DNA from: Pseudosporangium ferrugineum
GTDB taxonomy: Bacteria; Actinomycetota; Actinomycetes; Mycobacteriales; Micromonosporaceae
Direction of reading: 5' to 3'
Assembly (NCBI RefSeq): GCF_003002065.1
Contig: NZ_PVZG01000001.1
Coordinates: forward strand, 1-64,000
DNA length: 64,000 nucleotides
In this document: in pieces, positions 1 to 64,000 of the stretch
How the letters are laid out: each line of letters opens with the position of its first letter
Position numbering within the stretch: position 1 is the stretch's first letter
The notes under the pieces: generated by a model
Told to the model about the DNA's origin: nothing
What the model saw: only the letters and a program-made list of their open reading frames with translations
Database searches by the model: none
Translations under genes and position numbers: made by a program

Positions 1-69
1 GCAGCGATCTGGCACAACAACAAGACCGGCGCACCCGTCACCCGGTCACTGATCGCCTACGACCACTGA
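1..69 (+). CDS. C-terminal end of a transposase-like protein (partial)
   Basis: An open frame enters from the left edge and stops at TGA 67-69. It gives 22 residues ending in VTRSLIAYDH, preceded by IWHNNKTG. This tail looks to me like the C-terminus of IS-type transposases (IS630-like), from memory only. No terminal inverted repeat can be judged because the element lies mostly outside the window. The short length makes the family call weak. Confidence 0.35.
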   Translation, partial: AAIWHNNKTGAPVTRSLIAYDH

Positions 70-92
70 CCGGGATATCGGAACTACTCGTC

Positions 93-135
<43 letters not shown>

Positions 136-158
136 GGGATACAGGAGGAGGAGCGGGG

Positions 159-1508
159 TCAGAGGAGCCGCGGCGGAGTGTTGCCGGCTGCGACGATGGC
201 GCGGCGCATCGGGACCATTGCCAGCAGGATGCCACCCGCGACGAAGAAGACCACGAGCGACACGATGCCGATGCGGTAGCTGTTCGTCAGCTGGAAGACC
301 AGGCCGAACGCGAGCGGGCCGAGCCAGCTGGTGCCCTTGTCGCTGATCTCGTAGAAGCCGTAGTACTCGCCCTCGCGGCCCTCCGGGATCAGCTGGCTGA
401 ACAGCGACCGGCTCAGCGCCTGGCTGCCGCCCATGACCAGGCCGATGCCGACACCCAGCAGCATGAACGGCACCGGCTCGCCCTTCGGGAGCCAGAACGC
501 GACCAGGATGACCACCAGCCACAGGGCCAGGGCGATCAGCACCGTACGGCGGGCGCCGATGCGGGCGGCCAGCGCGCCGAGCAGCAGCGCGCCGCCGAAC
601 GCCAGGAACTGCACGATGAGGATCGTGATGATCAGGGTCGACTGTTCCAGGTTCAGTTCCTCGGTGCCGAACTGGCTGGCGAGGGCGATCACGGTCTGGA
701 TGCCGTCGTTGTAGACGAGGTAGGCGACCAGGAAGAACAACGTCAGTGGGTACGCCTTCAAGCTGCGCAACGTGTGCCCGAGCTGCCGGAACCCGTCGGT
801 GAGCACGTTGCCGCGCGGGCCGGTGACCGCGGTGGGGTGCTCGCGCAGCCAGCGCAGCGGGATCAGGGTGAACGCCGCCCACCACACGCCCGCCGACACG
901 ATGCACCAGCGGGCCAGGTCCAGCGTACGGGCGTCGTCGCCGTCGACGCTGAGGACCGTGACCACGACCAGGTTGAGCAGCAGCAGCACACCGCCGCCGA
1001 GGTAGCCCAGCGCCCACCCGCGGCTGGACACCTTGTCGCGTTCGTCGGGGCCGGCCAGGCGCGGCAGGAACGAGTTGTAGACCACGACCGACGCGCCGAA
1101 CGCGACGTTGGCGACGATGAACAACGCCCCGCCGAGCAGGTAGCGTTCCCCGGTCACGAACGCCATCGCCACGGTGGCGCCGGCGCCGACGAACGCGGCC
1201 CCCGCCAGCAGCGGCTTCTTGCGCGGGGCCCGGTCGGCGACCGCGCCCATCACCGGCAGCACGAAGACGGTGAGCAGGACCGACAGCGACACCAGGTACG
1301 GGAAGTACGAGCCCGCGGCGATGCCGATGCCCAGCGGATACACCCGTCCGTGGCACTCCTCGGCGCCGAGCGCGCACCCGGCGGCCTGCTCGGTGACCGA
1401 GGTCAGGAACGGGCCCAGGAACACCGTGATGACGGTGGTGGAGAACGCCGAGTTGGCCCAGTCGTAGAAGTACCAGCCGGTGCGTTCACGCGGGGTGCTG
1501 ACGGTCAT
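159..1508 (-). CDS. UMF1-family MFS transporter
   Basis: 449 residues with about twelve hydrophobic segments spread over the whole length, so an integral membrane transporter. The N-terminus carries GWYFYDWANSAF; the DWANSAF block is the hallmark of the UMF1/Atg22-like branch of the major facilitator superfamily. Substrates in bacteria are mostly unknown; eukaryotic Atg22 exports amino acids from the vacuole. It is the last gene of a minus-strand run: the upstream acidic protein ends only 14 bases before this start, so co-transcription with the dynamin pair is likely. The start is ATG at 1506-1508. Confidence 0.85.
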   Translation of the reverse strand: MTVSTPRERTGWYFYDWANSAFSTTVITVFLGPFLTSVTEQAAGCALGAEECHGRVYPLGIGIAAGSYFPYLVSLSVLLTVFVLPVMGAVADRAPRKKPLLAGAAFVGAGATVAMAFVTGERYLLGGALFIVANVAFGASVVVYNSFLPRLAGPDERDKVSSRGWALGYLGGGVLLLLNLVVVTVLSVDGDDARTLDLARWCIVSAGVWWAAFTLIPLRWLREHPTAVTGPRGNVLTDGFRQLGHTLRSLKAYPLTLFFLVAYLVYNDGIQTVIALASQFGTEELNLEQSTLIITILIVQFLAFGGALLLGALAARIGARRTVLIALALWLVVILVAFWLPKGEPVPFMLLGVGIGLVMGGSQALSRSLFSQLIPEGREGEYYGFYEISDKGTSWLGPLAFGLVFQLTNSYRIGIVSLVVFFVAGGILLAMVPMRRAIVAAGNTPPRLL

Positions 1509-1522
1509 GGTGGCAGATCATG

Positions 1523-2119
1523 TCAGCCGTGCTCGCTCCACCAACGGGCGAGTGCGCCGGTGGCCGGGTCCTCGGAGCCGGCGAGCGCCGCCCACGGGTC
1601 GACGCCCGGCGGCAGGTCCTCGGCCGCGTACGCCGCCAGCTCCTGCGGGTCGACGGGGACGGCCCCGGCCCCGGCGGTGTGCAGGTCGGTCAGGCCGAGG
1701 CTGCCGGTGTCGATCCACGGGAACCCGTCGACCGGTTCGGGCAGCGGACCCACGTCGACGACCGGCGGGAACAGGCCGACCGGGTCGCCGGCCACCTCGA
1801 CCGCGTCGGGGTCGGCGCCGATCGGGCCCATCCCGTGCCCGTCGGTGACGTCGACGACCTCGTGCACCGCGACGTCGTCGTACCCGGTGCCCGGCTCGGC
1901 GTGATCGTCCCAGCCGGGGTCGTCGTCGGCGCCGGGGCCGGGATCGTCGGGGAGTTCCCTGGGAAGATCGTCGTGGTGGGCGAACAGATCGTCCTGGAGA
2001 TGGAACGGGTCCGCCTCCGGCAGCGGCTCCTCGTGGCCGGCGCCGGGGTCGTCGTGGTGACCCGGGTCGTCGTGGCCGCCGGGGTCGTGGAAGTCCGGCC
2101 AGCCGTACTCGTCGCTCAT
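1523..2119 (-). CDS. Acidic hypothetical protein, coupled to dynamin-like gene
   Basis: 198 residues, extremely rich in Asp, Pro, Gly and His in the first half (repeats such as DDPGHHDDPG), with a more ordinary C-terminal 60 residues ending in ARWWSEHG. No known domain recognised. The ATG at 2117-2119 overlaps the stop of the upstream GTPase (ATGA) and has an AGGAG ribosome site 6 bases upstream, which fixes this start inside a much longer shadow frame. The tight coupling suggests a partner or adaptor of the dynamin-like proteins. The charge pattern suggests a disordered cytosolic tail. Confidence 0.7.
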   Translation of the reverse strand: MSDEYGWPDFHDPGGHDDPGHHDDPGAGHEEPLPEADPFHLQDDLFAHHDDLPRELPDDPGPGADDDPGWDDHAEPGTGYDDVAVHEVVDVTDGHGMGPIGADPDAVEVAGDPVGLFPPVVDVGPLPEPVDGFPWIDTGSLGLTDLHTAGAGAVPVDPQELAAYAAEDLPPGVDPWAALAGSEDPATGALARWWSEHG

Positions 2120-3969
2120 GCGTTCTCCTGACCGATGGATGCGGGTACGGGCGCCAGCGCCCGCGCCCGGTCGAGGACCTCGTCGGCGTTCCTGAGCTGG
2201 GCTCGCAGCTGCTGAAGCTCCGCCGTGGCTCGGGAGCGGCGCCGCGCGCGCCCGGCGGCGTCCTCGGCGGCGGCCGCGTCGATCTCGGCGATGTGCTCGT
2301 CCAGCTCCCGCAGGCGGCGTTCGACCGCGTCGTCGACGGCGACGCTGAGGGCGTACTGAAGATCGGTGAAGCGGTAGGAGATCTCGTCCTGCAGCGCCGC
2401 GCGGGCCTCGCTCAGCACGTCGCGCAGCCAGGCCCGGGCCTGCTGCCGGTCGGTCTGCACCCGGCGGCGGTAGAGCACGTACCCGCCGGCGGCCAGGCCG
2501 AGCCCCAGCCCGGCGACGGGGATCAGCAGCCCGCCGGCGACAGCCCCGCCGACGCCGAACACCGACGCGCCGAAGATCGCGCCGCGGCCGGCCATGAACG
2601 CGATGCCGCCCGCCGACATGGCGATGAGCAGGTTGTCGCCGGAGCCGTCGCGCGGCGGGCCGGCGGCGAGGGCGTGGCGCAGGGTGGCGTTGAGCCGGTC
2701 CAGCACCCCGGCCAGCTCCTCGTCGTCGAACACCTGCGCCAGGACCCGCTCGCCGACCTGCCGGAACGTGGCCCGCAGGTCGTCGGAGAGGCGTACGGCC
2801 ACCGCTTCCAGCTCCGTGTCGACCTGGTCGGGCAGCGCCGCCAGGCCGTCGCCGCGCAGCTGCTCGATGCGGGCCGTCACGTCGGCCTGCAACGCCGCGA
2901 TGCGGGTACGCAGCAGGCCCACGGTCTCCACCCGGGCACGCTGCGTCTCGGTGCTCAGCAGCAGGGCCCACTGCCGCGACTCGGTGCGCTTGCGGGCGGC
3001 CAGGGCGCTTCGCTCCGCGCGTACGCGGGCGGTCTCGGCCGGATCCGCCTCCGCCGCCTGGACCCGCGCCTGGGCGGCCTGTTCCAGGCGGGCCAGCTCG
3101 CCGCGCGCCGAGCGCAGGACGTTCGCCAGCTGCAGCTGGTGGCCGCGCCCGGCGAGCTCGACCAGCGCGTGCTGCAGCTCGGCGATGTGCGAGGCGTCGA
3201 CGAGCGCGGCCTGCTCCCCGGCCGGTACGGCCAGGGCCAGCTCCGCCAGCCGCGCCGACACCGGGAACCACGGCGCGTCGGCGAACCGCGGCGCCCGCGC
3301 CCGCAGCAGCGCCCGGTTGTCCTCGGCGATGCGCCGCCAGCCCGGGTACGCGTCCACCTTGGTCAGCGCGAACACCACCGTGTCGACGCGTTCGCTGGCC
3401 GACACCAGGAACTCCAGCTCGGGCTGCGACAGCGGCGCGGACGCGTCGGCGACGAACAGCAGTGCGGTGGCCCGCTCGACGGCGTCCAGCGCGACGGCGG
3501 TGTGCGCCGGGTCGAGGCCGCCGACGCCGGGCGTGTCGAGCAGGCTGACGTACTGCAACAGCGGCGCCGGGTGGGTGATCTCGATGCGCCGCGGCGCGCG
3601 ACCGCCGTCCGGGCCGCCGCGGCCGGTGGCCCACGCGCCGAGCAGGCTCAGGTCGAGGTCGACCGGTTCGGCGAGGCCGGGCACGTACGCGGCGGCGCCG
3701 GCCGTGGCCCCGGCGGTGAAATGCAGGTACGCGGCGGTGGCGACCGCGGCGTCGACGGGGGACAGGCCCGGCACCCCGAGCAGGGCGTTGACCAGCGAAC
3801 TCTTGCCGCGTTTCGTCTCGCCGACGAGCACCACGGACGGCCGGGTCAGCCGACGCCGGCGCAGCTCGGCCAGCTCGGCGCCCGCGTCGGCGTCGGCGGC
3901 CCGGACGGCGGCCAGGGCGTCCCGCACGGCGGCATCGAGGCTCTGCGCGAGCTCCCGGGACCCGCTCAC
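2116..3969 (-). CDS. Dynamin-like GTPase, second of a tandem pair
   Basis: 617 residues from a GTG start that overlaps the preceding gene's stop (GTGA). The G domain is complete: P-loop GETKRGKS at about 50-57, DTPGVGG at about 145, TKVD at about 203-206. A long helical region follows. Around 440-500 lies a Gly/Ala-rich hydrophobic stretch that could insert in the membrane, as the paddle of bacterial dynamins does. Known: actinobacterial dynamins often occur in pairs (Streptomyces DynA/DynB at septa, mycobacterial IniA/IniC) and remodel membranes. Inferred: the two proteins form a hetero-oligomer. Exact substrate membrane unknown. Confidence 0.85.
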   Translation of the reverse strand: MSGSRELAQSLDAAVRDALAAVRAADADAGAELAELRRRRLTRPSVVLVGETKRGKSSLVNALLGVPGLSPVDAAVATAAYLHFTAGATAGAAAYVPGLAEPVDLDLSLLGAWATGRGGPDGGRAPRRIEITHPAPLLQYVSLLDTPGVGGLDPAHTAVALDAVERATALLFVADASAPLSQPELEFLVSASERVDTVVFALTKVDAYPGWRRIAEDNRALLRARAPRFADAPWFPVSARLAELALAVPAGEQAALVDASHIAELQHALVELAGRGHQLQLANVLRSARGELARLEQAAQARVQAAEADPAETARVRAERSALAARKRTESRQWALLLSTETQRARVETVGLLRTRIAALQADVTARIEQLRGDGLAALPDQVDTELEAVAVRLSDDLRATFRQVGERVLAQVFDDEELAGVLDRLNATLRHALAAGPPRDGSGDNLLIAMSAGGIAFMAGRGAIFGASVFGVGGAVAGGLLIPVAGLGLGLAAGGYVLYRRRVQTDRQQARAWLRDVLSEARAALQDEISYRFTDLQYALSVAVDDAVERRLRELDEHIAEIDAAAAEDAAGRARRRSRATAELQQLRAQLRNADEVLDRARALAPVPASIGQENA

Positions 3970-5480
3970 CGCCGCGCCTCCTGCTGCCGGATGGCCTGGG
4001 CCAGCAGGTGGAAGCCGCGGTGCGCGACCTGCGCCACCCGCGACTGGGCGGGACCCGCGCCGGCGACCGCGTACACCCGCCAGCGGTTCGCCGCCTCGAC
4101 CGCGGCGGCGGCCAGCTCGGCGGCGTCCGCCCGGGGCAGGCGCAGCACGTAGCGGGCGTCGTCGGAGGTCGCCAGCCGGGTCAGTTCCTGTTCCCAGGCC
4201 ACCGGCAGCGCCACCTTGCCGGTAGCGACGCGCTGCGCCACCTCCAGCAGCCGCAGCCGGTGGTAGGCGGGCTCGCGCAGCAGCCGTTCGGTGGCGGCGC
4301 GCAGCGTCTCCCGGTCGTCGCGGTCGCCGGTGTGCCCGGCGAGGCGTTCCAGGCGCGACAACGCCCAGCCCGCCTTGATCGCGTCGGCGCGCCAGCGCAG
4401 TGTCTGCTCCAGCGTGTGCCGCAGCCGCGGGAAGCCGGAGGCCGCCACCAGCCGCCGCACCAGTTCCCCGGTGCCCAGCTGCGGTTCGGCGCCGAGCTGG
4501 GCCAGGGCGAAGCCGACGCCGTACAGGTCGAGCAGGGTCAGCAACCGCTCGCGACGCTCGGGGCTGACCGGGGCGGGCCGGGTCCGGAACAGGTCGACGG
4601 AGGCGAGCAGCACCTGCAACTGGCCGGCCGGCAATCGAGCGAGTTCCTTCAGGGCGGTGCAGTCGGCCGCGGTGAGCCGCCCCGCCTCCCCGGTCTCGGC
4701 GAGCAACCCCACGACGGGCACGACCTCGGACACCGTACGAGCGAGAAGCGCGGCCTGCTGCTCGGCGAGGGGACCGGCGACCGGCCACGGATCCGCCGCG
4801 CCGCCGACCAGGGTGTCGACCTTGCCGAACACCCCCAGCGCGTTGATCGGGCTGCTGGCCAGCCGCGCCGACGCCGCCCGGAACGCCTCCAGGGCCCGGA
4901 CGTCGTCGGCGCGCACCGCCTGGGTGAACACGTACACGACCGCCTCGGCGGCGGCGACCTCGGACGCGGAGTCCTCGTCGATGTCGGCGTCGAACGGTGC
5001 GGTCGGCTCGCCCAGCTCGGCCCGGGCGCGCGCCGACACGCGGGTGTCGGTCGACGCCAGGCCCGGCGTGTCGACCACCGTCAGGTCCCGCAGCTTCTCA
5101 CTGGTCAGCGTCACGTCCACGTACGCGACCCGCCCCGCCGGTACGCCCAGGCGCTGCGGGATCATCCCGTCCTCGCCCAGCGGCAGGCTCGCGCGGGTGC
5201 CGTCGCGGCGTACCACGTCGACCCGGTCGGCCGGCCCGTACCGGAACCGGGTGACCACCCGCGTGCACTCGCCGACGGCCGTCGGCGCCACCCGGCGCCC
5301 GATCAGTGCGTTGACGAGTGTCGACTTTCCGGCTTTCAATCGTCCCGCGATAGCGACGCGTAGCGGCTCGGCGAGCCTCTCCCGGACCTGTTGCACCTGG
5401 CCAGCGGCTTCCGGACCGATCCCGGCCACGATCTCGTCACAGAGAGTGGCTACCCGGTCGGACAGCGGGCCGACGGTCAT
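3966..5480 (-). CDS. Dynamin-like GTPase, first of a tandem pair
   Basis: 504 residues. P-loop GRLKAGKS at 46-53, switch-region Thr within ECTRVV, DTPGLAS at 137-143, and GKVDTL as the likely base-recognition motif. The C-terminal half is helical and lacks an obvious transmembrane pair, unlike its partner. It starts with ATG at 5478-5480 and leads a four-gene minus-strand operon (two dynamins, acidic protein, UMF1 transporter). It is divergent from the LuxR-type regulator at 5.7 kb, with about 180 bases between them, so shared control is possible. Confidence 0.85.
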   Translation of the reverse strand: MTVGPLSDRVATLCDEIVAGIGPEAAGQVQQVRERLAEPLRVAIAGRLKAGKSTLVNALIGRRVAPTAVGECTRVVTRFRYGPADRVDVVRRDGTRASLPLGEDGMIPQRLGVPAGRVAYVDVTLTSEKLRDLTVVDTPGLASTDTRVSARARAELGEPTAPFDADIDEDSASEVAAAEAVVYVFTQAVRADDVRALEAFRAASARLASSPINALGVFGKVDTLVGGAADPWPVAGPLAEQQAALLARTVSEVVPVVGLLAETGEAGRLTAADCTALKELARLPAGQLQVLLASVDLFRTRPAPVSPERRERLLTLLDLYGVGFALAQLGAEPQLGTGELVRRLVAASGFPRLRHTLEQTLRWRADAIKAGWALSRLERLAGHTGDRDDRETLRAATERLLREPAYHRLRLLEVAQRVATGKVALPVAWEQELTRLATSDDARYVLRLPRADAAELAAAAVEAANRWRVYAVAGAGPAQSRVAQVAHRGFHLLAQAIRQQEARR

Positions 5481-5497
5481 GACTCGTCAGCCGAGCA

Positions 5498-5516
5498 CAC
5501 ATTCGGCGAGAATGTG
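5498..5516. promoter_or_regulatory. Inverted repeat in the divergent dynamin/LuxR intergenic region
   Basis: CACATTC, five bases, GAATGTG: a perfect 7-bp inverted repeat 18 bases upstream of the first dynamin gene. Its place in the divergent region fits an operator. The protein that binds it is not known; the adjacent LuxR-type regulator is one candidate. Confidence 0.4.
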
Positions 5517-5663
5517 CAGACCGCGGCGGTCGACGCAGACAAGGTGGCTGCCCTTCCCTTCACTGGGCAGGGCGGAATCGCCTGCCGCAGCACAGACTAC
5601 GGACCAGGGGTCGCGGCAGGATCCCGTGTTCGTGCCAAGGGACGCTGCAGGGGGCGCAGCGGG

Positions 5664-8450
5664 ATGGGGGCGTGCGTGTCACAGCAGGACCTGGCCGGGC
5701 TGGCCGCCGCGCACCTGCGCCGCCCGGGCCTCGTCGTGCTCACCGGAGCGCCGGGCGCCGGGCGCACCACGCTGCTGCGGCGCATCACCGCGACGGTCAC
5801 CGGCCCCGCCCACACCGGCGGCGGGCTGGCCATGCTCGCGGCGGTGCCCGCGCTCGCCCTGTCCCGGGCGGTCAAGGCCCGGCTCCCCGCCCACGACGTC
5901 CCCCTGCTGGCCGAGGCGGTCCGCTCCCGCGTCCGCGCCGGGTTGCTCGTCCTCGACGATCTCCAGTACGCCGATCCGGCCACCCTCGCTGCCCTGCCGC
6001 ACCTTGCCGCCCGCGTACGGGTGGTAGCCGCGCTCCGCACGCCGCACCGGCTCCCCGACGCCACGGTGACCGCCCTGCGCGACGCCGCGACGGCCTGGCT
6101 CGACATCGCCCCGCTCGACCCGCAGGCCGCCGCGGACCTGGCCCGCCGCACCGCCGGGCAGCTCGACGACGCCACCCTGGCCGCCGTGGTCGCGCGCGCC
6201 GGCGGCAACCCCCTGGCCGTGACCGCCCTCGCCCGCCAGGCCGGCGCCGGCCGCGGCGCCCCCGACACCGACGTCGACCAGGTCGCGTACGCGATCGCCA
6301 CCGCCCTCGCCGACCTGCCGCGCCCCGCCCGCACGGCGCTGGCGGCGCTGGGCCTGCTCGGCCGCCCGGCGCCGCCCACGCTGCTGGGTGCCGGCGCCGA
6401 CGCCCTGCACCGGGCCGGCCTCGTCCGCGCCGACGGGGACTCGGTCGTGCCGGTATCGGCGTACATCGCGGAGACCGCGGCCGGGCTGCTCGACGCGGAC
6501 GCCCGCGCCGACCTGCACCGGGCGCTGGCCACCGTCACCCCCGACGCCGAGGCCGCCCGGCACCTCGCCGCCGCGGGGGAGGATCAGCAGGCGTACCGGA
6601 AGGCCCTGACGGCGGCCGACCGCACCGCCGGGGGTGAGCGGGCCGATCTGCTGCTGTTCGCCTGCTCGCTGCCGGGCGCGGCCCCGGCGCCACGGGTACG
6701 GATAGCGGCGGCCGACGCGCTGCTCGCCGTCGGACGCCCGCACGCCGCCGCCCGCGTCCTCACGGCCGGCACCCCCCGATCCGGCGCCTCCTCGGCCGGC
6801 GAACGCTCGGCGGTCGGCGCGCCGCTCGGTGTCGAGGCCGACGTGCTGAGGGGAGAGGCGTTGCTACAGGCCGGCGACCCGGCCGCCGCGCGCGCCGCGG
6901 TGCTGCCGGTTCCCGACGCCGCCGGCGCCACGGTCGTCGCGGCCCGCGACCGCATCCTGCTCCTCGCCGACCTGGCCACCGATCCCGCCGGCGCCCTCGA
7001 CACGGCGGAGAAGATCGCCGCCCGTCACCCGGCCCCGTCGCCGGGCGTGGCGGCCGCGCTCGCCGCCGTCCGCGCCGCCCACCGCGTCCCCGGCTGGGAA
7101 CGCGACCTGGCCGCCGCGGCCGCCGACGGGGTCGACCCGCTGACCGGCCGCTGGAGCGCGTGGCTGCTCGTCGAACACCTCGCCGCCGACGGACGCCTCG
7201 CCGACGCGGCGGACACGGCCCGCAAGGCGGCGGTGGCGTGCGAGGCGGACCTGGCATACAGCTGGCAGACCCGCTTCCTCGCGGTCGCCGGCTGGGCCGA
7301 CGTCCTGCAGGGCCTGGGCTCCACCGCCGCCGTTGCGGGCCCCGCCGCCCGCCTCCGGGACGCCCCGGCCGATCTTCCGGGATCCGCCGCCGCCCTCCCC
7401 GGCGCTGCCGGGCTTCCGGGCGCCGCTGCCGATGACGCGGTGCGGCGCAGCGGTGACCTCGCCGACCGGGCACTGCCCGCGGACGCCCGCGCGTACGCGA
7501 CCGCGGCGACCGCCCTGGTCGAGGCGGACACCGGCCTGCTCGCCGCCGCCCGGGGCCGGCTCGCGGCCCCCGACACCCACCCCGCCACCGCGTGGGTCGC
7601 CCGGGAAGCGGCATGGCTCGACGGGCAACCCGACCGGGCCGCCCAGCCCCTCGACCTCGCCACCACCGGGCTGCTCACCGGCCTGCACCACATCACCGCC
7701 CGCTGGGCCGCGTACGACTCCGGCGCCGGGGCCCGTTCGGCGTACGCGTCGGCGTTCGACATCGACGACGCCGCGCCGCCGATCCCGGCCGGGCTGCCGG
7801 CCGCCGCCCGCCGTACGCTGACCGCCTGGGCGACCGGCACCGGCTTCACCGCCGCCGCCGAGGCCTGGACCGGCACCGCCCGCCGCGAACAGATCCGCTG
7901 CCTGCTCGCCGCCGGCCTGCACGACACCGACCCGCAGCGCGCGGTCACCGCCCTGCTCCAGGCCGAACACCTCGCCGACGACGCCGGCCTGGTCGTCCTC
8001 GCCGGCCGGGCCCGCCGCGGCCTGCGCCGCCACCACGTGCACCGCGACACCCGCAGCCCCCGCTCCGGCAGCAACCTCACCCGCCGCGAGACCGACGTCC
8101 TGCGCCTGGTCGCGGCGGGCGAACCGACCCGGCGCATCGCGGGCCAACTGGGCATCTCGGCGGAGACGGTCGACACGCACATCAGGGCAGGGATGAGAAA
8201 ACTCGGAGCCCGCACCCGTACGGAAGCAGCAGCGCTCGCCCTCACCCAGCTGGAAGCCGCCGACGGCCCGCCCGGCCCTCCGACGTACGGCCCCGCGGGG
8301 TACGGCCCGCTCGGCGGGTCCGGCTCTCCGGCATCTCCTGGCTTTCCCCATTCCTCCGGCGCCTCCGGTTCTTCCGGCGCGGCCGGGCGGCCGGGGCTCT
8401 CCGGGCGGCCGGGGCTCTCCGGGCGGCACGAGGATGAGGAGGGCCGGTGA
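5664..8450 (+). CDS. Large LuxR-family ATPase regulator (LAL type)
   Basis: 928 residues from ATG 5664 (GTG 5676 is an alternative). The order is an N-terminal AAA/NB domain with Walker A GAPGAGRT at 28-35 and Walker B-like LLVLDDLQYAD near 95, a long Ala-rich helical repeat region, and a LuxR helix-turn-helix at about 806-865 (LTRRETDVLRLVAAGE, ISAETVDTHI). The Walker A lysine is arginine, which usually weakens nucleotide binding. The last 70 residues are a low-complexity Gly/Pro/Ser tail with an in-frame DNA repeat. LAL proteins are transcriptional activators; the target is likely local. Segments of this gene recur in intergenic DNA at 9.8 and 37.8 kb. Confidence 0.85.
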   Translation: MGACVSQQDLAGLAAAHLRRPGLVVLTGAPGAGRTTLLRRITATVTGPAHTGGGLAMLAAVPALALSRAVKARLPAHDVPLLAEAVRSRVRAGLLVLDDLQYADPATLAALPHLAARVRVVAALRTPHRLPDATVTALRDAATAWLDIAPLDPQAAADLARRTAGQLDDATLAAVVARAGGNPLAVTALARQAGAGRGAPDTDVDQVAYAIATALADLPRPARTALAALGLLGRPAPPTLLGAGADALHRAGLVRADGDSVVPVSAYIAETAAGLLDADARADLHRALATVTPDAEAARHLAAAGEDQQAYRKALTAADRTAGGERADLLLFACSLPGAAPAPRVRIAAADALLAVGRPHAAARVLTAGTPRSGASSAGERSAVGAPLGVEADVLRGEALLQAGDPAAARAAVLPVPDAAGATVVAARDRILLLADLATDPAGALDTAEKIAARHPAPSPGVAAALAAVRAAHRVPGWERDLAAAAADGVDPLTGRWSAWLLVEHLAADGRLADAADTARKAAVACEADLAYSWQTRFLAVAGWADVLQGLGSTAAVAGPAARLRDAPADLPGSAAALPGAAGLPGAAADDAVRRSGDLADRALPADARAYATAATALVEADTGLLAAARGRLAAPDTHPATAWVAREAAWLDGQPDRAAQPLDLATTGLLTGLHHITARWAAYDSGAGARSAYASAFDIDDAAPPIPAGLPAAARRTLTAWATGTGFTAAAEAWTGTARREQIRCLLAAGLHDTDPQRAVTALLQAEHLADDAGLVVLAGRARRGLRRHHVHRDTRSPRSGSNLTRRETDVLRLVAAGEPTRRIAGQLGISAETVDTHIRAGMRKLGARTRTEAAALALTQLEAADGPPGPPTYGPAGYGPLGGSGSPASPGFPHSSGASGSSGAAGRPGLSGRPGLSGRHEDEEGR
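8383..8427. repeat. 18-bp tandem repeat inside the 3' end of the LAL gene
   Basis: Two exact copies of an 18-bp unit (CCGGGCGGCCGGGGCTCT) at 8383-8400 and 8401-8418, and half a third copy to 8427. In frame it encodes GRPGLS repeats at the extreme C-terminus. The length is a multiple of three, so copy changes would not break the frame. Confidence 0.9.
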
Positions 8451-8995
8451 CGCGGCAGCCCGACGCTCCCCGCCACGTCGTCGCCTCCGGTTCCGAGGCC
8501 GACACCGTCGTGCGGCGCCTCGCCCGGGACGGCTGGGTCGTCCGCGAGGGTTTCGCGCTGACCGGCTCCGCGTGGGACGTCACCACGGAACGCCTGGTCC
8601 TGCACGGGCGCATCACCGACCGCGACACCCTGCAACTCGCCGTCCTCGCCGCGGCGCGCGGGGCGGGCATCGTCGCGGTGTGCGACGCGGACAGCACCAT
8701 GGGCCGCGCCCTGATCGACGACCTGAGCCGGTTGGGGACGGTGCAGCTGGGCGCGGGCGGGCCGAATGCGGTGCCCGTCGAGGCGGGGGAGGCGGTGGCT
8801 GAGCTCGTACCGGAGCAGCGGGCCCTGCTGGACCGCCTGGCCGCCGGCGACACGATCGCCGCGGCCGCGGCGGCGGAGTTCCTGTCCCTGCGAACGGCCA
8901 ACCGCCGGATCGCGGAGGCGCGCGCCCTGTTCGGCGTCCGCACCACCCGCGAAGCGGTCCTGGCCTACCTCCGCCAGCGCCGCACCCCCGACTGA
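8447..8995 (+). CDS. Small protein with C-terminal LuxR-like HTH
   Basis: 182 residues, GTG start overlapping the LAL stop (GTGA), so translationally coupled. The first 115 residues hold an alpha/beta fold of unknown type (RLVLHGRITDRDTL, IVAVCDADSTMG). The last 60 (PEQRALLDRLAAGDTIAAAA, FLSLRTANRRIAEARALFGV) match the layout of a LuxR-type helix-turn-helix. Inferred: a companion regulator that acts with the LAL protein. A two-gene unit of a LAL regulator and a short LuxR-like protein is common in actinomycetes. Confidence 0.7.
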   Translation: MTRQPDAPRHVVASGSEADTVVRRLARDGWVVREGFALTGSAWDVTTERLVLHGRITDRDTLQLAVLAAARGAGIVAVCDADSTMGRALIDDLSRLGTVQLGAGGPNAVPVEAGEAVAELVPEQRALLDRLAAGDTIAAAAAAEFLSLRTANRRIAEARALFGVRTTREAVLAYLRQRRTPD

Positions 8996-9113
8996 GCCCA
9001 CTCCGAGACGGCCGGCGGCTGCGGCTGGAGAATCCGCCCGCCGCCGGCGGCGATGGCCGTATCGATCGCCGCGCCTCCGCCCTGCCGACTCCGGCGGCGC
9101 TACCGGCCGATGA

Positions 9114-9644
9114 GGCGTCCGCCCTGCCGGCTCCGGCGCCACGGCCGAGCTTGCGCGGGGGCTCTTTCAGACCCGGCCGGCGAGCGGGACCGCCGGCCAC
9201 TTCGCCGGCAAGGAGGAGATCGTCCGCTCCCTGTTCGCCCAGCGCGGCGACGAGGCGGACCGGCTCCTCGACTGGATCCGGTCCCAGCCCCCGACCGTGG
9301 ACCTGGTCAGGACGGCGGTCCTGCGGTGGGTGGAGTCGTTCTCGGGCGACAAGCTCCACGGCATCCGCTTCCTGTCGGCGAACCCGCTGCTCGTGCGCAC
9401 CCTGGCCCAGGACGGCAACCGCATCGGCACCACGCTGAGCACCCTGGTCGACGCCCTCGCCGCCCTCCTGCCGAATCCGGCCCCGGCGGACGTCCTGCAC
9501 CTGCGGATGGCCCTGCTCAGCATCAACGCGGCCGTCGAGGCGGCCGGCCCGGACACCTTCACGGACGACGACATCCTGGCCGCCGCCCACCACAACGCGA
9601 CGATCCTGATCGACGCCCTCCTCGCCCGATCAGCCACGCGCTGA
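9114..9644 (+). pseudogene. TetR-family regulator remnant lacking most of its HTH
   Basis: The frame is open from just after TGA 9111-9113. It reads ATAELARGLFQTRP, then GHFAGKEEIVRSLFAQRGDE and a normal TetR C-terminal ligand domain to TGA 9642-9644. In an intact TetR about 25 residues of helix-turn-helix separate AELF-like and HFAGKEE blocks; here that section is missing and no in-frame ATG/GTG exists before GTG 9297. Inferred: internal deletion plus loss of the start. A 115-residue product from GTG 9297 is possible but would not bind DNA. Confidence 0.65.
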
Positions 9645-9785
9645 GCGGGCAGCTCTCGCCGCCGCCCGACTGAGGGCGTCGCTCGCGTGCCCGCCGCCGA
9701 CCCATCCGCCCCGACCACCCCTCTCGGCCGCGCCTCGCGCGGGACAGCCGTGCCGGAGCGGCCGGACGGTCAGCGGGCCGGAGGT

Positions 9786-9872
9786 GGCGAGGTGTTCGAC
9801 GAGCAGCCGCGCGTCCGGCGGACGGTCAGCGGGTCGACGCCGGCGGCCAGGTCGCGTTCCCAGCCGGGGACG
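9786..9872. repeat. Degenerate inverted copy of an internal piece of the LAL gene
   Basis: This 87-bp stretch matches the reverse complement of 7085-7184 inside the LAL coding region. Long identical runs (GGCGAGGTGTTCGACGAGCA, then GGTCAGCGGGTCGAC, then the last part ending in CAGCCGGGGACG) are separated by a few substitutions and about 13 missing bases. It lies in the intergenic space 3' of the acyltransferase gene. It has no reading-frame role here. Confidence 0.85.
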
Positions 9873-9880
9873 GCCGACGG

Positions 9881-10648
9881 TCAGCGGACCCGCGGCCGTT
9901 TGCGGACCCGGGACATGTCCGCCGGCCGCGTGGTGTCCACGAAGTGGGGAAGCTCCGGCTCGTCCTCGCGCAACGGCACCAGCGTGTCCGCGATCGCCTG
10001 CACGATCCGGTCGGTCGCCCGCATGGCCTGCGCCCCCGCCGTACCGGTGAGCCCGGACAGGTCCACCGGCTCACCGAAGCGGATCTGCACCACCGGCCGC
10101 CGCCACATCGCCCTGAGCACCGACCGCACGATGTCCGTCGGCGACGCGTACGGCAGCACCGCATGCGAACCCCACTGCGCCACGGGGATCACCGGCGCAC
10201 CCGACATGGCCGCCATCCGCGCCACCCCGGTCTTGCCGCGCTCGGGCCACATCCACGGGTCCAGCCCGATCCGGCCCTCCGGGTACACCAGCACCACCGA
10301 CCCGGCCTTCAACGCCTCCGCCGCCGTCGGCAGCGCCTCGGCCGCCCGCGCGGTGTACCGGTCGACCCGCAGGTGCCCGGAAGCCCGCATCGCCCATCCC
10401 GCGATCGGCGCATCGAACAGCCCGCCGGTCGCCATGAACCGCGGCGCCACCCCCGCGATGCTGCACGCCGCCGTCATGAGGATCGGATCGACCGGGCTCA
10501 CATGGTTGGCAGCCAGAATCAACGGCCCCCGCCGCAGCTCCGCCGGCACCTCACCGGAGATCCGCAACCGGCAGATCAACGGCACCAGCACCCGCGAGAA
10601 CCGCAGAAGCACCCGCCACACCCGAGGCACCCGCCACGACGCATCCAT
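9881..10648 (-). CDS. 1-acyl-sn-glycerol-3-phosphate acyltransferase family (PlsC)
   Basis: 255 residues from ATG 10646-10648. Acyltransferase motif I is NHVSPVD (H49, D54), motif III is YPEGRIG at about 122-128, and the tail is basic. The N-terminal 30 residues form one hydrophobic, basic-flanked segment typical of a membrane-associated PlsC. Family role: transfer of an acyl chain to lysophosphatidic acid in phospholipid synthesis. Actinomycetes have many paralogues, some acting on other acceptors. It stands alone between repeats. Confidence 0.85.
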   Translation of the reverse strand: MDASWRVPRVWRVLLRFSRVLVPLICRLRISGEVPAELRRGPLILAANHVSPVDPILMTAACSIAGVAPRFMATGGLFDAPIAGWAMRASGHLRVDRYTARAAEALPTAAEALKAGSVVLVYPEGRIGLDPWMWPERGKTGVARMAAMSGAPVIPVAQWGSHAVLPYASPTDIVRSVLRAMWRRPVVQIRFGEPVDLSGLTGTAGAQAMRATDRIVQAIADTLVPLREDEPELPHFVDTTRPADMSRVRKRPRVR

Positions 10649-10895
10649 AAGTCCGCCATGATCGCACGCCCGGCCCTTCCCGGTGTCCCACCCCCGAACC
10701 CCGAGCCGGCCGAACTCCCACATCCCGCACCGCCGTGCGCCGCGCCCATGCCACAGCCGTCACGCCGCAGTCCGCCGCGCCCGTGTCGCAGTCCGTCACG
10801 CTGCAGTCTCCCGCAGTCCGTCACGCTGCAGTCTCCCGCGCCGCCGCGCCCGGGTCGCAGTCTCCCCGCGCCGCAGTCCGTCGCGCCCGCCGCCG
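10649..10895. repeat. Intergenic block with a 25-bp tandem repeat
   Basis: Between the acyltransferase start and the stop of the next minus-strand gene. Two perfect 25-bp copies lie at 10787-10811 and 10812-10836 (each starts CGCAGTCCGTCACGCTGCAG). Shorter variants of CGCAGTCCGTC occur on both sides from about 10765 to 10890. No gene is supported. The array is directly 3' of the gene at 10896-11861. Confidence 0.85.
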
Positions 10896-11861
10896 TCAGC
10901 CCGCGTCGCGTAACTCCTGCAGCCGCGCCTCTATCTCCGCCAGCTCCGCCCGCAGCCGTTCCGCCTGCTGCTCCGCCTCCGCGCGCTCCGCCGCCAGGAT
11001 CTGCTCCACCGCCTCCTGCACCCCCGGCACGTCGACCAGCGACACCATCCGCATGGCCTCCGCCGGCCGGATCACGTAGGGCTTCGCCAGCGCCTTCGCG
11101 CCCTGATTCGCCGCCACCGTCCACTCGCCGTCGGTGTAGGCCAGCGTCACCGTCAACCCCGGCGGCGGTTTCGGCTTGGCCACCCGGGCCGGCGCCTTCC
11201 GCGGAGCCGGAGCAGGAGCCGGCGCACCCGCCCCGTTCCCGCCAGCCCCGCCGTCCACCGCCGGGCCACCGCGCCCCGCCGCCGCAACACCCTGCTCTCC
11301 GCCCGGGGAACCCCCGTCGCCGCCCGCCCGCGAACCACCGGACCGCCCACCGCCGGAACCCGACCCCACCGCCACCGCCGCACCACTCCCACCCGAGGAA
11401 CCACCGACCGAACCACTCACCGAACCATCCGACGGGCCACCTGAAGAACCACCTGAAGAACCACCTGACGAACTGCCCGGAGGGCCACCTGAAGAACCAC
11501 CCGAGGAACCCGCCCGTCCACCCCGCGCGGCGACGATCGGCTTGTCGATCACAAACTCCGGCTCCGGCCGGGGCGGTGGCGCGGGCGGCGGGGGAGCCGC
11601 CTTGCGCGCGGCCGCGCCCTTCGGCGCCACCTGCAGATCACCGGGCGCGAACGGCAGCTCGTCGCGGCCGAACCGCACCACCACCCACTCGTCCGACTCC
11701 GCCGGATCGGTCAGCGCCACCACCTGACCCACCTGCCCGGCGATCTGCCCCGCCGACTCCGTGAACATCACGCGCGGCTTACGCCCGGCACCCAGCGCGT
11801 CGCCGATCACCCGCAACTCCTCGGGGCTCAGCCCGCGCACCCCGGTTCGCGCTGCCGCCAT
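10896..11861 (-). CDS. Actinobacterial hypothetical protein with Ser/Gly-rich linker (DUF6319-like)
   Basis: 321 residues in three parts. Residues 1-80 are a conserved-looking domain (LSPEELRVIGDALGAG, TESAGQIAGQVGQVVAL) that reminds me of DUF6319. Residues about 95-230 are disordered and made of SSGG, PPAP and Gly repeats. Residues 235-321 hold a second domain (TVTLAYTDGEWTVAA, KALAKPYVIRPAEAMRMV) and a C-terminal coiled coil rich in Ala, Glu and Arg. The linker is encoded by imperfect short DNA repeats. Function unknown; the KOW-like VGQVVAL patch could be a nucleic-acid contact, which is speculation. Confidence 0.7.
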   Translation of the reverse strand: MAAARTGVRGLSPEELRVIGDALGAGRKPRVMFTESAGQIAGQVGQVVALTDPAESDEWVVVRFGRDELPFAPGDLQVAPKGAAARKAAPPPPAPPPRPEPEFVIDKPIVAARGGRAGSSGGSSGGPPGSSSGGSSGGSSGGPSDGSVSGSVGGSSGGSGAAVAVGSGSGGGRSGGSRAGGDGGSPGGEQGVAAAGRGGPAVDGGAGGNGAGAPAPAPAPRKAPARVAKPKPPPGLTVTLAYTDGEWTVAANQGAKALAKPYVIRPAEAMRMVSLVDVPGVQEAVEQILAAERAEAEQQAERLRAELAEIEARLQELRDAG

Positions 11862-11930
11862 CGGTCACCCTCCCTCGAACGTGTGTTCCAACGTCGTCAG
11901 TTCTACCAGTACCCACCGACAAGAACCTCG

Positions 11931-12689
11931 TCAGCCCAGCCGGCCGGTCACCGGATCCCGATCCGTCACGCAGTACGACCGGCCGGCCGGGTCGCGCAGC
12001 GTCGTCCACGCCGCCTCGGTCCGCACCACCGCCGCACCGAGCTCGACATGGCGCCTGACCTCTGCATCCCGGTCGTCGGCCGCCACGTCGGGATGCATGC
12101 CGGACACCGGGCCGCCGATCCGCTGCAGCAGAAGACGCAACGGCATGCCGTCCGGGCGTACCAGAATCTCGAATTCGGGCCGGGAAGCCGGACGCCGGGG
12201 CCAACCCGTCACCGCCGCCCAGAAATCGGCCTCCGCCTCGAACACCGCACCCGGAATGTCCAGACACCACTGATCGACCAGGCTGCGCCCGCCCGGCCAC
12301 GCCGCCGGCACCGGCCGCACGACCTCGCCCTGCCACGACACCAGGCAGAACAGCAGGCCCGCCGGCGACCGCAGCACCGCCAGCCCGCCCTCCTCGTGCA
12401 CCACCACCGCACCGAGCCCCACCACCCGGCGCGCCTGCGCCGCCACCCGCTCCACGTGCAGATCCAGGTGGGCCCGCGCCGGGCCGTCACCCACCACCTG
12501 CACCCTCAGGTACGCGTCACCGCCGGCCGGAAGCAACGTGGCGAACTCGCCACCGGCCCCGCGCCGGGACGAGAGCCCCGACCCGGTGACGTCCCGCCAG
12601 AACTCCTCCGCCGCCCGGGACGGCGCATCGAGGAAGCCCGTCGTCCAGCGCACGAAAGTGTCAGACCCCGCCGATACGGTTCCCGCCAT
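11931..12689 (-). CDS. VOC-family (glyoxalase-like) two-domain protein
   Basis: 252 residues from ATG 12687-12689, chosen because homology-like sequence begins at VSAGSDTFVRWTTGFLDAP. Two vicinal-oxygen-chelate half-domains are visible, each ending in a typical strand (AVLRSPAGLLFCLV and TTLRDPAGRSYCVTDRDP). The family includes glyoxalases, dioxygenases and antibiotic-binding proteins. No metal-ligand set can be assigned with certainty by eye. It is a single gene with no clear operon partner. Confidence 0.75.
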   Translation of the reverse strand: MAGTVSAGSDTFVRWTTGFLDAPSRAAEEFWRDVTGSGLSSRRGAGGEFATLLPAGGDAYLRVQVVGDGPARAHLDLHVERVAAQARRVVGLGAVVVHEEGGLAVLRSPAGLLFCLVSWQGEVVRPVPAAWPGGRSLVDQWCLDIPGAVFEAEADFWAAVTGWPRRPASRPEFEILVRPDGMPLRLLLQRIGGPVSGMHPDVAADDRDAEVRRHVELGAAVVRTEAAWTTLRDPAGRSYCVTDRDPVTGRLG

Positions 12690-12724
12690 GACCGAGATCC
12701 TGCCCTGTCCGTCCCCGACGTCGC

Positions 12725-12884
12725 TCAGCGGGCGGCCTCCCGCAGCCTGCCCAGAAACCCCGACAGCAGCTCCAGCCCGGCGGGGGAGAGGGGCGGCACC
12801 CACCCGCGCCCCTACCTCGTCCTCGAAGACGGCTTCCGCCCCGGCCAGCGACGTGCGCCGGTCCTCGGGATTCGACCGGCGCAC
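12725..12884 (-). pseudogene. MarR-family regulator fragment with a frameshift
   Basis: Read on the minus strand, GTG 12882-12884 opens VRRSNPEDRRTSLAGAEAVF, the wing of a MarR winged helix. After GARVGAA the frame must slip by one base to continue as LSPAGLELLSGFLGRLREAA and stop at TGA 12725-12727. That tail is a normal MarR dimerisation helix. The recognition helix is not found upstream. The fragment lies about 190 bases from the candidate dif site. Confidence 0.6.
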
Positions 12885-13072
12885 ACAATGACCCGCCGCC
12901 TCGACCGGCCGGCCGCGTCCGGACGAGACGGGCCAGCTCGGCCCGCGCGTCTCAGGCGGCCCGAGTCGGCGTCACCGCGCGCTGCAGCCCGCCGGTGGAC
13001 GACTCGGCGCCGGGAGGCCCTACGGCCATACCGCAGGCGGCCGGCGTTCCGGGCTCGAACGGCAGAATTCAG

Positions 13073-13100
13073 ATGGTCGATAATTGACATTATGTCAACC
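13073..13100. other. dif: Candidate chromosomal dif site (XerC/XerD recombination site)
   Basis: 28 bp: XerC-side arm ATGGTCGATAA, six-base centre TTGACA, XerD-side arm TTATGTCAACC. From memory the actinobacterial dif consensus is TTSRCCGATAA, TVNACA, TTATGTCAAGT. This stretch agrees at 23 of 28 positions, including CGATAAT and the unbroken ACATTATGTCAA. The 15-bp TTGACAT-T-ATGTCAA part is also a perfect palindrome. A Xer-like recombinase starts about 490 bases to the right. Alternative: an operator or a promoter with -35 TTGACA. Confidence 0.6.
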
Positions 13101-13286
13101 TGAGCGCGGAACGGGGTGGTGAGCGGTGAGGTTCGGTGCGGCGGACCCGGTTACGGCCGATGCCACGGTACGTCGAAACCGCCGGCGTCCTCCGGAGTGT
13201 CGAATTTGTCGGCACTGAGGCTGCTGTCGGCGCGCCAACTCCGCATACCTCGGCACGCACCCGCACCGCCGGATCCACGCCACGGC

Positions 13287-13396
13287 ACCCGTGCTCTTGC
13301 TCGTGCTCGACCGGCGCGCCAGCGTACCCGCGCCGGCGGTACCCGCACTCGTTGCTCCTGCTCGACCAGCGCGCCTGGCGTACCCGCGCCGGCGGA
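13287..13396. repeat. Imperfect ~55-bp tandem duplication between dif candidate and recombinase
   Basis: 13287-13340 and 13341-13396 are two copies sharing CTGCTCGACC/GTGCTCGACC, GCGCGCC and GCGTACCCGCGCCGGCGG. The unit borders also carry CCACGCCACGGC twice (13275 and 13402 areas). Open frames exist here on both strands but have no recognisable protein, no ribosome sites and Arg/Pro-rich composition, so 13101-13575 is treated as non-coding. Confidence 0.75.
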
Positions 13397-13575
13397 TCGT
13401 CCACGCCACGGCGGCCGTGGCCCCACGTTGGCTGCGGCTCTTTGCCTCGGCCCCACGGGCTCGGCCTGGCAGCCGATGCCGGCACGCGGGACGGCATCGC
13501 TGGTGCGCCAAGTCGCGTCGAATTCGGGATGCTCGTGGATCGCGGACGGTTCGGGGTGTCGGTGAATGGGTCTTT

Positions 13576-13599
13576 CCTGCATAATATTCCTTATGCAGG
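13576..13599. promoter_or_regulatory. Perfect palindrome at the recombinase start: promoter/operator or Xer-like site
   Basis: CCTGCATAA, six bases TATTCC, TTATGCAGG: 9-bp perfect arms. The second arm contains the ATG (13593) of the recombinase. CATAAT at 13580-13585 lies 7 bases before that ATG, which fits a -10 box of a leaderless transcript. The geometry CATAA-N6-TTATG is also the core of dif-type sites. Both roles may coincide, giving autorepression by the recombinase. Confidence 0.6.
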
Positions 13600-14546
13600 A
13601 CAATCAAGACATTCCGGTCGAGGCGCTTGTGGAGGAGTTTCTCGGGGCGCGGGCCGTTCGGAAGCCGTCGGAGCACACGCTGCTCGCCTATCGGCGGGAC
13701 CTGCATGCTGTGCTGCGGCTGATCGGTGAGAATGTCACTCTGGGTGACCTCTCCCCCCGTGTCCTGCGGTCGGCGTTTGCGCGGTTCGCGGCCGGGCGGG
13801 CTCCTGCCTCGGTGTATCGGGCCTGGTCGAGCTGGAATTCGTTCTTCGGGTTCCTGGTGGTGGACGGCGTGGTGGCCGGGAATCCGATGCCCGCGGTCGG
13901 TAAGCCTCGGATGGCGACCCCCTCCCCTAAGCCGCTGCGTGGTGAGGACACGCCCGAGCAGTTGCTCGCGGCCGTGAACCAGGTCGACGAGCGGCAGCGG
14001 GATCCGTGGCCCGAGCGGGATGTGGCCGTGCTGGCGCTTGCCCTGTGTGCCGGGTTGCGGCTGTCGGAGTTGCTGGCGTTGCGGGCCGGGTCCGTGATGG
14101 GGCGGCCGGGTGAGCGGCGGGTCGAGGTGGCGGGCAAGGGTGGGCGGCCGCGTGCGGTGCCGATCGAGCCCGAGCTCGATGCCGTCGTGGAGCGGTACGT
14201 GGAGAGCCGCCGGCTGCGGTTCGGGCGGGTGCGGCCGGATGATCCGCTGCTGGTGGATCGGCGGGGTGAGCCGTTGCGGCGGGGCGGGCTGCAGTATCTG
14301 GTGCAGTCGTGTTTCCGGCGGGCCGGGGTGTCGGATCGGGTGCCGCGAGGTGCGCAGTTGCACGCGTTGCGGCATACGTTCGCGACCCGGCTGGCCGAGG
14401 ACGGGGCGAACGCTTCGGAGATCATGCGGTTGCTGGGGCACGCGTCGTTGACGACGTCGCAGGGCTACATCGAGGTGACGGCGGCGCAGCAGCGGGCGGC
14501 GGTGCGCGCGAACCGAACGAACCGCGCGCTGGGTCGGCTGCAGTGA
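13593..14546 (+). CDS. Xer-like tyrosine recombinase
   Basis: 317 residues from ATG 13593 (ATG 13566 is an upstream alternative). An N-terminal SAM-like core-binding domain (about 8-108) precedes the catalytic domain with the full set R156 (AGLRLSE), K182 (GKGGRPR), H257-x-x-R260 (HALRHTFATR), H283 (LGHASLTTSQ) and nucleophile Y292. Length and motif spacing match XerC/XerD rather than long phage integrases. No excisionase, att repeats or phage genes are nearby. Its neighbour is the dif candidate, so chromosome-dimer resolution or a Xer-using mobile element are the two options. Confidence 0.85.
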   Translation: MQDNQDIPVEALVEEFLGARAVRKPSEHTLLAYRRDLHAVLRLIGENVTLGDLSPRVLRSAFARFAAGRAPASVYRAWSSWNSFFGFLVVDGVVAGNPMPAVGKPRMATPSPKPLRGEDTPEQLLAAVNQVDERQRDPWPERDVAVLALALCAGLRLSELLALRAGSVMGRPGERRVEVAGKGGRPRAVPIEPELDAVVERYVESRRLRFGRVRPDDPLLVDRRGEPLRRGGLQYLVQSCFRRAGVSDRVPRGAQLHALRHTFATRLAEDGANASEIMRLLGHASLTTSQGYIEVTAAQQRAAVRANRTNRALGRLQ

Positions 14547-14600
14547 GAGCGGCCTGACGGACCGCGCGCTGCGACAGTCGCAGTGAGAGCGGCACGGCCG
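14521..14600. repeat. Tandem duplication of the recombinase 3' end including its stop codon
   Basis: 14521-14560 and 14561-14600 are two 40-bp copies: ACCGCGCGCT and CAGTGAGAGCGGC are identical in both. The first copy contains the genuine TGA at 14544-14546; the second repeats it. Further right to 14681 are short repeats of AGAGCCGGG with AAAGC. The kinase gene ends at 14682 on the other strand, so this is a convergent 3'-3' gap. Confidence 0.8.
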
Positions 14601-14681
14601 GAGAGCCGCCGGCGAAAGCAGGGAGCCGGGAAAGCACAGAGCCGGGGAAAGCGCGGAGCCGGGCGGGAGAGGACGGCGTGG

Positions 14682-16289
14682 TCAGGGGGCGGTGAGGGCC
14701 TGGTGGATCGCGACGAGCAGGTCCGCCCGGGTGAACGGCTTCTCCAGCAGCGTGATCGTCGGGTCGAGGGTGCCGTGGCTGGCCAGGACCGGCGTCGCGT
14801 AGCCGGACATGTACAGCACGCGCAGGTCGGGGCGTACGGCCGCGACCTGTTTGGCGAGGGCCGTGCCGAGCATGGTCGGCATGACCACGTCGGTGAGCAG
14901 GAGGTCGATCCGGCCGGGGTGGTGCTGGGCGAGGTCGATCGCCGCCGTCACGTCGTCCGGGGCGAGGACCTGGTAGCCGCTGGTGGTCAGGGTCCGGCGG
15001 CAGATGTGGCGCAGGGCGGGTTCGTCCTCGACGAGCAGGACCGTCCTGCCGTGGCCGTCGAGGCCGTCGGTCGGGGGTGGGCCCGCGGCGACGGTGGTGG
15101 GCTGGCGGTTGGTGATGGGCAGCAGGACGCTGATGGTGGTGCCCATGCCCTCCTCGGAGTGGATGTTGACCGTGCCGCCGGCGCCGGTGACGATGCCGTA
15201 GACCATGGCCAGGCCGAGGCCGGTCCCCTGGCCCTGGGGTTTGGTGGTGAAGAAGGGTTCGAAGACGCGGTCGATGACGTCGCGGGGCATGCCGGTGCCG
15301 GTGTCGCTGACGCGCAGGCGGGCGTATTCGCCGGCGGGGACCGGCGGGCCCTGGACGCGGTAGTCGCTGTCGACGAGGACGCTGCCGGTCTCGATGGTGA
15401 GGGTGCCGCCGGAGGGCATCGCGTCGCGGGCGTTGACGGCGAGGTTGACCAGGACCTGTTCGAGCTGGCCGGGGTCGGCGAGGACGGGGCCGCAGTCGGC
15501 GAGGTGGACGTTGAGGGTGATGTGTTCGCCGATGGAGCGGCGGAGCATGTCCTCGACGCCGCGGACGACCTGGGTGAGTTCGAGGACCTGGGGGCGGGTG
15601 ACTTCCTGGCGGGCGAAGGCGAGCAGTTGGCGGGTGAGGTCGCCGCCGCGGCGGGCGGCGCGCAGGATCTGCTGGATGTCGCGGTGCACCTCGGTCCAGG
15701 CCGGGATGCCGGGGCGGCCGTCGGAGGTGGCGGTGTCGCTGATGAACTCGGCGTAGTTGATGATGACGGCGAGCAGGTTGTTGAAGTCGTGGGCGACTCC
15801 CCCGGCGAGTTGGCCGAGGCTTTCGATGCGCTGGGTGCGCTGGAGTTGTTCCTGGAGTTTGGCGCGGTCGGCGTCCTCGCGCAGGCGGGCGCGTTCGGCC
15901 TCGGCGACGAGGCGGTCGCTGATGTCGCGTACGGCGGCGGAGACGATCAGGCCGGTGTCGGTGTGCAGGCCGGAGAGGCTGATCTCGGCGGGGAAGACGG
16001 TGCCGTCCTTGCGTTTGGCGCGCAGGGGCTGGCCGCTGCCCATGGCGCGGTGCACGGGGTGGTCGGCGTAGCGGCGGCGCAGGCCGCGGTGGGCGGTGGT
16101 GAGGTCGTCGGGGACGAGGACCTCGATGGGTTCGCCGAGCAGTTCGCCGCGGGTGTAGCCGAAGAGTCGTTCGGCCTGGGTGTTGACGAAGACGATCCGG
16201 CCGGTGGCGTTGGTGCCGACGACCGCGTCCGGGGCGGCGTCGAGGAGTTGTTCGAACACCCGGTTGGAGACGGTGTCGATGTCGAGCAT
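14682..16289 (-). CDS. PAS-domain hybrid histidine kinase with C-terminal receiver
   Basis: 535 residues from ATG 16287-16289. PAS domain about 10-125 ([16 protein letters not shown]), a short coiled coil, HisKA with the phospho-acceptor H167 in [14 protein letters not shown], HATPase with N box [13 protein letters not shown] and G boxes ([16 protein letters not shown]), then a receiver domain from about 415 with acidic VEDE and the phospho-acceptor Asp in LLTDVVMP (about 468). No transmembrane segment, so a cytosolic sensor. The HDFNN motif is typical of kinases that act together with an attached receiver. No separate response regulator is adjacent. Confidence 0.9.
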
Positions 16290-16385
16290 GTCGGCCGCCA
16301 ATCCGGTGCTTCGGTCGCCTGGTGCCGTCCCTATTCGTAGCGCATGGTGGCGGGCTGGGAGGGTGGTTCGGTGGTCTTGCACCGG

Positions 16386-16422
16386 TGGCCGGTCACCCTG
16401 TGCGGGGTGACCGGCCATTTTT
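16386..16422. terminator. 13-bp perfect hairpin between hydrolase and kinase genes
   Basis: Stem TGGCCGGTCACCC (16386-16398) pairs with 16405-16417 around a 6-base loop, followed on the plus strand by five T. Both flanking genes are on the minus strand, where the hairpin directly follows the hydrolase stop but has the T run on the wrong side. It most likely ends or slows the hydrolase transcript. Confidence 0.65.
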
Positions 16423-16434
16423 GGCGTACGTGTG

Positions 16435-17256
16435 TCAGCTGTTGAGGAAGGTGAGCAGTGCCTCGTTGAACTCGGTGGGGTGGGAGGCGTTGATGCCGTG
16501 GGGCCCGTTCTCGATGACGACGAGCTGGGCGCCGGGGATGCTCTCGGCGGTGCGGCGGCCGCTGTTCTCGATGGGGACGATGGCGTCGCTGTCACCGTGG
16601 ATGACCAGGGTGGGGATGCTGATCTTGGCGAGGTCGCCGCGGAAGTCGGTGCGGCCGAAGGCGGTGATGCAGTCGAGGGTGCCCTTGGCGGAGGCGACGT
16701 GGGCGAGTTCCTGGGCGTAGCGGACCTGGTTGTCGCTCACCTTGAGGGTGCCGCCGGCGGTGAAGAAGTTCTGGGCGAAGCCGTCGACGAAGGCGATGCG
16801 GTCGGCGATGACGCCGTCCTGGAAGGCCTTGATGGTGGCGTCGTCGAGGGCGCCGTCGGGGTTGTCGTCGCTCTTGTAGAGGTACGGCGGGACGGCGCCG
16901 GCGAAGACGGCCTTGCTGATCCGGGCGCTGCCGTAGGTGCCGAGGTAGCGGGCCACCTCTCCCCCGCCCATGGAGAAGCCGACGAGGGTGACGCCGGTGA
17001 GGTCGAGCTGGGTGAGCAGGGCGTCGAGGTCGGCGGCGAAGGTGTCGTAGTCGTAGCCGGTCCAGGGCTGGCTGCTCTTGCCGAAGCCGCGGCGGTCGTA
17101 CGTGATGACCCGCTTGCCGTCGGCGACGAGGGCCGGGATCTGGGCTTCCCAGCTGCGGCCGGACAGCGGCCAGCCGTGGATGAGGACGACGGGGTCGCCG
17201 GTGCCGAAGTCCTCGTAGTAGAGGTCGACTCCGGTGCTGACGGTGGCGTAGGGCAT
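16435..17256 (-). CDS. Alpha/beta hydrolase (non-haem chloroperoxidase/esterase type)
   Basis: 273 residues. Nucleophile S95 in GFSMGGGE, acid D224 in HGDSDAIVP, base H253 in GPHGINASH; oxyanion region HGWPLSGRSW at 27-36. These are the signatures of the cofactor-free haloperoxidase/aryl esterase group, which hydrolyses esters and can carry out perhydrolysis. Cytosolic, no signal peptide. It is 35 bases downstream of ohr on the same strand, so it may be part of the peroxide-stress unit ohrR-ohr-hydrolase. Confidence 0.85.
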   Translation of the reverse strand: MPYATVSTGVDLYYEDFGTGDPVVLIHGWPLSGRSWEAQIPALVADGKRVITYDRRGFGKSSQPWTGYDYDTFAADLDALLTQLDLTGVTLVGFSMGGGEVARYLGTYGSARISKAVFAGAVPPYLYKSDDNPDGALDDATIKAFQDGVIADRIAFVDGFAQNFFTAGGTLKVSDNQVRYAQELAHVASAKGTLDCITAFGRTDFRGDLAKISIPTLVIHGDSDAIVPIENSGRRTAESIPGAQLVVIENGPHGINASHPTEFNEALLTFLNS

Positions 17257-17291
17257 GACGCTTCCTTTCGATCGAGGGGTGGTGGTGTTTC

Positions 17292-17711
17292 TCAGGCGAG
17301 GGTGAGGGTGACGTCGACGTTGCCGCGGGTGGCGTTGCTGTACGGGCAGACCTGGTGGGCGGCGTCGAGCAGCTCCCTGGCGGTGGCCTCGTCGACGCTG
17401 GGGAGTTCGGCCTCGATGGCGATGGTGAGGCCGAAGCCGCCCTTGTCGTCGGGGCCGATGCCGACGTCGACGGTGACGGCGACGTCGGTGAGGGTGATCT
17501 TCCGGCCGCGGGCCACGGTCTTGAGGGCGCCGTGGAAGCAGGCGGCGTAGCCGGTGGCGAAGAGCTGTTCGGGGTTGGTGAGGTGGCCGCCGGGGCCGCC
17601 CATCTCCTTGGGGACGGCGAGGTCGAGGTCGAGCACGCCGTCGCTGGAGCGGCTGTGTCCGCTGCGGCCGTCGCCGGTGGCGGTGGCGGAGGCGGTGTAG
17701 ATGGCAGGCAT
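17292..17711 (-). CDS. ohr: Organic hydroperoxide resistance protein Ohr
   Basis: 139 residues of the OsmC/Ohr fold. Both redox cysteines are in place: C58 in GYAACFHGAL and C122 in VCPYSNATRGN. Ohr reduces fatty-acid and other organic hydroperoxides with electrons from lipoylated proteins. It follows ohrR on the same strand with a 12-base gap, the usual arrangement for the regulator and its target. Confidence 0.92.
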   Translation of the reverse strand: MPAIYTASATATGDGRSGHSRSSDGVLDLDLAVPKEMGGPGGHLTNPEQLFATGYAACFHGALKTVARGRKITLTDVAVTVDVGIGPDDKGGFGLTIAIEAELPSVDEATARELLDAAHQVCPYSNATRGNVDVTLTLA

Positions 17712-17723
17712 CGGGTTCTCCTG

Positions 17724-18158
17724 TCAGATGGTGCGGGTTGCCGCGCCGCGGATGCGGCCGAGCAGGTGTTGCAGGGTCTGGAACTCCTCGGCGCTGAGGT
17801 CGAGGGCGCAGGCCAGCCGTTCGGGCAGGTCGGCGACGCGGTGTTCGAGGTCGGTGCCGGCGTCGGTGGGGCTGATCCAGACGACGCGTTCGTCGTGGGT
17901 GCCGCGTTCGCGGCGGATGAGGCCCTGGTGTTCGAGGCGTTTGAGCAGGGGCGAGAGGGTGCCGCTGTCGAGGCGCAGGGCGGCGCCGAGGTCGCGGACG
18001 GTGATGCGGCCGCGGTGCCAGATGACGCGTAGGGCGGCGTATTGCGGGTAAGTGATGCCGAGGGCGTCGAGAGCGGGCCGGTAGAGGCCGGTCATGGCCC
18101 GTGAGGCTGCGTAGAGCTCGAAGCAGATCATCTGCTCGAGGCCGGTGCTCTCTTCCAT
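17724..18158 (-). CDS. ohrR: MarR-family peroxide sensor OhrR
   Basis: 144 residues from ATG 18156-18158. The N-terminal block EQMICFELYAASRAM carries the reactive cysteine C12 at the position of the sensing Cys of OhrR. The winged helix follows (GRITVRDLGAALRLDSGTLSPLLKRLE and RRERGTHDERVVWI). Known: OhrR represses ohr until its Cys is oxidised. The direct repeats in the upstream gap are its probable operator, controlling ohrR-ohr and perhaps the divergent acetyltransferase. Confidence 0.9.
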   Translation of the reverse strand: MEESTGLEQMICFELYAASRAMTGLYRPALDALGITYPQYAALRVIWHRGRITVRDLGAALRLDSGTLSPLLKRLEHQGLIRRERGTHDERVVWISPTDAGTDLEHRVADLPERLACALDLSAEEFQTLQHLLGRIRGAATRTI

Positions 18159-18171
18159 GCCGAGAACGCTA

Positions 18172-18194
18172 GTGCGCAATTGAGTTGTGCGCAA
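18172..18194. promoter_or_regulatory. Putative OhrR operator, direct repeats
   Basis: GTGCGCAA occurs at 18172-18179 and again at 18187-18194, 15 bases apart, with CAATTGAGTTG between and overlapping. The pair lies 13 bases upstream of the ohrR start. Operator assignment rests on position and repetition only. Confidence 0.5.
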
Positions 18195-18217
18195 CCTATG
18201 TGTGCCCGGCGCCACAC

Positions 18218-18229
18218 TAGGATCGGGAC
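18218..18229 (+). promoter_or_regulatory. -10 box of a leaderless acetyltransferase transcript
   Basis: TAGGAT at 18218-18223 is followed by six bases and the GTG start 18230. TAGGAT is a frequent actinobacterial -10 hexamer. The spacing means transcription would begin at or next to the start codon, and no ribosome site is present. Confidence 0.5.
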
Positions 18230-18718
18230 GTGATCACCTTCGTGCGACTCCCGGTGGCCGCCATGCGGGCCCTGATCGACGGCGACGTGGCCCGCGCCGG
18301 CGAGCTCGCCGGCGCTCCCCTGACCGAGTGGCTGCGCAGCGAGAAGTGGCTGTGGGAGATCCGGGTACGCCAGATCGAGCAGGACCCCGCGTCCGAGGAC
18401 TGGGTGGCCCGCGCGGCGTTCGCCGGCGGCCACCTCGTCGGGCACGGCGGCTTCCACGCCCCACCGGACGCCGAGGGCCGCGTCGAGGTCGGTTACTCGG
18501 TCGATCCGGCGTACCGGAGACGGGGTTTCGCCAAGGCGATGCTCGGCGAGCTGATCCGGCGCGCCGAGGCCGACCCGCGGGTCAAGGCGGTGCGGGCCAG
18601 CATCCGTCCGGACAACACGGCCTCGCTCGCCACCATCGCCGGCTTCGGCTTCGAGAAGATCGGCGAGCAGTGGGACGAGGAGGACGGCCTGGAGATCGTC
18701 TACGAGCGGCCGGCCTGA
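18230..18718 (+). CDS. GNAT-family N-acetyltransferase
   Basis: 162 residues from GTG 18230. The acetyl-CoA binding motif A is YSVDPAYRRRGFAKAML (about 85-101: R/Q-x-x-G-x-A form RRRGFA) followed by the asparagine-containing motif B (IRPDNTASLATIAGFGFEKIGE). This is the RimJ/RimL-like subgroup that acetylates N-termini, small amines or antibiotics; the substrate cannot be read from sequence. It is divergent from ohrR and overlaps the next minus-strand gene at the 3' end by 19 bases. Confidence 0.85.
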   Translation: MITFVRLPVAAMRALIDGDVARAGELAGAPLTEWLRSEKWLWEIRVRQIEQDPASEDWVARAAFAGGHLVGHGGFHAPPDAEGRVEVGYSVDPAYRRRGFAKAMLGELIRRAEADPRVKAVRASIRPDNTASLATIAGFGFEKIGEQWDEEDGLEIVYERPA

Positions 18719-19497
18719 GCGGGGTCGAGGTGCACCACGAGCGGGCGGTGGTCGGAGACGGCGACGGCCGGGGTGCGGACCTGCACGACCGGGCCGAGGC
18801 GGGCGCCGCCACGCGGGTCGGCGAGGATGTGGTCGAGCTGGGCGCGCGGCGCCGGGCTCGGGTACGTCGGCCGCCGCGCGAGGCTGCGCCAGCCGGTGAA
18901 GGCGCGCACCGGGCCGGCGGGCAGGTTCAGGTCGCCGAGCAGCACCCTCGGCGCGGGCAGGGCGCGCAGGGCCCGGACGGCGGCCCGCAGCTGGCGCAGG
19001 TTCCAGCCCGGCACGAACGACAGGTGGGTGGTGGCGACCGTCATCGGCCCGCCCGGCGCGTCGATGACGGCGGCGATCAGCACCCGCGGCTCGTCCTTGA
19101 GCATCAGCAGGCCGCCGTCGGGGCCGGGGATCCAGACCGGCGAGCGTACGGGCGCCGCCGGCAGCGGGGTGATCTGCCAGCGCGCCACCGGGTAGCGGCT
19201 GACCAGGGCGATCCCGTACAGCGGATGGACGTTGTCGGCCTCGGAGCGCCAGGGCCGCCAGGTCTCGCCGGGGGTGCCGGCGACGGCCGCGGCGAAGCGG
19301 TGGGCGGGGGCGCCGAGGGCCTCCGCGGCGATGGCGGTGAGGTCGAGGTGGCCGCTGCGGGGCTGGGCGCGGTCGACCTCCTGCAGGCCGAGGACGTCGG
19401 CGTCGAGGTCGGCGACGGCGGTCGCCACCCGCTCGGCGTGTACGTTGCCGTCGGAGAGGGACCTGCCGTGCAGCAGGTTGAAGGTGGCCAGGCGCAC
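18700..19497 (-). CDS. Endonuclease/exonuclease/phosphatase (EEP) family protein
   Basis: 265 residues. EEP motifs are present in order: FNLLHG at 6-11, LQEVDRAQ near 38-45 (metal-binding Glu), TTHLSF, GDLNLPAG and the C-terminal VSDHRPLVV with the catalytic Asp-His. No signal peptide, so cytosolic. The family cleaves phosphodiesters in nucleic acids, phospholipids or inositol phosphates. The C-terminus converges on and overlaps the acetyltransferase gene. Confidence 0.82.
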   Translation of the reverse strand: MRLATFNLLHGRSLSDGNVHAERVATAVADLDADVLGLQEVDRAQPRSGHLDLTAIAAEALGAPAHRFAAAVAGTPGETWRPWRSEADNVHPLYGIALVSRYPVARWQITPLPAAPVRSPVWIPGPDGGLLMLKDEPRVLIAAVIDAPGGPMTVATTHLSFVPGWNLRQLRAAVRALRALPAPRVLLGDLNLPAGPVRAFTGWRSLARRPTYPSPAPRAQLDHILADPRGGARLGPVVQVRTPAVAVSDHRPLVVHLDPAQAGRS

Positions 19498-19533
19498 GGG
19501 ACAAGACCTTATCGAGGTACGCGGGGAGGTGCT

Positions 19534-19620
19534 GTGTTCAAAGCGGTGTGCTGTGCGGCGTCGGTGTTCCTGCTGATCGGGACGGCGGGGATCTGGCTGC
19601 GGAGGCGCCGGGGCCGGTAG
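19534..19620 (+). CDS. 28-residue single-span membrane peptide
   Basis: GTG 19534 follows GGGGAGG by five bases. It encodes a peptide with one hydrophobic helix (residues 4-20, including FLLIGTAGIW) and a strongly basic tail LRRRRGR, ending at TAG 19618-19620. The positive-inside pattern predicts the C-terminus in the cytosol. It lies 15 bases before the TauE-family exporter, so it could be a leader or a small partner of it. No family recognised. Confidence 0.5.
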   Translation: MFKAVCCAASVFLLIGTAGIWLRRRRGR

Positions 19621-19635
19621 TCCATTCTGTCAGGC

Positions 19636-20406
19636 GTGGATGCGTTCTCGGTCGTTACTCTGCTGGGTGCGGCGACGGCGGCGGGCTGGGTCGACGCGGT
19701 GGTCGGCGGCGGTGGCCTGCTGCTGCTCCCGGCGTTGCTGATCGCCGCGCCGGGGCTGCCGCTGGCCACCGCGCTGGGCACCAACAAGCTGGCCGCGGTG
19801 GCGGGCACGAGCACGGCGGCTTTCACGTACGCGCGGCGCACGAAGCTGGACTGGCGGGTGGCCGGGCCGGCGGCGGGGCTGGCGGTGGTGGTCTCCGGGC
19901 TGGGTGCGCTGCTGGCCGGGGTGGTGCCGGCGGCGGCGTACCGGCCGGTGGTGCTCGGCGTGCTGGTGGCGGTGGCGCTGTTCGTGACGCTGCGCCCGGC
20001 GATGGGCCTGGTGGCGGACCCGCTCAAGCGCACCCCGGCGCGCACGGTGGCGGTGATCGCGGTCGCCGGCGGGCTGATCGCGGCGTACGACGGGCTGATC
20101 GGCCCCGGTACCGGCACGTTCCTGGTGCTGGCGTTCACCACCGTCGTGGGCGCGGACTTCGTGCACGGCTCGGCCATGGCGAAGATCGTGAACACGGGTA
20201 CGAACCTGGGCGCGCTCGCGGTGTTCGGCGCCACCGGGCACGTGCACTGGCAGCTGGGCGCGGCGATGGCGGTGTGCAACATCGGCGGGGCGGTGCTCGG
20301 TGCCCGGATGGCGCTGCGCCGCGGCTCCGGCTTCGTCCGCGTGGTGCTGCTGGTGGTCGTGCTCGCCCTGATCGTGAAGCTGGGGATAGATCAGTTCCGC
20401 GCCTGA
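19636..20406 (+). CDS. TauE/SafE-family anion exporter
   Basis: 256 residues with about eight hydrophobic helices and two pseudo-repeats; GTNKLAAVAGTSTAAF at about 54-69 and GPGTGTFLVLAFTTVVGADF at about 157-176 are typical of the TauE/SafE (DUF81) family. Members move sulfite, sulfoacetate or related anions across the membrane. Start GTG 19636. It is followed after 21 bases by a UPF0303-type gene on the same strand. Confidence 0.88.
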   Translation: MDAFSVVTLLGAATAAGWVDAVVGGGGLLLLPALLIAAPGLPLATALGTNKLAAVAGTSTAAFTYARRTKLDWRVAGPAAGLAVVVSGLGALLAGVVPAAAYRPVVLGVLVAVALFVTLRPAMGLVADPLKRTPARTVAVIAVAGGLIAAYDGLIGPGTGTFLVLAFTTVVGADFVHGSAMAKIVNTGTNLGALAVFGATGHVHWQLGAAMAVCNIGGAVLGARMALRRGSGFVRVVLLVVVLALIVKLGIDQFRA

Positions 20407-20427
20407 GCCGTGCCGCAGAATGGGCGC

Positions 20428-20895
20428 ATGACCGACGACGACCTCATCGCCCGGCTCGAGGAGCAGGAGCGGCGGCTGCTGTTCCCGCGCTTCGACAACG
20501 CGGACGCGTGGCACCTGGGCAGCCTGCTCGTGGACCTGGCCACCGGCCGGGACCTGCCGGTGGCCATCGACATCCGGCGCGGCACCCAGCAGCTGTTCCA
20601 CGCGGCGCTGCCGGGCAGCACCGCGGACAACGACAGCTGGATCGTGCGCAAGGTGCGGGTGGTGGAACGCTTCGCCGCGTCGTCGTACCTGGTGGGGCGG
20701 CGGCTCGCGGCGAAGGGCGACACGCTGGACGCGACGTTCGGCGTGGACCCGGCCGACTACGCGGCCCACGGCGGCGCTTTCCCCGTACGCGTGGACGGGG
20801 TGGGTGTGGTCGGGGTCGTGACCGTGTCGGGGCTGCCGCAGGCCGACGACCACGCCCTGGTGGTCGAGGCGATCGAGTCCTACCTGGCGGAGTGA
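20428..20895 (+). CDS. UPF0303 / haem-degrading-domain family protein
   Basis: 155 residues from ATG 20428. The body (PVAIDIRRGTQQLFHAALPG, NDSWIVRKVRVVERF, GGAFPVRVDGVGVVGVVTVSGLPQADDHALVVEAI) is the GlcG/HbpS-like fold annotated as haem-degrading domain. The GLPQADDH segment matches the loop used by HbpS-like proteins. Enzymatic activity is not established for this subgroup. Its 3' end overlaps the convergent Clp-N gene by 16 bases. Confidence 0.8.
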   Translation: MTDDDLIARLEEQERRLLFPRFDNADAWHLGSLLVDLATGRDLPVAIDIRRGTQQLFHAALPGSTADNDSWIVRKVRVVERFAASSYLVGRRLAAKGDTLDATFGVDPADYAAHGGAFPVRVDGVGVVGVVTVSGLPQADDHALVVEAIESYLAE

Positions 20896-21575
20896 CCCAG
20901 GGCCGCCTCGACGCCCGCCTTGTCCAGCCCGAGCCCGCCGAGCACCCCGCCGCCCTGGGCCTCCTCCAGCATGGCCAGCAGGATGTGCCCGGTCCGCACG
21001 GTGTCGTCGCCCAGGCGCAGCGCCTCCCGGAAGGTGAGCTCGAGCACCTTGCGTGACCGCGCGTCGTACGGGATCAGCTCCGGCAGCGTCCCCCCGGGCG
21101 CCGCGGGCAGCGCGGCCATCGCGGCGTCCCGGGCCCGGCCCAGGTCCCCGATCGCCGCGTGCGCCCCGGCGCCGGGCACGTCGAGCATCCCCAGCAGCAG
21201 GTGCTCGGGGTGGATCTCGGGATGCCCGGTGGCCTTCGCGGCGTTCATGGAGCCCACGACGGTGCTGCGCGCGTTCTCGCCGAACCGGCTGAAACCCTGC
21301 GACGGGTCGAGGTCGCTCTTGGGCACGAACCGCTTCTGTGCGGCCTGCTTCGACACGCCCATGCTCTGGCCGATGTCGGTCCAGGAGGCGCCGGAGCGCC
21401 GGGCCTGGTCGACGAAGTGCCCGATGAGATGGTCGGCGAGCTCCCCCAGATGATCGGCGAGCAGCACGGCGTCGGACAGCCGCTCGAGCGGCGCATCGGG
21501 CCGGTTCGTGGTGATGGCGTGAATAAGCTCGTCAAGCCGCACAGGCGGCGTCAGCTGCGTCATGTCGTCAACCAT
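20880..21575 (-). CDS. HTH regulator fused to a Clp N-domain
   Basis: 231 residues. The N-terminal third has a helix-turn-helix-like segment (SWTDIGQSMGVSKQAAQKRF, about 62-81). The C-terminal part (about 95-225) is a double Clp-N repeat: HPEIHPEHLLLGMLD and DTVRTGHILLAMLEE. There are no AAA ATPase modules, so it is not an unfoldase. Such HTH-ClpN proteins are regulators in actinomycetes. The start codon lies inside one of two identical operator boxes, so autoregulation is likely. ATG 21573-21575 or ATG 21561-21563 may be used. Confidence 0.8.
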   Translation of the reverse strand: MVDDMTQLTPPVRLDELIHAITTNRPDAPLERLSDAVLLADHLGELADHLIGHFVDQARRSGASWTDIGQSMGVSKQAAQKRFVPKSDLDPSQGFSRFGENARSTVVGSMNAAKATGHPEIHPEHLLLGMLDVPGAGAHAAIGDLGRARDAAMAALPAAPGGTLPELIPYDARSRKVLELTFREALRLGDDTVRTGHILLAMLEEAQGGGVLGGLGLDKAGVEAALGHSAR

Positions 21576-21612
21576 AGGTTGACGGTGGCGCTCCCGTCAA
21601 CCTATGGTTGAC
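21567..21612. promoter_or_regulatory. Twin 17-bp palindromic operators
   Basis: Box 1 GTCAACCATAGGTTGAC (21567-21583) covers the start of the HTH-ClpN gene; box 2 GTCAACCTATGGTTGAC (21596-21612) covers the end of the upstream gene. Each is a palindrome of CAACC-N3-GGTTG, and the two are reverse complements of each other, with centres 29 bp apart (nearly three helical turns). This points to cooperative binding by the HTH-ClpN protein. Confidence 0.75.
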
Positions 21613-21958
21613 GGGAGGCTTCGCGGCGGCCCCGCTTGCCCAGCGGGGTCTGCGACAGGTCGACCGCCTGGGACGTGAGGTTCTTGTACGCGTAGCCGCG
21701 TGCCGTCAGCCAGGCCACCGCCGCCGCCTCCGCGCGGGCCGTGACCGCCGGGATGTCGCGCTCGTCGTCGACCGTCCCGGCGTACCGGAAGGTGAAGAAC
21801 GGCCTGGCCGCGATGTCGTAGGTCAGCGACCCCTCGGCCGTGAAAGCCGCGTAGGCGACGTCGTGGCGGTCGGCGTCGGCGAGCAGGCCGGCGCGCTGCG
21901 CGTCGGTGAGGGCGTCGAACGCGCCGCGGACGGTGACCCGGATCGTGCGTGAGCTCAT
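21602..21958 (-). CDS. DUF6204-family protein
   Basis: 118 residues beginning MSSRTIRVTVRGAFDALTDAQRAGL, the usual opening of the actinobacterial DUF6204 family, with a middle FFTFRYAGTVDDERD. No function is known. TACCGT lies six bases before ATG 21956-21958, so the message may be leaderless. The stop codon falls inside operator box 2, and the gene could be read through into the HTH-ClpN gene 27 bases on. Confidence 0.7.
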   Translation of the reverse strand: MSSRTIRVTVRGAFDALTDAQRAGLLADADRHDVAYAAFTAEGSLTYDIAARPFFTFRYAGTVDDERDIPAVTARAEAAAVAWLTARGYAYKNLTSQAVDLSQTPLGKRGRREASRQP

Positions 21959-21994
21959 GCCGCGACGGTAGAGGCCCGGCCCGCGCCGGACATC

Positions 21995-23674
21995 TCATTT
22001 ACCGCCGGGCGTGGCGGCGGCCGGGCCGAAAGCGGTCAGGAACCGGTCGCGGAACCGGTCCATCGGCCACACCGGGGCGCCCGGGCCGGGCTTCAGACCG
22101 GAATTCCAGCCCCAGGAGGTGATCCGGTCCAGGACCGCCGGGTCGTGGGCGATGACGGTCACCGGCACGTCGCGGCTCGCCCTGTCGCCGACGATGATCG
22201 GGGGCGGCTGGTGGTCGCCGAGCAGGACCATCACCAGGTTGTCGTCGCCGTACGTGCGGATCCAGGACAGCAGCGTGCCGATCGAGTAGACCACCGAGTC
22301 GGCGTAGTTGGCGCGCACCCGGGCGGGGTCCTTCCACACCTCCTCGGCGAACGGGCCGCGCTGCCACTGCGCCTGGTACATCGAGCCGTCGCCGAGCTCG
22401 TCCCAGCCGACCGCCTGCGGGATCGGCGCCCACGGCATGTGGCTGGACACCAGGGTGATCTCGGCCATGATCGGGGCGCGGCCGGGGCGGGCGTACTCCT
22501 GGTCGGTGAACGCCTTGAGGGTGAACTGGTCGGGGACGGGACCCCAGCCGAAGATCGGGCCGTGGTAGCCGAGGGTGTGGGAGTCGTACACCTTCTCGTA
22601 GCCGTAGAACTGCGCCTCGGGCCACGCGTACGTGACGCCGGGCTCGACGCCGACGGTCGTCCACGCCTGGGTGCGGTGGAACGCGCTGGTCAGGGTGAGC
22701 CGGTCGCCGGAGACGAGCTTGCGGTAGCGCTGCTCGTTGTCGATCCACACCCCGGACTGGAACGTCGCGTGGGCCAGCCAGCTGCCGCCGCCCGCGGTCG
22801 GGGAGGTCAGGAAGCCGCTGCGGGAGCCGTAGCCGGCCGCGTCCAGCTGCCGGGTGCCGTCGGCGAGCATCGCGGTGATCCGCTTGTTCAGCACCGGGTC
22901 CTCGATCGCCGAGCGGCCGTAGCTCTCCACGAACGCGAAGATCACGTCCTTGCCGCGCAGCCCGGCCAGCAGCGAGGCCGGCGGGGCGTCGCGGAACGCG
23001 TCGGCGGCCTCCTGGGCGACGAACTCGTGCCGGTCCCGCACGGCGGCGGGGACCTTGAGCACGTTGTCGCGGGCGAGCAGGGCGGCGCTGTCGGAGGCCA
23101 CGTACACGCCGGGGACCAGGGAGGCGCCCAGCACGGCCAGGACCAGCCAGGCGACGGCCGCGACCCCGGTGGTGGCGCGCGCCGCGTCCCGGTGCCGGGA
23201 CGCGACCGCGGCGAGCCGCCGTACGGCGAACAGCATGCCGGCCGGCACACTCACCGCGAGCAGCACCGCCCCGGCGACCGCGCCGAACGCGGCGGCGGAG
23301 CCGGAGGACCCCTTGACGTAGCGGTAGCCGTCGGCGAGCAGCGGCCAGTCGAGGACCGGGTCGAACGGCCGGGACAGCGCCGCCTGGAACCCCATGTCGA
23401 TGATCTTCAGGACGGTCAGCACCCCGAGCACGGCGCCGAGCACCGTCGCGGTGACGGTCCGGGCCCGCGGCGGCAGCACCAGCAGGATCGCGGCGGCGAC
23501 CAGCGCTTCCAGGGGTACGCGGACGAGCGTCGCCCACGGCGACGAGCCGGCCGGCAGGCGCAGCACCTGATCGGGCACCACCAGGGCGAGGAAGACGACG
23601 AGGGCGGCCAGCCCGGTCAGGACCCACCCGGCCGCGCGGCGCGGACGAGACACATCGCGGATCCTACGCTTCAC
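21995..23674 (-). CDS. Membrane sulfatase / phosphoglycerol-transferase-like protein
   Basis: 559 residues from GTG. Four to five transmembrane helices fill residues 1-200, then an extracellular alkaline-phosphatase-fold domain with VIFAFVESYGRSAIEDP (metal-binding Glu), SPTAGGGSWLA (candidate nucleophile Thr), SSHMPWAPIP and LLGDHQPPP. This is the architecture of LtaS/MdoB-type enzymes that transfer glycerol-phosphate or related groups to cell-surface polymers. Actinomycetes do not all make lipoteichoic acid, so the acceptor is uncertain. It lies one base 3' of the AraC regulator gene and may be co-transcribed. Confidence 0.8.
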   Translation of the reverse strand: MKRRIRDVSRPRRAAGWVLTGLAALVVFLALVVPDQVLRLPAGSSPWATLVRVPLEALVAAAILLVLPPRARTVTATVLGAVLGVLTVLKIIDMGFQAALSRPFDPVLDWPLLADGYRYVKGSSGSAAAFGAVAGAVLLAVSVPAGMLFAVRRLAAVASRHRDAARATTGVAAVAWLVLAVLGASLVPGVYVASDSAALLARDNVLKVPAAVRDRHEFVAQEAADAFRDAPPASLLAGLRGKDVIFAFVESYGRSAIEDPVLNKRITAMLADGTRQLDAAGYGSRSGFLTSPTAGGGSWLAHATFQSGVWIDNEQRYRKLVSGDRLTLTSAFHRTQAWTTVGVEPGVTYAWPEAQFYGYEKVYDSHTLGYHGPIFGWGPVPDQFTLKAFTDQEYARPGRAPIMAEITLVSSHMPWAPIPQAVGWDELGDGSMYQAQWQRGPFAEEVWKDPARVRANYADSVVYSIGTLLSWIRTYGDDNLVMVLLGDHQPPPIIVGDRASRDVPVTVIAHDPAVLDRITSWGWNSGLKPGPGAPVWPMDRFRDRFLTAFGPAAATPGGK

Positions 23675-23675
23675 C

Positions 23676-24614
23676 TCAGCCCCTCATCGGCCCGCTCCGG
23701 CCGCGCTGCCCACGGTACTCGCTCGGCGTCAGGCCGTGTTCGGAGCGGAACTGACGGTTGAAGTTCGACAGGTTGCTGTAGCCGCTGGACCGGGCCACCT
23801 CGGTGATCGGGTCGTCGGTGAACTCGAGCAGCTGCCGCGCCTTGGCCAGCCGCAACTTGCGCAGGGTGTCGCTGAAGGACTGGCCGGTGGCCCGCGCGAA
23901 GTAGCGGGAGAAGCCGGACTGCGACATCCCGACCCGGGCGGCGATCGCGGTGAGCCGGACCGTGCCGTGGAGGTTGGTGAAGACCTCCCGCATCGCGATG
24001 TCCACGATCCGCGCCGCCTCGCCGTCGCTGGGTGGCGCGATCCCGGGGCTGGCCAGCAGCTCGCACTCGTGCGGCGGGGCGTCGGCGAGGCTGTGCAGCA
24101 GGGCGGTGATGTGGTGCAGCCGTTCCAGGCCCGAGCAGCGGCCGACCGCGAGCAGCGCCTCGGTGGCCCGCGCCGCCGCCGCGCCGGTGTACTCGATGCC
24201 GCGCGCGGAGCGGGCCAGCAGCGGCTCGAGCGTGGCCAGCTCGGGGATCAGCGCCTGGGCGTCGCGGACCCACTGGGGATGGAACTGGAACACGACGTCG
24301 CGGTCGGCGATGTGCTCCCCCGGCCCGGCGTCGCTGATCCAGTTGTGCGGCAGGTTCGAGCCGACCAGCACGAGCTGGCCCGGCGAGTAGCGGCCGATCC
24401 GGTCGCCGACGATGTACCAGCCGGAGCCGTACTGCAGCAGGTGGACCTCCAGCTCGGGGTGGTGGTTCCAGCGCGCGACCGGGTCCGGGTAGCCGTGCAT
24501 CAGCCAGCGGCCGGTCTGATCCGGTACGGCCGGGATGATCTCGCGCGTCGCGTTCTGCCGGACCAGCCGCCGGGCGCGTTCGGCGTGCGGATGGGCGGGG
24601 GTGTGCAGGGACAT
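23676..24614 (-). CDS. AraC-family transcriptional regulator
   Basis: 312 residues from ATG 24612-24614, chosen for the GGAGG six bases upstream. A cupin-like sensing domain occupies about 20-150 (PELEVHLLQYGSGWYIVGDRIG). The C-terminal 100 residues carry the two AraC HTHs (LTAIAARVGMSQSGFSRYFARATGQSFSDTL and DDPITEVARSSGYSNLSNFNRQF). It is divergent from the sugar ABC operon at 24743 and is its likely activator in response to the transported polyol or sugar. Confidence 0.9.
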   Translation of the reverse strand: MSLHTPAHPHAERARRLVRQNATREIIPAVPDQTGRWLMHGYPDPVARWNHHPELEVHLLQYGSGWYIVGDRIGRYSPGQLVLVGSNLPHNWISDAGPGEHIADRDVVFQFHPQWVRDAQALIPELATLEPLLARSARGIEYTGAAAARATEALLAVGRCSGLERLHHITALLHSLADAPPHECELLASPGIAPPSDGEAARIVDIAMREVFTNLHGTVRLTAIAARVGMSQSGFSRYFARATGQSFSDTLRKLRLAKARQLLEFTDDPITEVARSSGYSNLSNFNRQFRSEHGLTPSEYRGQRGRSGPMRG

Positions 24615-24742
24615 CGATCCTCCGGGGTCCACGCCACTCGTGCATATAAGTACAAGAAGGTGTGATCTGAGGCACTAGTTCGTCGGGCAACGCTCATTTA
24701 ACTTCGCGGTAACCAGCATGACTACCAGACAGGTGATGCGGA
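24615..24742. promoter_or_regulatory. Divergent promoter region of AraC regulator and ABC operon
   Basis: 128 bases with lower GC than the surroundings. It holds TGCATATAAGTACAAG near 24643-24658 and CTCATTTAACTTCGCGGTAA near 24691-24710. No clear two-fold AraC box can be fixed by eye. The SBP gene has a weak AGGTGA ribosome site nine bases before ATG 24743. Confidence 0.4.
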
Positions 24743-26194
24743 ATGGCGTTCTCGACTGATGCTTTCAGCCGCCGGCAGCTTCTCTGGGGCGGGGCCTCGA
24801 TCGCCGCGGCCCTCGCCCTGCCGGGGTGCTCCTCCGGCGGCGGGACCGACACTCCCAAGGGCTCCGCGGGCGGCGGCGACCCCTGGAAGCAGTTCACCGG
24901 CACCACGATCAACTTCATCTCGGAGAACACGTCGCCCTCGGCGGCCATCGCGGCCAACCTCGCCCCGTTCGAGCAGCTGACCGGCATCACGGTCAAGGTC
25001 CAGCAGATGGAGCTGGACAAGGTCGTGGAGAAGTGCAAACTCGACTTCTCCTCGGGTACGGCGCAGAACCACGTCATCTACGCGGACCCGTACCAGATCC
25101 TCGCGCCCATGGCCGACGGGCTGGCCGACCTGCGCCCGCTGCTCGACAGCGGCAACTACCCCGGCGTCGAGGGCGGCCTGGACGACTTCATCAGCACCCA
25201 GTTGCAGGCGACCGGGACGTTCATCGACGACAAGAAGGTCTTCGCGCTGCCGTACGACGCACCGACGATGATCATGCACTACCGCCGGGACCTGTTCGAG
25301 AAGTACGGCGACCGCGCCCGCGCCGACCTCGGCTTCGACCCGACCCCCTCGGACGCCATGACCTGGCAGCAGTACCTCGCGGTCGCCCGGTGGTTCAACC
25401 AGAACGCGCGGAAGGACGTCAAGTACGGCATCGGCGCGCAGGCCAAGCAGCACGACTCCCTGCAATGCGACTTCTCCAACGTGCTGTGGGCGTTCGGCGG
25501 CGACTACTTCGAGAAGGGTCAGAGCCTCGGCCTCCGGGGCTCCGACGACCCCGGCGCCGTGACCGTCGGCTCGGCCGCCGGCGTCGCCGCGGCGACCTTC
25601 TACCGCGAGCTGCTCTCCGCCGCGCACCCGTCGTCGACCACCTGGGACTGGACCGGCCTCGCCGACGCGTTCGTCGCCGGCGAGATCGCGATGTGCCCCA
25701 ACTGGCACGAGTTCGCCGCCGGCGAGGAGAAGGCCTTCCCCGGCAAGGTCGGGTACGCCCTGCTGCCCAAGGGCCCGTCGCGCCGCGCGCACATCTTCGG
25801 CGGCACCGGCATCGGCATCAACGCCAACGCGAAGGGCGACGAGCTCGGCGCGGCGTGGCTGTTCGTCAACTGGGCCACCTCGCCGCAGACCCAGCTGATG
25901 AGCCTGGGCTCCAAGGTCGGCGGCGGCACGCCCACCCGTACGTCGGTCTACGGGCTGCCCGAGGTCAAGGCCGAGGAGGGCCGCAGCCCGTCGAAGTTCC
26001 CGAACATCCGCACCGCGCAGACCGTGCTCAAGGCCTGGCAGCCGGAGAACATCGGCCTGCGCCCCAAGGTCTCCCAGTGGGTCGAGCTCGACACCATCAT
26101 CTTCACCGAGCTGTCCAAGATGCTCACCCAGAACGCCGACCCGGCCGCGACCATGGCCGCCATCCAGCAGCAGATGCAGAAGGCGATGCAGTGA
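24743..26194 (+). CDS. Sugar/polyol ABC transporter substrate-binding lipoprotein
   Basis: 483 residues. The signal peptide has a twin-arginine motif SRRQLLW at 9-15 and a lipobox LPGC with C29 as lipidated residue, so a Tat-exported lipoprotein on the outer face of the membrane. The mature part is a family 1 extracellular solute-binding protein (SENTSPSAAIAANLAPFEQLTGI, FVAGEIAMCPNWHEF). It is larger than typical sugar binders and resembles the polyol (mannitol/sorbitol) group. First gene of the operon SBP, two permeases, dehydrogenase. Confidence 0.9.
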   Translation: MAFSTDAFSRRQLLWGGASIAAALALPGCSSGGGTDTPKGSAGGGDPWKQFTGTTINFISENTSPSAAIAANLAPFEQLTGITVKVQQMELDKVVEKCKLDFSSGTAQNHVIYADPYQILAPMADGLADLRPLLDSGNYPGVEGGLDDFISTQLQATGTFIDDKKVFALPYDAPTMIMHYRRDLFEKYGDRARADLGFDPTPSDAMTWQQYLAVARWFNQNARKDVKYGIGAQAKQHDSLQCDFSNVLWAFGGDYFEKGQSLGLRGSDDPGAVTVGSAAGVAAATFYRELLSAAHPSSTTWDWTGLADAFVAGEIAMCPNWHEFAAGEEKAFPGKVGYALLPKGPSRRAHIFGGTGIGINANAKGDELGAAWLFVNWATSPQTQLMSLGSKVGGGTPTRTSVYGLPEVKAEEGRSPSKFPNIRTAQTVLKAWQPENIGLRPKVSQWVELDTIIFTELSKMLTQNADPAATMAAIQQQMQKAMQ

Positions 26195-27174
26195 GCGTCG
26201 GCATCTCGAAGGCACCGCCGGCGACGGCCGTCGCGCCGTCCCCGGCGGACCGGCGGCCGCGGCGCACCCGGCGCCGCCGCCCGCCGCGCGGCCTCAAGAC
26301 GTTCGAGTTCGCGATGATGGCCCCGGCGCTGACCCTGCTCAGCGTCCTGTCCTGGATTCCGTTCGTCATCCTCGTCGCGATGAGCTTCGCCAAGGTCCGC
26401 ACCCTCGGCGGTGTCTCGCTCACCTTCACCGGGCTCGACAACTGGACGGCGGTGCTCGGCGACCCCGCCGTCTGGGCCTCCTGGTGGCGGTCGCTGATCT
26501 ACTTCGTCTCCATCGTCGCGCTCGAGATGCTGCTCGGGCTCGGCGCGGCGCTCGTGCTGCACCGGCTGCTGCGCGGACGCTCGCTCGTGCTGTCCATCGT
26601 GCTGCTGCCGATGTTCCTCGCCCCGGTCATGGTCGGGCTCCTGGGCCGGTTCATGCTCGACTCCACCATCGGCCTGTACGCCCAGCTCCTGCAGGCCGCC
26701 GGCCTGGACGCGGACCTGCTCGCGTCGCCGGCGACCGCGCTGCCGGTCGTCGCCTCGATCGACGTCTGGCAGTGGACCCCGCTGGTCGCGCTGATCCTGC
26801 TCGCCGGGCTCTCCTCGGTGCCGCCGTCGACGCTGGAGGCCGCGACCGTCGACGGTGCCGGCTACTTCCGCACGCTCGTCAGCATCACGCTGCCGCAGAT
26901 GCGCCCGATCATCCTGGTGGCGCTGCTCGTGCGGTCGATGGACGCGATCCGCTACTTCGACATCGTCACCGCCACCACGAACGGCGGCCCGGCCGACGCC
27001 ACCAAGATCATCCCGCTGAAGCTGTACGAGTACGCGTTCCGCTTCAACAACCAGCTCGGCAAGGCCGCGGTGCTGGGCCTGACCATGCTGGCGTTCTCCA
27101 TCGTCCTCGCCCGCCTGTTCCTGCGGTTCTTCGGCGAGCGCACCGCCGGCCCGACCCAAGGAGGTGACGCGTGA
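26191..27174 (+). CDS. ABC sugar/polyol permease, MalF type
   Basis: 327 residues from GTG 26191, overlapping the SBP stop (GTGA). A basic 40-residue cytosolic leader (PRRTRRRRPPRG) precedes six transmembrane helices. The EAA loop is EAATVDGAGYFRTLVSITLPQMRP, where the ATPase docks. Together with the next gene it forms the membrane channel of the importer. Confidence 0.9.
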   Translation: MSVGISKAPPATAVAPSPADRRPRRTRRRRPPRGLKTFEFAMMAPALTLLSVLSWIPFVILVAMSFAKVRTLGGVSLTFTGLDNWTAVLGDPAVWASWWRSLIYFVSIVALEMLLGLGAALVLHRLLRGRSLVLSIVLLPMFLAPVMVGLLGRFMLDSTIGLYAQLLQAAGLDADLLASPATALPVVASIDVWQWTPLVALILLAGLSSVPPSTLEAATVDGAGYFRTLVSITLPQMRPIILVALLVRSMDAIRYFDIVTATTNGGPADATKIIPLKLYEYAFRFNNQLGKAAVLGLTMLAFSIVLARLFLRFFGERTAGPTQGGDA

Positions 27175-28022
27175 CGACCACCGCCCGGCACTCCGGGTCC
27201 CGCCCGGCGACGCGCGTGCTCGTACCCGCGCTGGCCCTGCTCCTGGCCCTGTGGGCGGCGGTGCCGCTGCTCTGGATGCTCATCACCGCGTTCAAGCCCG
27301 GCACCGCGATCCGCACCAGCGACGTGACGCTGAGCTTCGCGCCCACCCTGGACAACTTCCGCAACCTGTTCCTCGGCGGCAACCGGGCCGGCACGTTCCT
27401 GCTCAACAGCCTGCTCGTCACCGGCGTCTCGACCGTCATCGCCGTGACCCTCGGCTGCATGGCGGGCTACGGCCTGGCCCACTGGGTGTCGCGGTACCGC
27501 ACCGACGTGGCGTTCTGGGTGCTGTCCACCCGGATGGCACCCATCGCCGCCGTGATCGTCCCGCTGTTCGTCATGTTCCGCTCCGCCGGGCTGGTCGACA
27601 CCATCCCCGGCCTGGTCCTGGCCCACCTCAGCTTCAACCTGCCGTTCGCCGTCTGGCTGATGTCGGCCTTCTTCGGGCGCGTACCCGCCTCGGTCGAGGA
27701 GGCGGCGCTGCTCGACGGCTGCACCAAATGGCGGCGCTTCCTGACCGTCTCGCTGCCGATGGCCCGCCCCGGCGTGGTCACCACGGCCGTGCTCTGCATG
27801 GTGTTCAGCTGGAACGACTACGCCTTCTCGTCGGCGCTCAGCGGCCCCGACACCGCCACGCTGCCGCAGGCCGCCGGGGCGCTGGTCACCCAGAGCGGCA
27901 TCGACTGGGGGCTGCTCTGCGCCCTGGGCGTGGTCGTCGCGGTGCCCATGCTGGTCGCCGGCCTGGCCGTACGCCGCCACCTCGTCACCGGGCTGTCCCT
28001 GGGCGCCGTCACCGGCGAATGA
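27171..28022 (+). CDS. ABC sugar/polyol permease, MalG type
   Basis: 283 residues from GTG 27171, again a GTGA overlap. Six transmembrane helices and an EAA loop EEAALLDGCTKWRRFLTVSLPMARPG. No ATP-binding subunit follows; in actinomycetes such importers usually share one housekeeping ATPase (MsiK type) encoded elsewhere. Confidence 0.9.
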   Translation: MTTTARHSGSRPATRVLVPALALLLALWAAVPLLWMLITAFKPGTAIRTSDVTLSFAPTLDNFRNLFLGGNRAGTFLLNSLLVTGVSTVIAVTLGCMAGYGLAHWVSRYRTDVAFWVLSTRMAPIAAVIVPLFVMFRSAGLVDTIPGLVLAHLSFNLPFAVWLMSAFFGRVPASVEEAALLDGCTKWRRFLTVSLPMARPGVVTTAVLCMVFSWNDYAFSSALSGPDTATLPQAAGALVTQSGIDWGLLCALGVVVAVPMLVAGLAVRRHLVTGLSLGAVTGE

Positions 28023-28056
28023 CCCCGGCCCCCGATCCGTCCACGGAGGAACCCCC

Positions 28057-29073
28057 ATGCGTGTCGCCCTGCTGCGTGAACCCGGCGAACTCGTCGTCAC
28101 CGAGCGCCCCGCCCCGCAACCGCCCGCCGGGCACGTCCTGATCCGCGTGTCCGCGGTCGGGGTGTGCGGCTCGGACACCCACTACTTCGACCACGGCCGC
28201 ATCGGCGACTTCGTGGTGGAATCCCCGCTCGTGCTCGGCCACGAGGCCGCCGGCGTCGTCGAGGCCGTCGGCGAGGGCGTGACCGCCCTGCGCCCCGGCC
28301 GGCGCGTGTCGATCGAACCGGGCGTGCCGGACTTCACCTGCGAACAGTGCCTCGCCGGGCGGTACAACCTCTGCCCCGGCATGCGCTTCTTCGCCACCCC
28401 GCCGATCGACGGGGCGTTCGCCGAGTACGTCACCGTGCACGAGGCGTTCGCCCATCCCGTACCGGACGAGCTCAGCGACGACGCGGCCGCGCTGCTGGAA
28501 CCGCTGTCCGTCGCCGTCTGGGCCTGCCGCAAGGCGCGGGTCGGGCCGGGTGACCGGGTGCTCGTCACCGGCGCCGGCCCCGTCGGGCTCTTGGCGCTGC
28601 AGACCGCCCGGGCCTTCGGCGCCACCGACGTCACCGTGCAGGACATCAACCCCGACAGGCTGGCTGTCGCCCGTACGCTGGGCGCCGACCGTACCCGCGA
28701 CGCCCGCGAACCGTGGCCGGCCGGCGAGACCCGGCCCCCGACGGTCCTGCTCGAATGCTCGGGCGCCGCGGTGGCCGCGGCGGGCGGCATCCGGGCCCTG
28801 GACCGCGCCGGACGCGCCGTGCTGATCGGCATGGGCGCCGCCGACATCCCCCTGCCCGTGTCGGTCATCCAGCAGCGGGAACTCACGGTCACCGGCACCT
28901 TCCGGTACGCCGGCACCTGGCCCGCCGCGATCGCCCTGGCCGCCTCCGGCCGGGTGAACCTCGACGCCCTGGTCACCGGCCACTACGACCTCGCCGACGC
29001 CCGCCACGCCCTGACCGCGGCCCGCGACGTACCCGGCTCGGTGAAGGTCATCGTGCGCCCCCACGGAGCGTGA
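28057..29073 (+). CDS. Zinc-dependent polyol (sorbitol/L-iditol-like) dehydrogenase
   Basis: 338 residues of the medium-chain dehydrogenase family. Catalytic zinc ligands C37 (GVCGSDTHYF), H62 and E63 (GHEAAG); a reduced structural lobe with C95, C98 and C106 (CEQCLAGRYNLC), as in sorbitol dehydrogenases; Rossmann GAGPVGLLALQ for NAD(P). It would oxidise the imported polyol to a ketose. AAGG-type ribosome site ACGGAGG precedes ATG 28057. A 73-bp piece of this gene (28681-28753) recurs at 37.9 kb. Confidence 0.88.
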   Translation: MRVALLREPGELVVTERPAPQPPAGHVLIRVSAVGVCGSDTHYFDHGRIGDFVVESPLVLGHEAAGVVEAVGEGVTALRPGRRVSIEPGVPDFTCEQCLAGRYNLCPGMRFFATPPIDGAFAEYVTVHEAFAHPVPDELSDDAAALLEPLSVAVWACRKARVGPGDRVLVTGAGPVGLLALQTARAFGATDVTVQDINPDRLAVARTLGADRTRDAREPWPAGETRPPTVLLECSGAAVAAAGGIRALDRAGRAVLIGMGAADIPLPVSVIQQRELTVTGTFRYAGTWPAAIALAASGRVNLDALVTGHYDLADARHALTAARDVPGSVKVIVRPHGA

Positions 29074-29114
29074 GACCCCCCGCCTCGCTCGCGGCCCGTA
29101 TTGCGCCGGCGGTC

Positions 29115-29127
29115 TACAGTGCGCGCC
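29115..29127 (+). promoter_or_regulatory. -10 box of a leaderless lipoprotein transcript
   Basis: TACAGT (29115-29120) is seven bases before GTG 29128, with no ribosome site. This spacing decides in favour of GTG 29128 rather than TTG 29101 as the start of the next gene. Confidence 0.45.
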
Positions 29128-29634
29128 GTGATCAGGCGGATGGTCCTCGCGGGAGCTCTGCTCGCGGGAGCGGGAGGATGCTCGGGCCCGGACGCGGGCG
29201 GCGGCGGCGACCCCACCCCGGACCTCCCGCCGGCCACCGCGCAGCAGCGGGTGCGCGAGCACGCCGACCGGGTCGCCGCGATCGCCCGGATCCCCCTGGA
29301 CGCCCCCGAGGAGGAGCGCCTCACCTGCCCGGGCCAGATCAGCGACTTCCCGGACGACGAGCTCTACCGGATGCAGGGCACCTACCGCCTGCCGATCGCC
29401 GCCGCCGAGGAGAAGGCCACGTACGCCCGCCTGACCGGGCACTGGAAGGCTGCCGGTCTCACCCCGAGGACCGGCGACGACCCGTGGGTCAAGGGCCCCT
29501 GGGCCGGACCCGCCGACCTCAAGATCGATCTTCTGGACGGCCACACCGTCGCCCTGGCCCGCACGACGGACACCACCGTCCGGATGATCGTCTGGACCCA
29601 GTGCCTGCACGAAACGGACCAGGGGGCCGCGTGA
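29128..29634 (+). CDS. Hypothetical lipoprotein
   Basis: 168 residues. The signal sequence [17 protein letters not shown] ends in a lipobox GAGGC (Cys about residue 18), followed by a Gly/Pro linker and a domain with two cysteines (LTCPGQIS and WTQCLHE) that could form a disulfide. No family recognised. Outer face of the membrane. Confidence 0.7.
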   Translation: MIRRMVLAGALLAGAGGCSGPDAGGGGDPTPDLPPATAQQRVREHADRVAAIARIPLDAPEEERLTCPGQISDFPDDELYRMQGTYRLPIAAAEEKATYARLTGHWKAAGLTPRTGDDPWVKGPWAGPADLKIDLLDGHTVALARTTDTTVRMIVWTQCLHETDQGAA

Positions 29635-29684
29635 ACGGCCGGTAATCGGTTGCCGGAGGCGGCGCCGGTCGGTACAAAGCGGGC

Positions 29685-30611
29685 ATGGACCCGCACGATC
29701 GGATCGCCGCCCTCGTCGCCCAGGCCGGCTACGGCACCGGCGACGCCGTCGTGGCCGGGCTACGGCGGGGCACCGATCCGCCGGTCATCGTGGCCCAGGG
29801 AATCCCGGCCGACACGGTTCTCTACACCGCGTCGCTGTCCAAGCAGGTCACGGCCGCCTGCGCGGCGCTGCTCGTCACCCGGGGCCGGCTGGACGCCGAG
29901 TCGGCCCTGGGTGAGTGGATGCCCGAGCTGCCGGCCTGGGCCGACGGCATCCGGGTGCGGCACCTGATCCACCACACCAGCGGGCTGCCCGAGGGCGTCG
30001 AATTCGACGAACTGCACGCGGCCGGGCTCGACCGCACCTCCGCCGGCATCATCCAGGCACTCAGCCGCACCGACCGGCTCATGACCGCACCCGGCACCAC
30101 CTTCCGATACTGCAATTCCGGGTACGTGTGCCTGGCCGCCGTCGTCGAACGCGCCGCGGGCCGGCCCCTCCCCGACTTCGCACGGGAGCAGGTGTTCGAG
30201 CCGCTCGGGATGCCCGCCACCCGCTTCTGGCCCGGCCCGCAACCCCATCCCCCGGGCGCCGCACCGACCGGCGCGGGGTACCCGGCGCCGTTGTCGCTCG
30301 GCGACGGCGGAATGTGGTCGACCGCCCCGGACCTGCTGCGCTGGAACGACGCGATGTCCCGCGACGAGCTGGGCGTCGCGGCACTCGTCCAGTCGCCGGG
30401 GGAACTCGGCGACTACGCCTGGGGGATCGACGTCCGGACGTACGCGGGCACCCGGGTCTACCGGCACGGCGGCCTGTGGGCCGGGCTGAGCGCGCAACTC
30501 GTCCGCATCCCCGGCGCCGGCGGGTTCGTCGTGCTCGCCCTCGACATCGACGAGGACCGTACGGCAGGGCTGGCCGGAGCCCTGATCGCGGACCTACTTC
30601 CCGGCGCGTAG
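29685..30611 (+). CDS. Serine hydrolase of the beta-lactamase / PBP4-like family
   Basis: 308 residues. SxxK is S50-L-S-K53, the YxN motif is Y142-C-N144 (FRYCNSGYV), and the third motif is HGG in YRHGGLWAG. These define the class C beta-lactamase-like (family S12) hydrolases: esterases, D-aminopeptidases or penicillin-binding enzymes. No signal peptide is visible, so a cytosolic esterase or peptidase is more likely than an antibiotic-resistance enzyme. The 3' end overlaps the convergent ArsR fusion gene. Confidence 0.85.
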   Translation: MDPHDRIAALVAQAGYGTGDAVVAGLRRGTDPPVIVAQGIPADTVLYTASLSKQVTAACAALLVTRGRLDAESALGEWMPELPAWADGIRVRHLIHHTSGLPEGVEFDELHAAGLDRTSAGIIQALSRTDRLMTAPGTTFRYCNSGYVCLAAVVERAAGRPLPDFAREQVFEPLGMPATRFWPGPQPHPPGAAPTGAGYPAPLSLGDGGMWSTAPDLLRWNDAMSRDELGVAALVQSPGELGDYAWGIDVRTYAGTRVYRHGGLWAGLSAQLVRIPGAGGFVVLALDIDEDRTAGLAGALIADLLPGA

Positions 30612-31379
30612 CCCGGCGTGCATCTCCCACGGTGCCTGTGGCAGCACGCTGCCGGTCTCCAGCAGGGACTTGAGGTTCGCCATCACCGCGGGCCACCCCG
30701 CCGAGACGGCCTCGACGTCCTCGTCGGACGCCAGGTTCACGTGCGTGACGGTCAGCCGGACGATGTCGCCGTAGGGCTCGATGAGGAACGTGACCGTGGA
30801 GGCGTCGGGCCCGGCCGCGGCGTCCACCTCGCCGAACGTCATGACCAGGCGCCGCGGCGGGTCGACCTCAATCACCACCCCGCCGGCGTCGGCGATGCCG
30901 GAACCGTCGGTGCGCCGATGCTCCCAGCGGGATCCGGGCCTCCAGTCGGAAACGTTGCGGTGTCCCCAGTACGCACCGGTCAGGTCGGCGTCGGTCAGCG
31001 CCTCCCAGACCCGTTCCGGGGTGGCGTGGATGTAGGTCACGTACACGTAGGTGGGCTTGGGGGTGCTCATGTGCGGCTCCTCTGCGTTTCGCCGGATCTC
31101 GTCGAGGACGCCCAGCCGCGGCTCCTCGAACGGGGCGATCCATCGCTGCTGCAACTCACGGATGGGGACAGGGTTGAGGTAGTGCCACTTCTCGCGGCCG
31201 TGGCGGACGACGCTGACCAGGTTGGCGTCCTGGAGCACGCCCAGGTGCTGGGTGGCGGACTGCCGGGTCATGGCCAGCCGCGCGCAGAGCCGGCTCAGGG
31301 TCTGGCCGTCCTCGTGGCGCAGGCTGTCGAGCAACTGCCGGCGGGTCGGATCGGCGAGCGCCCGGAACACGTCGTCCAT
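30594..31379 (-). CDS. ArsR-type HTH fused to an SRPBCC (AHSA1) domain
   Basis: 261 residues. Residues 1-100 are an ArsR winged helix (FRALADPTRRQLLDSLRHEDGQTLSRLC, TRQSATQHLGVLQDANLV) without the CxC metal site. After EEPHMSTPKP a full AHSA1/SRPBCC domain begins (YVYVTYIHATPERVWEAL to the end). In many actinomycetes these are two adjacent genes; here the single frame joins them, and Met at the junction might also serve as an internal start. The SRPBCC pocket probably binds a hydrophobic ligand. A large operator palindrome lies five bases before ATG. Confidence 0.85.
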   Translation of the reverse strand: MDDVFRALADPTRRQLLDSLRHEDGQTLSRLCARLAMTRQSATQHLGVLQDANLVSVVRHGREKWHYLNPVPIRELQQRWIAPFEEPRLGVLDEIRRNAEEPHMSTPKPTYVYVTYIHATPERVWEALTDADLTGAYWGHRNVSDWRPGSRWEHRRTDGSGIADAGGVVIEVDPPRRLVMTFGEVDAAAGPDASTVTFLIEPYGDIVRLTVTHVNLASDEDVEAVSAGWPAVMANLKSLLETGSVLPQAPWEMHAGLRAGK

Positions 31380-31383
31380 GACG

Positions 31384-31416
31384 CATTATGCAGGCAGCCG
31401 CCTGCATAATGTCAAT
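31384..31416 (-). promoter_or_regulatory. Operator-promoter of the ArsR-SRPBCC gene
   Basis: CATTATGCAGGC (31384-31395), four bases, GCCTGCATAATG (31400-31411): a perfect 12-bp inverted repeat. On the minus strand TTGACA (31411-31416) and CATAAT sit 19 bases apart, with CATAAT five bases before the ATG, so the promoter is inside the operator and the message nearly leaderless. The repressor is probably the ArsR fusion itself. Confidence 0.7.
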
Positions 31417-31647
31417 CGGCGCGCGGCAGCCCCGCCAGGGTGGTGTCGACGATCGCCGTCAGGGTGGTCTCGTCATGCCTGCCTTGCCGAGCGCCTCGAT
31501 GCCGCGGTGCTCGGCCATCAGCAGAGCCGACCGCTGCCAGCCCTCGTCCCGGGCTGCGGGAACCACGTCGAGAGCGAGCAGCTCGATCTGCCGCAGGTAG
31601 CCCTGCGCGCTGAGTCCAGTCTGGCCAGGGGCCTCCGACTTTCGCAC
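31412..31647 (-). pseudogene. TetR-family regulator remnant with frameshift
   Basis: From GTG 31645-31647 the frame reads into LLALDVVPAARDEGW and LLMAEHRGIEALGKAG, then leaves frame (MTRPP, stop). Shifting by one base restores HDETTLTAIVDTTLAGLPRAD and a stop at 31412-31414. That is a normal TetR C-terminus. The N-terminal HTH is absent. A nearly perfect palindrome of operator type remains just upstream, toward the NmrA gene. Confidence 0.6.
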
Positions 31648-31650
31648 GCT

Positions 31651-31680
31651 GCTACACCATAACTGTCATTATGGTGTAGC
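31651..31680. promoter_or_regulatory. 12-bp-arm palindromic operator between TetR remnant and NmrA gene
   Basis: GCTACACCATAA, six bases CTGTCA, TTATGGTGTAGC: perfect arms. The position between a (decayed) TetR gene and a divergent reductase gene is classic for a TetR operator controlling both. It also has the CATAA-N6-TTATG geometry of dif-type sites, but the context favours an operator. Confidence 0.7.
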
Positions 31681-31830
31681 GACGTTTTGTACCATTTTTG
31701 GATTACTGGATTGCCGTTAATAGCAATCCAGTAATTAACGCAGGCGGCGCGCGCGGCTGGATCGCTGCCGGCTCGGCGGCAGCGGTGCTCGGCGTTCGCG
31801 ATCGGGTTCTAACACCTGGGGGAGCACGTC

Positions 31831-32667
31831 ATGATCGTTATTACCGGGGCCACCGGCGCGCTCAACGGCGCTACCGTCGGTCATCTGCTCGGGCTCGTGC
31901 CCGCCACTGACCTCGCCGTCGTGGCGCGCGACGTCAGTAAGGCGCAGCATTTCGCCGAGCTCGGGGTCGCCGTGCGCCACGGCGACTACGCCGACCCCCG
32001 CTCCCTGCCGGACGCGTTCGCCGGCGCCGATCAGCTGTTGCTCGTGTCGTCGAACGATCCGGGTGCCGACGCGGTGAGCCTGCACCGGGCGGCGATCGAT
32101 GCGGCCGTCACCGCCGGCGTCGGGCGGATCCTCTACACGAGTCATCAGAACGCCGATCCGGCCTCGCCCTTCAAGCCGGGCCGGGACCATGCCGCGACCG
32201 AGCGGCTGCTCGCCGGGTCGGGGGTCGCCTGGACGGCGCTGCGCAACGGTTTCTACCTGCACAGCATCGACTGGCTGGCGGGGCCGTGGCGGGAGACCGG
32301 TGTCATCACGGTGCCGGGGGACGGGCCGGTGTCGTGGACGGCGCGGGACGACGCCGCCGAGGCCGCCGCGCTCATCGTCGCGTCCGGCGGCGGGTACGAC
32401 GGTCCGGTGACGCTCACCGCGGGCGAGGCGCCGACGTTCGGTGTCCTCGCCCGGATCGCGTCCGAGGTCACCGGCCGCACGATCACGCTGGAGGTCGTGG
32501 GCGACGAGGAGTGGCTGGCGGCCCAGAGCACGCCGGAGCCGCTTGCGCGCTTCACGCTCGGCTTCTACCAGGCGGCGCGGCGCGGGGACTTCGCCGGTGT
32601 CGATCCGCTGCTCGGCAAGCTTCTCGGCCGGGAACCGCGGACGGTGCGGGAGCAGCTCGCCGCCTAG
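31831..32667 (+). CDS. NmrA/SDR-family NAD(P)-binding oxidoreductase
   Basis: 278 residues with the N-terminal dinucleotide motif GATGALNG at 6-13, then VVARDVSKAQHFAELGV and LYTSHQNADP. The sequence is closest to the NmrA-like, atypical SDR group that includes azoreductase-like and quinone-reductase proteins (QorB type). There is no YxxxK catalytic pair, as usual for the group. An AACACCTGGGGGAGC ribosome region precedes ATG 31831. It was probably under the TetR operator at 31651-31680. Confidence 0.82.
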   Translation: MIVITGATGALNGATVGHLLGLVPATDLAVVARDVSKAQHFAELGVAVRHGDYADPRSLPDAFAGADQLLLVSSNDPGADAVSLHRAAIDAAVTAGVGRILYTSHQNADPASPFKPGRDHAATERLLAGSGVAWTALRNGFYLHSIDWLAGPWRETGVITVPGDGPVSWTARDDAAEAAALIVASGGGYDGPVTLTAGEAPTFGVLARIASEVTGRTITLEVVGDEEWLAAQSTPEPLARFTLGFYQAARRGDFAGVDPLLGKLLGREPRTVREQLAA

Positions 32668-32875
32668 GGTGAGGCCCGTGGAGCACTCGTCGTCGTTCGG
32701 CCGCATCCGGGCGTTCCTGGCGAACCGGCCGGAGACCGCCGCCGGCGGGTTCACCCTTGCCGATGCTGACCTGTGTGCACCGCACCGCCGTTACCAGTCC
32801 GTGATCCGAGGTGGAGAACTGGTCCGCCGCCGCGCGCATCGCACCTCATGAACCGACTGCGAGAAGGGTTGCACG

Positions 32876-33511
32876 ATGCGACGCACGATCATGATTTTCG
32901 CGGCGACGGCCGCCATCGCCCTGCTTCCGGGCTGCGCCGGCGGGCCGGAACGGGTGAACGGCCGGGCCGAACCGGCCGGGCTCGTCTCCCCCACTCCCTC
33001 GGCCCCGGCCCCCGTCCGTACGCCGTCGGCGACACCGCCGTCATCGACGCCGCCGGCGACGCAGACCACCCGTTCCCGTACGCCGGAGACTCCGGTGTTC
33101 GGGCCGACCGGCTGGGACGGGCTGAGGATCGGGATGACCGTCAAGGCCGCGAACGCGACCGGCCGGATCTCCGCACCGGTACGGCCCGGCTGCGGCACGG
33201 CACCGATGAAGGGCGCGGCCCGCGGCACCGAGGACGTCATCTTCTCCTCGGGCAAGGGCCTGATCCTGATCCCCGCGTACGGCGATGCCGCCACGCCCGA
33301 GGGCATCCGGGTCGGCAGCACCTTCGCCCGGCTGACGAGGGCCTACCCGGACTTCTCCGCCCACCTGGAGGGCGAGGAGTTCACCGGCACCGGGACGGTG
33401 TTCGGCGGGAAGGAGGACGGGCACCCGGGTGTCCACTACCGGTTCGACGTACGCGACAACAAGGTCGCCCGGATGGCGCTCGAGCACGACCACCAGGACT
33501 GCTACGAGTGA
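32876..33511 (+). CDS. Hypothetical lipoprotein
   Basis: 211 residues. A lipoprotein signal MRRTIMIFAATAAIALLPGC gives Cys 20 as the lipid site. A Pro/Thr/Ser linker (about 40-75) follows, then a globular domain GWDGLRIGMTVKAANATGRI with a conserved-looking Cys pair (RPGCGT, HQDCYE). The opening GLRIGMT resembles the start of SmpA/BamE-like or DUF-type envelope domains. No function assigned. GAGAAGGG lies six bases before the start. Confidence 0.7.
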   Translation: MRRTIMIFAATAAIALLPGCAGGPERVNGRAEPAGLVSPTPSAPAPVRTPSATPPSSTPPATQTTRSRTPETPVFGPTGWDGLRIGMTVKAANATGRISAPVRPGCGTAPMKGAARGTEDVIFSSGKGLILIPAYGDAATPEGIRVGSTFARLTRAYPDFSAHLEGEEFTGTGTVFGGKEDGHPGVHYRFDVRDNKVARMALEHDHQDCYE

Positions 33512-33514
33512 GCG

Positions 33515-34387
33515 TCAGCTCAGCCGGGCGACCCGGCCGATCTCCAGGGCCGCCCACACCGTCCCGTCCGGGGTGACCGCGATGCCGTGCGGTTCGCCGC
33601 GCGGCGTCAGCAGATTCCATCCGCTGACCGTGCCGTCGCCGTCGATGTGACCGATCCGGTTGGTGGCCCACTCGGTGAAGTACACGTCGCCCGGCCCGGC
33701 GGCGGTGACGGCGTGCGGCCGGGCGGCGCGGTCGGCGAGCGGGAACTCGTCGACCGTGCCGTCGGTCGTGATCCGGCCGATCTGGCCGGCGCCGATCTCG
33801 GCGAACCAGATCGCCTCGCCGTCGCTGGTGATCCCGACCGGTGCGGCACCCGGCGTGGGCAGGTCGAAGATGCGGACCTCGCCGTCGGTGGTGATCCGGC
33901 CGATGGCGTTGGCCTGGTTGAGCGCGAACCACAGCGCGCCGTCCGGGCCGGCGGTGAGCGCGGACGGGAACGCCTTCGCGACGGGCAGCGGGAATTCGGT
34001 GACGTCGCCGTCGAGCGTGATCCGCCCGATCCGGTCGGCGTTGAGCTGGGTGAACCAGAGCGCGCCGTCGGAGCCGGCGGCGATCCCGTACGGGCCCGAC
34101 CCGGGGTCCGGTAGGGCGAACTCGCTCAGCCGCCCGCCGAGGCTGAGGCGTCCGATCCGGCCGTCCTGCGTACGCGTGAACCAGAGCGCGCTGTCCGGCC
34201 CGGTCGTGATGAGCGCGGGCTGGGCGGCCGGTGCCCCCAGATCGAAGATCTCGACGTCGCCGCGCGCGTCGACCCGGGCGATCTCACCGCTGTGCGTGAA
34301 GGTCACCCACAGCGCCCGGTCCGGGCCGACAGTCATCCCGTACGGGCCCGCTGCGTCATCCGCGATCACGATCTCCTGCATCCGCAC
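33515..34387 (-). CDS. Virginiamycin B lyase-like beta-propeller protein
   Basis: 290 residues made of about seven blades with the repeating pattern GPDGALWFT/GRITTDGxVxEFPLP. This is the Vgb family. In staphylococci Vgb linearises streptogramin B; in soil actinomycetes many homologues exist and most may be other lyases or plain propellers. The start is GTG 34387 or ATG 34381. It overlaps the end of the dapA-like gene, so the two are probably translated from one message. Confidence 0.82.
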   Translation of the reverse strand: MRMQEIVIADDAAGPYGMTVGPDRALWVTFTHSGEIARVDARGDVEIFDLGAPAAQPALITTGPDSALWFTRTQDGRIGRLSLGGRLSEFALPDPGSGPYGIAAGSDGALWFTQLNADRIGRITLDGDVTEFPLPVAKAFPSALTAGPDGALWFALNQANAIGRITTDGEVRIFDLPTPGAAPVGITSDGEAIWFAEIGAGQIGRITTDGTVDEFPLADRAARPHAVTAAGPGDVYFTEWATNRIGHIDGDGTVSGWNLLTPRGEPHGIAVTPDGTVWAALEIGRVARLS

Positions 34388-35264
34388 ACGACGACCCTGC
34401 CGTCACGGGTACCGGCCCGCAACCCCTTTGGACGGCTTCCCACTCATCGAGTGCGGCACGCACGGCGGCGGGACCGGCGTTCAGCAGCGGCAGGCGTACG
34501 TCCGGGGTCGGAATGCGGCCGTGCGCGTGCAGCACGGCCTTGATCACCGTCGGGTTGGGCTGCGCGAACAGCGCGAGCGACAGCGGCACGAGCCGGTTGC
34601 CGAGCGCGCGGGCGCGGGCCGGGTCGCCGTCGCGCCAGGCGCCGGCGAGCTCGGCGAACCGGGCGGTGTGCAGGTGCGCCGAGGCCAGGATGCCGCCGTG
34701 CGCACCCAGCGCGAGCAGCGGCGACACGAACGCGTCGTCGCCGCCGAGGATCGCGTGGCCGCCGGGCGGGCCGGCCAGCAGCGCCACGGTGTCGGCGTCG
34801 ATGGCGCCGGTGGCCAGCTTCACCCCGGCGACGCCGTCCAGCGCCGCGATCCGGCGCAGCGCCGTGGCGCTCAGCGTCTGACCGCTGCGGTACGGCACGT
34901 GGTAGACGATCAAGGGCACCGGGCTGCGCCGGGCGTACGCGCGGAAGTAGGCGACGACGCCCTCCTCGCCGGGCCGCACGAACGGTGGCACCAGCACCAG
35001 CTCGGCCGCCGCGCCGTCCGGTACGGGCCCGCCCGCGATCAGCGGCGCGCCCCGCTCACGGCACACCCGGGCGACGACCTCGGTGACCCGGCGCCGCTCA
35101 CTCCCGGTGAGCGAACCCGGCTCGCCGGTGGTCCCCAGCGCGACCAGCCCGCGCGCGCCGTCGTCGAGCACCTCGTGGGCGAGCCGTTCGAGCGCGTCGA
35201 GAGCGACCGTCCCGTCCACCGCGAACGGGGTGACGAGCGGCACGAACACACCGGAGAAAGTCAT
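34356..35264 (-). CDS. DapA/NanA-family class I aldolase
   Basis: 302 residues from ATG 35262-35264. TIM-barrel family motifs: GTTGEPGS at 44-51, YHVP with Tyr 121 and the Schiff-base lysine K149 in GVKLATG. The family covers dihydrodipicolinate synthase, N-acetylneuraminate lyase and sugar-acid aldolases. The gene is not beside other lysine-synthesis genes but is controlled by a divergent LysR gene, so a catabolic aldolase is more likely than the housekeeping dapA. Confidence 0.8.
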   Translation of the reverse strand: MTFSGVFVPLVTPFAVDGTVALDALERLAHEVLDDGARGLVALGTTGEPGSLTGSERRRVTEVVARVCRERGAPLIAGGPVPDGAAAELVLVPPFVRPGEEGVVAYFRAYARRSPVPLIVYHVPYRSGQTLSATALRRIAALDGVAGVKLATGAIDADTVALLAGPPGGHAILGGDDAFVSPLLALGAHGGILASAHLHTARFAELAGAWRDGDPARARALGNRLVPLSLALFAQPNPTVIKAVLHAHGRIPTPDVRLPLLNAGPAAVRAALDEWEAVQRGCGPVPVTAGSSCADAGDRDRG

Positions 35265-35334
35265 GCCCCGACCCTCCCCCGCGCCCACCATCAGGTCCAG
35301 TTCACATTTGTACGGTGGTGCGTAAGCTCAGCTG

Positions 35335-36225
35335 ATGCTCGACGTGCGCCGGCTGCGGCTGCTGTGTGACCTCGACCTGCTCGGCACGATCGCGGCGGTG
35401 GCGCGGGTGAACGCGTACACGCCGTCGGCGGTGTCGCAGCAACTGTCCGCGCTGGAACGCGAGGCAGGGGTGCCGCTGCTCGAGCGCACCGGCCGGCGGG
35501 TCACGTTCACCGCGGCCAACCGGGTGCTGGTCACCCACGCCGCGACGGTCCTGGCCGCCCTCGAACAGGCGACGGCGGCGCTGGCCTCGGCGTCGGACCG
35601 GCTCTCCGGACCGCTGCGGATCGGCGCGTTCCCCACGGCGGTACGGACGCTGCTGCCCCGCGCCCTCGTGTCGCTGGGCCGCGAGCACCCGGCCCTGGAA
35701 CTGCGCGTGACCGAGCTCGACCCGGTCGCGGTGCCGCGTGCCCTGCGGGAACGGCAGCTCGACGTGGGCCTCGTGCAGGACTACGACGTCGCACCGGCGG
35801 CACCCGACGCGGACGTGGACACGACGCCGCTGCTGGAGGAGACGGTGTACCTGGCCGTACCCGCGCGGTCCGGCACCACCGGCCTCCCGGCGGCGGACGA
35901 CTCGGCCTGGATCACCGCGACACCCGGGACGCTGTGCCACACGGCCACGATCCAGGTGTGCCGCGCGGCGGGATTCACACCGCGCACCCGGCACACGGCC
36001 GACGACTTCGCGACGGTGCTGGCACTGGTCGCGGCCGGTCAGGGGGTTTCCCTGGTGCCCGAGCTCGCCGTCGCGGACGCACCGCCGGGCGTACGCCTGA
36101 CAGCACTGCCGCACCGCAGGCGGACCCGGATCGCCTGCCGGCGGGGAGCGGCGAGCCATCCGATGGTCGCGGCGTGCACGGCGGCGCTGCGCGACTCGGT
36201 CGCCTACTCTGCCGGGCATGTATAG
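35335..36225 (+). CDS. LysR-family transcriptional regulator
   Basis: 296 residues. The winged HTH lies at 1-60 (TIAAVARVNAYTPSAVSQQLSALEREAG). The remainder is the periplasmic-binding-like effector domain (GPLRIGAFPTAVRTLLPRAL). The 70-base gap to the divergent aldolase contains AGTTCACATTTGTACGGTGG, a likely operator region. It probably controls the aldolase-vgb pair and overlaps the next HAD gene by eight bases. Confidence 0.9.
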   Translation: MLDVRRLRLLCDLDLLGTIAAVARVNAYTPSAVSQQLSALEREAGVPLLERTGRRVTFTAANRVLVTHAATVLAALEQATAALASASDRLSGPLRIGAFPTAVRTLLPRALVSLGREHPALELRVTELDPVAVPRALRERQLDVGLVQDYDVAPAAPDADVDTTPLLEETVYLAVPARSGTTGLPAADDSAWITATPGTLCHTATIQVCRAAGFTPRTRHTADDFATVLALVAAGQGVSLVPELAVADAPPGVRLTALPHRRRTRIACRRGAASHPMVAACTAALRDSVAYSAGHV

Positions 36226-36874
36226 GGCCGTGCTGCTGGACGTCTACGGCACCCTCGTGCACGACGACGAGACGTGGGCGACCGAGGCCGCCGCCGGGAT
36301 CGCCGCCCGCTCCGGGGCCGACCCGGACGACGTCGCCCGGTACTGGTCCGCGCGCATCTGGGCGATGGCCGGCAGCGCCCACGGCCCGGACTTCCGCCGC
36401 CTCGACGACCTCGACGCCGCCAGCCTCGCCGAGACCGCGGCCCACTTCGGCACTCACGCCGGCCCTCCCCGCTATCCCGCCGGCCTTCCCGCGCCGTATC
36501 CCGACAGCCTGCCGTTCCTGGCGGCGGCCGGGCTGCCGGTCTGCCTCGTCTCCGACGCCGACCGGGACCGCCTGGAGCCGGTGCTGCACGGCCACGGCAT
36601 TACGGCCGCCGCCGTGGTGACCAGCGAGGACGCCCGCGCATACAAGCCGCGCCCGGAACCGTTCCGGATGGCGCTGCGCCTGCTCGGCCTGGCCGCGGGC
36701 GACGTCCTGCACATCGGTGACTCCCCGGCCGCCGACCTCGCCGGGGCGAACAACCTGGGAATCGACACCGCTTTCGTACGCCGGGACGCCCGCCCGCTGC
36801 CACCCGGCGTGACCGCGACGTACACAGTGGACACCTTGACCGGCCTCCTGCCGGTGCTGGGCGACGCTCGCTAG
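36218..36874 (+). CDS. HAD-superfamily hydrolase
   Basis: 218 residues. Motif I DVYGTL with nucleophile D8, motif II LVSDAD, motif III Lys in AYKPRPEPF, motif IV HIGDSPAADLAGA. The DxYGT form places it with haloacid-dehalogenase-like phosphatases. The substrate is unknown. Its ATG 36218 is within the end of the LysR gene, so it is coupled to the regulator. Confidence 0.85.
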   Translation: MYRAVLLDVYGTLVHDDETWATEAAAGIAARSGADPDDVARYWSARIWAMAGSAHGPDFRRLDDLDAASLAETAAHFGTHAGPPRYPAGLPAPYPDSLPFLAAAGLPVCLVSDADRDRLEPVLHGHGITAAAVVTSEDARAYKPRPEPFRMALRLLGLAAGDVLHIGDSPAADLAGANNLGIDTAFVRRDARPLPPGVTATYTVDTLTGLLPVLGDAR

Positions 36875-36946
36875 TCCGCGACCCGCCCGGGCCGCCACAT
36901 CCAGGCCCTGCCACTAACCGTCGGCCGTGTTCCGCACCACCGCGAT

Positions 36947-36987
36947 GGGCGCCTACGACACCCGGGACACCGCGGAGACGTTCGCGG
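36947..36987. repeat. 41-bp dispersed repeat, copy 1
   Basis: This intergenic stretch (starting GGGCGCCTACGACACCC) matches the reverse complement of 41389-41429 at 40 of 41 positions. Translated, both copies would read GAYDT, one residue, DTAETFA, so the source is probably a coding sequence elsewhere in the genome. The gap 36875-37060 around it holds no gene. Confidence 0.85.
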
Positions 36988-37060
36988 TGCCACCGACCGG
37001 GTGGCCGTCGGCTGGCAGCCACCCGGCCGCGTGGTTGCCGGCCGGGTGGTTGCTGGCTAC

Positions 37061-37744
37061 TCAGCCGAGGGTGAGGGGGCGTAGTCCCAGCCTCGCCAGG
37101 TCGGCCGCCTCGTCCGGCGTTACCGGCGCCCGGCCGCCGGTCTTGCGCAGCAGCGTCACCGGATCCCACCCGAGCGCGCTGACGGCCGCCTGCCAGTCAG
37201 CGCCGAACAGCAACTGCTGCAGATGGCGCGCCGCCGCCGCGGTCAGCCATGGCCGCTGCTCCAGCGCGTCGGCGACGTCGAGACCGTGGACGGCCACCTC
37301 GACCACGCGGGTGGAAAGGAAGTCCGTCAACAGCATGGCGTCGCCGTGCCGGGTCCGCACGATCCGGCCGTCGCCTTCCGGACCGCAACTGGTGACCACG
37401 GCCGTCGCCGTCTCCGCCAACTGCCGCACGATCGCGGCACCGTCGAGGCCGGCCGCGCGGCCGCGTGCCGCGTCGACCCGGGCGGTGTTGGCCGTGCCGC
37501 TGAACCGGTGGTCGCGACGGTAGTAACCGGTGGCCGTCGTGTCCGCCCGCGGCGGCTCCGGCGCGGCGATCATGTCAGGTACGCGTGCCAGCACGGTGAT
37601 GACGTGACCCACCACGTCGCGGACCCGCCAGGGAGCGCACCGGGTGGCCCGGTCCCACGCCGCGGGCGCCAGCTCACCGAGGGCGCCGACGAGCGCGTCG
37701 GCCTCAGCCCGGAACGCGACGAGTGCGGAGCCGTCCTCGGTCAT
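37061..37744 (-). CDS. Mycothiol-dependent maleylpyruvate isomerase-family (DinB-like) protein
   Basis: 227 residues from ATG 37742-37744 with GAAGAGG seven bases upstream. An N-terminal four-helix DinB-like bundle carries a metal-binding His in VRDVVGHVITV and the Glu/His pair in TRVVEVAVHGLDVADAL, the zinc set of the mycothiol-dependent isomerase family (TIGR03083 type). It indicates a mycothiol-using actinomycete. The exact substrate is not known; many paralogues are uncharacterised. Confidence 0.82.
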   Translation of the reverse strand: MTEDGSALVAFRAEADALVGALGELAPAAWDRATRCAPWRVRDVVGHVITVLARVPDMIAAPEPPRADTTATGYYRRDHRFSGTANTARVDAARGRAAGLDGAAIVRQLAETATAVVTSCGPEGDGRIVRTRHGDAMLLTDFLSTRVVEVAVHGLDVADALEQRPWLTAAAARHLQQLLFGADWQAAVSALGWDPVTLLRKTGGRAPVTPDEAADLARLGLRPLTLG

Positions 37745-37834
37745 GTGCATCCTCTTCTCGCACGGCCTGACTGCCTCCGTTCTGTGACCGCGACTCCGGC
37801 AACCCCGCCACGCCGGCGCCGAGACCCGTCGTCG

Positions 37835-37992
37835 GGCGGCGGTGGCGTGCGAGGCGAACCTGGCGTACACGGCGTTCTCCTTCGTCGTCGCGGCGTTCCT
37901 TTCCGTCTTGTGGCGGGGCGGCGCCGACCGTACCCGCGACGCCCGCACACCGTGGCCGGCCGGCGAGACCCGGCCCCCGACGGTCCTGCTCG
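37835..37992. repeat. Composite of two gene-derived fragments
   Basis: 37835-37869 matches 7226-7260 of the LAL gene at 33 of 35 positions. 37920-37992 matches 28681-28753 of the polyol dehydrogenase gene at 71 of 73 positions. Both are in the same orientation as their sources. Neither fragment continues an open frame here. The stretch 37745-38142 has no gene. Confidence 0.9.
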
Positions 37993-38127
37993 GCGGTTCG
38001 GCTCCGCTCGCGGGTGGCAGCTCGGCTCCGTCAGGCGTCGGTTCTCGTGGGTGGCGGTTCGGCTCCGTCAGGCGTCGGTACTCGCGGGTGGCGGTTCGGC
38101 TTCGTCAGGGGTCACTTCTCAGGGGGT
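37992..38127. repeat. 37-bp tandem repeat 3' of the mycosin gene
   Basis: Units at 38016-38052, 38053-38089 and 38090-38127 share GGCGGTTCGGCTCCGTCAGG and GTCGGT-type ends; a shortened unit lies at 37992-38015 and a decayed one to about 38160. The array runs up to the stop codon of the minus-strand mycosin gene at 38143. Confidence 0.85.
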
Positions 38128-38142
38128 GACCATCGGGCTCCG

Positions 38143-39369
38143 TCAGGGGTCGGTGGTTTCGAGCGGGGTTCCCGGGCGCCAGCCGCGCCGGCGGCCGTGG
38201 CGGATCGCCGCGGCGAGCAGGATCACCAGGACCACGGTGCCCGCGCCGATCGCCGCCACCAGCATGGACATGTCCCGGGCGCGGGCACGGCGGTCCGCGA
38301 GGGCCACCGCCGCCGGGTCCTCGGTGTGGACGACCACGGGGGCGACGGCCGGCGGGGTTTCCGGGCCGAGCGTCTCGGTCAGCGCCCGGTACGGGTTGAG
38401 GATGCCGAAGCCGTACTCGTCGCTGCGGGCGCCGCCGGGGGCCGGGTCGGCGGTGGCGAGGATGCGGCGGGCGACCTGGGCCGGCGTCAGCGACGGGAAC
38501 CGCTGCCTGACCAGCGCGGCCGTCGCGGAGACGAACGGGGTGGCGTAGCTGGTGCCCTGGCCGGAGGTGTGGCCCGAGCGGCGGGCGGCGATCGTCACGC
38601 CCACGCCGGGTGCCATCACGTCGACGTACTCGCCGTGCTGGGAGAAGTCGCCGCGGACGCCGTCGGCGTTGATGGCGCCGACCCCGATCACTCCGGGGAA
38701 GGCCGCGGGATACGGCGTCGGGTTGCCCTCGTCGGGGGCGCCGTGGTTGCCGGCCGCCGCGACGACCACCACGCCCCGGTCGACGGCGCGGGCCACGGCG
38801 GCGCGGACCGCCTCGCTCTTGTCCGTCATCACCAGCGACATGTTGATGACGTCGGCGTCGCCGCGGGCGGGGTCGGCCGCCCAGTCGATGGCCTGGGCGA
38901 ACTTGGCGGGGCTGGCCGGCCCGCTCGGCGCGGACCCGCGGTCGGTGTCGACCTGCTCGCTGACGCGCACCGGCACGACCGTCGCGCCGGGAGCGAGCCC
39001 GCGCAGGCCGGCCGACTGCCTCGGGGCGGCCGCGATGATGCTGGCCACCGCGGTGCCGTGCCCGACGCAGTCCTGGCGGCCGTCGGCATTGCCGTGCAGG
39101 AAGTCCCGGCCGGCGGCGACCTGCCCGCGCAGCTGCGGGTGTGTGGCGTCCACCCCGGAGTCGATGACGGCGACGCGCACCCCGGCACCGGTCGCGAACG
39201 GGGCGAGCCGTTCCGGCGCGAACAGCTGGTCCTCGTACGGCTGGGCGTCGCTGACCTTGGCGACGCCGGGCTGCTCGGGACACACGTACGCCTTGGCCTG
39301 CGCCGGCGCGGCCGGAAGCAGCATCGCGACCACCACGGCGACGGCTCCCGCCGCCCTGCTCTTCTTCAT
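38143..39369 (-). CDS. Mycosin-type subtilisin protease (MycP-like)
   Basis: 408 residues. Signal peptide 1-25 (ends APAQA), S8 protease domain with D70 (VAVIDSGVD), H104 (GHGTAVAS), oxyanion N208 (AAAGNHG) and S274 (GTSYATPFVS), then a disordered linker, one transmembrane helix near 372-390 and a basic cytosolic tail. This is the architecture of mycosins, the membrane proteases of type VII (ESX) secretion. No EccB/C/D, EsxA/B or WXG100 genes are in the window, so it is an orphan here. Confidence 0.88.
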   Translation of the reverse strand: MKKSRAAGAVAVVVAMLLPAAPAQAKAYVCPEQPGVAKVSDAQPYEDQLFAPERLAPFATGAGVRVAVIDSGVDATHPQLRGQVAAGRDFLHGNADGRQDCVGHGTAVASIIAAAPRQSAGLRGLAPGATVVPVRVSEQVDTDRGSAPSGPASPAKFAQAIDWAADPARGDADVINMSLVMTDKSEAVRAAVARAVDRGVVVVAAAGNHGAPDEGNPTPYPAAFPGVIGVGAINADGVRGDFSQHGEYVDVMAPGVGVTIAARRSGHTSGQGTSYATPFVSATAALVRQRFPSLTPAQVARRILATADPAPGGARSDEYGFGILNPYRALTETLGPETPPAVAPVVVHTEDPAAVALADRRARARDMSMLVAAIGAGTVVLVILLAAAIRHGRRRGWRPGTPLETTDP

Positions 39370-39515
39370 GCGTACCCCCGATCGGCTTGGATGCTACCGA
39401 GGCGGCGGGTGCGGCGGGGACCCGCGGCCGGATGGTCAGCGGATCGTCAGAATCGGTGTGAGCAGCGACGCGATTGACCGCCTCGGCGGCCCGCCGCTAG
39501 GTTGTGAGGACCATC

Positions 39516-39613
39516 TGCGGCGTCGTGAGGGAAACCGGTGAGAGTCCGGTGCGGTCGCGCCACTGTGAACGGATCCTGCGGGGTCCGTGAGTCAGGACGC
39601 TCACGCGTCGCAG
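39516..39613 (+). promoter_or_regulatory. Cobalamin riboswitch
   Basis: The conserved core is visible: GGGAAACCGGTGAGAGTCCGG, then GTCGCGCCACTGT, and GTGAGTCAGGAC (B12 box). The closing helix forms between TGCGGCGTCGTGAG (39516-39529) and CTCACGCGTCGCA (39601-39613). It lies about 45 bases upstream of cbtB, whose ribosome site AAGGAGG is at 39642-39648. Adenosylcobalamin binding would switch off translation or transcription of the cobalt-uptake genes. A small hairpin CGGGA/TCCCG at 39624-39640 may be the expression platform. Confidence 0.92.
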
Positions 39614-39659
39614 GCCTGTCGATCGGGACGCGTCATCCCGCAAGGAGGTCTGATCCGTT

Positions 39660-39863
39660 ATGCCCAAGGTCCAGGCGGTTCGCCCGCTCAGCCCGGCCAC
39701 CGTCTCCCCCCGCATGCTGTGGACGGCGACCGGCGTCGTCGTCGCCCTGCTCCTGCTCGCCTACCTGGTCGCGTTCGACCAGGGCGCCGTCTCGCGCAGC
39801 GGCATGTTCCTGCACGAGCTGATGCACGACGGCCGTCACCTGCTCGGCGTCCCGTGTCACTGA
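39660..39863 (+). CDS. cbtB: Cobalt transporter subunit CbtB
   Basis: 67 residues. One transmembrane helix (about 19-41) and a C-terminal metal-binding tail with FLHELMHDGRHLLGVPCH, the His motif of CbtB. Under the cobalamin riboswitch and overlapping cbtA by 10 bases. CbtB partners CbtA in uptake of cobalt for B12 synthesis. Confidence 0.93.
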   Translation: MPKVQAVRPLSPATVSPRMLWTATGVVVALLLLAYLVAFDQGAVSRSGMFLHELMHDGRHLLGVPCH

Positions 39864-40681
39864 CGCCGGCGGGCACGGCGCCGGGCTACGGCGCTCTCCT
39901 GCTGCGGGGGCTGCTGGCGGGTCTCATCGCGGGCCTGCTCGCGGGCGCTTTCGCGTACACGTTCGGCGAGCCGAAGGTGGAAGCGGCGATCGCGATCGAG
40001 GAGGCCGCGTCCCACGCCGAGGCCGCGGCACCGGCGGCAGCGGGTCACGCGCAGGACAGCGCGACGGCGGACGACCACCACGGCGAGGACGCCCTGGTGT
40101 CACGCAACGGCCAGAAGGGCGGCCTGTTCCTGGCCACGGCCCTGTACGGCGTCGCCATGGGCGGGCTGCTCGCCACGGCGTACGCGTTGCTGCGCCGGCG
40201 TTTGCGCACGGCGCACGACTCCCGGGCCGCGCTGGGTCTGGCCGGCGCGGCGCTGCTCGGGCTGGTGCTCGTCCCGTTCGTGAAGTACCCGCCGAACCCG
40301 CCCGCGGTCGGCGATCCGGCCACGATCGACCAGCGCACGATCAGTTACCTCTCGGTCGTGGTCATCGGCCTGGTCGCGGTCTGGGCCGCGGTGCTCGCGT
40401 CGCGCTCGCCGCGCGTCGGCGCCCCGGAGTGGGTACGCGCCTGCGCCGGCCTCGGCGCCTTCCTCGTCGTCGTGGTCGTCGGGTATGTCCTGCTGCCCAA
40501 CATCGACGAGGTGCCGTCCACGTTCCCGCCCAGCCTGCTGTGGAATTTCCGGCTCAGCTCGCTCGGCACCCAGGTGACGATGTGGACGGTGCTCGGGCTG
40601 GCGTTCACGGCACTGCTGTCGAGGCTCGGCCCGGTTCGCCCGGCCGTGCCGCGGGAGCCGTCGGAGTCCGTAGCGGTGTGA
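39854..40681 (+). CDS. cbtA: Cobalt transporter subunit CbtA
   Basis: 275 residues from GTG 39854 within the end of cbtB. Five to six transmembrane helices; a His-rich loop (GHAQDSATADDHHGEDALVS) lies after the first helix and can bind cobalt. The KYPPNPPAVGDPATIDQRT segment is typical of CbtA. Stop overlaps the start of the phosphatase-like gene (GTGA), so all three genes form one riboswitch-controlled operon. Confidence 0.92.
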   Translation: MSLTPAGTAPGYGALLLRGLLAGLIAGLLAGAFAYTFGEPKVEAAIAIEEAASHAEAAAPAAAGHAQDSATADDHHGEDALVSRNGQKGGLFLATALYGVAMGGLLATAYALLRRRLRTAHDSRAALGLAGAALLGLVLVPFVKYPPNPPAVGDPATIDQRTISYLSVVVIGLVAVWAAVLASRSPRVGAPEWVRACAGLGAFLVVVVVGYVLLPNIDEVPSTFPPSLLWNFRLSSLGTQVTMWTVLGLAFTALLSRLGPVRPAVPREPSESVAV

Positions 40682-41229
40682 CCGGTCTGCGGCTGCTCGC
40701 CAGCGCGCCCACCGCGGCCCTGCGGGGTGCGCGGTTCGGCGGGGACGAGGATCTGGACGAGGGTGGCCGGCGGGCCGCCCTCGCCATGTCCCCGCCGGGG
40801 CGCGGCGACCTGTGGGTGTGCGCGCCGTCGCGGGCCGCACGCGAGACCGCGCAGGCGCTGGGCCATTCGGCGATCACCGAGCCGGCCCTGGCGGACCCGG
40901 ACTTCGGCCGCTGGGACGGTCTGGGCCTCGACGAGGTGACGGTCGCCGACCCCAAGGGGCTCCAGCAGTGGCTGACCGACCCCCGAGCGGCCCCGCACGG
41001 CGGCGAGTCGCTGGCGCGGGTCCGGGAACGGGCCGGAGCCTGGCTGGACGCGATGGCCCGCCAGCGGGTCGTCGCGGTCGCGCACCCGATCGTCGTACGG
41101 GCGGCGCTGACCCACGCCCTGCGCCTGCCGGACGAGTCGGTGTGGAGCCTGGAGGTGGCCCCGCTGTCGCTGACCCGCCTGACCCACCGCGCGGGCCGCT
41201 GGCACCTGCACTTCCCCGCCGCCCCGTAG
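40678..41229 (+). CDS. Histidine-phosphatase-like protein lacking the RHG motif
   Basis: 183 residues from GTG 40678. The fold of the phosphoglycerate-mutase/histidine phosphatase superfamily is recognisable: LWVCAPSRAARETAQAL, DFGRWDGLGLDEV, GGESLARVRERAGAWL and VVAVAHPIVVRAAL with the second conserved His. The N-terminal catalytic RHG is replaced by LLASAPTAAL, so phosphohistidine chemistry should be lost. Alpha-ribazole phosphatase (CobC) belongs to the same superfamily, which could explain its place in a B12-riboswitch operon; a non-catalytic role is the inference. Confidence 0.75.
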   Translation: MTGLRLLASAPTAALRGARFGGDEDLDEGGRRAALAMSPPGRGDLWVCAPSRAARETAQALGHSAITEPALADPDFGRWDGLGLDEVTVADPKGLQQWLTDPRAAPHGGESLARVRERAGAWLDAMARQRVVAVAHPIVVRAALTHALRLPDESVWSLEVAPLSLTRLTHRAGRWHLHFPAAP

Positions 41230-41263
41230 CCACCCACGCGGCTCAGCCACCCACGCGGCTCAG
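41230..41263. repeat. Perfect 17-bp tandem duplication directly after a stop codon
   Basis: CCACCCACGCGGCTCAG at 41230-41246 and again at 41247-41263, immediately after TAG 41227-41229 of the phosphatase-like gene. Confidence 0.95.
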
Positions 41264-41310
41264 TCCAGCACCTCCCGTGCCCCCTCTGCGACCAGGGCCG
41301 GCTGCGCGCA

Positions 41311-41332
41311 GGGGGGGGGGGGGGGGGGGGGG
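41311..41332. repeat. Homopolymer of 22 G
   Basis: Twenty-two consecutive G on the plus strand, preceded by GCTGCGCGCA. It is in non-coding DNA between the phosphatase-like gene and the coiled-coil gene. Such tracts slip readily and can form G-quadruplexes. The true length may be uncertain if the sequence comes from an assembly. Confidence 0.9.
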
Positions 41333-41346
41333 ACCGCGATCACCGA

Positions 41347-41429
41347 TGCCCCGCCTCGGCCGTGACCAGCGCCGCACCGTTGCCCTCCCCGCGAACGTCT
41401 CCGCGGTGTCCGGGGTGTCGTAGGCGCCC
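41347..41429. repeat. Two abutting fragments shared with other loci
   Basis: 41347-41373 (starts TGCCCCGCCTCGGCCG) is identical over 27 bases to 49284-49310 inside the lysine-aminomutase accessory ATPase gene. 41389-41429 is the inverted partner of 36947-36987 (40 of 41). The gap 41264-41663 contains no convincing gene; frames there are Arg/Pro-rich. Confidence 0.85.
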
Positions 41430-41663
41430 CAGCCATCACCGTCCGCGGCGCCGGCCAGTAACGCTTCGCTTTCCCGCGCGGAGCGCGGTGCACCGGTCAC
41501 CTTGCTCGCCCGGCCGGCCGTCGCCTCGCCCACGCTACGTCCGGGGCCGCGGATTCCGGCGCCGTCGTGGCCGGCCATCAGGTCGGCGGGCGACTCGACA
41601 TCGTACGCCGAAGAGCGCCGGTTCCCCGATGTTGTCGTACCCCGGCGATAGGCTCGGTCCCCG

Positions 41664-42914
41664 ATGGCAGACGACGACCTTTCCCCGACGCCGCGGCCCG
41701 TGCCGAAGCAGACGGTGCTGACCGTGACGATCCCCGACGAGACGCCGGGTTCCGAACCGGTGCCCGAGACGCGCCCGTGCGCGCACTGCGGACGCTCGGT
41801 GCCGCAGCGTGCCTCGGCGGGGCGGCCGTTCCGCTACTGCCGCGACAACGACGGGGAGTGCCAGCGGGCCTCGCGCAACGTGCGGATGCGGCACCGGGCG
41901 TCGCCGGGGCTGGCCGGGCAGGTGGCCCGCACGTGGGAGGTCGTCGACCGGCTGGACCAGCTCGTCGGCACGCTGAGCGAGGCCCTGCACGCCGAGATGT
42001 CGCCGGCCGGGGTCGAGCGGCGGATCGCCGAGGTTCGCGCGGAGACGTCCCGGCAGATCGCGGCCGCCCACACCGAGCGCGACGACGCACGCCGCGACGC
42101 CGACCGGGCCGCCGAGGCCACGGCGGTGGCGGTGCAGGAGGCCGCGGCCGCCCGCGCGGAACGCGACGACGCCCTGCACGCCGCCCAGGCCGCGCACCGG
42201 CTGGCGGAGTCCGCGTCCGCCGACGCGCGCCAGGCCACGGCGTCCCGCGACGAGGCGCAGGCCACAGCGACCGCGGCGGCGGCCCTGCGGGTCCAGGCCG
42301 AAGCGGATCGCGACGCGGTCCGGCGCCAGCTCGACGAGGCCCGCCGTGAGTCCGATTCCGTACGTCGTGAGCTCACCGAAGCCCGCCACGAGGCCGCGAC
42401 CACCGCCCGCGACCTCGACCGAGCCCTGGCCGGCGCGGCGGCAACCCGAGCCGAACGCGACGAGGCGCTGGCCACCCGCGACGCCGCCGTGGCCGCCAGT
42501 GACGCGGCCGCTCGGGAGCGCAACGCGGCCCACCGTGAGCGGGACGAGGCCCGCGCGCAGCGGGATGCGGCCGTCGCGGCCCGGGACGAGGCCCGGGCCC
42601 AGCGCGACGCCGCGGCCGCAGCCGGCGAGCAGGCCGTCGCCGAGCTCGCCCGCACGGTTCAGGAGTCGGCGGCGCTGCGGCGTACCGTCGAGGAGGCCCG
42701 CGCGGACGCCGAACGCGACCGGGCCGCGCTGGCCCGGGTGACCGCGGAGCTGGCGGCCGTGCGCGAGGCGGCGGAACGCGACGCCGAGCACCTGCGCCGG
42801 CGAGCGGAAGCGGCCCGCGCGGAGGGCGACGCCGCCCACGAACGGGTGGCGCAGCTGTCGGCCCAGGTCAGCGACCTGGCCTCGGCGCTGGCGTCGCTGG
42901 GGGCCGGCCGATGA
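41664..42914 (+). CDS. Coiled-coil protein with N-terminal zinc-binding motif
   Basis: 416 residues. A Cys cluster CAHCGRSVPQ...FRYCRDNDGEC at about 39-66 suggests a zinc finger. From about 90 to 405 the protein is one very long Ala/Glu/Arg/Asp-rich coiled coil with repeats of the type ARAERDDA and RAQRDAAVAARDEA. It recalls actinobacterial cytoskeletal or KfrA-like DNA-associated coiled-coil proteins; no exact family recognised. The stop overlaps the next frame (ATGA). Confidence 0.75.
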   Translation: MADDDLSPTPRPVPKQTVLTVTIPDETPGSEPVPETRPCAHCGRSVPQRASAGRPFRYCRDNDGECQRASRNVRMRHRASPGLAGQVARTWEVVDRLDQLVGTLSEALHAEMSPAGVERRIAEVRAETSRQIAAAHTERDDARRDADRAAEATAVAVQEAAAARAERDDALHAAQAAHRLAESASADARQATASRDEAQATATAAAALRVQAEADRDAVRRQLDEARRESDSVRRELTEARHEAATTARDLDRALAGAAATRAERDEALATRDAAVAASDAAARERNAAHRERDEARAQRDAAVAARDEARAQRDAAAAAGEQAVAELARTVQESAALRRTVEEARADAERDRAALARVTAELAAVREAAERDAEHLRRRAEAARAEGDAAHERVAQLSAQVSDLASALASLGAGR

Positions 42915-43277
42915 CACCGCCCGCCGACCTGCCGAACCCGTCGGTGAGCACGCTGGCCGTGCCCGCGACTGCCCGGGACCTTCACACGGCCACCGGCGGC
43001 TGGGTCTCCGGCAGCGTGGACGCGCCGCCGAGCGGATCAGGTAGCGAGGGTGTGCCGCCGAGCGGATCAGGTGATGAGGACGCACCGCCGAGCGGATGGT
43101 GGTGAGGGTGTGCCGCCGAGCCGATCCGGTGGTGAGGACGGGGCAACCGGGCCTGCGCGGAGGATCGGGGGCGCCACGCCCGGCCCGGCTCCTTTGCCCG
43201 ACGTCTTTTGCCCCGAACTCTTCCGCCCCGACGTGGACGGGACCGCGAAGCAATTCGTCGCCCGGAGCGTCGCGTGA
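42911..43277 (+). pseudogene. Repeat protein frameshifted within its tandem repeats
   Basis: ATG 42911 overlaps the coiled-coil stop. The frame reads into 10-residue repeats PPSGSGSEGV, PPSGSGDEDA, then PPSGWW and TGA at 43103-43105. Repeat unit 3 is 28 bp instead of 30 (CA missing). Restoring those two bases continues PPSGSGGEGV, PPSRSGGEDG and then LPDVFCPELFRPDVDGTAKQF to TGA 43275-43277, a sensible C-terminus. So either a broken gene or a slippage-switchable one. About 122 residues if restored. Confidence 0.6.
43025..43140. repeat. 28/30-bp tandem repeat, four copies
   Basis: Units 43025-43054 and 43055-43084 (30 bp) and 43085-43112 and 43113-43140 (28 bp). All begin CCGCCGAGC and include GATCAGGT/GATGGT variants with GAGG. 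The two lengths put the two halves of the gene in different frames. Confidence 0.9.
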
Positions 43278-43750
43278 GGCCCCCGCGGACGACGGGCTGG
43301 TTGCGGGTTGCGAGGGTGGCCGGCTCGGTGTCGGGGCTGGGCCCGCGGTCGTGCCTGCGCTGTCCCGCGCGGAGCGCGGCGGCGCGCCGGCGAGGCGCCG
43401 TGTGGCAGCGAGTGGGCTGCGCGGCAGCGGGGTGGGTCGCGGTGGCCGGTGGGTCACGGCGGAGGGTGGATTACGGCGGAGGGTGGCTCGCGGTGGCCGG
43501 TGGCTCGCGGCGGGGTGGGTCGCGTGATCGCGGAGGCGTGCGCGGATCTGGATGGGCGGGCTTGGGCATGGCTGGCTGGCCCCTGTGATCGCCGAGGCCT
43601 GTGCGGGCCTGCCAACGGGCGGCGGGGCTCGGGTTGCGGCGTGGCGGGGCTCGGGCAGACTGGTGGGTGGGGTGCCGGGCCGGGTGGGGCTGGTGCTATC
43701 CGACCGAGTGACCGACATCGCACTATCCGTAGATCGCGCAATATCCCGTA
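43278..43750. other. Repetitive GC-rich intergenic DNA without a supported gene
   Basis: Dominated by GGTGGG, GCGGAGGGTGG and GGTGGCCGGTGG runs between about 43430 and 43530, and by a direct repeat GTGATCGC(G/C)GAGGC at about 43524 and 43587. Open frames exist but are low-complexity and lack ribosome sites. From about 43700 base composition falls toward a normal promoter region for rbpA. Confidence 0.6.
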
Positions 43751-43770
43751 AAGTGGACCAAGGTCCACTT
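43751..43770. promoter_or_regulatory. Perfect 20-bp palindrome upstream of rbpA
   Basis: AAGTGGACC-AA-GGTCCACTT: 9-bp arms around two bases. It lies 150 bases upstream of rbpA and 84 bases upstream of the sigma-R-type promoter. Likely an operator; the regulator is unknown. Confidence 0.6.
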
Positions 43771-43853
43771 CAGGACAGGGCTGAGTCGGCCGATAGGGGA
43801 CACTGCCGGTTACGCTCGGAGCGTTAACACCGTCGACACACGGCGGTCGCCCA

Positions 43854-43879
43854 GGAATCCCGCGACCGCCCCTTTCGTT
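43854..43879 (+). promoter_or_regulatory. Sigma-R-type (SigR/SigH) stress promoter of rbpA
   Basis: GGAAT at 43854-43858, exactly 18 bases, GTT at 43877-43879. The sigma-R consensus is GGAAT-N18/19-GTT, and in Streptomyces rbpA is a known sigma-R target. The rbpA ATG is 43 bases downstream. A second vegetative-type start with TACGCT near 43812 is possible. Confidence 0.75.
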
Positions 43880-43921
43880 ATACCAACGCAAGTAGCACCA
43901 CGAGCGAGGGGAAAGCCGATC

Positions 43922-44260
43922 ATGGGCGAACGCATGCTGCGCGGCAGCCGACTTGGCGCAGTCAGCTACGAGTCGGACCGCAACACGGAACTGGCGCCCC
44001 GGCAGACCCGCGAATACCTGTGCGTGAAGGGTCACCAGTTCGAGGTGCCGTTCGCCGTCGACGCCGAGGTGCCGATCACCTGGGAGTGCAAGTTCGACGG
44101 CAGCGTCGCGCGACTGGTCGACGGCAACGAGCCGGAGCAGAAGAAGGCGAAGCCGCCGCGTACCCACTGGGACATGCTGCTGGAGCGGCGCTCGATCTCG
44201 GAGCTGGAGGACATCCTCAACGAACGGCTCCAGGAGGTCCGCACCCGCCGCGGTCGCTGA
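43922..44260 (+). CDS. rbpA: RNA polymerase-binding protein RbpA
   Basis: 112 residues. Core segments LRGSRLGAVSYESDRNTE, RQTREYLCVKGHQFEVPF, ITWECKFDGSVARLVDG and the C-terminal sigma-binding helix THWDMLLERRSISELEDIL are all diagnostic. RbpA binds RNA polymerase and the principal sigma factor and stabilises the open complex; it is confined to Actinomycetota. The conserved Cys pair of the core domain is present. GAGGGGA precedes ATG 43922. Confidence 0.97.
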   Translation: MGERMLRGSRLGAVSYESDRNTELAPRQTREYLCVKGHQFEVPFAVDAEVPITWECKFDGSVARLVDGNEPEQKKAKPPRTHWDMLLERRSISELEDILNERLQEVRTRRGR

Positions 44261-44263
44261 CCG

Positions 44264-44373
44264 GCACAGCACCGATCATCGCCGTTCCGCCGACGAGGGC
44301 GGGACGGCGATCTGCTGTGCGCACCCTGCGACACCACCGGAAGCCGCGGAGCCTCGGGGCCCCGCGGCTTCCG
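44264..44373. terminator. Two hairpins downstream of rbpA
   Basis: First hairpin: outer stem GCACAGCA/TGCTGTGC (44264-44271 with 44313-44320) and an inner CGCCGTTCCGCC-type stem with GGCGGGACGGCG. Second: CGGAAGCCGCGG (44338-44349) with CCGCGGCTTCCG (44362-44373), 12 bp perfect. Neither has a T run. They lie between the convergent rbpA and fxsA genes and may end both. The rest to 44654 shows no gene. Confidence 0.65.
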
Positions 44374-44654
44374 CACACCAGCCCGCCGGCGCCGGCGACG
44401 CCGACCGTAAAGCGGCACGTAGGCCACGTAGGCAAGGTCACCGCGAGTCCGAGCGAGCGCCGATCGCCGCCTTCCCCGGCCCCCGGCGGGTTCCGGGTCT
44501 CCGCAGGGAGGAACTCGCTCCGCTCGGTCCGGGCGCCTCTCCGCCGAAGCGCGCCACCCGGCCGCCGAGGGTGGCCGGAGTCAGCGCCCCGCACCGGGCC
44601 ACGGGCGCCGCCCAGCACGATCACATTCGGTCGCGCGGGGGCGGCCGGCGCGGG

Positions 44655-45185
44655 TCAGCGGACGATCTCGCCCTCGACGACCTCGCCCGTGACGATCGGG
44701 CCCGGCGGGACCTCGCCGGCGGGGGTGCGGGTCGCCGTGGGTGGTTCGTCGACCGGGTCGGATTGGCGTACGCGGACGTATCTGGGGCCGAACAGGTCGC
44801 CGGCCACCGCTGACGAGACGCGGCGTTCGGTGAAGCGTTCCACGCCGTGGCGGGCCAGGGTGCGGCCCGGCGGGACGACCAGCAGCAGGCCCGCCAGCGC
44901 CGACACGAAGCCGGGGACCGCGAGCAGCAGCGCGCCGAGCAGGCCGACCAGCGAGTTGCTCACCTGGCTGCCCGGGGGGCGTCCCGCCTCGGCGGCGGTG
45001 CGGAAGGCCCGCCAGCCCCGGATGCCTTCGCGGCGCAGCAGGGCCAGGCCGGCGATGCTGGACACCGCGATGAGCAGGACCGCCCAGCCGGCGCCGAGCG
45101 CGTGCGCGACCGCGACGAACGCGGCGATCTCGGCGACCGCGAGCAGCAGCAGCCCCACCGGTAGCAGAGCCAGGCCTCGACGCAT
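44655..45185 (-). CDS. fxsA: FxsA-family membrane protein
   Basis: 176 residues from ATG 45183-45185. Three to four hydrophobic segments with the family patterns LLPVGLLLLAVAEIAAFVAV, LRREGIRGWRAFRTA and LLGALLLAVPGFVSALAGLLLVVPPGR. FxsA in E. coli affects F exclusion of phage T7; the wider role is unknown. The C-terminal 50 residues are a soluble Pro/Thr-rich tail. It follows ppm1 on the same strand by 67 bases. Confidence 0.85.
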   Translation of the reverse strand: MRRGLALLPVGLLLLAVAEIAAFVAVAHALGAGWAVLLIAVSSIAGLALLRREGIRGWRAFRTAAEAGRPPGSQVSNSLVGLLGALLLAVPGFVSALAGLLLVVPPGRTLARHGVERFTERRVSSAVAGDLFGPRYVRVRQSDPVDEPPTATRTPAGEVPPGPIVTGEVVEGEIVR

Positions 45186-45252
45186 TCCCCTCACCCTCCC
45201 GAAGGACACTCTCCCGCAGGAGACTCGTCCAGCATGACACGGGCGTGCGCGG

Positions 45253-46062
45253 TCACGGCCAGGTCGAGGGCTGCTTCGGCTTGCGGCCGAGCCTGTTCAG
45301 CAGGGCCTCCTTGCGGGCCGTCGCCCCCCACACAGTGACCCTGAGCAGCTGTTCCTTGAAGATGTTGCCGCTCATCTTGCTGACGCCGTGTTCGCGCTCG
45401 GTGAACGTGATCGGCACCTCAGCCATCCGGAAACCGCGCTTGTACGTGCGCCAGGCCAGCTCCACCTGGAACGAGTAGCCCTGCGACGCCACGGTCGACA
45501 CGTCGATCGCGTCGAGGACCGGCATCCGGTACGCCCGGTAGCCGCCGGTGGCGTCCTTGAACGGCATGCCCAGCGCCATGCGGATGTAGATGTTGCCGCC
45601 GCGCGAGAGCAGCAGCCGGTGGATCGGCCAGTTGTGCACGCTGCCGCCGGGGATGTAGCGGGTGCCGAGCACGGCGTCGGTGTCGCGCAGCGCGTCGAGC
45701 AGCTTCGGCAGCTCCTCCGGGGCGTGCGAGCCGTCCGCGTCCATCTCCACGACCGCGTCGTAGCCCTTGTCCTTGGCCCACGCGAAGCCGGCCACGTACG
45801 CGGCGCCGAGGCCTTCCTTGCCGGCGCGGTGCAGCACGAAGACGTGGTCGTCGGCGGCGGAGATCTCGTCGGCGATGGCGCCGGTGCCGTCGGGCGAGTT
45901 GTCGTCGGCGACGAGGATGTCCACGGACGGGACGGCGCGGCGGACCCGGTCGGTGATCAGCCGTACGTTGTCCGCCTCGTTGTAGGTGGGGATGACCACG
46001 AGCACGCGGCCGACCCCCGGGTATCCCTCCGAGCCCGCTGCCGTCGGGTTCGCGTCGCTCAC
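45253..46062 (-). CDS. ppm1: Polyprenol monophosphomannose synthase (GT2)
   Basis: 269 residues from GTG 46060-46062, which overlaps the lnt stop. GT2 signatures: VLVVIPTYNEADN, ILVADDNSPDGTG, the DxD-like MDADGSH, GTRYIPGG and DATGGYRAYR. The enzyme transfers mannose from GDP-mannose to polyprenyl phosphate; the product feeds lipoglycan synthesis and protein O-mannosylation. In Mycobacterium tuberculosis this domain is fused to Lnt; here they are adjacent, coupled genes. Confidence 0.92.
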   Translation of the reverse strand: MSDANPTAAGSEGYPGVGRVLVVIPTYNEADNVRLITDRVRRAVPSVDILVADDNSPDGTGAIADEISAADDHVFVLHRAGKEGLGAAYVAGFAWAKDKGYDAVVEMDADGSHAPEELPKLLDALRDTDAVLGTRYIPGGSVHNWPIHRLLLSRGGNIYIRMALGMPFKDATGGYRAYRMPVLDAIDVSTVASQGYSFQVELAWRTYKRGFRMAEVPITFTEREHGVSKMSGNIFKEQLLRVTVWGATARKEALLNRLGRKPKQPSTWP

Positions 46063-47687
46063 CGTTCCTCCGTCGTTCGCTCTGCGGCGCTGTCGTCGCC
46101 GCCCCGCCGCCTGCGTCGCAGCGGTGCCGCCGCGGCCAGGGCGAGCAGGGCCAGCGCGACCGCCGCGACCTCCGGCCAATGTCCCAGACGAGTGGCCAGC
46201 GTACGCGGTCCCCCGACGTGCATGTCATGCAGGACCACAGCGTCCACATTGAAGCCGGTCGCCCCGTGGACCCGCCCGTCGGTACCGGCGAAAGCGGACA
46301 CCCCGACGGTGGACACCATGAGCGCGTCGCGGCCGTGCTCGACGGCGCGCAGCCGTACCATCGCGAGTTGCTGGCGTGCCTCGGCCTCGTTGAACGTGGC
46401 GTTGTTCGTCTGCACGGCGAGGATCTGCGCCCCGCCGGTGACAGTGTCGCGCACGATCCCGTCGTACGCGACCTCGAAGCAGATGACGTCGCCGACGGTC
46501 GCCGCGGGGGTGCGCACCACCCCCGGGTGGTCACCGGCGACCATGTTCTGCACGAGGTCGACCTTGTCGGACACGAGCCGCGCGATCGGGCGCAACGGCA
46601 TGTACTCCGCGAACGGTACGGGGTGCCGCTTCACGTACACCTGGTCGAGGTCCGGTCCGGTCACCGGCATCCACAGGATGCCGGCGTTGCGGATCTCGCC
46701 GGGCACGTCGCCGCGCAGGACGGTCCCGACCAGGATCGGTACGCCGATGGCGCTCGCCGCCGCGGCGATCTGCTGGGCGGCGTCCTGGTTGCGCAGCGGG
46801 TCGATGTCGCTGGAGTTCTCCGGCCAGATGACCAGCTGCGGCTGCGGCTTGCGGCCCGCGCGTACGTCCTCGGCCAGCCTCTCGGTGGCCCGCACGTGGT
46901 TGAGCAGCACCGCGGCGCGCTGCGCGTTGAAGTCCAGGCCGAGGCGCGGCACGTTGCCCTGCACGACGGCGACGGTGGTGGTGGCCGGTGCGGGCCGGGC
47001 CGTCGGCACGAACGCCGGGCCGGCGACCAGGGCGGCCAGTACCACCGCGAACCCGGCGGCCGGCAACCACGTGCGCGGCCGCCAGCTGCGCCAGGCCAGC
47101 GCGACCAGCGCGCCTCCGGCCGCGGCGACCGCGAACGTCACCAGCGGCGCCCCGCCGGCCACGGCCAGCCGCAGCGCCGGCGCGTCGTCCTGGGCGAACG
47201 CGAGCCGCCCCCACGGGAACCCGCCGAACGGCGCCCGGTCGCGCAGCGCCTCCTGCGTCACCCACAGCAGCCCGGTGAGCAGCGGCCACGCCGCCCGGAA
47301 CCGGTCGGTCAGCGGCGACAGCCAGGCCGCGGCAATGCCCAGCAGCGCCAGGTAGCCGGCCTGCGCGAAGGACAGCAGCATCCACGGCAGCCAGCCCGCG
47401 GCGATGCGGGTCCAGTCGAGCAGCGGCACGAACAGCACCAGCCCGGCGATCAGGCCGACGCCGAACCCGCCGCGCAGCCGCCGCCGGTGCGTCGCCGCGG
47501 CCAGCAGCGCCACGCAGACCGGCGCCAGCCACCACAGCCCGTACGGGGGGAACGACAGCAGCAGGCCCGCGCCCGAGATCAGCGCGAGCACGACGGACAC
47601 CCACCGGGGCAGCGGCCGGACGCCGGCCGGGCCCGGGGCCGCGGCGCCCGCCGGCGCGGGTGTCGGCTGAACCGTCATCAGATCCAC
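46059..47687 (-). CDS. lnt: Apolipoprotein N-acyltransferase
   Basis: 542 residues, GTG 47687 or ATG 47678. Eight or so transmembrane helices in the first 200 residues and near the end, with a nitrilase-like periplasmic domain between. The catalytic triad is visible: Glu in VIWPENSS (about 290), Lys in VKRHPVPFAEY (about 352) and Cys in VICFEVAYD (about 402). Lnt adds the third acyl chain to lipoproteins, of which this window encodes at least three. Coupled to ppm1. Confidence 0.92.
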   Translation of the reverse strand: MDLMTVQPTPAPAGAAAPGPAGVRPLPRWVSVVLALISGAGLLLSFPPYGLWWLAPVCVALLAAATHRRRLRGGFGVGLIAGLVLFVPLLDWTRIAAGWLPWMLLSFAQAGYLALLGIAAAWLSPLTDRFRAAWPLLTGLLWVTQEALRDRAPFGGFPWGRLAFAQDDAPALRLAVAGGAPLVTFAVAAAGGALVALAWRSWRPRTWLPAAGFAVVLAALVAGPAFVPTARPAPATTTVAVVQGNVPRLGLDFNAQRAAVLLNHVRATERLAEDVRAGRKPQPQLVIWPENSSDIDPLRNQDAAQQIAAAASAIGVPILVGTVLRGDVPGEIRNAGILWMPVTGPDLDQVYVKRHPVPFAEYMPLRPIARLVSDKVDLVQNMVAGDHPGVVRTPAATVGDVICFEVAYDGIVRDTVTGGAQILAVQTNNATFNEAEARQQLAMVRLRAVEHGRDALMVSTVGVSAFAGTDGRVHGATGFNVDAVVLHDMHVGGPRTLATRLGHWPEVAAVALALLALAAAAPLRRRRRGGDDSAAERTTEER

Positions 47688-48144
47688 CCGCGGAAGGCTA
47701 CCTGCCAGGGATCACGGAACCGTCGCGCCCGGGCAGCGGGCACGGCGGGCGGGAAAGGAAAGGGAATCGGGGCGCGGCCCGCAGACCACGCCCCGATTGC
47801 TCCCAGAGATCTTCTTCCGGGCCGGTGCGCCGGAACGATGTAGCGGGACCTTCGGACCGACCCGCCACGGGCTGGCTGCCCGCGTCACGCCGTTGTCTAC
47901 TGGCCCGTTCCACCCCCGACCCGCACCGGAAAGACGCGGCAGGTCCGCGCCGCCCCGCCGACCCCCACCCCCTGGACCTGGCGTACGCGTGAGGTTCGGG
48001 TCTTGCCGCGTGGCCAGTGGGCGAAGGAACGAAGCGAACAACAACCGCTACCCGGAAAAGGACCCGTCGACGGTACGTCGCACCCCCGGCGCCTTGTCAA
48101 CCGGGTCACCCGTACCCGGGCGTGTCGCGTTCCTCGGCGTGTCT
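47688..48144. other. Intergenic region upstream of lnt, no gene supported
   Basis: Contains an inverted repeat AATCGGGGCG (47765-47774) with CGCCCCGATT (47789-47798), loop 14, which could be a regulatory hairpin or terminator in the lnt upstream region. Frames here are Arg/Pro-rich and lack ribosome sites. No RNA gene recognised. Confidence 0.5.
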
Positions 48145-48259
48145 CGCCGCAAGCCGAGGCCAAGGTCCGCCGCAAGCCGAGGCCAAGGTCCGCCGCAAGC
48201 CGAGGCCAAGGTCCGCCGCAAGCCGAGGCCGAGGAACGCCGGAAGCCGAGGCCGAGGTC
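48145..48259. repeat. 23-bp tandem repeat, five copies, abutting a stop codon
   Basis: Exactly five 23-bp units (48145, 48168, 48191, 48214, 48237); the first three are identical (CGCCGCAAGCCGAGGCCAAG plus GTC), the last two differ by a few bases. The array ends at 48259 and the TGA of the minus-strand accessory ATPase gene is at 48260-48262. Confidence 0.95.
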
Positions 48260-49534
48260 TCAGGACAGGGCCAGGCTGTTCACCAGCGCCGCCGCCGCCC
48301 GCGGATGATCTTCGGCGAGCATACCCGCCGCGGCCAGCACATACGCGGTGTCGACCACCCGGCGCACCGTCCGCGGCGCCGCCCAGCCTCCCGCGGTGTC
48401 ACCGAGAACGGCGTCGAGAACCGCCGGCCCGCCGCCGTGGCGCAGCACCCCGCCGGAGCCGACCACGAGCCGCACGTCGCGCAGATCGCGCCCGCCCGTC
48501 CGCGGCAACCCCGGCCCCGGCGAATGCCCCCGGGCGTGGCGCCGCAGCGCGATCATCGCCGCCGACGCCGCCAGGTCCCGGTCCGTCGCCGCGTCGTACG
48601 GCCGCCCGCCCGTGATGTCCGGCACCGGCAGCTTCTCCGCGGCGGCCGCCGCCACCACCCCCGGCGCGCCGACCCCCACACCCAGGTCACCCTCGACGGT
48701 GCGGGACCGCCACAACGTGCCCGCCACGTCACGCTGCGGGCCGTGCGACAGCTCCGCGTCCGGCACCAGCGCCGAGTACACGTCCGTCGTCGCCCCGCCC
48801 ACGTCCACCACCAGCACCCCCGCCGCGGACTCGTCGGCCAGCAGCGACACCCCCGCCAGCACCGCGTCCGGGGTCGCGCACCGCACCAGCGACGCGAACC
48901 GCCCGCCCCTCGACAGCCGCTTGCCGCCGATCACGTGCCGCAGGAACACCTCCCGGATCGCCGCGCGCGCCGGACCCGGATCCAGCACCCCGATGCGCGG
49001 CAGCACATTTCCGGCCACGGTCACCGGCACCCCCCGATCGGTCAGCACCCGCGCGACGTCCGGGGCCGCCGCCGCGTTCCCCGCGACCACCACCGGCACC
49101 CGCAGCCGCGACGTCGCCAACCGGCCCGCGTTGTGCCGCACCGTCGCCTCGTCACCGCCGTCGGTGCCGCCGACCAGCAGGATCACATCCGGACGCGCCG
49201 CCCGCAGCGCCGCCACCGCCCGCCCGTCCAGCGGGCCCGCCGCCACGTGCACCACCTGCGCCCCCGCCGACAGGCCCACCCGGTGCCCCGCCTCGGCCGT
49301 GACCAGCGCCTCGTACCCGACCACCGCCAGCCGCAGGCCGCCGCCCGCCGACGAGCACACGTACAGGTGATCACCGCCGCCGGCCGCCGCGACCGCCTCG
49401 TCGAGACCGGTCAGCACCTCCGCATCCGACGTCGTGGGGACCTCCGCGCGGCCCGTCACCCGCCCGTCGCCGAGCTCCACCCGCAGGGCCTTCGTGTACG
49501 TGGACCCGACGTCGACGCAGACGGCCGCGCTCAT
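48260..49534 (-). CDS. GlmL/MutL-type ATPase, lysine aminomutase reactivase component
   Basis: 424 residues from ATG 49532-49534. ASKHA-type (actin/Hsp70-like) ATPase motifs: VCVDVGSTYTKAL at the N-terminus (phosphate 1), VVDVGGATTDVYS (phosphate 2) and VVGSGGVLRHG (adenosine). This is the GlmL/MutL family associated with B12-dependent aminomutases; in lysine fermenters the homologue is called KamC (or KamB, naming varies). It would swap damaged cobalamin out of KamDE. Last gene of the operon, coupled to kal by ATGA. Confidence 0.82.
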   Translation of the reverse strand: MSAAVCVDVGSTYTKALRVELGDGRVTGRAEVPTTSDAEVLTGLDEAVAAAGGGDHLYVCSSAGGGLRLAVVGYEALVTAEAGHRVGLSAGAQVVHVAAGPLDGRAVAALRAARPDVILLVGGTDGGDEATVRHNAGRLATSRLRVPVVVAGNAAAAPDVARVLTDRGVPVTVAGNVLPRIGVLDPGPARAAIREVFLRHVIGGKRLSRGGRFASLVRCATPDAVLAGVSLLADESAAGVLVVDVGGATTDVYSALVPDAELSHGPQRDVAGTLWRSRTVEGDLGVGVGAPGVVAAAAAEKLPVPDITGGRPYDAATDRDLAASAAMIALRRHARGHSPGPGLPRTGGRDLRDVRLVVGSGGVLRHGGGPAVLDAVLGDTAGGWAAPRTVRRVVDTAYVLAAAGMLAEDHPRAAAALVNSLALS

Positions 49535-49896
49535 GCCTTCGCGGGGACGACAACCGTGCCCGTCGCGGTCACCGCCACGATCGGCGCGTCCAGAACGGAA
49601 GCCGCCGAACCGCCCGTGCCCCGGCACACCACCGTCGACGTGAACGCGATCTTCCGCGAGCGGGTGCCCATCTTCACCACCGTCGCGGTCACCTCGAGCA
49701 CGTCGCCGGCCTGCACCGGCGCCTTGAACTGCACGTCGTCGTAGGAGGCGAACAGGCCCTCGTCGCCGTCCAGCCGGATGCACACCTCCGTGGCCACGTC
49801 CCCGAACAACCCCAGCGAGTACGCCCCGTCGACCAGATTCCCCGCGTAATGCGCGTGCGAGTACGGCACGTAGCGGCGGTGCGTGACAGTGATCAT
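49531..49896 (-). CDS. kal: 3-aminobutyryl-CoA ammonia-lyase
   Basis: 121 residues, hotdog fold: TVTHRRYVPYSHAHYAGNLVDGAYSLGLFGDVATE and VQAGDVLEVTATVVKMGTRSRKI. This short thioesterase-like protein between kamE and the accessory ATPase fits Kal of the lysine fermentation pathway, which removes ammonia from L-3-aminobutyryl-CoA to give crotonyl-CoA. Overlaps both neighbours by four bases. Confidence 0.85.
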   Translation of the reverse strand: MITVTHRRYVPYSHAHYAGNLVDGAYSLGLFGDVATEVCIRLDGDEGLFASYDDVQFKAPVQAGDVLEVTATVVKMGTRSRKIAFTSTVVCRGTGGSAASVLDAPIVAVTATGTVVVPAKA

Positions 49897-50627
49897 GATG
49901 GGCTCCCTACGAGCGCGTGGACGAGATAGGAGGCGACCTCCCGGGGCGTCGTACCCCGGGAGAAGATCCGGTCGACGCCGAGGTCCGCGGCCATCAACTC
50001 GTCGAACCGCGGCCCGCCCACGATCAGCAACGGCCGCCTGCCCGCCGGCATCGCCTCCCGGAACGCCGCCGACATCGCCCGCGTGTTCAGCAGATGCGCG
50101 TCGCGCTGCGTCACCACCTGCGACACCAGCACCGCGTCCGCCTTCTGCGCCCGCGCCGTCTCCACCAGCTCCGGCACCGACACCTGCGCGCCCATGTTCG
50201 TCACCGCCAGCTCCCGGTACGACTCCAGGCCCTTCTCGCCGGCGATGCCCTTGAGGTTCAGGATCGCGTCGATGCCGACCGTGTGCGCGTCCGTACCGAT
50301 GCACGCCCCCACGACGGTGAGCCGCCGCCGCAGCTTGCGCTTGATGACCGCGTTGATCTCCTTGGCGCTCAGCAGCGGGAAATCCCGCTCCACCACCTGC
50401 ACCTCGTCCGTGTCGACCAGGTGGTTCACCCTGCCGTACACGACGAAGAACGTGAACCCCTCGCCCATCGGCTTGGCGTGCACCAGCATCGCCGGGTCCA
50501 GCCCCATCTTGTTCGCCAGCTGCACCGCCGCACCCTCGGCACGCTTGTCGTGCACCAGCGGCAACGTGAACGACACCTGCACCATGCCGTCACCGGTCGT
50601 GTCCCCGTAGGGCCGCACGATCGTCAT
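49893..50627 (-). CDS. kamE: Lysine 5,6-aminomutase beta subunit
   Basis: 244 residues. The B12-binding base-off motif DAHTVG lies in VVGACIGTDAHTVGIDAILN (about 105-124), followed by the Rossmann B12 domain (KADAVLVSQVVTQRDAH, LLIVGGPRFDELMAADLGVDRIFSRG). The beta subunit also supplies the PLP-binding lysine. With KamD it moves the terminal amino group of D-lysine or L-beta-lysine from C6 to C5. Overlaps kamD and kal (ATGA each). Confidence 0.93.
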   Translation of the reverse strand: MTIVRPYGDTTGDGMVQVSFTLPLVHDKRAEGAAVQLANKMGLDPAMLVHAKPMGEGFTFFVVYGRVNHLVDTDEVQVVERDFPLLSAKEINAVIKRKLRRRLTVVGACIGTDAHTVGIDAILNLKGIAGEKGLESYRELAVTNMGAQVSVPELVETARAQKADAVLVSQVVTQRDAHLLNTRAMSAAFREAMPAGRRPLLIVGGPRFDELMAADLGVDRIFSRGTTPREVASYLVHALVGSPS

Positions 50628-52183
50628 GACTCCAGAGCCTCCGTCACCGGGTTGTAGTAACCGGGCTCGTGCCGCGCCACCCCGTCCAGACCCTTGCCCC
50701 GGTCCGCGGGCCGCTTCATGATCCCGAACGTGCCGTCCGCGATCGCGTTCAGCAACCCGTCCTCGACGACCCGCTCCAGCAGGCCCACCGCCTCACCGAG
50801 CACCTCGTGCGCCCGCCCCTGGATGAACCCGCCCGGCGCCGGCACGAAATCCTCGTGCAGGTTCCCCGCCCCGCTCAGCACGTACCGCACGTTCTGCAGC
50901 GCGATGTCGCGGTCCGACAGCCACGGCGTCACCACCGCCTCCGTCATCATCCCCACCAGCAAAATCCCCTGCCCGGTCAGCGCACCCACCAGGTTGAAGA
51001 ACCCGTCCAGCAGGTTGCCCCGGAACACGTCACCGGTCATGTGCTTCGTCGGCGGCATCCACTTCAGCGGCGCGTCCGGGAACAACTCCCGCGCCAGCAA
51101 CGCGTGCGCCAGCTCCAGCCGGAACGACTCCGGCACCTCGGGATTGATCTCGAACGCGTGCCCCAGGCCCAGCTGCCAGTCCGCCAGCCCCGCCTCGTGC
51201 GCGAAGAACTCGTTCAGCAACTGCGACACCGTCACCGTGTGCGCCGCCTCGACCGCGTCCGCCGTCGTCAGGTAGTTGTCCTCACCGGTGTTGATGATGA
51301 TCCCCGCCCGCGCGTGCACCTGCCGCGAGAACCGCTGATCCACGAACGTCCGGATCGGATTGATGTCGCGGAACAGGATCCCGTACATCGAATCGTTCAA
51401 CATCATGTCGAGCCGCTCCAGGCCCGCCAGCGCCGCGATCTCCGGCATGCACAACCCCGACGCGTAATTCGTCAGCCGCACATACCGGCCCAGCTCCCGC
51501 GACGTCTCGTCCAGCGCCGCCCGCATCAGCCGGAAGTTCTCCTGCGTCGCGTACGTACCCGCGAAACCCTCCCGGGTCGCACCCTCCGGCACGTAGTCCA
51601 GCAACGACTGCCCCGTCGACCGGATCACCGCGATCACGTCCGCGCCCGCCCGCGCCGCCGCCTGCGCCTGCGGGATGTCCTCGTAGATGTCCCCCGTCGC
51701 CACGATCAGATAGATCCACGGCCGCCGCGGCGCATCACCCCACCGCCTGATCAGCCGCTCCCGCTCCGCGCGCCGCCGGTCCACCACCTTCAGACCCGCA
51801 TTGGCCGCCCGCCGCGCCGCCCGCCGCGCCGCCGTCACCTCACCCTTCTTCTCCGGTACGCCGAAACGCACCGCCCCCGCCGCCGCCTTCTGCGCCAGCA
51901 CCGTCACATCGGCCAGGCCCTCCGCGGCCAGGGCATGGAACACCGGCACCGCCACCCCGTGCCCCAGCCCCACATCCGCGCGCACCGCATCCACCAGCCG
52001 GTTCACCCACGGAATGCCGTCGGAGTCCGCACCCCGCACCCCCGCCAGGCGCAGCACCGCCCGCTCCACCGACACGGTCGTGTGCGACCGCGCCAGATCC
52101 ACGACCGGCTGCCCCGCCCGCACGGCGAGCTCCCTCGCCCGCCGCACCACCTCAGGGTCCAGACCCAACTTGCCCAACGTCAC
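50624..52183 (-). CDS. kamD: Lysine 5,6-aminomutase alpha subunit
   Basis: 519 residues from GTG 52181-52183 (GTGA overlap with the amidohydrolase stop); this matches the about 516 residues of the clostridial subunit. TIM-barrel sequence with LTNYASGLCMPEIAALAGLERLDMMLNDSMYGILFRDINP and GEDNYLTTADAVEAAHTV. Forms the mutase with KamE. The first enzyme, KamA, is encoded divergently 2.7 kb away. Confidence 0.93.
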   Translation of the reverse strand: MTLGKLGLDPEVVRRARELAVRAGQPVVDLARSHTTVSVERAVLRLAGVRGADSDGIPWVNRLVDAVRADVGLGHGVAVPVFHALAAEGLADVTVLAQKAAAGAVRFGVPEKKGEVTAARRAARRAANAGLKVVDRRRAERERLIRRWGDAPRRPWIYLIVATGDIYEDIPQAQAAARAGADVIAVIRSTGQSLLDYVPEGATREGFAGTYATQENFRLMRAALDETSRELGRYVRLTNYASGLCMPEIAALAGLERLDMMLNDSMYGILFRDINPIRTFVDQRFSRQVHARAGIIINTGEDNYLTTADAVEAAHTVTVSQLLNEFFAHEAGLADWQLGLGHAFEINPEVPESFRLELAHALLARELFPDAPLKWMPPTKHMTGDVFRGNLLDGFFNLVGALTGQGILLVGMMTEAVVTPWLSDRDIALQNVRYVLSGAGNLHEDFVPAPGGFIQGRAHEVLGEAVGLLERVVEDGLLNAIADGTFGIMKRPADRGKGLDGVARHEPGYYNPVTEALES

Positions 52184-53721
52184 TCCTCGTAGATGGTCTC
52201 GCCGGACAACACCGTCCGGCGGCACACCGGCCGCGCCGGCACCTCACCCTCGACCCCCGGCAACAGCGCCGGCAGCCCGCCCTCCACACCCCCGGGCGTC
52301 TCCCACACCGCGAACGTCGCCTGCGCCCCCGGCGCCAGCACCCCCGCGTCGTCCACACCCACCGCCCGCCAGCCACCCCGCGTCGACGCACCGAACGCCG
52401 CCCGCACACTCATCCGGAACACCGGATTGCGCGGCGCCGCCGCGGCCACCACCGCCGCCCACGGATCCAGCGGCGTCACCGGCGAATCCGAACCGAACGC
52501 CAGCGTCACCCCCGTCGCGTACATCGCCCCGATCGGATTCGACGCCAGCGCCCGCTCCACCCCCAGCCGCTGCGCGTACATCCGGTCCGGGCCACCCCAC
52601 AACGCGTCGAACACCGGCTGCACGCTCGCCACCACACCGAACTCCACCAGCCGGGCGATCATCGCCTTGTCCGCCAGCTCCACGTGCTCGATGCGATGCC
52701 GGCCCGCCCGCAGCCGATCCACCCCGATCACCTTCGCCGCCCGGGCGAAACCCTCCAGCACCGCCTCGATCGCCGCGTCACCGATCGCGTGGAAGCCGCC
52801 CTGCACCCCCGCCTCGACACACTCCAGCAGGTGCTCCCCCGCCTGCTCCGCCGACACGAACGCCTCACCACAACCGTCACCGTCGGCGTACGCACTGCGC
52901 ACCGACGCCGTGCGCGAGCCCAGCGCCCCGTCCGCGTACAGATCACCGGCCGCACCCACCGCGCCCAGCTCCCTCGCCCGCAACGCCCCGCCCAGCTCAC
53001 CCCAGTAGCCGAACACCCGCGGCAGGCCCTGACCCGACAACGCCAGCACCGACGCGAAATCCTGCTCACTGGACGTACCCGGACCCGCGCACTCGTGCAC
53101 CGCCGCCACCCCGCGCGACGCCGCCAGCCGCAACGCCGAACGCTGCGCCGCCGCCCGCTGCGCCGGCGTCAGCGACCCCAGCGCCACCGCCCGCACCGCA
53201 TGATGCGCCTGCTCGCGCACCCAGCCCGACGCGTCGTACCCCGGCACCGCCTCGATGCCCGGGCACGCCGCCAGCAACGACGACGACACCAGCGCCGAAT
53301 GCACCGACGCCTGCGACAGGTACACCCGCCGCCCGCCGGCCACCCGCTCCAGCTCAGCCGCGTCCGGCGGCACCTGATCCGCCCACGTCGACTCGTCCCA
53401 CCCGTGCCCGTGCACCACCGCGTCCGGCCCCCGCGTGCCCGCGAACGCCGCCACCGCCGCCAGCAGCTCCGGCGCCGACCGCACCCCGGACAGATCCAGC
53501 CCGTCCGCCGCCAGCCCGGTATCCGTGGCGTGCACGTGCGCGTCCACGAACGCCGGCGTCACCAGCGCACCGCCGAGATCCACCACCACGTCGGCCGCCG
53601 GCGCCTCCGCCGACGCACCCAGCCACGCGATCCGGCCGTCACGCACCAGCATCGCCGTCGCCCGCGGATCCGCCGCCGAATAGAACCGGCCGTGGGAATA
53701 GAGCACCGTATGGGAAGTCAT
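52180..53721 (-). CDS. YtcJ-like amidohydrolase inserted in the lysine operon
   Basis: 513 residues from ATG 53719-53721. Metal-dependent amidohydrolase motifs: VTPAFVDAHVHATD (HxH), GFHAIGDAAIEAVL, HRIEHVEL and LAFGSDSPVTPLDPW. The family (DUF/Amidohydro_3) hydrolyses amides, carbamates or formamides. It is not part of the described clostridial lysine cluster. Its tight coupling (five bases after kdd, GTGA into kamD) suggests that it acts on an N-acylated or lactam form of a pathway compound; that is inference only. Confidence 0.82.
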   Translation of the reverse strand: MTSHTVLYSHGRFYSAADPRATAMLVRDGRIAWLGASAEAPAADVVVDLGGALVTPAFVDAHVHATDTGLAADGLDLSGVRSAPELLAAVAAFAGTRGPDAVVHGHGWDESTWADQVPPDAAELERVAGGRRVYLSQASVHSALVSSSLLAACPGIEAVPGYDASGWVREQAHHAVRAVALGSLTPAQRAAAQRSALRLAASRGVAAVHECAGPGTSSEQDFASVLALSGQGLPRVFGYWGELGGALRARELGAVGAAGDLYADGALGSRTASVRSAYADGDGCGEAFVSAEQAGEHLLECVEAGVQGGFHAIGDAAIEAVLEGFARAAKVIGVDRLRAGRHRIEHVELADKAMIARLVEFGVVASVQPVFDALWGGPDRMYAQRLGVERALASNPIGAMYATGVTLAFGSDSPVTPLDPWAAVVAAAAPRNPVFRMSVRAAFGASTRGGWRAVGVDDAGVLAPGAQATFAVWETPGGVEGGLPALLPGVEGEVPARPVCRRTVLSGETIYEE

Positions 53722-53726
53722 GACCG

Positions 53727-54767
53727 TCAGTGTGCCGAAATCCGCGCCTCGAACAACGCCCGGACCGCAGGAGTGCGCCGCACCACATCGAGCGCGAACT
53801 CCGCATGCCCCGGCACGTACCCGTTGCCGACCAGCATCGTCACGTCCGCCGCCAGGCCCTCCGCCCCCAGCGCCGCCGCCGGGAAACTCGTCGCCATCGA
53901 GAAGAAGATCACCGTGCCGCCCGCCGCCGTCGACAGGATCGCCCCGTGCTCGCACCCCGGCACATCCACGCACACCACCGTCACCGTCGCCGGCCCGCCC
54001 AGCGCCGCCACCACCGCCGCCGACACCGCCACCGGATCCCGCGCATCGGCCACCGCGACGTGATCGGCAAGGCCGGCCCCCGACAGCGACTCCCGCTCCG
54101 CGTCCGACACCACCACCCCGACCGTACGGGCACCCGCCAGCCGCGCCGCCGTCAACGCCAGCGACCCGCTCTTACCGGCACCACCCAGCACCGCCACCGA
54201 CACCGGCGCGCCCGGCCCCGCGTACCCCCGCACCACCCGGTCCGTCAGCGCCGGCGCCCCGCACACGTCGAACACCGCCAGCGCCAGCTCCGGCGCCAGA
54301 TCCTCCGGCAGCACCGCCACCACCGACCGGCCGAACAGAATCGCGTGACCCGACGCCGGCACCTGCTCGCCGAGGCCGTCCCAGCCCGCCAGCCCATCCG
54401 TGATCACCAACGGCGTCAGCGTCAGCGACACCAGCGTCGCCACCCGGTCACCGGCCTTCACCGGCAACGGCGACTCCGGGCCCACCTCGTCCACGACCCC
54501 GATCAGCATCCCGCCCGAACCGGTCACCGGATTGTGCATCTTGCCGCGCGAAGCCACGATGCCCAGGACCTCCGCGCGCACCGCCGCACCGTCACCACCG
54601 TGCTTCGCCGACAGCTGCCGGAAACTCGCCGCGTCCAGATTCAGCCGCTCCACCCGGATGCGCACCTCGTCCGCGCCGATCTCCGGGCGCGCGTCCAGCT
54701 TCCACGCCGCCTGCGGCAGCACCCCCGCCGGCTCCACCACCCGAGACAGCCCCACCGCGAACGCCAT
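53727..54767 (-). CDS. kdd: L-erythro-3,5-diaminohexanoate dehydrogenase
   Basis: 346 residues from ATG 54765-54767 (GAGGG nine bases upstream; ATG 54776 is the alternative). GroES-like N-terminal part, then a Rossmann domain with VAVLGGAGKSGSLALTAARLAGA. The conserved MHNPVTGSGGMLIGVV and SLTLTPLVI blocks are typical of Kdd. It deaminates 3,5-diaminohexanoate to 3-keto-5-aminohexanoate with NAD(P). First gene of the minus-strand operon. Confidence 0.88.
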   Translation of the reverse strand: MAFAVGLSRVVEPAGVLPQAAWKLDARPEIGADEVRIRVERLNLDAASFRQLSAKHGGDGAAVRAEVLGIVASRGKMHNPVTGSGGMLIGVVDEVGPESPLPVKAGDRVATLVSLTLTPLVITDGLAGWDGLGEQVPASGHAILFGRSVVAVLPEDLAPELALAVFDVCGAPALTDRVVRGYAGPGAPVSVAVLGGAGKSGSLALTAARLAGARTVGVVVSDAERESLSGAGLADHVAVADARDPVAVSAAVVAALGGPATVTVVCVDVPGCEHGAILSTAAGGTVIFFSMATSFPAAALGAEGLAADVTMLVGNGYVPGHAEFALDVVRRTPAVRALFEARISAH

Positions 54768-54895
54768 GCCCACCATCCCTCAGAAGAAGCTGCCCGATCG
54801 TCGCTACACCGTAAATCCTCCGGGCCGAGAGTTACTAGACCGAAGAATCTCCAGTATCGTCGATCACGATCACGATCCCAACCCAGGAGGCTCCG

Positions 54896-56269
54896 TTGAC
54901 GCAGCCGGCCACCGCCCCGGACACCACCGCCGGCCAGCCGTACGAATACCGGCGCCGCCCCCTCACCGAACCCGACTGGACCCGCTTCCCCGGCTGGCGC
55001 ACCGTCACCACCGCCCAGTGGGAATCCGCCCAGTGGCAGCGCGTCAACTGCGTCAAGAACGTCAAACAACTCCGCACCGTCATGGGCGACCTGCTCGACG
55101 AGGCCTTCTACGCCGACCTCGAGACCGACATGCAGCGCCTCGCCACCATGTCCATGCTGATCCCGCCCCAGATGCTCAACACCATGGTGCCCGACCGCAC
55201 CCCCGACACGGAGTCGTTCTACGCCGACCCCGTCCGGCGCTACATGCTCCCCGTCGCCACCGACCGCCACCTCGACTGGCCGTCACACCCCCACGCCAGC
55301 CGCGACAGCCTCCACGAGCACGACATGTGGGTCGCCGAGGGCCTCACCCACCGCTACCCGACCAAGGTCCTCGCCGAGCTGCTCAGCACCTGCCCCCAGT
55401 ACTGCGGCCACTGCACCCGCATGGACCTCGTCGGCAACAGCACCCCCACCGTCGACAAGCTCAAACTCACCCTCAAGCCCGTCGACCGCTACGACGCCCA
55501 CCTCGCCTACCTCAAGGCCCACCCCGGCGTCCGCGACGTGGTCGTCTCCGGCGGCGACGTCGCCAACGTGCCCTGGAAGCAGCTCGAGACGTACCTGATG
55601 GGCCTGCTCTCGGTCCCCACCGTCCGCGACATCCGGCTCGCCACCAAGGCCCTCATGGGCCTGCCCCAGCACTGGCTCCAGGGCGACGTCGTCGAGGGCC
55701 TCAACCGCGTCGCCATCACCGCCGAACGCCGCGGCGTCAACCTGGCCGTGCACACCCACGTCAACCACGTGAACTCGCTGACCCCGCTCGTCGCCCGCGC
55801 CGCCCGCATGCTGCTCGAGGTCGGCGTCCGCGACGTCCGCAACCAGGGCGTGCTCATGCGCGGCGTCAACGCCACCACGCCCGACCTGCTCGACCTCTGC
55901 TTCGGCCTGCAGGGCGAGGCCGGGATCCTGCCGTACTACTTCTACATGTGCGACATGATCCCCAACGCCGAGCACTGGCGCGTCCCGGTCTGGTACGCCC
56001 AGCAACTCCAGCACGACATGATGGGCTACCTCCCCGGCTACGCGACCCCGCGCATCGTCTGCGACGTCCCGTTCGTCGGCAAGCGCTGGGTGCACATGGT
56101 CGCCGACTACGACCGCGAGCACGGCATCTCGTACTGGACCAAGAACTACCGCACGTCGCTCGAGCACGACGACGCCGAGGCGCTGAACAAGCTCTACGCG
56201 TACTACGACCCGATCGACACGCTGCCCGAGTCCGGCCAGGACTGGTGGCGCAAACAGATCGCCGAGTGA
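54896..56269 (+). CDS. kamA: Lysine 2,3-aminomutase (radical SAM)
   Basis: 457 residues. The start is TTG 54896, fixed by AGGAGG at 54885-54890. The radical-SAM cluster motif is C166-PQY-C170-GH-C173, followed by SGGDVANVPW. PLP would be held by a lysine in the C-terminal part, possibly in DVPFVGKRWVH; the usual glycine-rich PGGGGK block of clostridial KamA is not seen. Converts L-lysine to L-beta-lysine. Divergent from kdd, 128 bases apart, so a shared control region is likely. Confidence 0.85.
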   Translation: MTQPATAPDTTAGQPYEYRRRPLTEPDWTRFPGWRTVTTAQWESAQWQRVNCVKNVKQLRTVMGDLLDEAFYADLETDMQRLATMSMLIPPQMLNTMVPDRTPDTESFYADPVRRYMLPVATDRHLDWPSHPHASRDSLHEHDMWVAEGLTHRYPTKVLAELLSTCPQYCGHCTRMDLVGNSTPTVDKLKLTLKPVDRYDAHLAYLKAHPGVRDVVVSGGDVANVPWKQLETYLMGLLSVPTVRDIRLATKALMGLPQHWLQGDVVEGLNRVAITAERRGVNLAVHTHVNHVNSLTPLVARAARMLLEVGVRDVRNQGVLMRGVNATTPDLLDLCFGLQGEAGILPYYFYMCDMIPNAEHWRVPVWYAQQLQHDMMGYLPGYATPRIVCDVPFVGKRWVHMVADYDREHGISYWTKNYRTSLEHDDAEALNKLYAYYDPIDTLPESGQDWWRKQIAE

Positions 56270-56272
56270 CAC

Positions 56273-56308
56273 AGAAGGGCCCCGGGAGTGATCTCCCGGG
56301 GCCCTTCT
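56273..56308. terminator. 15-bp perfect hairpin between kamA and csbD
   Basis: AGAAGGGCCCCGGGA (56273-56287) pairs fully with 56294-56308 around a 6-base loop. It lies four bases after the kamA stop and 12 bases before the end of the convergent CsbD gene. No T run, as is usual in this GC range; probably bidirectional. Confidence 0.85.
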
Positions 56309-56320
56309 CAGCTTGTCGGC

Positions 56321-56512
56321 TCAGCTGAACGCGTCACGCACGTCCTTGCCGGCGTCCTTCACGTGCTCGCCGGCCTGCTTCGCGTGCGCGGACGTCTCCT
56401 GCGCCTGGCCCTCCGCGATGAGCCGCTCGTTGTCCGTGGCGTCGCCGATGCCCTGCTTCGCCTTGCCGGTCAGCTCTTCGGCCTTGTTCTTGACCTTGTC
56501 CGTGAAGCTCAT
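56321..56512 (-). CDS. CsbD-family stress protein
   Basis: 63 residues from ATG 56510-56512 with GAGAGG six bases upstream. Charged, Lys/Glu/Ala-rich single helix pattern: FTDKVKNKAEELTGKAKQGIG and DNERLIAEGQAQET. CsbD-like proteins are small general-stress proteins of unknown mechanism. Confidence 0.9.
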   Translation of the reverse strand: MSFTDKVKNKAEELTGKAKQGIGDATDNERLIAEGQAQETSAHAKQAGEHVKDAGKDVRDAFS

Positions 56513-56630
56513 CGTCAACCTCTCATCGACTCGAACTTGTTTTTGTTCTTGTCGGTGAGATCAGTGCCCGAAGGGCTCGTTCTTGAAACTCCCGGGTAAT
56601 CCACCGTGAGCGGGCGCACCGCGTGTAAGG

Positions 56631-56642
56631 CATCCTAGGATC
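56631..56642. promoter_or_regulatory. CCTAGG motif 1 with -10 box
   Basis: CATCCTAGGATC. The TAGGAT inside (56636-56641) lies ten bases before ATG 56652 of the methyltransferase gene. Upstream GCGCACCGCGTG is shared, with small changes, with motif 2 at 57718. Confidence 0.5.
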
Positions 56643-56651
56643 CTGAGATAT

Positions 56652-57389
56652 ATGGTCGGGAAGAATGACGGGATGAGCGACCATGCCGCTTCCTTCGGGG
56701 CCGCCGCCACCGCCTACGAGCGCGGCCGGCCCGAATACCCGGACGAGGCCCTGGACTGGCTGCTGCCGCCGGGCGAACCCCGCGTGCTCGACCTGGGCGC
56801 CGGCACCGGCAAACTGACCCGGCGCATCGCCGCCCGCGGACTGCCGGTCACCGCCGTCGACCCGTCCGAGGGCATGCTCGCGGAGCTGCGGCGGGTGCTG
56901 CCGGACGTGCCGGCGCACGTGGGCACCGCCGAGAACCTCCCACTCCCCGACCGGAGCGTCGACGCGGTGCTGTGCGCCCAGGCGTGGCACTGGGTGGACG
57001 TGGCTCACGCCGTACCCGAAGCCGCCCGGGTCCTCTCCCCCGGCGGACGCCTCGGCCTGATCTGGAACCTCCGCGACGAGACCACCGGCTGGGTCCGCCG
57101 CCTCGGCGAAATCCTGCGATCCCCGGAGGGGCGCCGCTCCACCGACATCGGGCCGCCGTTCGGGCCGGTCGAGCACCGGCAATTCCGCTGGACGCAGCCG
57201 CTGAGCCCCGACCGGCTCCTCGACCTCGTGTCGTCCCGCAGCTACGCCATCCTGCTGCCGCCCGGCGAACGGGCACGGCTGCTCGACCGGGTGCGCGGGC
57301 TCACCGAGACCCACCCCGACCTGGCGGGACGGAAGATCCTCGAGCTTCCGTACGTCACGCAGTGCGCGCGCACGTCCCTACCGGCCTGA
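56652..57389 (+). CDS. Class I SAM-dependent methyltransferase
   Basis: 245 residues (or 238 from ATG 56673). Motif I VLDLGAGTGKLTRRIA, acidic loop VTAVDPSEGML, motif IV DAVLCAQAWHWVD and post-motif GGRLGLIWNLRD. This is the Methyltransf_11-like group often annotated as UbiE/trans-aconitate-like; the acceptor is unknown. The first ATG is preferred because a -10 box lies just ahead and no ribosome site supports the second. Confidence 0.85.
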   Translation: MVGKNDGMSDHAASFGAAATAYERGRPEYPDEALDWLLPPGEPRVLDLGAGTGKLTRRIAARGLPVTAVDPSEGMLAELRRVLPDVPAHVGTAENLPLPDRSVDAVLCAQAWHWVDVAHAVPEAARVLSPGGRLGLIWNLRDETTGWVRRLGEILRSPEGRRSTDIGPPFGPVEHRQFRWTQPLSPDRLLDLVSSRSYAILLPPGERARLLDRVRGLTETHPDLAGRKILELPYVTQCARTSLPA

Positions 57390-57391
57390 GC

Positions 57392-57559
57392 TCAGCCCGC
57401 CCAGCCGTGGCGGATCTCCCACTGGTTCTTGTCACCGTTCGTCGGATCGTCGACGGTGTGCACCACCGGAACGACCGGGATCATCTCGTCGGGAGTGACC
57501 CGCGGCGGAAGGTGCCGGTAGTCCTCGCGGCTCCTGGCCGCCGGTTCCCGCTTCTCCAT
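57392..57559 (-). CDS. Small conserved-looking protein of 55 residues
   Basis: ATG 57557-57559 to TGA 57392-57394. Sequence features: charged start MEKREPAARSRED, then YRHLPPRVTPDEMIPVVPVV, and the end NGDKNQWEIRHGWAG. The composition is balanced, unlike the shadow frames. It converges on the methyltransferase with two bases between the stops. No family recognised. Confidence 0.6.
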   Translation of the reverse strand: MEKREPAARSREDYRHLPPRVTPDEMIPVVPVVHTVDDPTNGDKNQWEIRHGWAG

Positions 57560-57717
57560 GCCCCCAGGCTAGATCCGCCGCGGGTCCCGCACAATCACGC
57601 CGCCAGCCGGATTTCCGTCAGTTTTCCCAGGTCGCACCGGGTGCGCGAAGGCACACACTTCCCGCAGCGGACGGGACGGAGCCGCGTTCTCCGTGACGGA
57701 GCGCACGCCGCGTGCGG

Positions 57718-57729
57718 CATCCTAGGATG
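57718..57729. promoter_or_regulatory. CCTAGG motif 2, perfect palindrome
   Basis: CATCCTAGGATG, a perfect 12-bp palindrome, preceded by GCGCACGCCGCGTGCGG, similar to the upstream of motif 1. TAGGAT reads as a -10 box on both strands. It overlaps the end of the PadR remnant. Confidence 0.5.
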
Positions 57730-57880
57730 TCAGCTCCCGGGGGGCGACTTGATCGGCCGGCTTCAGGCCGGCGGCCGTCAGGCGGTACAAGTGGCGGGCG
57801 TCCCTGCGGCGGATCGGGCTCCCAGATGGCCTCCAGCAGGCCGCGGTCGGCCAGGCGGACCAGGGACGGTCGAGGTGGCC
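57722..57880 (-). pseudogene. PadR-family regulator fragment with frameshift
   Basis: On the minus strand LVRLADRGLLEAIWEPDP is the end of a PadR recognition region. After GRP the frame must shift by one base to give HLYRLTAAGLKPADQVAPRE and TAG 57722-57724. The GRPRRxYxLT-type wing of PadR is thus present but broken, and the N-terminal helices are missing. The surrounding 57560-57938 holds no other gene. Confidence 0.6.
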
Positions 57881-57926
57881 GGCCGCGAATGAATCCCAGG
57901 TCGCGGGACGGCCACACCCTGTACGG

Positions 57927-57938
57927 CGTCCTAGGAGG
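57927..57938. promoter_or_regulatory. CCTAGG motif 3
   Basis: CGTCCTAGGAGG, preceded by CTGTACGG; a third variant of the motif at 56631 and 57718. It touches the stop codon of the Lrp gene (57939). Confidence 0.4.
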
Positions 57939-58391
57939 CTAGTTCTCTGGGGTGATGCGGGGCGGGCGGTTCTCGTACGGGGTGCTCAGCACCACCGTCG
58001 TGCGGGTGGTGACGTTGGCGGCCGTACGGATCTCCTGGAGAAGGCGTTCCAGGTCCGCCGGGCTGGCCACCCGGACCAGGAGCATGTAGAAGTCCTCCCC
58101 CGCCACCGAGTAGCAGGAGTCGATCTCGGCGAGGTGCGCGAGCCGCTCGGGCGCGTCGTCGGGTTGCGACGGGTCGAACGGGCGGATCGCCACGAAGGCC
58201 GTCAGGGGCAGCTCGAGGGCCTCGTAGGAGACCTTGGCCGTGTAGCCGTTGATCACGCCGCGCTGCTCGAGGCGGCGGACGCGCTGGTGCACGGCCGACA
58301 CGCTCAGGCCGACGCGTTCGGCGAGGTCGGTGTAGGACAGCCGGCCGTCCGCGGTGAGGGCGCCCACGATCGCCCGGTCGATCTCTTCCAC
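57939..58391 (-). CDS. Lrp/AsnC-family transcriptional regulator
   Basis: 150 residues. HTH at 1-60 (EIDRAIVGALTADGRLSYTDLAERVGLSVSAVHQRVRRLEQRGVI) and a RAM ligand domain (LPLTAFVAIRP, SCYSVAGEDFYMLLVRV). Lrp/AsnC proteins sense amino acids. The nearby lysine degradation genes and the downstream acyl-CoA dehydrogenase are possible targets, which is inference. Confidence 0.92.
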   Translation of the reverse strand: MEEIDRAIVGALTADGRLSYTDLAERVGLSVSAVHQRVRRLEQRGVINGYTAKVSYEALELPLTAFVAIRPFDPSQPDDAPERLAHLAEIDSCYSVAGEDFYMLLVRVASPADLERLLQEIRTAANVTTRTTVVLSTPYENRPPRITPEN

Positions 58392-58452
58392 CGCGACAAG
58401 ATACCGGTCGAAGCACGCGCGCCACGAACGGCCCGCGGGCGGCTCGGCCCGG

Positions 58453-59595
58453 TCAGTCGCGGGTCAGGGCGCGGGAGATCACCAGTCGCTGGATCTGGTT
58501 GGTGCCCTCGACGATCTGCAGCACCTTCGCCTCGCGGAACCAGCGCTCGACCGGGTGGTCACTCACGTACCCCGCCCCGCCCAGCACCTGCACCGCGTCC
58601 GTCGTCACCTTCATCGCCACGTCGGTCGCGAAGAGTTTGGCCTTCGCCGCCTCCGTGGAGAACGGCCGGCCCGCGTCCTTGAGGCGCCCCGCGGCCAGGG
58701 TCAGCGCCCGGGCCGCCGCGATCTGCGTCGCCATGTCGGCCAGCATGAAGCCCACGCCCTGGAAGGCGGCGATCGGCTTGCCGAACTGGGTGCGTTCCTT
58801 CGCGTACGCGCAGGCGTGGTCCAGCGCCGCCTGGGCGAGTCCGACCGCGCACGCCGCGATGCCGAGGCGGCCGGTGTCCAGGGCCTCGAGGGCGATCCGG
58901 AAGCCCTGGCCCTCCTCGCCGACGAGGCGGTCGGCCGGGATGCGGGCGTCGTCGAGGACGATCTGGGCGGGCGGGGAGGCGCGCAGGCCCATGGTGCGTT
59001 CCGGCGCCTGGGGCAGCAGACCGGGCGTGTCGGCGTCGGCGAGCAGGCAGGAGATGCCGGCCGCCCCGGGGCCGCCGGTGCGGCAGAACACGTTGTAGAA
59101 GTCCGCCTGGCCGCCGTGGGTGATCCAGGCCTTGGTGCCGGTCACCACGTACCCGTCGCCGTCGCGGACCGCGCGGGTGGTCAGGGCGGCCGCGTCGCTC
59201 CCGCCCTGCGGCTCGGACAGGCAGTACGCCCCCAGCAGCTCGCCGCCGAGCATGTCGGGCAGGGACTTGCGCTGCCGCTCGGTGCCGTACGCGGCGACCG
59301 GGAAGCAGGCGAGGGTGTGCACGCTGACCGCCTCGGCGATGGCGAGCCACGAGGACGCCAGCGTCTCGAGGACCTGGAGGTACACCTCGTACGGCTGGCC
59401 CGCCCCACCGTCCGCCTCCGGGTAGGGCAGGCCGAGCAGCCCGGCGCGCCCGATGGTGCGCAGCACGTCCCGGGGGAACTCGCCCTCCTGCTCGTACCGG
59501 GCGGCGCGGGGCGCCAATTCGCCCTCCGCGATCTCCCGGGTGAGCCCCAGCAACTCGTACGCCTCTTCGGTGGGAAGGATCCGCTCGACCGTCAC
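58453..59595 (-). CDS. Acyl-CoA dehydrogenase
   Basis: 380 residues from GTG 59593-59595, the family's normal length. Signatures GAYCLSEPQGGSDAAAL, TGTKAWITHGGQADFYNVF and the catalytic Glu in QIVEGTNQIQRLVISRAL. FAD-dependent alpha,beta-desaturation of an acyl-CoA, short- or branched-chain type. Its upstream region has a perfect 12-bp palindrome. It could act on C4 acyl-CoAs from lysine breakdown, but nothing in the sequence fixes chain length. Confidence 0.9.
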   Translation of the reverse strand: MTVERILPTEEAYELLGLTREIAEGELAPRAARYEQEGEFPRDVLRTIGRAGLLGLPYPEADGGAGQPYEVYLQVLETLASSWLAIAEAVSVHTLACFPVAAYGTERQRKSLPDMLGGELLGAYCLSEPQGGSDAAALTTRAVRDGDGYVVTGTKAWITHGGQADFYNVFCRTGGPGAAGISCLLADADTPGLLPQAPERTMGLRASPPAQIVLDDARIPADRLVGEEGQGFRIALEALDTGRLGIAACAVGLAQAALDHACAYAKERTQFGKPIAAFQGVGFMLADMATQIAAARALTLAAGRLKDAGRPFSTEAAKAKLFATDVAMKVTTDAVQVLGGAGYVSDHPVERWFREAKVLQIVEGTNQIQRLVISRALTRD

Positions 59596-59606
59596 ACCGT
59601 TGAGCT

Positions 59607-59618
59607 TAACGGCCGTTA
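59607..59618. promoter_or_regulatory. Palindromic operator upstream of acyl-CoA dehydrogenase
   Basis: TAACGGCCGTTA, perfect 12-bp palindrome, centred 17 bases before the GTG start. Position and form fit a TetR-type repressor of fatty-acid or branched-chain catabolism. No such regulator is in the window. Confidence 0.55.
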
Positions 59619-59665
59619 GGGTGACCGTCAGCCCCGCCACGCCAACTCGGCACACCGCCCGAAAA

Positions 59666-59721
59666 CGGTCAGGCGGCGGCCAGCGCCGGGGACAGCGGGA
59701 CGGTCAGGCGGCGGCCAGCGC
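59666..59721. repeat. Duplicated 3' end of the exonuclease gene
   Basis: The 21-bp CGGTCAGGCGGCGGCCAGCG plus C occurs at 59666-59686 and 59701-59721. The second copy contains the true stop (TCA at 59704-59706 on this strand) and last codons of the exonuclease gene; the first lies just beyond. Confidence 0.9.
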
Positions 59722-60612
59722 GTCGACCAGGCGGCGGGCCGAGCCCGCCAGATTCCACCGCTCGGCGAGGGCGAGCAGCGCGTCCCCGTCGCGCGGCGCG
59801 CGGGGCAGTTCAGGATCAAAATCCGGCAACGGTACGTCCAGCGCCACCTTGCACACCGGCAGCGCCGCGGCCAGGTAGTCCTTGGCGGCGGCGAGCTTGG
59901 TGCGCACGCCCGGCGCGAAGCCCGAGTCCGGGTCGTCGAGGGCGGCCACGATCTGCTCGATGCCGCCGTACCGGGCGATCAGCCGGGCCGCCGTCTTCTC
60001 CCCCACCCCGGGCACGCCGGGCAGGCCGTCGCTGGGGTCGCCGCGCATCGCCGCGAAGTCCGCGTACCACCGGGCGGGGACGCCGTACTTGGCCTGGACC
60101 GCCGCGTCGTCGCTGTCCTCGAGCTTGGCCACGCCCCGGCCGCAGTAGAGCAGCCGGGTGCCGCGGTGGTCGTCGACGAGCTGGAACAGGTCGCGATCGC
60201 CGGAGACCACCTCGACCGGGGCCGGCTGGGTCGCGGCGAGGGTGCCCAGCACGTCGTCGGCCTCGTAGCCCTTGACGCCGAAGGCCGGGATCCCCACCGC
60301 CTCGAGCACCTGCAGCAGGACCGGGACCTGCTTCTCCAGCGCGGCGGGCACCTCTTCCACGTCGCCGTGGGCGACCCGGTGCTTCTTGTACGACGGCACG
60401 AGCGCGACCCGCCACGCCGGGCGCCAGTCCGCGTCCAGCGCGCACACCACGCGCCCCGGGCGCCGGGTGCGGATCAGCTGGGCGATCATGTCCAGGAAGC
60501 CCCGGATCGCGTTCACCGGCTCGCCGGCGTCCGTACGGGCGGCGGACTCGGGAATGCCGTGGAACGCCCGGAAATACAGGCTGGGTGCGTCGACGGCGAG
60601 TAGTGGTCTCAC
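59704..60612 (-). CDS. 5'-3' exonuclease / flap nuclease domain protein
   Basis: 302 residues from GTG 60610-60612. PIN-like nuclease domain with Asp clusters (LLAVDAPSLYFRAF, YEADDVLGTLA, VVSGDRDLFQLVDD) and a helix-hairpin-helix GLPGVPGVGEKTAARLIARYGG. It equals the N-terminal domain of DNA polymerase I without the polymerase, i.e. an ExoIX/Xni-type enzyme that processes flaps and RNA primers. Cytosolic. Confidence 0.92.
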   Translation of the reverse strand: MRPLLAVDAPSLYFRAFHGIPESAARTDAGEPVNAIRGFLDMIAQLIRTRRPGRVVCALDADWRPAWRVALVPSYKKHRVAHGDVEEVPAALEKQVPVLLQVLEAVGIPAFGVKGYEADDVLGTLAATQPAPVEVVSGDRDLFQLVDDHRGTRLLYCGRGVAKLEDSDDAAVQAKYGVPARWYADFAAMRGDPSDGLPGVPGVGEKTAARLIARYGGIEQIVAALDDPDSGFAPGVRTKLAAAKDYLAAALPVCKVALDVPLPDFDPELPRAPRDGDALLALAERWNLAGSARRLVDALAAA

Positions 60613-60707
60613 AGGGACGACCTTAAGCGGTGGGAGGCGGCGGGAACTTTTCCGGCCCGCCGGACGACTATGGGCGCGGCAGTCCCTCTCGGCGAAGGTG
60701 GTAAGGC

Positions 60708-61406
60708 GTGCGTAACGGAGTCCGGTCGGCAACGGTCAGTGTTCTCGCGGTGCTCGGGGTGCTCGCGGTGGGTGGTCCCGCCGCCGCGCACGTCGAGGTC
60801 AGCGCCGACAAGAATCAGGCCGGGGCGAGCGACGTGACGCTCACCTTCTCCGGCGAGGCGGAGAACGACGCGGCCGGCATCAGGAGCGAGCGCGTCGTGC
60901 TGCCCGAGGGGATCGCCCCGGACGCGGTGACGCTGGTGAAGGCGCCGGCGGGATGGACCTTCGCGCGGACGGCGGACGGCTTCACCGTGGGCGGCAAGGC
61001 GCTCAAGGTCGGCACCGACGCCGAGTGGAAGGTCAAGATCGCGAAGCTTCCGGACGGCGTGACGCGGCTGTCCTTCAAGACCCTGGAGACGTACGGCGAC
61101 GGCAAGGTCGCCCGCTGGATCGAGATCCAGAAGGAGGGCGCGGAGGAGCCGGAGAACCCGGCGCCGCTGATCACCCTGAAGCCGGGCCCGAAGCCCACCG
61201 CGACGTCGGCCACGCCCACCGCCACCGCTACGGCCTCGTCCGTGCCCCCGGCACCCGCGGCGAGCAGCGTCCCGCCGACCCTGGCGGCGGAACCGGTCTC
61301 CGACGCGTCGGACGACAGCGGCAGCACGTGGTGGATCTGGGTGGTGGCCGCGGTGCTGATCGTGGCCGCCGGCGGCTTCTTCCTGGCGCGCCGCCGCCGG
61401 AGCTGA
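60708..61406 (+). CDS. YcnI-like copper-binding membrane protein (DUF1775)
   Basis: 232 residues. Signal peptide 1-27 ends in GPAAA, so His 28 (AAHVEVSADK) becomes the mature N-terminus, the copper-binding His-brace residue of YcnI. The domain continues through KLPDGVTRLSFKTLETYGDGKVARWIEI with the conserved Trp. A Pro/Thr/Ser linker, one transmembrane helix near 208-228 and an RRRR tail follow. It is anchored outside the membrane. No copC/ycnJ neighbour is seen. Confidence 0.88.
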   Translation: MRNGVRSATVSVLAVLGVLAVGGPAAAHVEVSADKNQAGASDVTLTFSGEAENDAAGIRSERVVLPEGIAPDAVTLVKAPAGWTFARTADGFTVGGKALKVGTDAEWKVKIAKLPDGVTRLSFKTLETYGDGKVARWIEIQKEGAEEPENPAPLITLKPGPKPTATSATPTATATASSVPPAPAASSVPPTLAAEPVSDASDDSGSTWWIWVVAAVLIVAAGGFFLARRRRS

Positions 61407-61477
61407 GGCGCCGGCGGAGCCCGCCGGCGGGCCGCACGCTTTGTGTCGATCAAGCCTGAACCAGGCCGCGGCCTGGT

Positions 61478-61490
61478 TAGGGTCGGAAAT
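61478..61490 (+). promoter_or_regulatory. -10 box of a leaderless chemoreceptor transcript
   Basis: TAGGGT (61478-61483) is followed by seven bases and GTG 61491, with no ribosome site; this supports the GTG rather than ATG 61503 or the longer frame. Confidence 0.45.
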
Positions 61491-63110
61491 GTGATCGAAA
61501 CAATGCGGCGGTGGCGGATCGCCACCCGGGTCGTGCTGCTCGCCGGGCTGGGGGTGGTGGTCGCGGCGGTCCTGGTCGTGATCGCGGCGACCGGGTTCCA
61601 GGCCCAGCACCGGGCGAGCGAGGACGCGCGCGAGGCGATGCGGCTCACCGGGCAGGTGATGGAGGCGAAGTTCCGCACCGCCGACGTCGCCGGGTGGCAG
61701 ACCGGGTACGCCTTCGACTTCAACCGCGGCGTGGCGGGCGCGCTGTCCGACACCGAGGGGCAGCGCAAGCAGTTCCTCGACTCGGCCGCCGCGCTGCGCG
61801 CCGGATACGCCGGGATCGGCAACGAGACGCTGACCCCCGGCGAGCGGGCGCTGCTGGAGCAGGCGACCAGGTCGTTCGCGACCTTCCTGGAGATCGACCA
61901 GCGGATCGTGGCGGCGTACCGCAGCGGCACGCCCGCGTCGGTGAAGGCCGGCAACGAGCTGGCCTCCGGCGAGTCGCTCGACGCGTTCGGGAAGGCCGCG
62001 ACCGCCGCCAGCGACCTCGCCGCCACGGTCAGCGACCGGGGCATGGACACCGCCGCGTCGGCCGCGGCGTCGGCGCGGACCGGGCAGCGGACGGTGATCG
62101 TGGCGGGGATCGCCGGGCTGCTGCTGTCGATCCTCGTCGCCTGGGTCGTGTCGCGCAGCGTCTCCGGCCCGCTGCGCGCCCTCCAGCTGCGGCTCGTCGA
62201 CATCGCCGAGGGCGAGGGCGACCTGCGGGTGCGGCTGGCCGAGACCGGCCGGGACGAGCTCACCGCGGTGTCGCGCTCGTTCAACCGGTTCGTGGCCGGC
62301 ATCGCCGACGCGATGAGATCGGTCGACGAGCGCTCGCACCTGCTGGCCGACAAGTCTCAGCAGCTCACCGCGGTCTCCGGGGACCTGTCCGCCTCGGCCG
62401 ACGAGACGAGCCGGCGGGCCGCCGACGCCAGCAGCGCGGCCGAGCAGATCTCGGCGAGCGTGCACACGGTCGCCGCCGGCGCCGAGGAGATGGGTGCCTC
62501 GATCGGCGAGATCGCCCGCAGCGCCGGCGAGGCCGCCCGGGTCGCGGCGGACGCGGCCGGCATCTCCGCCGCCGTCACCGGCACCGTCGGCAAGCTGGGC
62601 GACTCCAGCCACCAGATCGGCGAGATCGCCAAGGTCATCAGCACCATCGCCGAGCAGACGAACCTGCTGGCCCTGAACGCGACGATCGAGGCCGCCCGCG
62701 CCGGCGAGCAGGGCAAGGGCTTCGCCGTGGTGGCCGGGGAGGTCAAGGAGCTGGCGTCGGAGACGGCCCGGGCCACCTCCGACATCGACGCCCGGATCGG
62801 CGCGATCCAGGCCGACACGGCCGAGGCGGTCCAGGCCATCGGCCGGATCAGCGAGGTGATCGACCGGATCAACACCCTGCAGACCACCATCGCGTCGGCC
62901 ATCGAGGAGCAGACCGCCACCACCGGGGAGATGAGCCGCAACATCGGCGACGTCGCCACCGGTTCCACGGGCATCAGCGCCGATGTGACCGCCGTCGCCG
63001 CCACGGCGGAGACCACCAACGCCGAGGTGGCGGCGATCCGCGGTGCGGCCGACGACCTCGCGCAGGTCTCGCAGGACCTGCAGTCGCTCGTCGGCCGCTT
63101 CCGGTTCTGA
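61491..63110 (+). CDS. Methyl-accepting chemotaxis protein
   Basis: 539 residues. First transmembrane helix about 14-36, extracytoplasmic four-helix sensor to about 200, second helix ([20 protein letters not shown], about 202-221), HAMP, and a signalling domain with the highly conserved hairpin tip [21 protein letters not shown]. It needs CheA/CheW encoded elsewhere. Presence suggests a flagellated stage, as in zoospore-forming Actinoplanes. Confidence 0.93.
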
Positions 63111-63153
63111 CGCCGGGGAATCCGGCGTCGACAGCGATGGTGGGGCCGGACCC

Positions 63154-64000
63154 CTACGACGGCTCGTAGGCGAGGTTGGGGCGCAGCCAGCGCTCGACCT
63201 CCTCGACCGGCATGCCACGCCGCGCCGCGTAGTCCTCGATCTGGTCCCTGCCGAGCCGGCCGACGGTGAAGTAGCGCGACTGCGGGTGCGCGAAGATCAG
63301 GCCGCTGACCGCCGCCGCCGGGGTCATCGCGTACGACTCGGTGAGGTCGATGCCCAGCTCCCGGGCGCCCAGCAGGTCGAAGAGGTCCTTCTTCTCGCTG
63401 TGGTCGGGGCTGGCCGGGTAGCCGAGCGCCGGGCGGATGCCGCGGAACCGCTCGGCGTGCAGGTCGGCGAGGTCGGGGTCGGCGTCCGGCTCGAACCACT
63501 CGCGGCGGACCTGTAGGTGCAGGTGCTCGGCGAAGGCCTCGGCGAGGCGGTCGGCGAGCGCCTTGACCATGATCGACCGGTAGTCGTCGTGCTCGGCCTC
63601 GTAGCGCGCGGCCAGTTCCTCGGCGCCGTGGATGGCGACGGCGAAGCCGCCGAGGTGGTCGCCCTCGGGGGCGATGTAGTCGGCGAGGCTGCGGTTGGCC
63701 CGGCCGTCCGGCTTCTGCGTCTGCTGGCGCAGCATCGGGAAGCGGACGCCGTTGGCCAGGACGATGTCGTCGCCCTCGGCGTGGGCCGGCCAGAACGCGT
63801 ACGCGCCCCGGGCCCGGAACGAGCCGTCCGCGATGATCTTGTCGAGCATGGCGTTGGCGTCGTCGTAGAGCTCGCGGGCGACCGGCTGGTCGAGGATCGC
63901 CGGGAACTTGCCCTTGAGCTCCCACGCCAGGAACAGGAACTGCCAGTCGATCATCTCGCGCAGGGTGGCGAGGTCCGGCTCCACCGTGCGTACGCCCGTG
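63154..64000 (-). CDS. metH: Cobalamin-dependent methionine synthase, C-terminal part (partial)
   Basis: The frame is open to the right edge; about 282 residues are visible. This is the reactivation (AdoMet-binding) domain: RGIRPALGYPASPDHSEKKDLFDLL, DLTESYAMTPAAAVSGLIFAHPQSRYFTVGRLGRDQIEDYA. It rearms oxidised cobalamin by reductive methylation. The methyl-transfer and B12 domains lie beyond 64000. Third B12-linked function of the window. Confidence 0.95.
   Translation of the reverse strand, partial: TGVRTVEPDLATLREMIDWQFLFLAWELKGKFPAILDQPVARELYDDANAMLDKIIADGSFRARGAYAFWPAHAEGDDIVLANGVRFPMLRQQTQKPDGRANRSLADYIAPEGDHLGGFAVAIHGAEELAARYEAEHDDYRSIMVKALADRLAEAFAEHLHLQVRREWFEPDADPDLADLHAERFRGIRPALGYPASPDHSEKKDLFDLLGARELGIDLTESYAMTPAAAVSGLIFAHPQSRYFTVGRLGRDQIEDYAARRGMPVEEVERWLRPNLAYEPS

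Follow-up and report, generated by a model that had tools for sequence, protein, structure and literature searches.

The Locus

The window, a stretch of 64,000 nucleotides at the start of contig NZ_PVZG01000001.1 of the Pseudosporangium ferrugineum assembly GCF_003002065.1, contains a site of the dif type, the gene of a tyrosine recombinase, here called XerX, and a Xer-like palindrome, here called difX (Table 1). About 0.5 kb separates dif from the XerX gene and the palindrome, which overlaps both a −10-like CATAAT and the XerX ATG; the open reading frame that encloses the gene begins at 13566. A dif site was to be expected, and the gene and palindrome next to it, which the initial annotation did not mention, are the more interesting part of the locus.

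Table 1. Positions of the dif Site, the Recombinase Gene and the Palindrome in the Window
Feature	Position	Strand	Description
dif site	13073..13100	+	Arm ATGGTCGATAA, centre TTGACA, arm TTATGTCAACC
Third Xer-type tyrosine recombinase, XerX, 317 aa	13593..14546	+	Assigned from domains, catalytic residues and tree
Palindrome, difX	13574..13601		TTCCTGCATAA-TATTCC-TTATGCAGGAC; proposed cognate site of XerX

The dif Site and the Replication Terminus

The 28-mer ATGGTCGATAATTGACATTATGTCAACC, which the initial annotation had proposed as the chromosomal dif, is present with the letters given there and has the build of such a site (28 bp, 11-6-11, actinobacterial core). The core CGATAA-N6-TTATGTCAA occurs with 0 mismatches, and allowing up to 3 mismatches brought no other match in the window (chance expectation, 0.01). 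From the known polarity of dif sites, we take ATGGTCGATAA to be the XerC-side arm and TTATGTCAACC the XerD-side arm; between the two arms, 4 of 11 positions are identical. The exact core is present once in the draft assembly (8,651,745 bases, 92 contigs), the copy number that the initial annotation expected for the 28-mer, and the seven further matches each carry 3 mismatches. Aligned with published sites, the 28-mer is identical at 22 of 28 positions to dif of Actinoplanes sp. SE50/110 and at 20 of 28 to that of Frankia alni (sequences from the accessible parts of PMC3364876 and PMC3025954, respectively). The figure of 23 of 28 in the initial annotation, given against a consensus, was not reproduced. 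Of 67 genomes that represent the genus, this one among them, 46 have the exact core, once in 45 and twice in G049, where the second copy has 2 mismatches to a stricter dif pattern; at up to 2 mismatches, this stricter pattern matches 201 of 250 genomes of the family.

Two kinds of departure were seen among relatives. Seven loci from Paractinoplanes and allies (L222, L225, L226, L227, L231, L238 and L253) combine a diverged XerC-side arm in dif (CGTTAA, CGAGAA) with an inexact palindrome; in L224 the XerC-side arm has likewise diverged, yet the palindrome core is exact. In genera g12 and g17 of the family, nothing matches the third recombinase strongly, and dif is missing at the 2-mismatch limit apart from a single such match in G199.

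Among 34 family genomes searched for dnaA, 18 chromosomes have dif and dnaA on one contig with a known dif position and an exact length, and in all 18 dif lies 0.470–0.499 of the circle from dnaA (median 0.487); the draft described here, G070, G113 and G250 were left out of these distances. Twelve further family chromosomes, 11 of them with rounded lengths, give 0.471–0.499. In f19, a family of another order, the distance is 0.455–0.480 in 5 of 5 chromosomes (G485 and G425 as single contigs; G520, G637 and G476 measured on the main contig), and dif of SE50/110 is described as lying almost opposite oriC (PMC3364876, accessible text). The GC skew of the contig that carries the site (C1, 844 kb, all but 13 kb of it on one side of dif) is flat, with no usable switch, and therefore placement of the site at the replication terminus, as the initial annotation had it, rests on the relatives. 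The lack of a skew switch and the division of the assembly into 92 contigs would fit a chance or decayed dif-like sequence with the true terminus elsewhere; we consider this highly improbable in view of the single exact core in the draft, the recurrence of core and neighbouring gene in the genus, and the 18 of 18 relatives whose dif faces dnaA across the circle. The site is almost certainly the chromosomal dif, predicted to be used by the canonical XerC and XerD of the genome.

A Third Xer-Type Recombinase

XerX has the Pfam Phage_integrase domain and an N-terminal SAM-like domain; it is a simple tyrosine recombinase with a core-binding and a catalytic domain, the catalytic residues, and no arm-binding domain. 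Residues Arg156, Lys182, His257, Arg260, His283 and Tyr292 are invariant among 22 aligned orthologues, and the closest solved relative is XerD (1a0p; E 2.4e-30). The protein evolves under purifying selection, with a median dN/dS of 0.15 and a largest value of 0.31 (55 pairs, 11 sequences).

We considered and rejected an assignment of XerX as the host XerC or XerD. Its NCBIfam scores, 166 bits for XerC and 152 bits for XerD, are far below the equivalog cut-offs (335 and 330 bits, respectively), and canonical genes are present elsewhere in the genome, xerC on contig C3 and xerD on contig C31, in neighbourhoods that, by eye, we take to be the usual ones. The products of these genes score 305 of 335 bits (XerC) and 327 of 330 bits (XerD), both slightly below the cut-offs. 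A maximum likelihood tree of 86 rows places the dif-linked proteins together with the related plasmid proteins on a single branch (100/99), and XerC (100/99) and XerD (97/94) on branches of their own, although the tree program warned that long branches meet at this point and that the bootstrap was unsettled. By scores and phylogeny, XerX is a third Xer recombinase, neither XerC nor XerD.

Linkage of the Recombinase Gene to dif

Among the 80 best-matching of 385 loci from named relatives (e.g. Actinoplanes, Couchioplanes and Micromonospora), all 80 have dif (up to 2 mismatches) upstream of the XerX gene on the same strand, at 291–2679 bp (median 546). A class-wide search of 394 genomes at E ≤1e-60 found an XerX-like protein in 33: 3 of the own family, 26 of f19, 1 of f3 and 3 of f2. 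Of the 26 gene-bearing f19 genomes, 19 have a recognisable dif, always on the contig of the gene and 0.68–7.59 kb from it; in the remaining 7, a search that allowed up to 2 mismatches found none. Two f19 genomes, G485 and G591, have an additional 2-mismatch dif match elsewhere. The gap between dif and gene is 0.35 kb in the f3 genome, and in the three f2 genomes the two are on different contigs. Of the 15 f19 loci examined, 14 have dif oriented opposite to the gene, so that it is their proximity, and not their arrangement, that is conserved.

A Xer-Like Palindrome Beside dif

The difX palindrome has arms that are complementary at 10 of 11 positions around a 6-base centre. Its core, TGCATAA-N6-TTATGCA, is present exactly in 143 of 250 family genomes, one copy each, whereas the reversed control had no match in the same 250. 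The exact core accompanies the gene: among the 167 family genomes in which the gene is matched strongly (E <1e-80), 140 have the core, versus 3 of the 83 others. These three exceptions are G176, G218 and G230, in the last of which the gene would overrun the contig start. Conversely, the exact core is missing from 27 of the 167 gene-bearing genomes, including 13 of the 14 from genera g5, g8, g13, g27, g35 and g40. In the named loci (best 80 of 385) the core is exact in 70 and matches at 12 or more of its 14 positions in all 80, and across 107 distinct palindromes the outer two arm bases covary between the arms, to a degree that 0 of 1000 shuffles reached for either base. Three gene-less genomes (L149–L151) showed no Xer-like palindrome up to 2.5 kb from dif.

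Outside the family, we retrieved 20 regions, each at most 20 kb long (18 from f19, one from f3, one from f2). All 16 that bear dif (15 f19, 1 f3) have the palindrome 283–951 bp from dif (300–951 bp in f19), with the recombinase gene 0.3–7.6 kb from dif in the same loci. In L301 and L313 (f19) and L315 (f2) the palindrome is present and dif is absent from the fetched region; L312 (f19) has the gene, with neither dif nor palindrome in the region. In L305, L308 and L297 (f19), either opposite-strand genes lie between palindrome and gene or the palindrome is downstream of the gene, according to crude gene calls, so the palindrome cannot be the promoter of the gene there. As a weak test, the frames that start from the palindrome ATG were measured in the 17 f19 loci with such an ATG: both are shorter than 60 aa in 4 loci, whereas one or both exceed that length in the remaining loci, the longest reaching 1135 aa.

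These observations bear on an alternative in which the palindrome is solely an autoregulatory operator, and XerX acts at dif itself, assisting XerC or XerD or standing in for one of them under certain conditions. Such a role would agree with the overlap of the palindrome with the −10-like box and ATG in Micromonosporaceae, with the location of five plasmid palindromes (see below) directly upstream of either a recombinase gene or a small gene that precedes one, and with the retention of the gene near dif in two orders. Moreover, the inner arm of the palindrome, CATAA, is identical to that of the XerD-side arm of dif, and seven of eight named loci with a changed XerC-side arm (CGTTAA, CGAGAA, CGTCAA) are without the exact palindrome, L224 being the exception. 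In contrast, the palindrome of the other order holds its distance to dif and not to the gene, the L305, L308 and L297 layouts (crude gene calls) are incompatible with a promoter position, and a 6-base centre flanked by 10–11-base arms has the dimensions of a Xer recombination site. The loci of the other order thus weaken the proposal that the palindrome is merely the promoter region of the recombinase gene, and we regard the operator-only explanation as less likely than a recombination site, though as its main competitor.

Two perfect 11-6-11 palindromes of operator-like appearance are present elsewhere in the window (31384–31411 and 31652–31679), between an ArsR-like gene (30594–31379, minus strand) and a plus-strand gene that starts at 31831, both identified by eye. 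The second of these, at what appears to be an ordinary operator, contains ATAA-N6-TTAT.

Plasmid and Phage Relatives

Relatives of XerX are encoded on 59 plasmid records, mostly from Mycobacterium and Rhodococcus, with 36.9–42.5% identity among the 40 matches listed. Nine of the plasmids, all circular, were fetched; five have an 11-6-11 palindrome complementary at 10 or more of 11 positions less than 1 kb upstream of the gene, whereas base shuffling predicts 0.07 per locus. The arm sequences of these palindromes are different ones. Because L457–L459 encode closely related proteins and have nearly one palindrome in common, the five represent three distinct cases. The other four plasmids have no palindrome even at 8 of 11 positions (6-base centre, TAA/TTA-type inner ends).

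Five phage records match the XerX protein at ~30% identity, positions 9000–20000 of the window have no similarity to phage DNA at megablast sensitivity, and PHROG integrase families match XerX. Three proviral contigs from IMG/VR (L371–L373) end right after the recombinase gene, with dif and palindrome inside in their normal order; the provirus boundaries are perhaps drawn too wide, as this normal order suggests, or the contigs are perhaps prophages near the terminus.

XerX might on these grounds be a stable remnant of an integrative element that entered at dif, as IMEX-like elements do, with no role in chromosome resolution. Its simple tyrosine recombinase architecture, its matches to PHROG integrase families and the three proviral contigs that stop just past its gene would all suit such an origin. 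However, dif is not duplicated at element ends (one copy in the draft), the region from 9000 to 20000 is free of phage DNA similarity at the sensitivity of megablast, and the five phage protein matches are only ~30% identical. Purifying selection on XerX, the constant order and orientation in 80 of 80 loci (best 80 of 385), and the normal order of dif and palindrome in the proviral contigs themselves also argue against a remnant, which we judge to be distinctly improbable.

A Fourth Xer-Like Gene and Another Palindrome

A fourth Xer-like recombinase gene lies outside the window (G000:C19:125607–126443; L080/L120), its product scoring 167 bits to NF001399; no Xer-like palindrome was found around it. 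Putative counterparts, assigned by score alone (145–171 bits), lie at 4.8–65 kb from dif wherever both could be placed (8 family genomes), and this extends to G128 and G151, which are without the dif-linked gene. In G405, which has no recognisable dif, the counterpart is ~0.39 Mb from the third Xer gene.

A different palindrome, CCRGACAGAA-N6-TTCTGTCYGG, noted at L301, L313 and L480–L487 among other places, is present at up to 2 mismatches in 83 of 200 f19 genomes, mostly as a single copy. It occurs in 6 of the 7 f19 genomes that have the third Xer and no dif at 2 mismatches, versus 0 of the 17 dif-bearing genomes searched for both. In G405 and G512 it is 0.43–0.48 kb from the TGCATAA palindrome, and of 7 regions retrieved, 5 (L480–L484) have Xer-like genes close to it. 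Two of nine contig starts checked for dnaA carry it (G770 and G748), and on these chromosomes the CCRGACAGAA palindrome lies at 0.511 and 0.499 of the chromosome, respectively. It is possibly an undescribed dif.

Discussion

The XerCD/dif part of the locus resembles that of other Actinobacteria, such as Frankia alni and Actinoplanes SE50/110, in its 28-bp site, its common core and the presence of canonical xerC and xerD. Unlike in the accessible accounts of dif in those two organisms, which mention no linked recombinase (PMC3025954, PMC3364876), a third Xer gene and a second, palindromic site here adjoin dif. No report of a dif-linked third Xer in Actinobacteria was found in the literature searched, from which most subscription papers were absent.

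Single-recombinase Xer systems are known, and the accessible texts of PMC5357621 and PMC9765430 describe XerS, XerH, XerA and XerL. The XerS/difSL system of streptococci and lactococci is similar in that the recombinase gene is directly beside the chromosomal resolution site (PMC5357621, accessible text), but there the recombinase is the only one and the site has an 11-bp centre, whereas here XerC, XerD and dif are present too and the palindrome has a 6-bp centre. In XerH/difH, in XerA and in the XerL/dif of Legionellales, a single recombinase likewise acts at one site (PMC9765430, PMC5357621, accessible text), and the Coxiella XerL gene is plasmid borne beside a plasmid site (PMC9765430, accessible part), which resembles the plasmid relatives of XerX. 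These recombinases are described as serving alone, in contrast to the coexistence with XerC and XerD seen here; the likeness is one of description. With regard to what defines a module of the XerS/XerH/XerL kind, the linkage of the gene to a symmetric site is present, the cognate status of the site is inferred, and XerX is not the sole Xer of its host. The annotated ‘tyrosine-type recombinase/integrase’ proteins of circular Mycolicibacterium and Rhodococcus plasmids share the XerX branch of the tree, and 5 of the 9 retrieved are accompanied by a palindrome, but they differ from XerX in sequence (36.9–42.5% identity, from 40 of 59 records) and in the arms of their palindromes. In G258 (f2), too, the gene is on a contig other than that of dif.

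Sequence comparison establishes that there is a dif site with a third recombinase gene and a palindrome linked to it, that all three are conserved across two orders, and that related pairs exist on plasmids. From these, we propose that XerX and its own 11-6-11 palindrome may form a self-contained second Xer module ~0.5 kb from dif, an extra single-recombinase system to which we give an even chance and which is perhaps another dimer-resolution system. XerX would bind the palindrome as a homodimer and recombine it between sister chromosomes at the terminus, in addition to XerCD acting at dif. In Micromonosporaceae, binding at the palindrome would also repress the XerX gene itself and so couple occupancy of the site to the supply of the enzyme; autorepression is proposed because the palindrome covers the −10-like box and the start codon there. 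The same placement at the gene start counts against a second module, as it is one that an operator would share. Also counting against it are the operator-like palindromes of similar build elsewhere in the window, the four plasmid relatives with no palindrome, the 27 of 167 gene-bearing family genomes in which the exact core is missing, and the f19 regions L312, L301 and L313.

More tentatively, and with somewhat less confidence than in the module itself, many mycelial actinobacteria may combine XerCD/dif at the terminus with a dedicated third recombinase whose own near-perfect palindrome usually lies within 1 kb of dif. This additional system may serve another division mode, such as the multi-genome septation of sporulation, and palindromic sites may have replaced dif in a related lineage that has no recognisable dif. 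A third Xer recombinase and a unique palindrome held beside dif in two actinobacterial orders depart from the usual view that a chromosome has a single Xer system, and raise the question of whether one chromosome uses two neighbouring resolution sites, and when. The locus also points to a portable, possibly self-sufficient pair of recombinase and site from large actinobacterial replicons.
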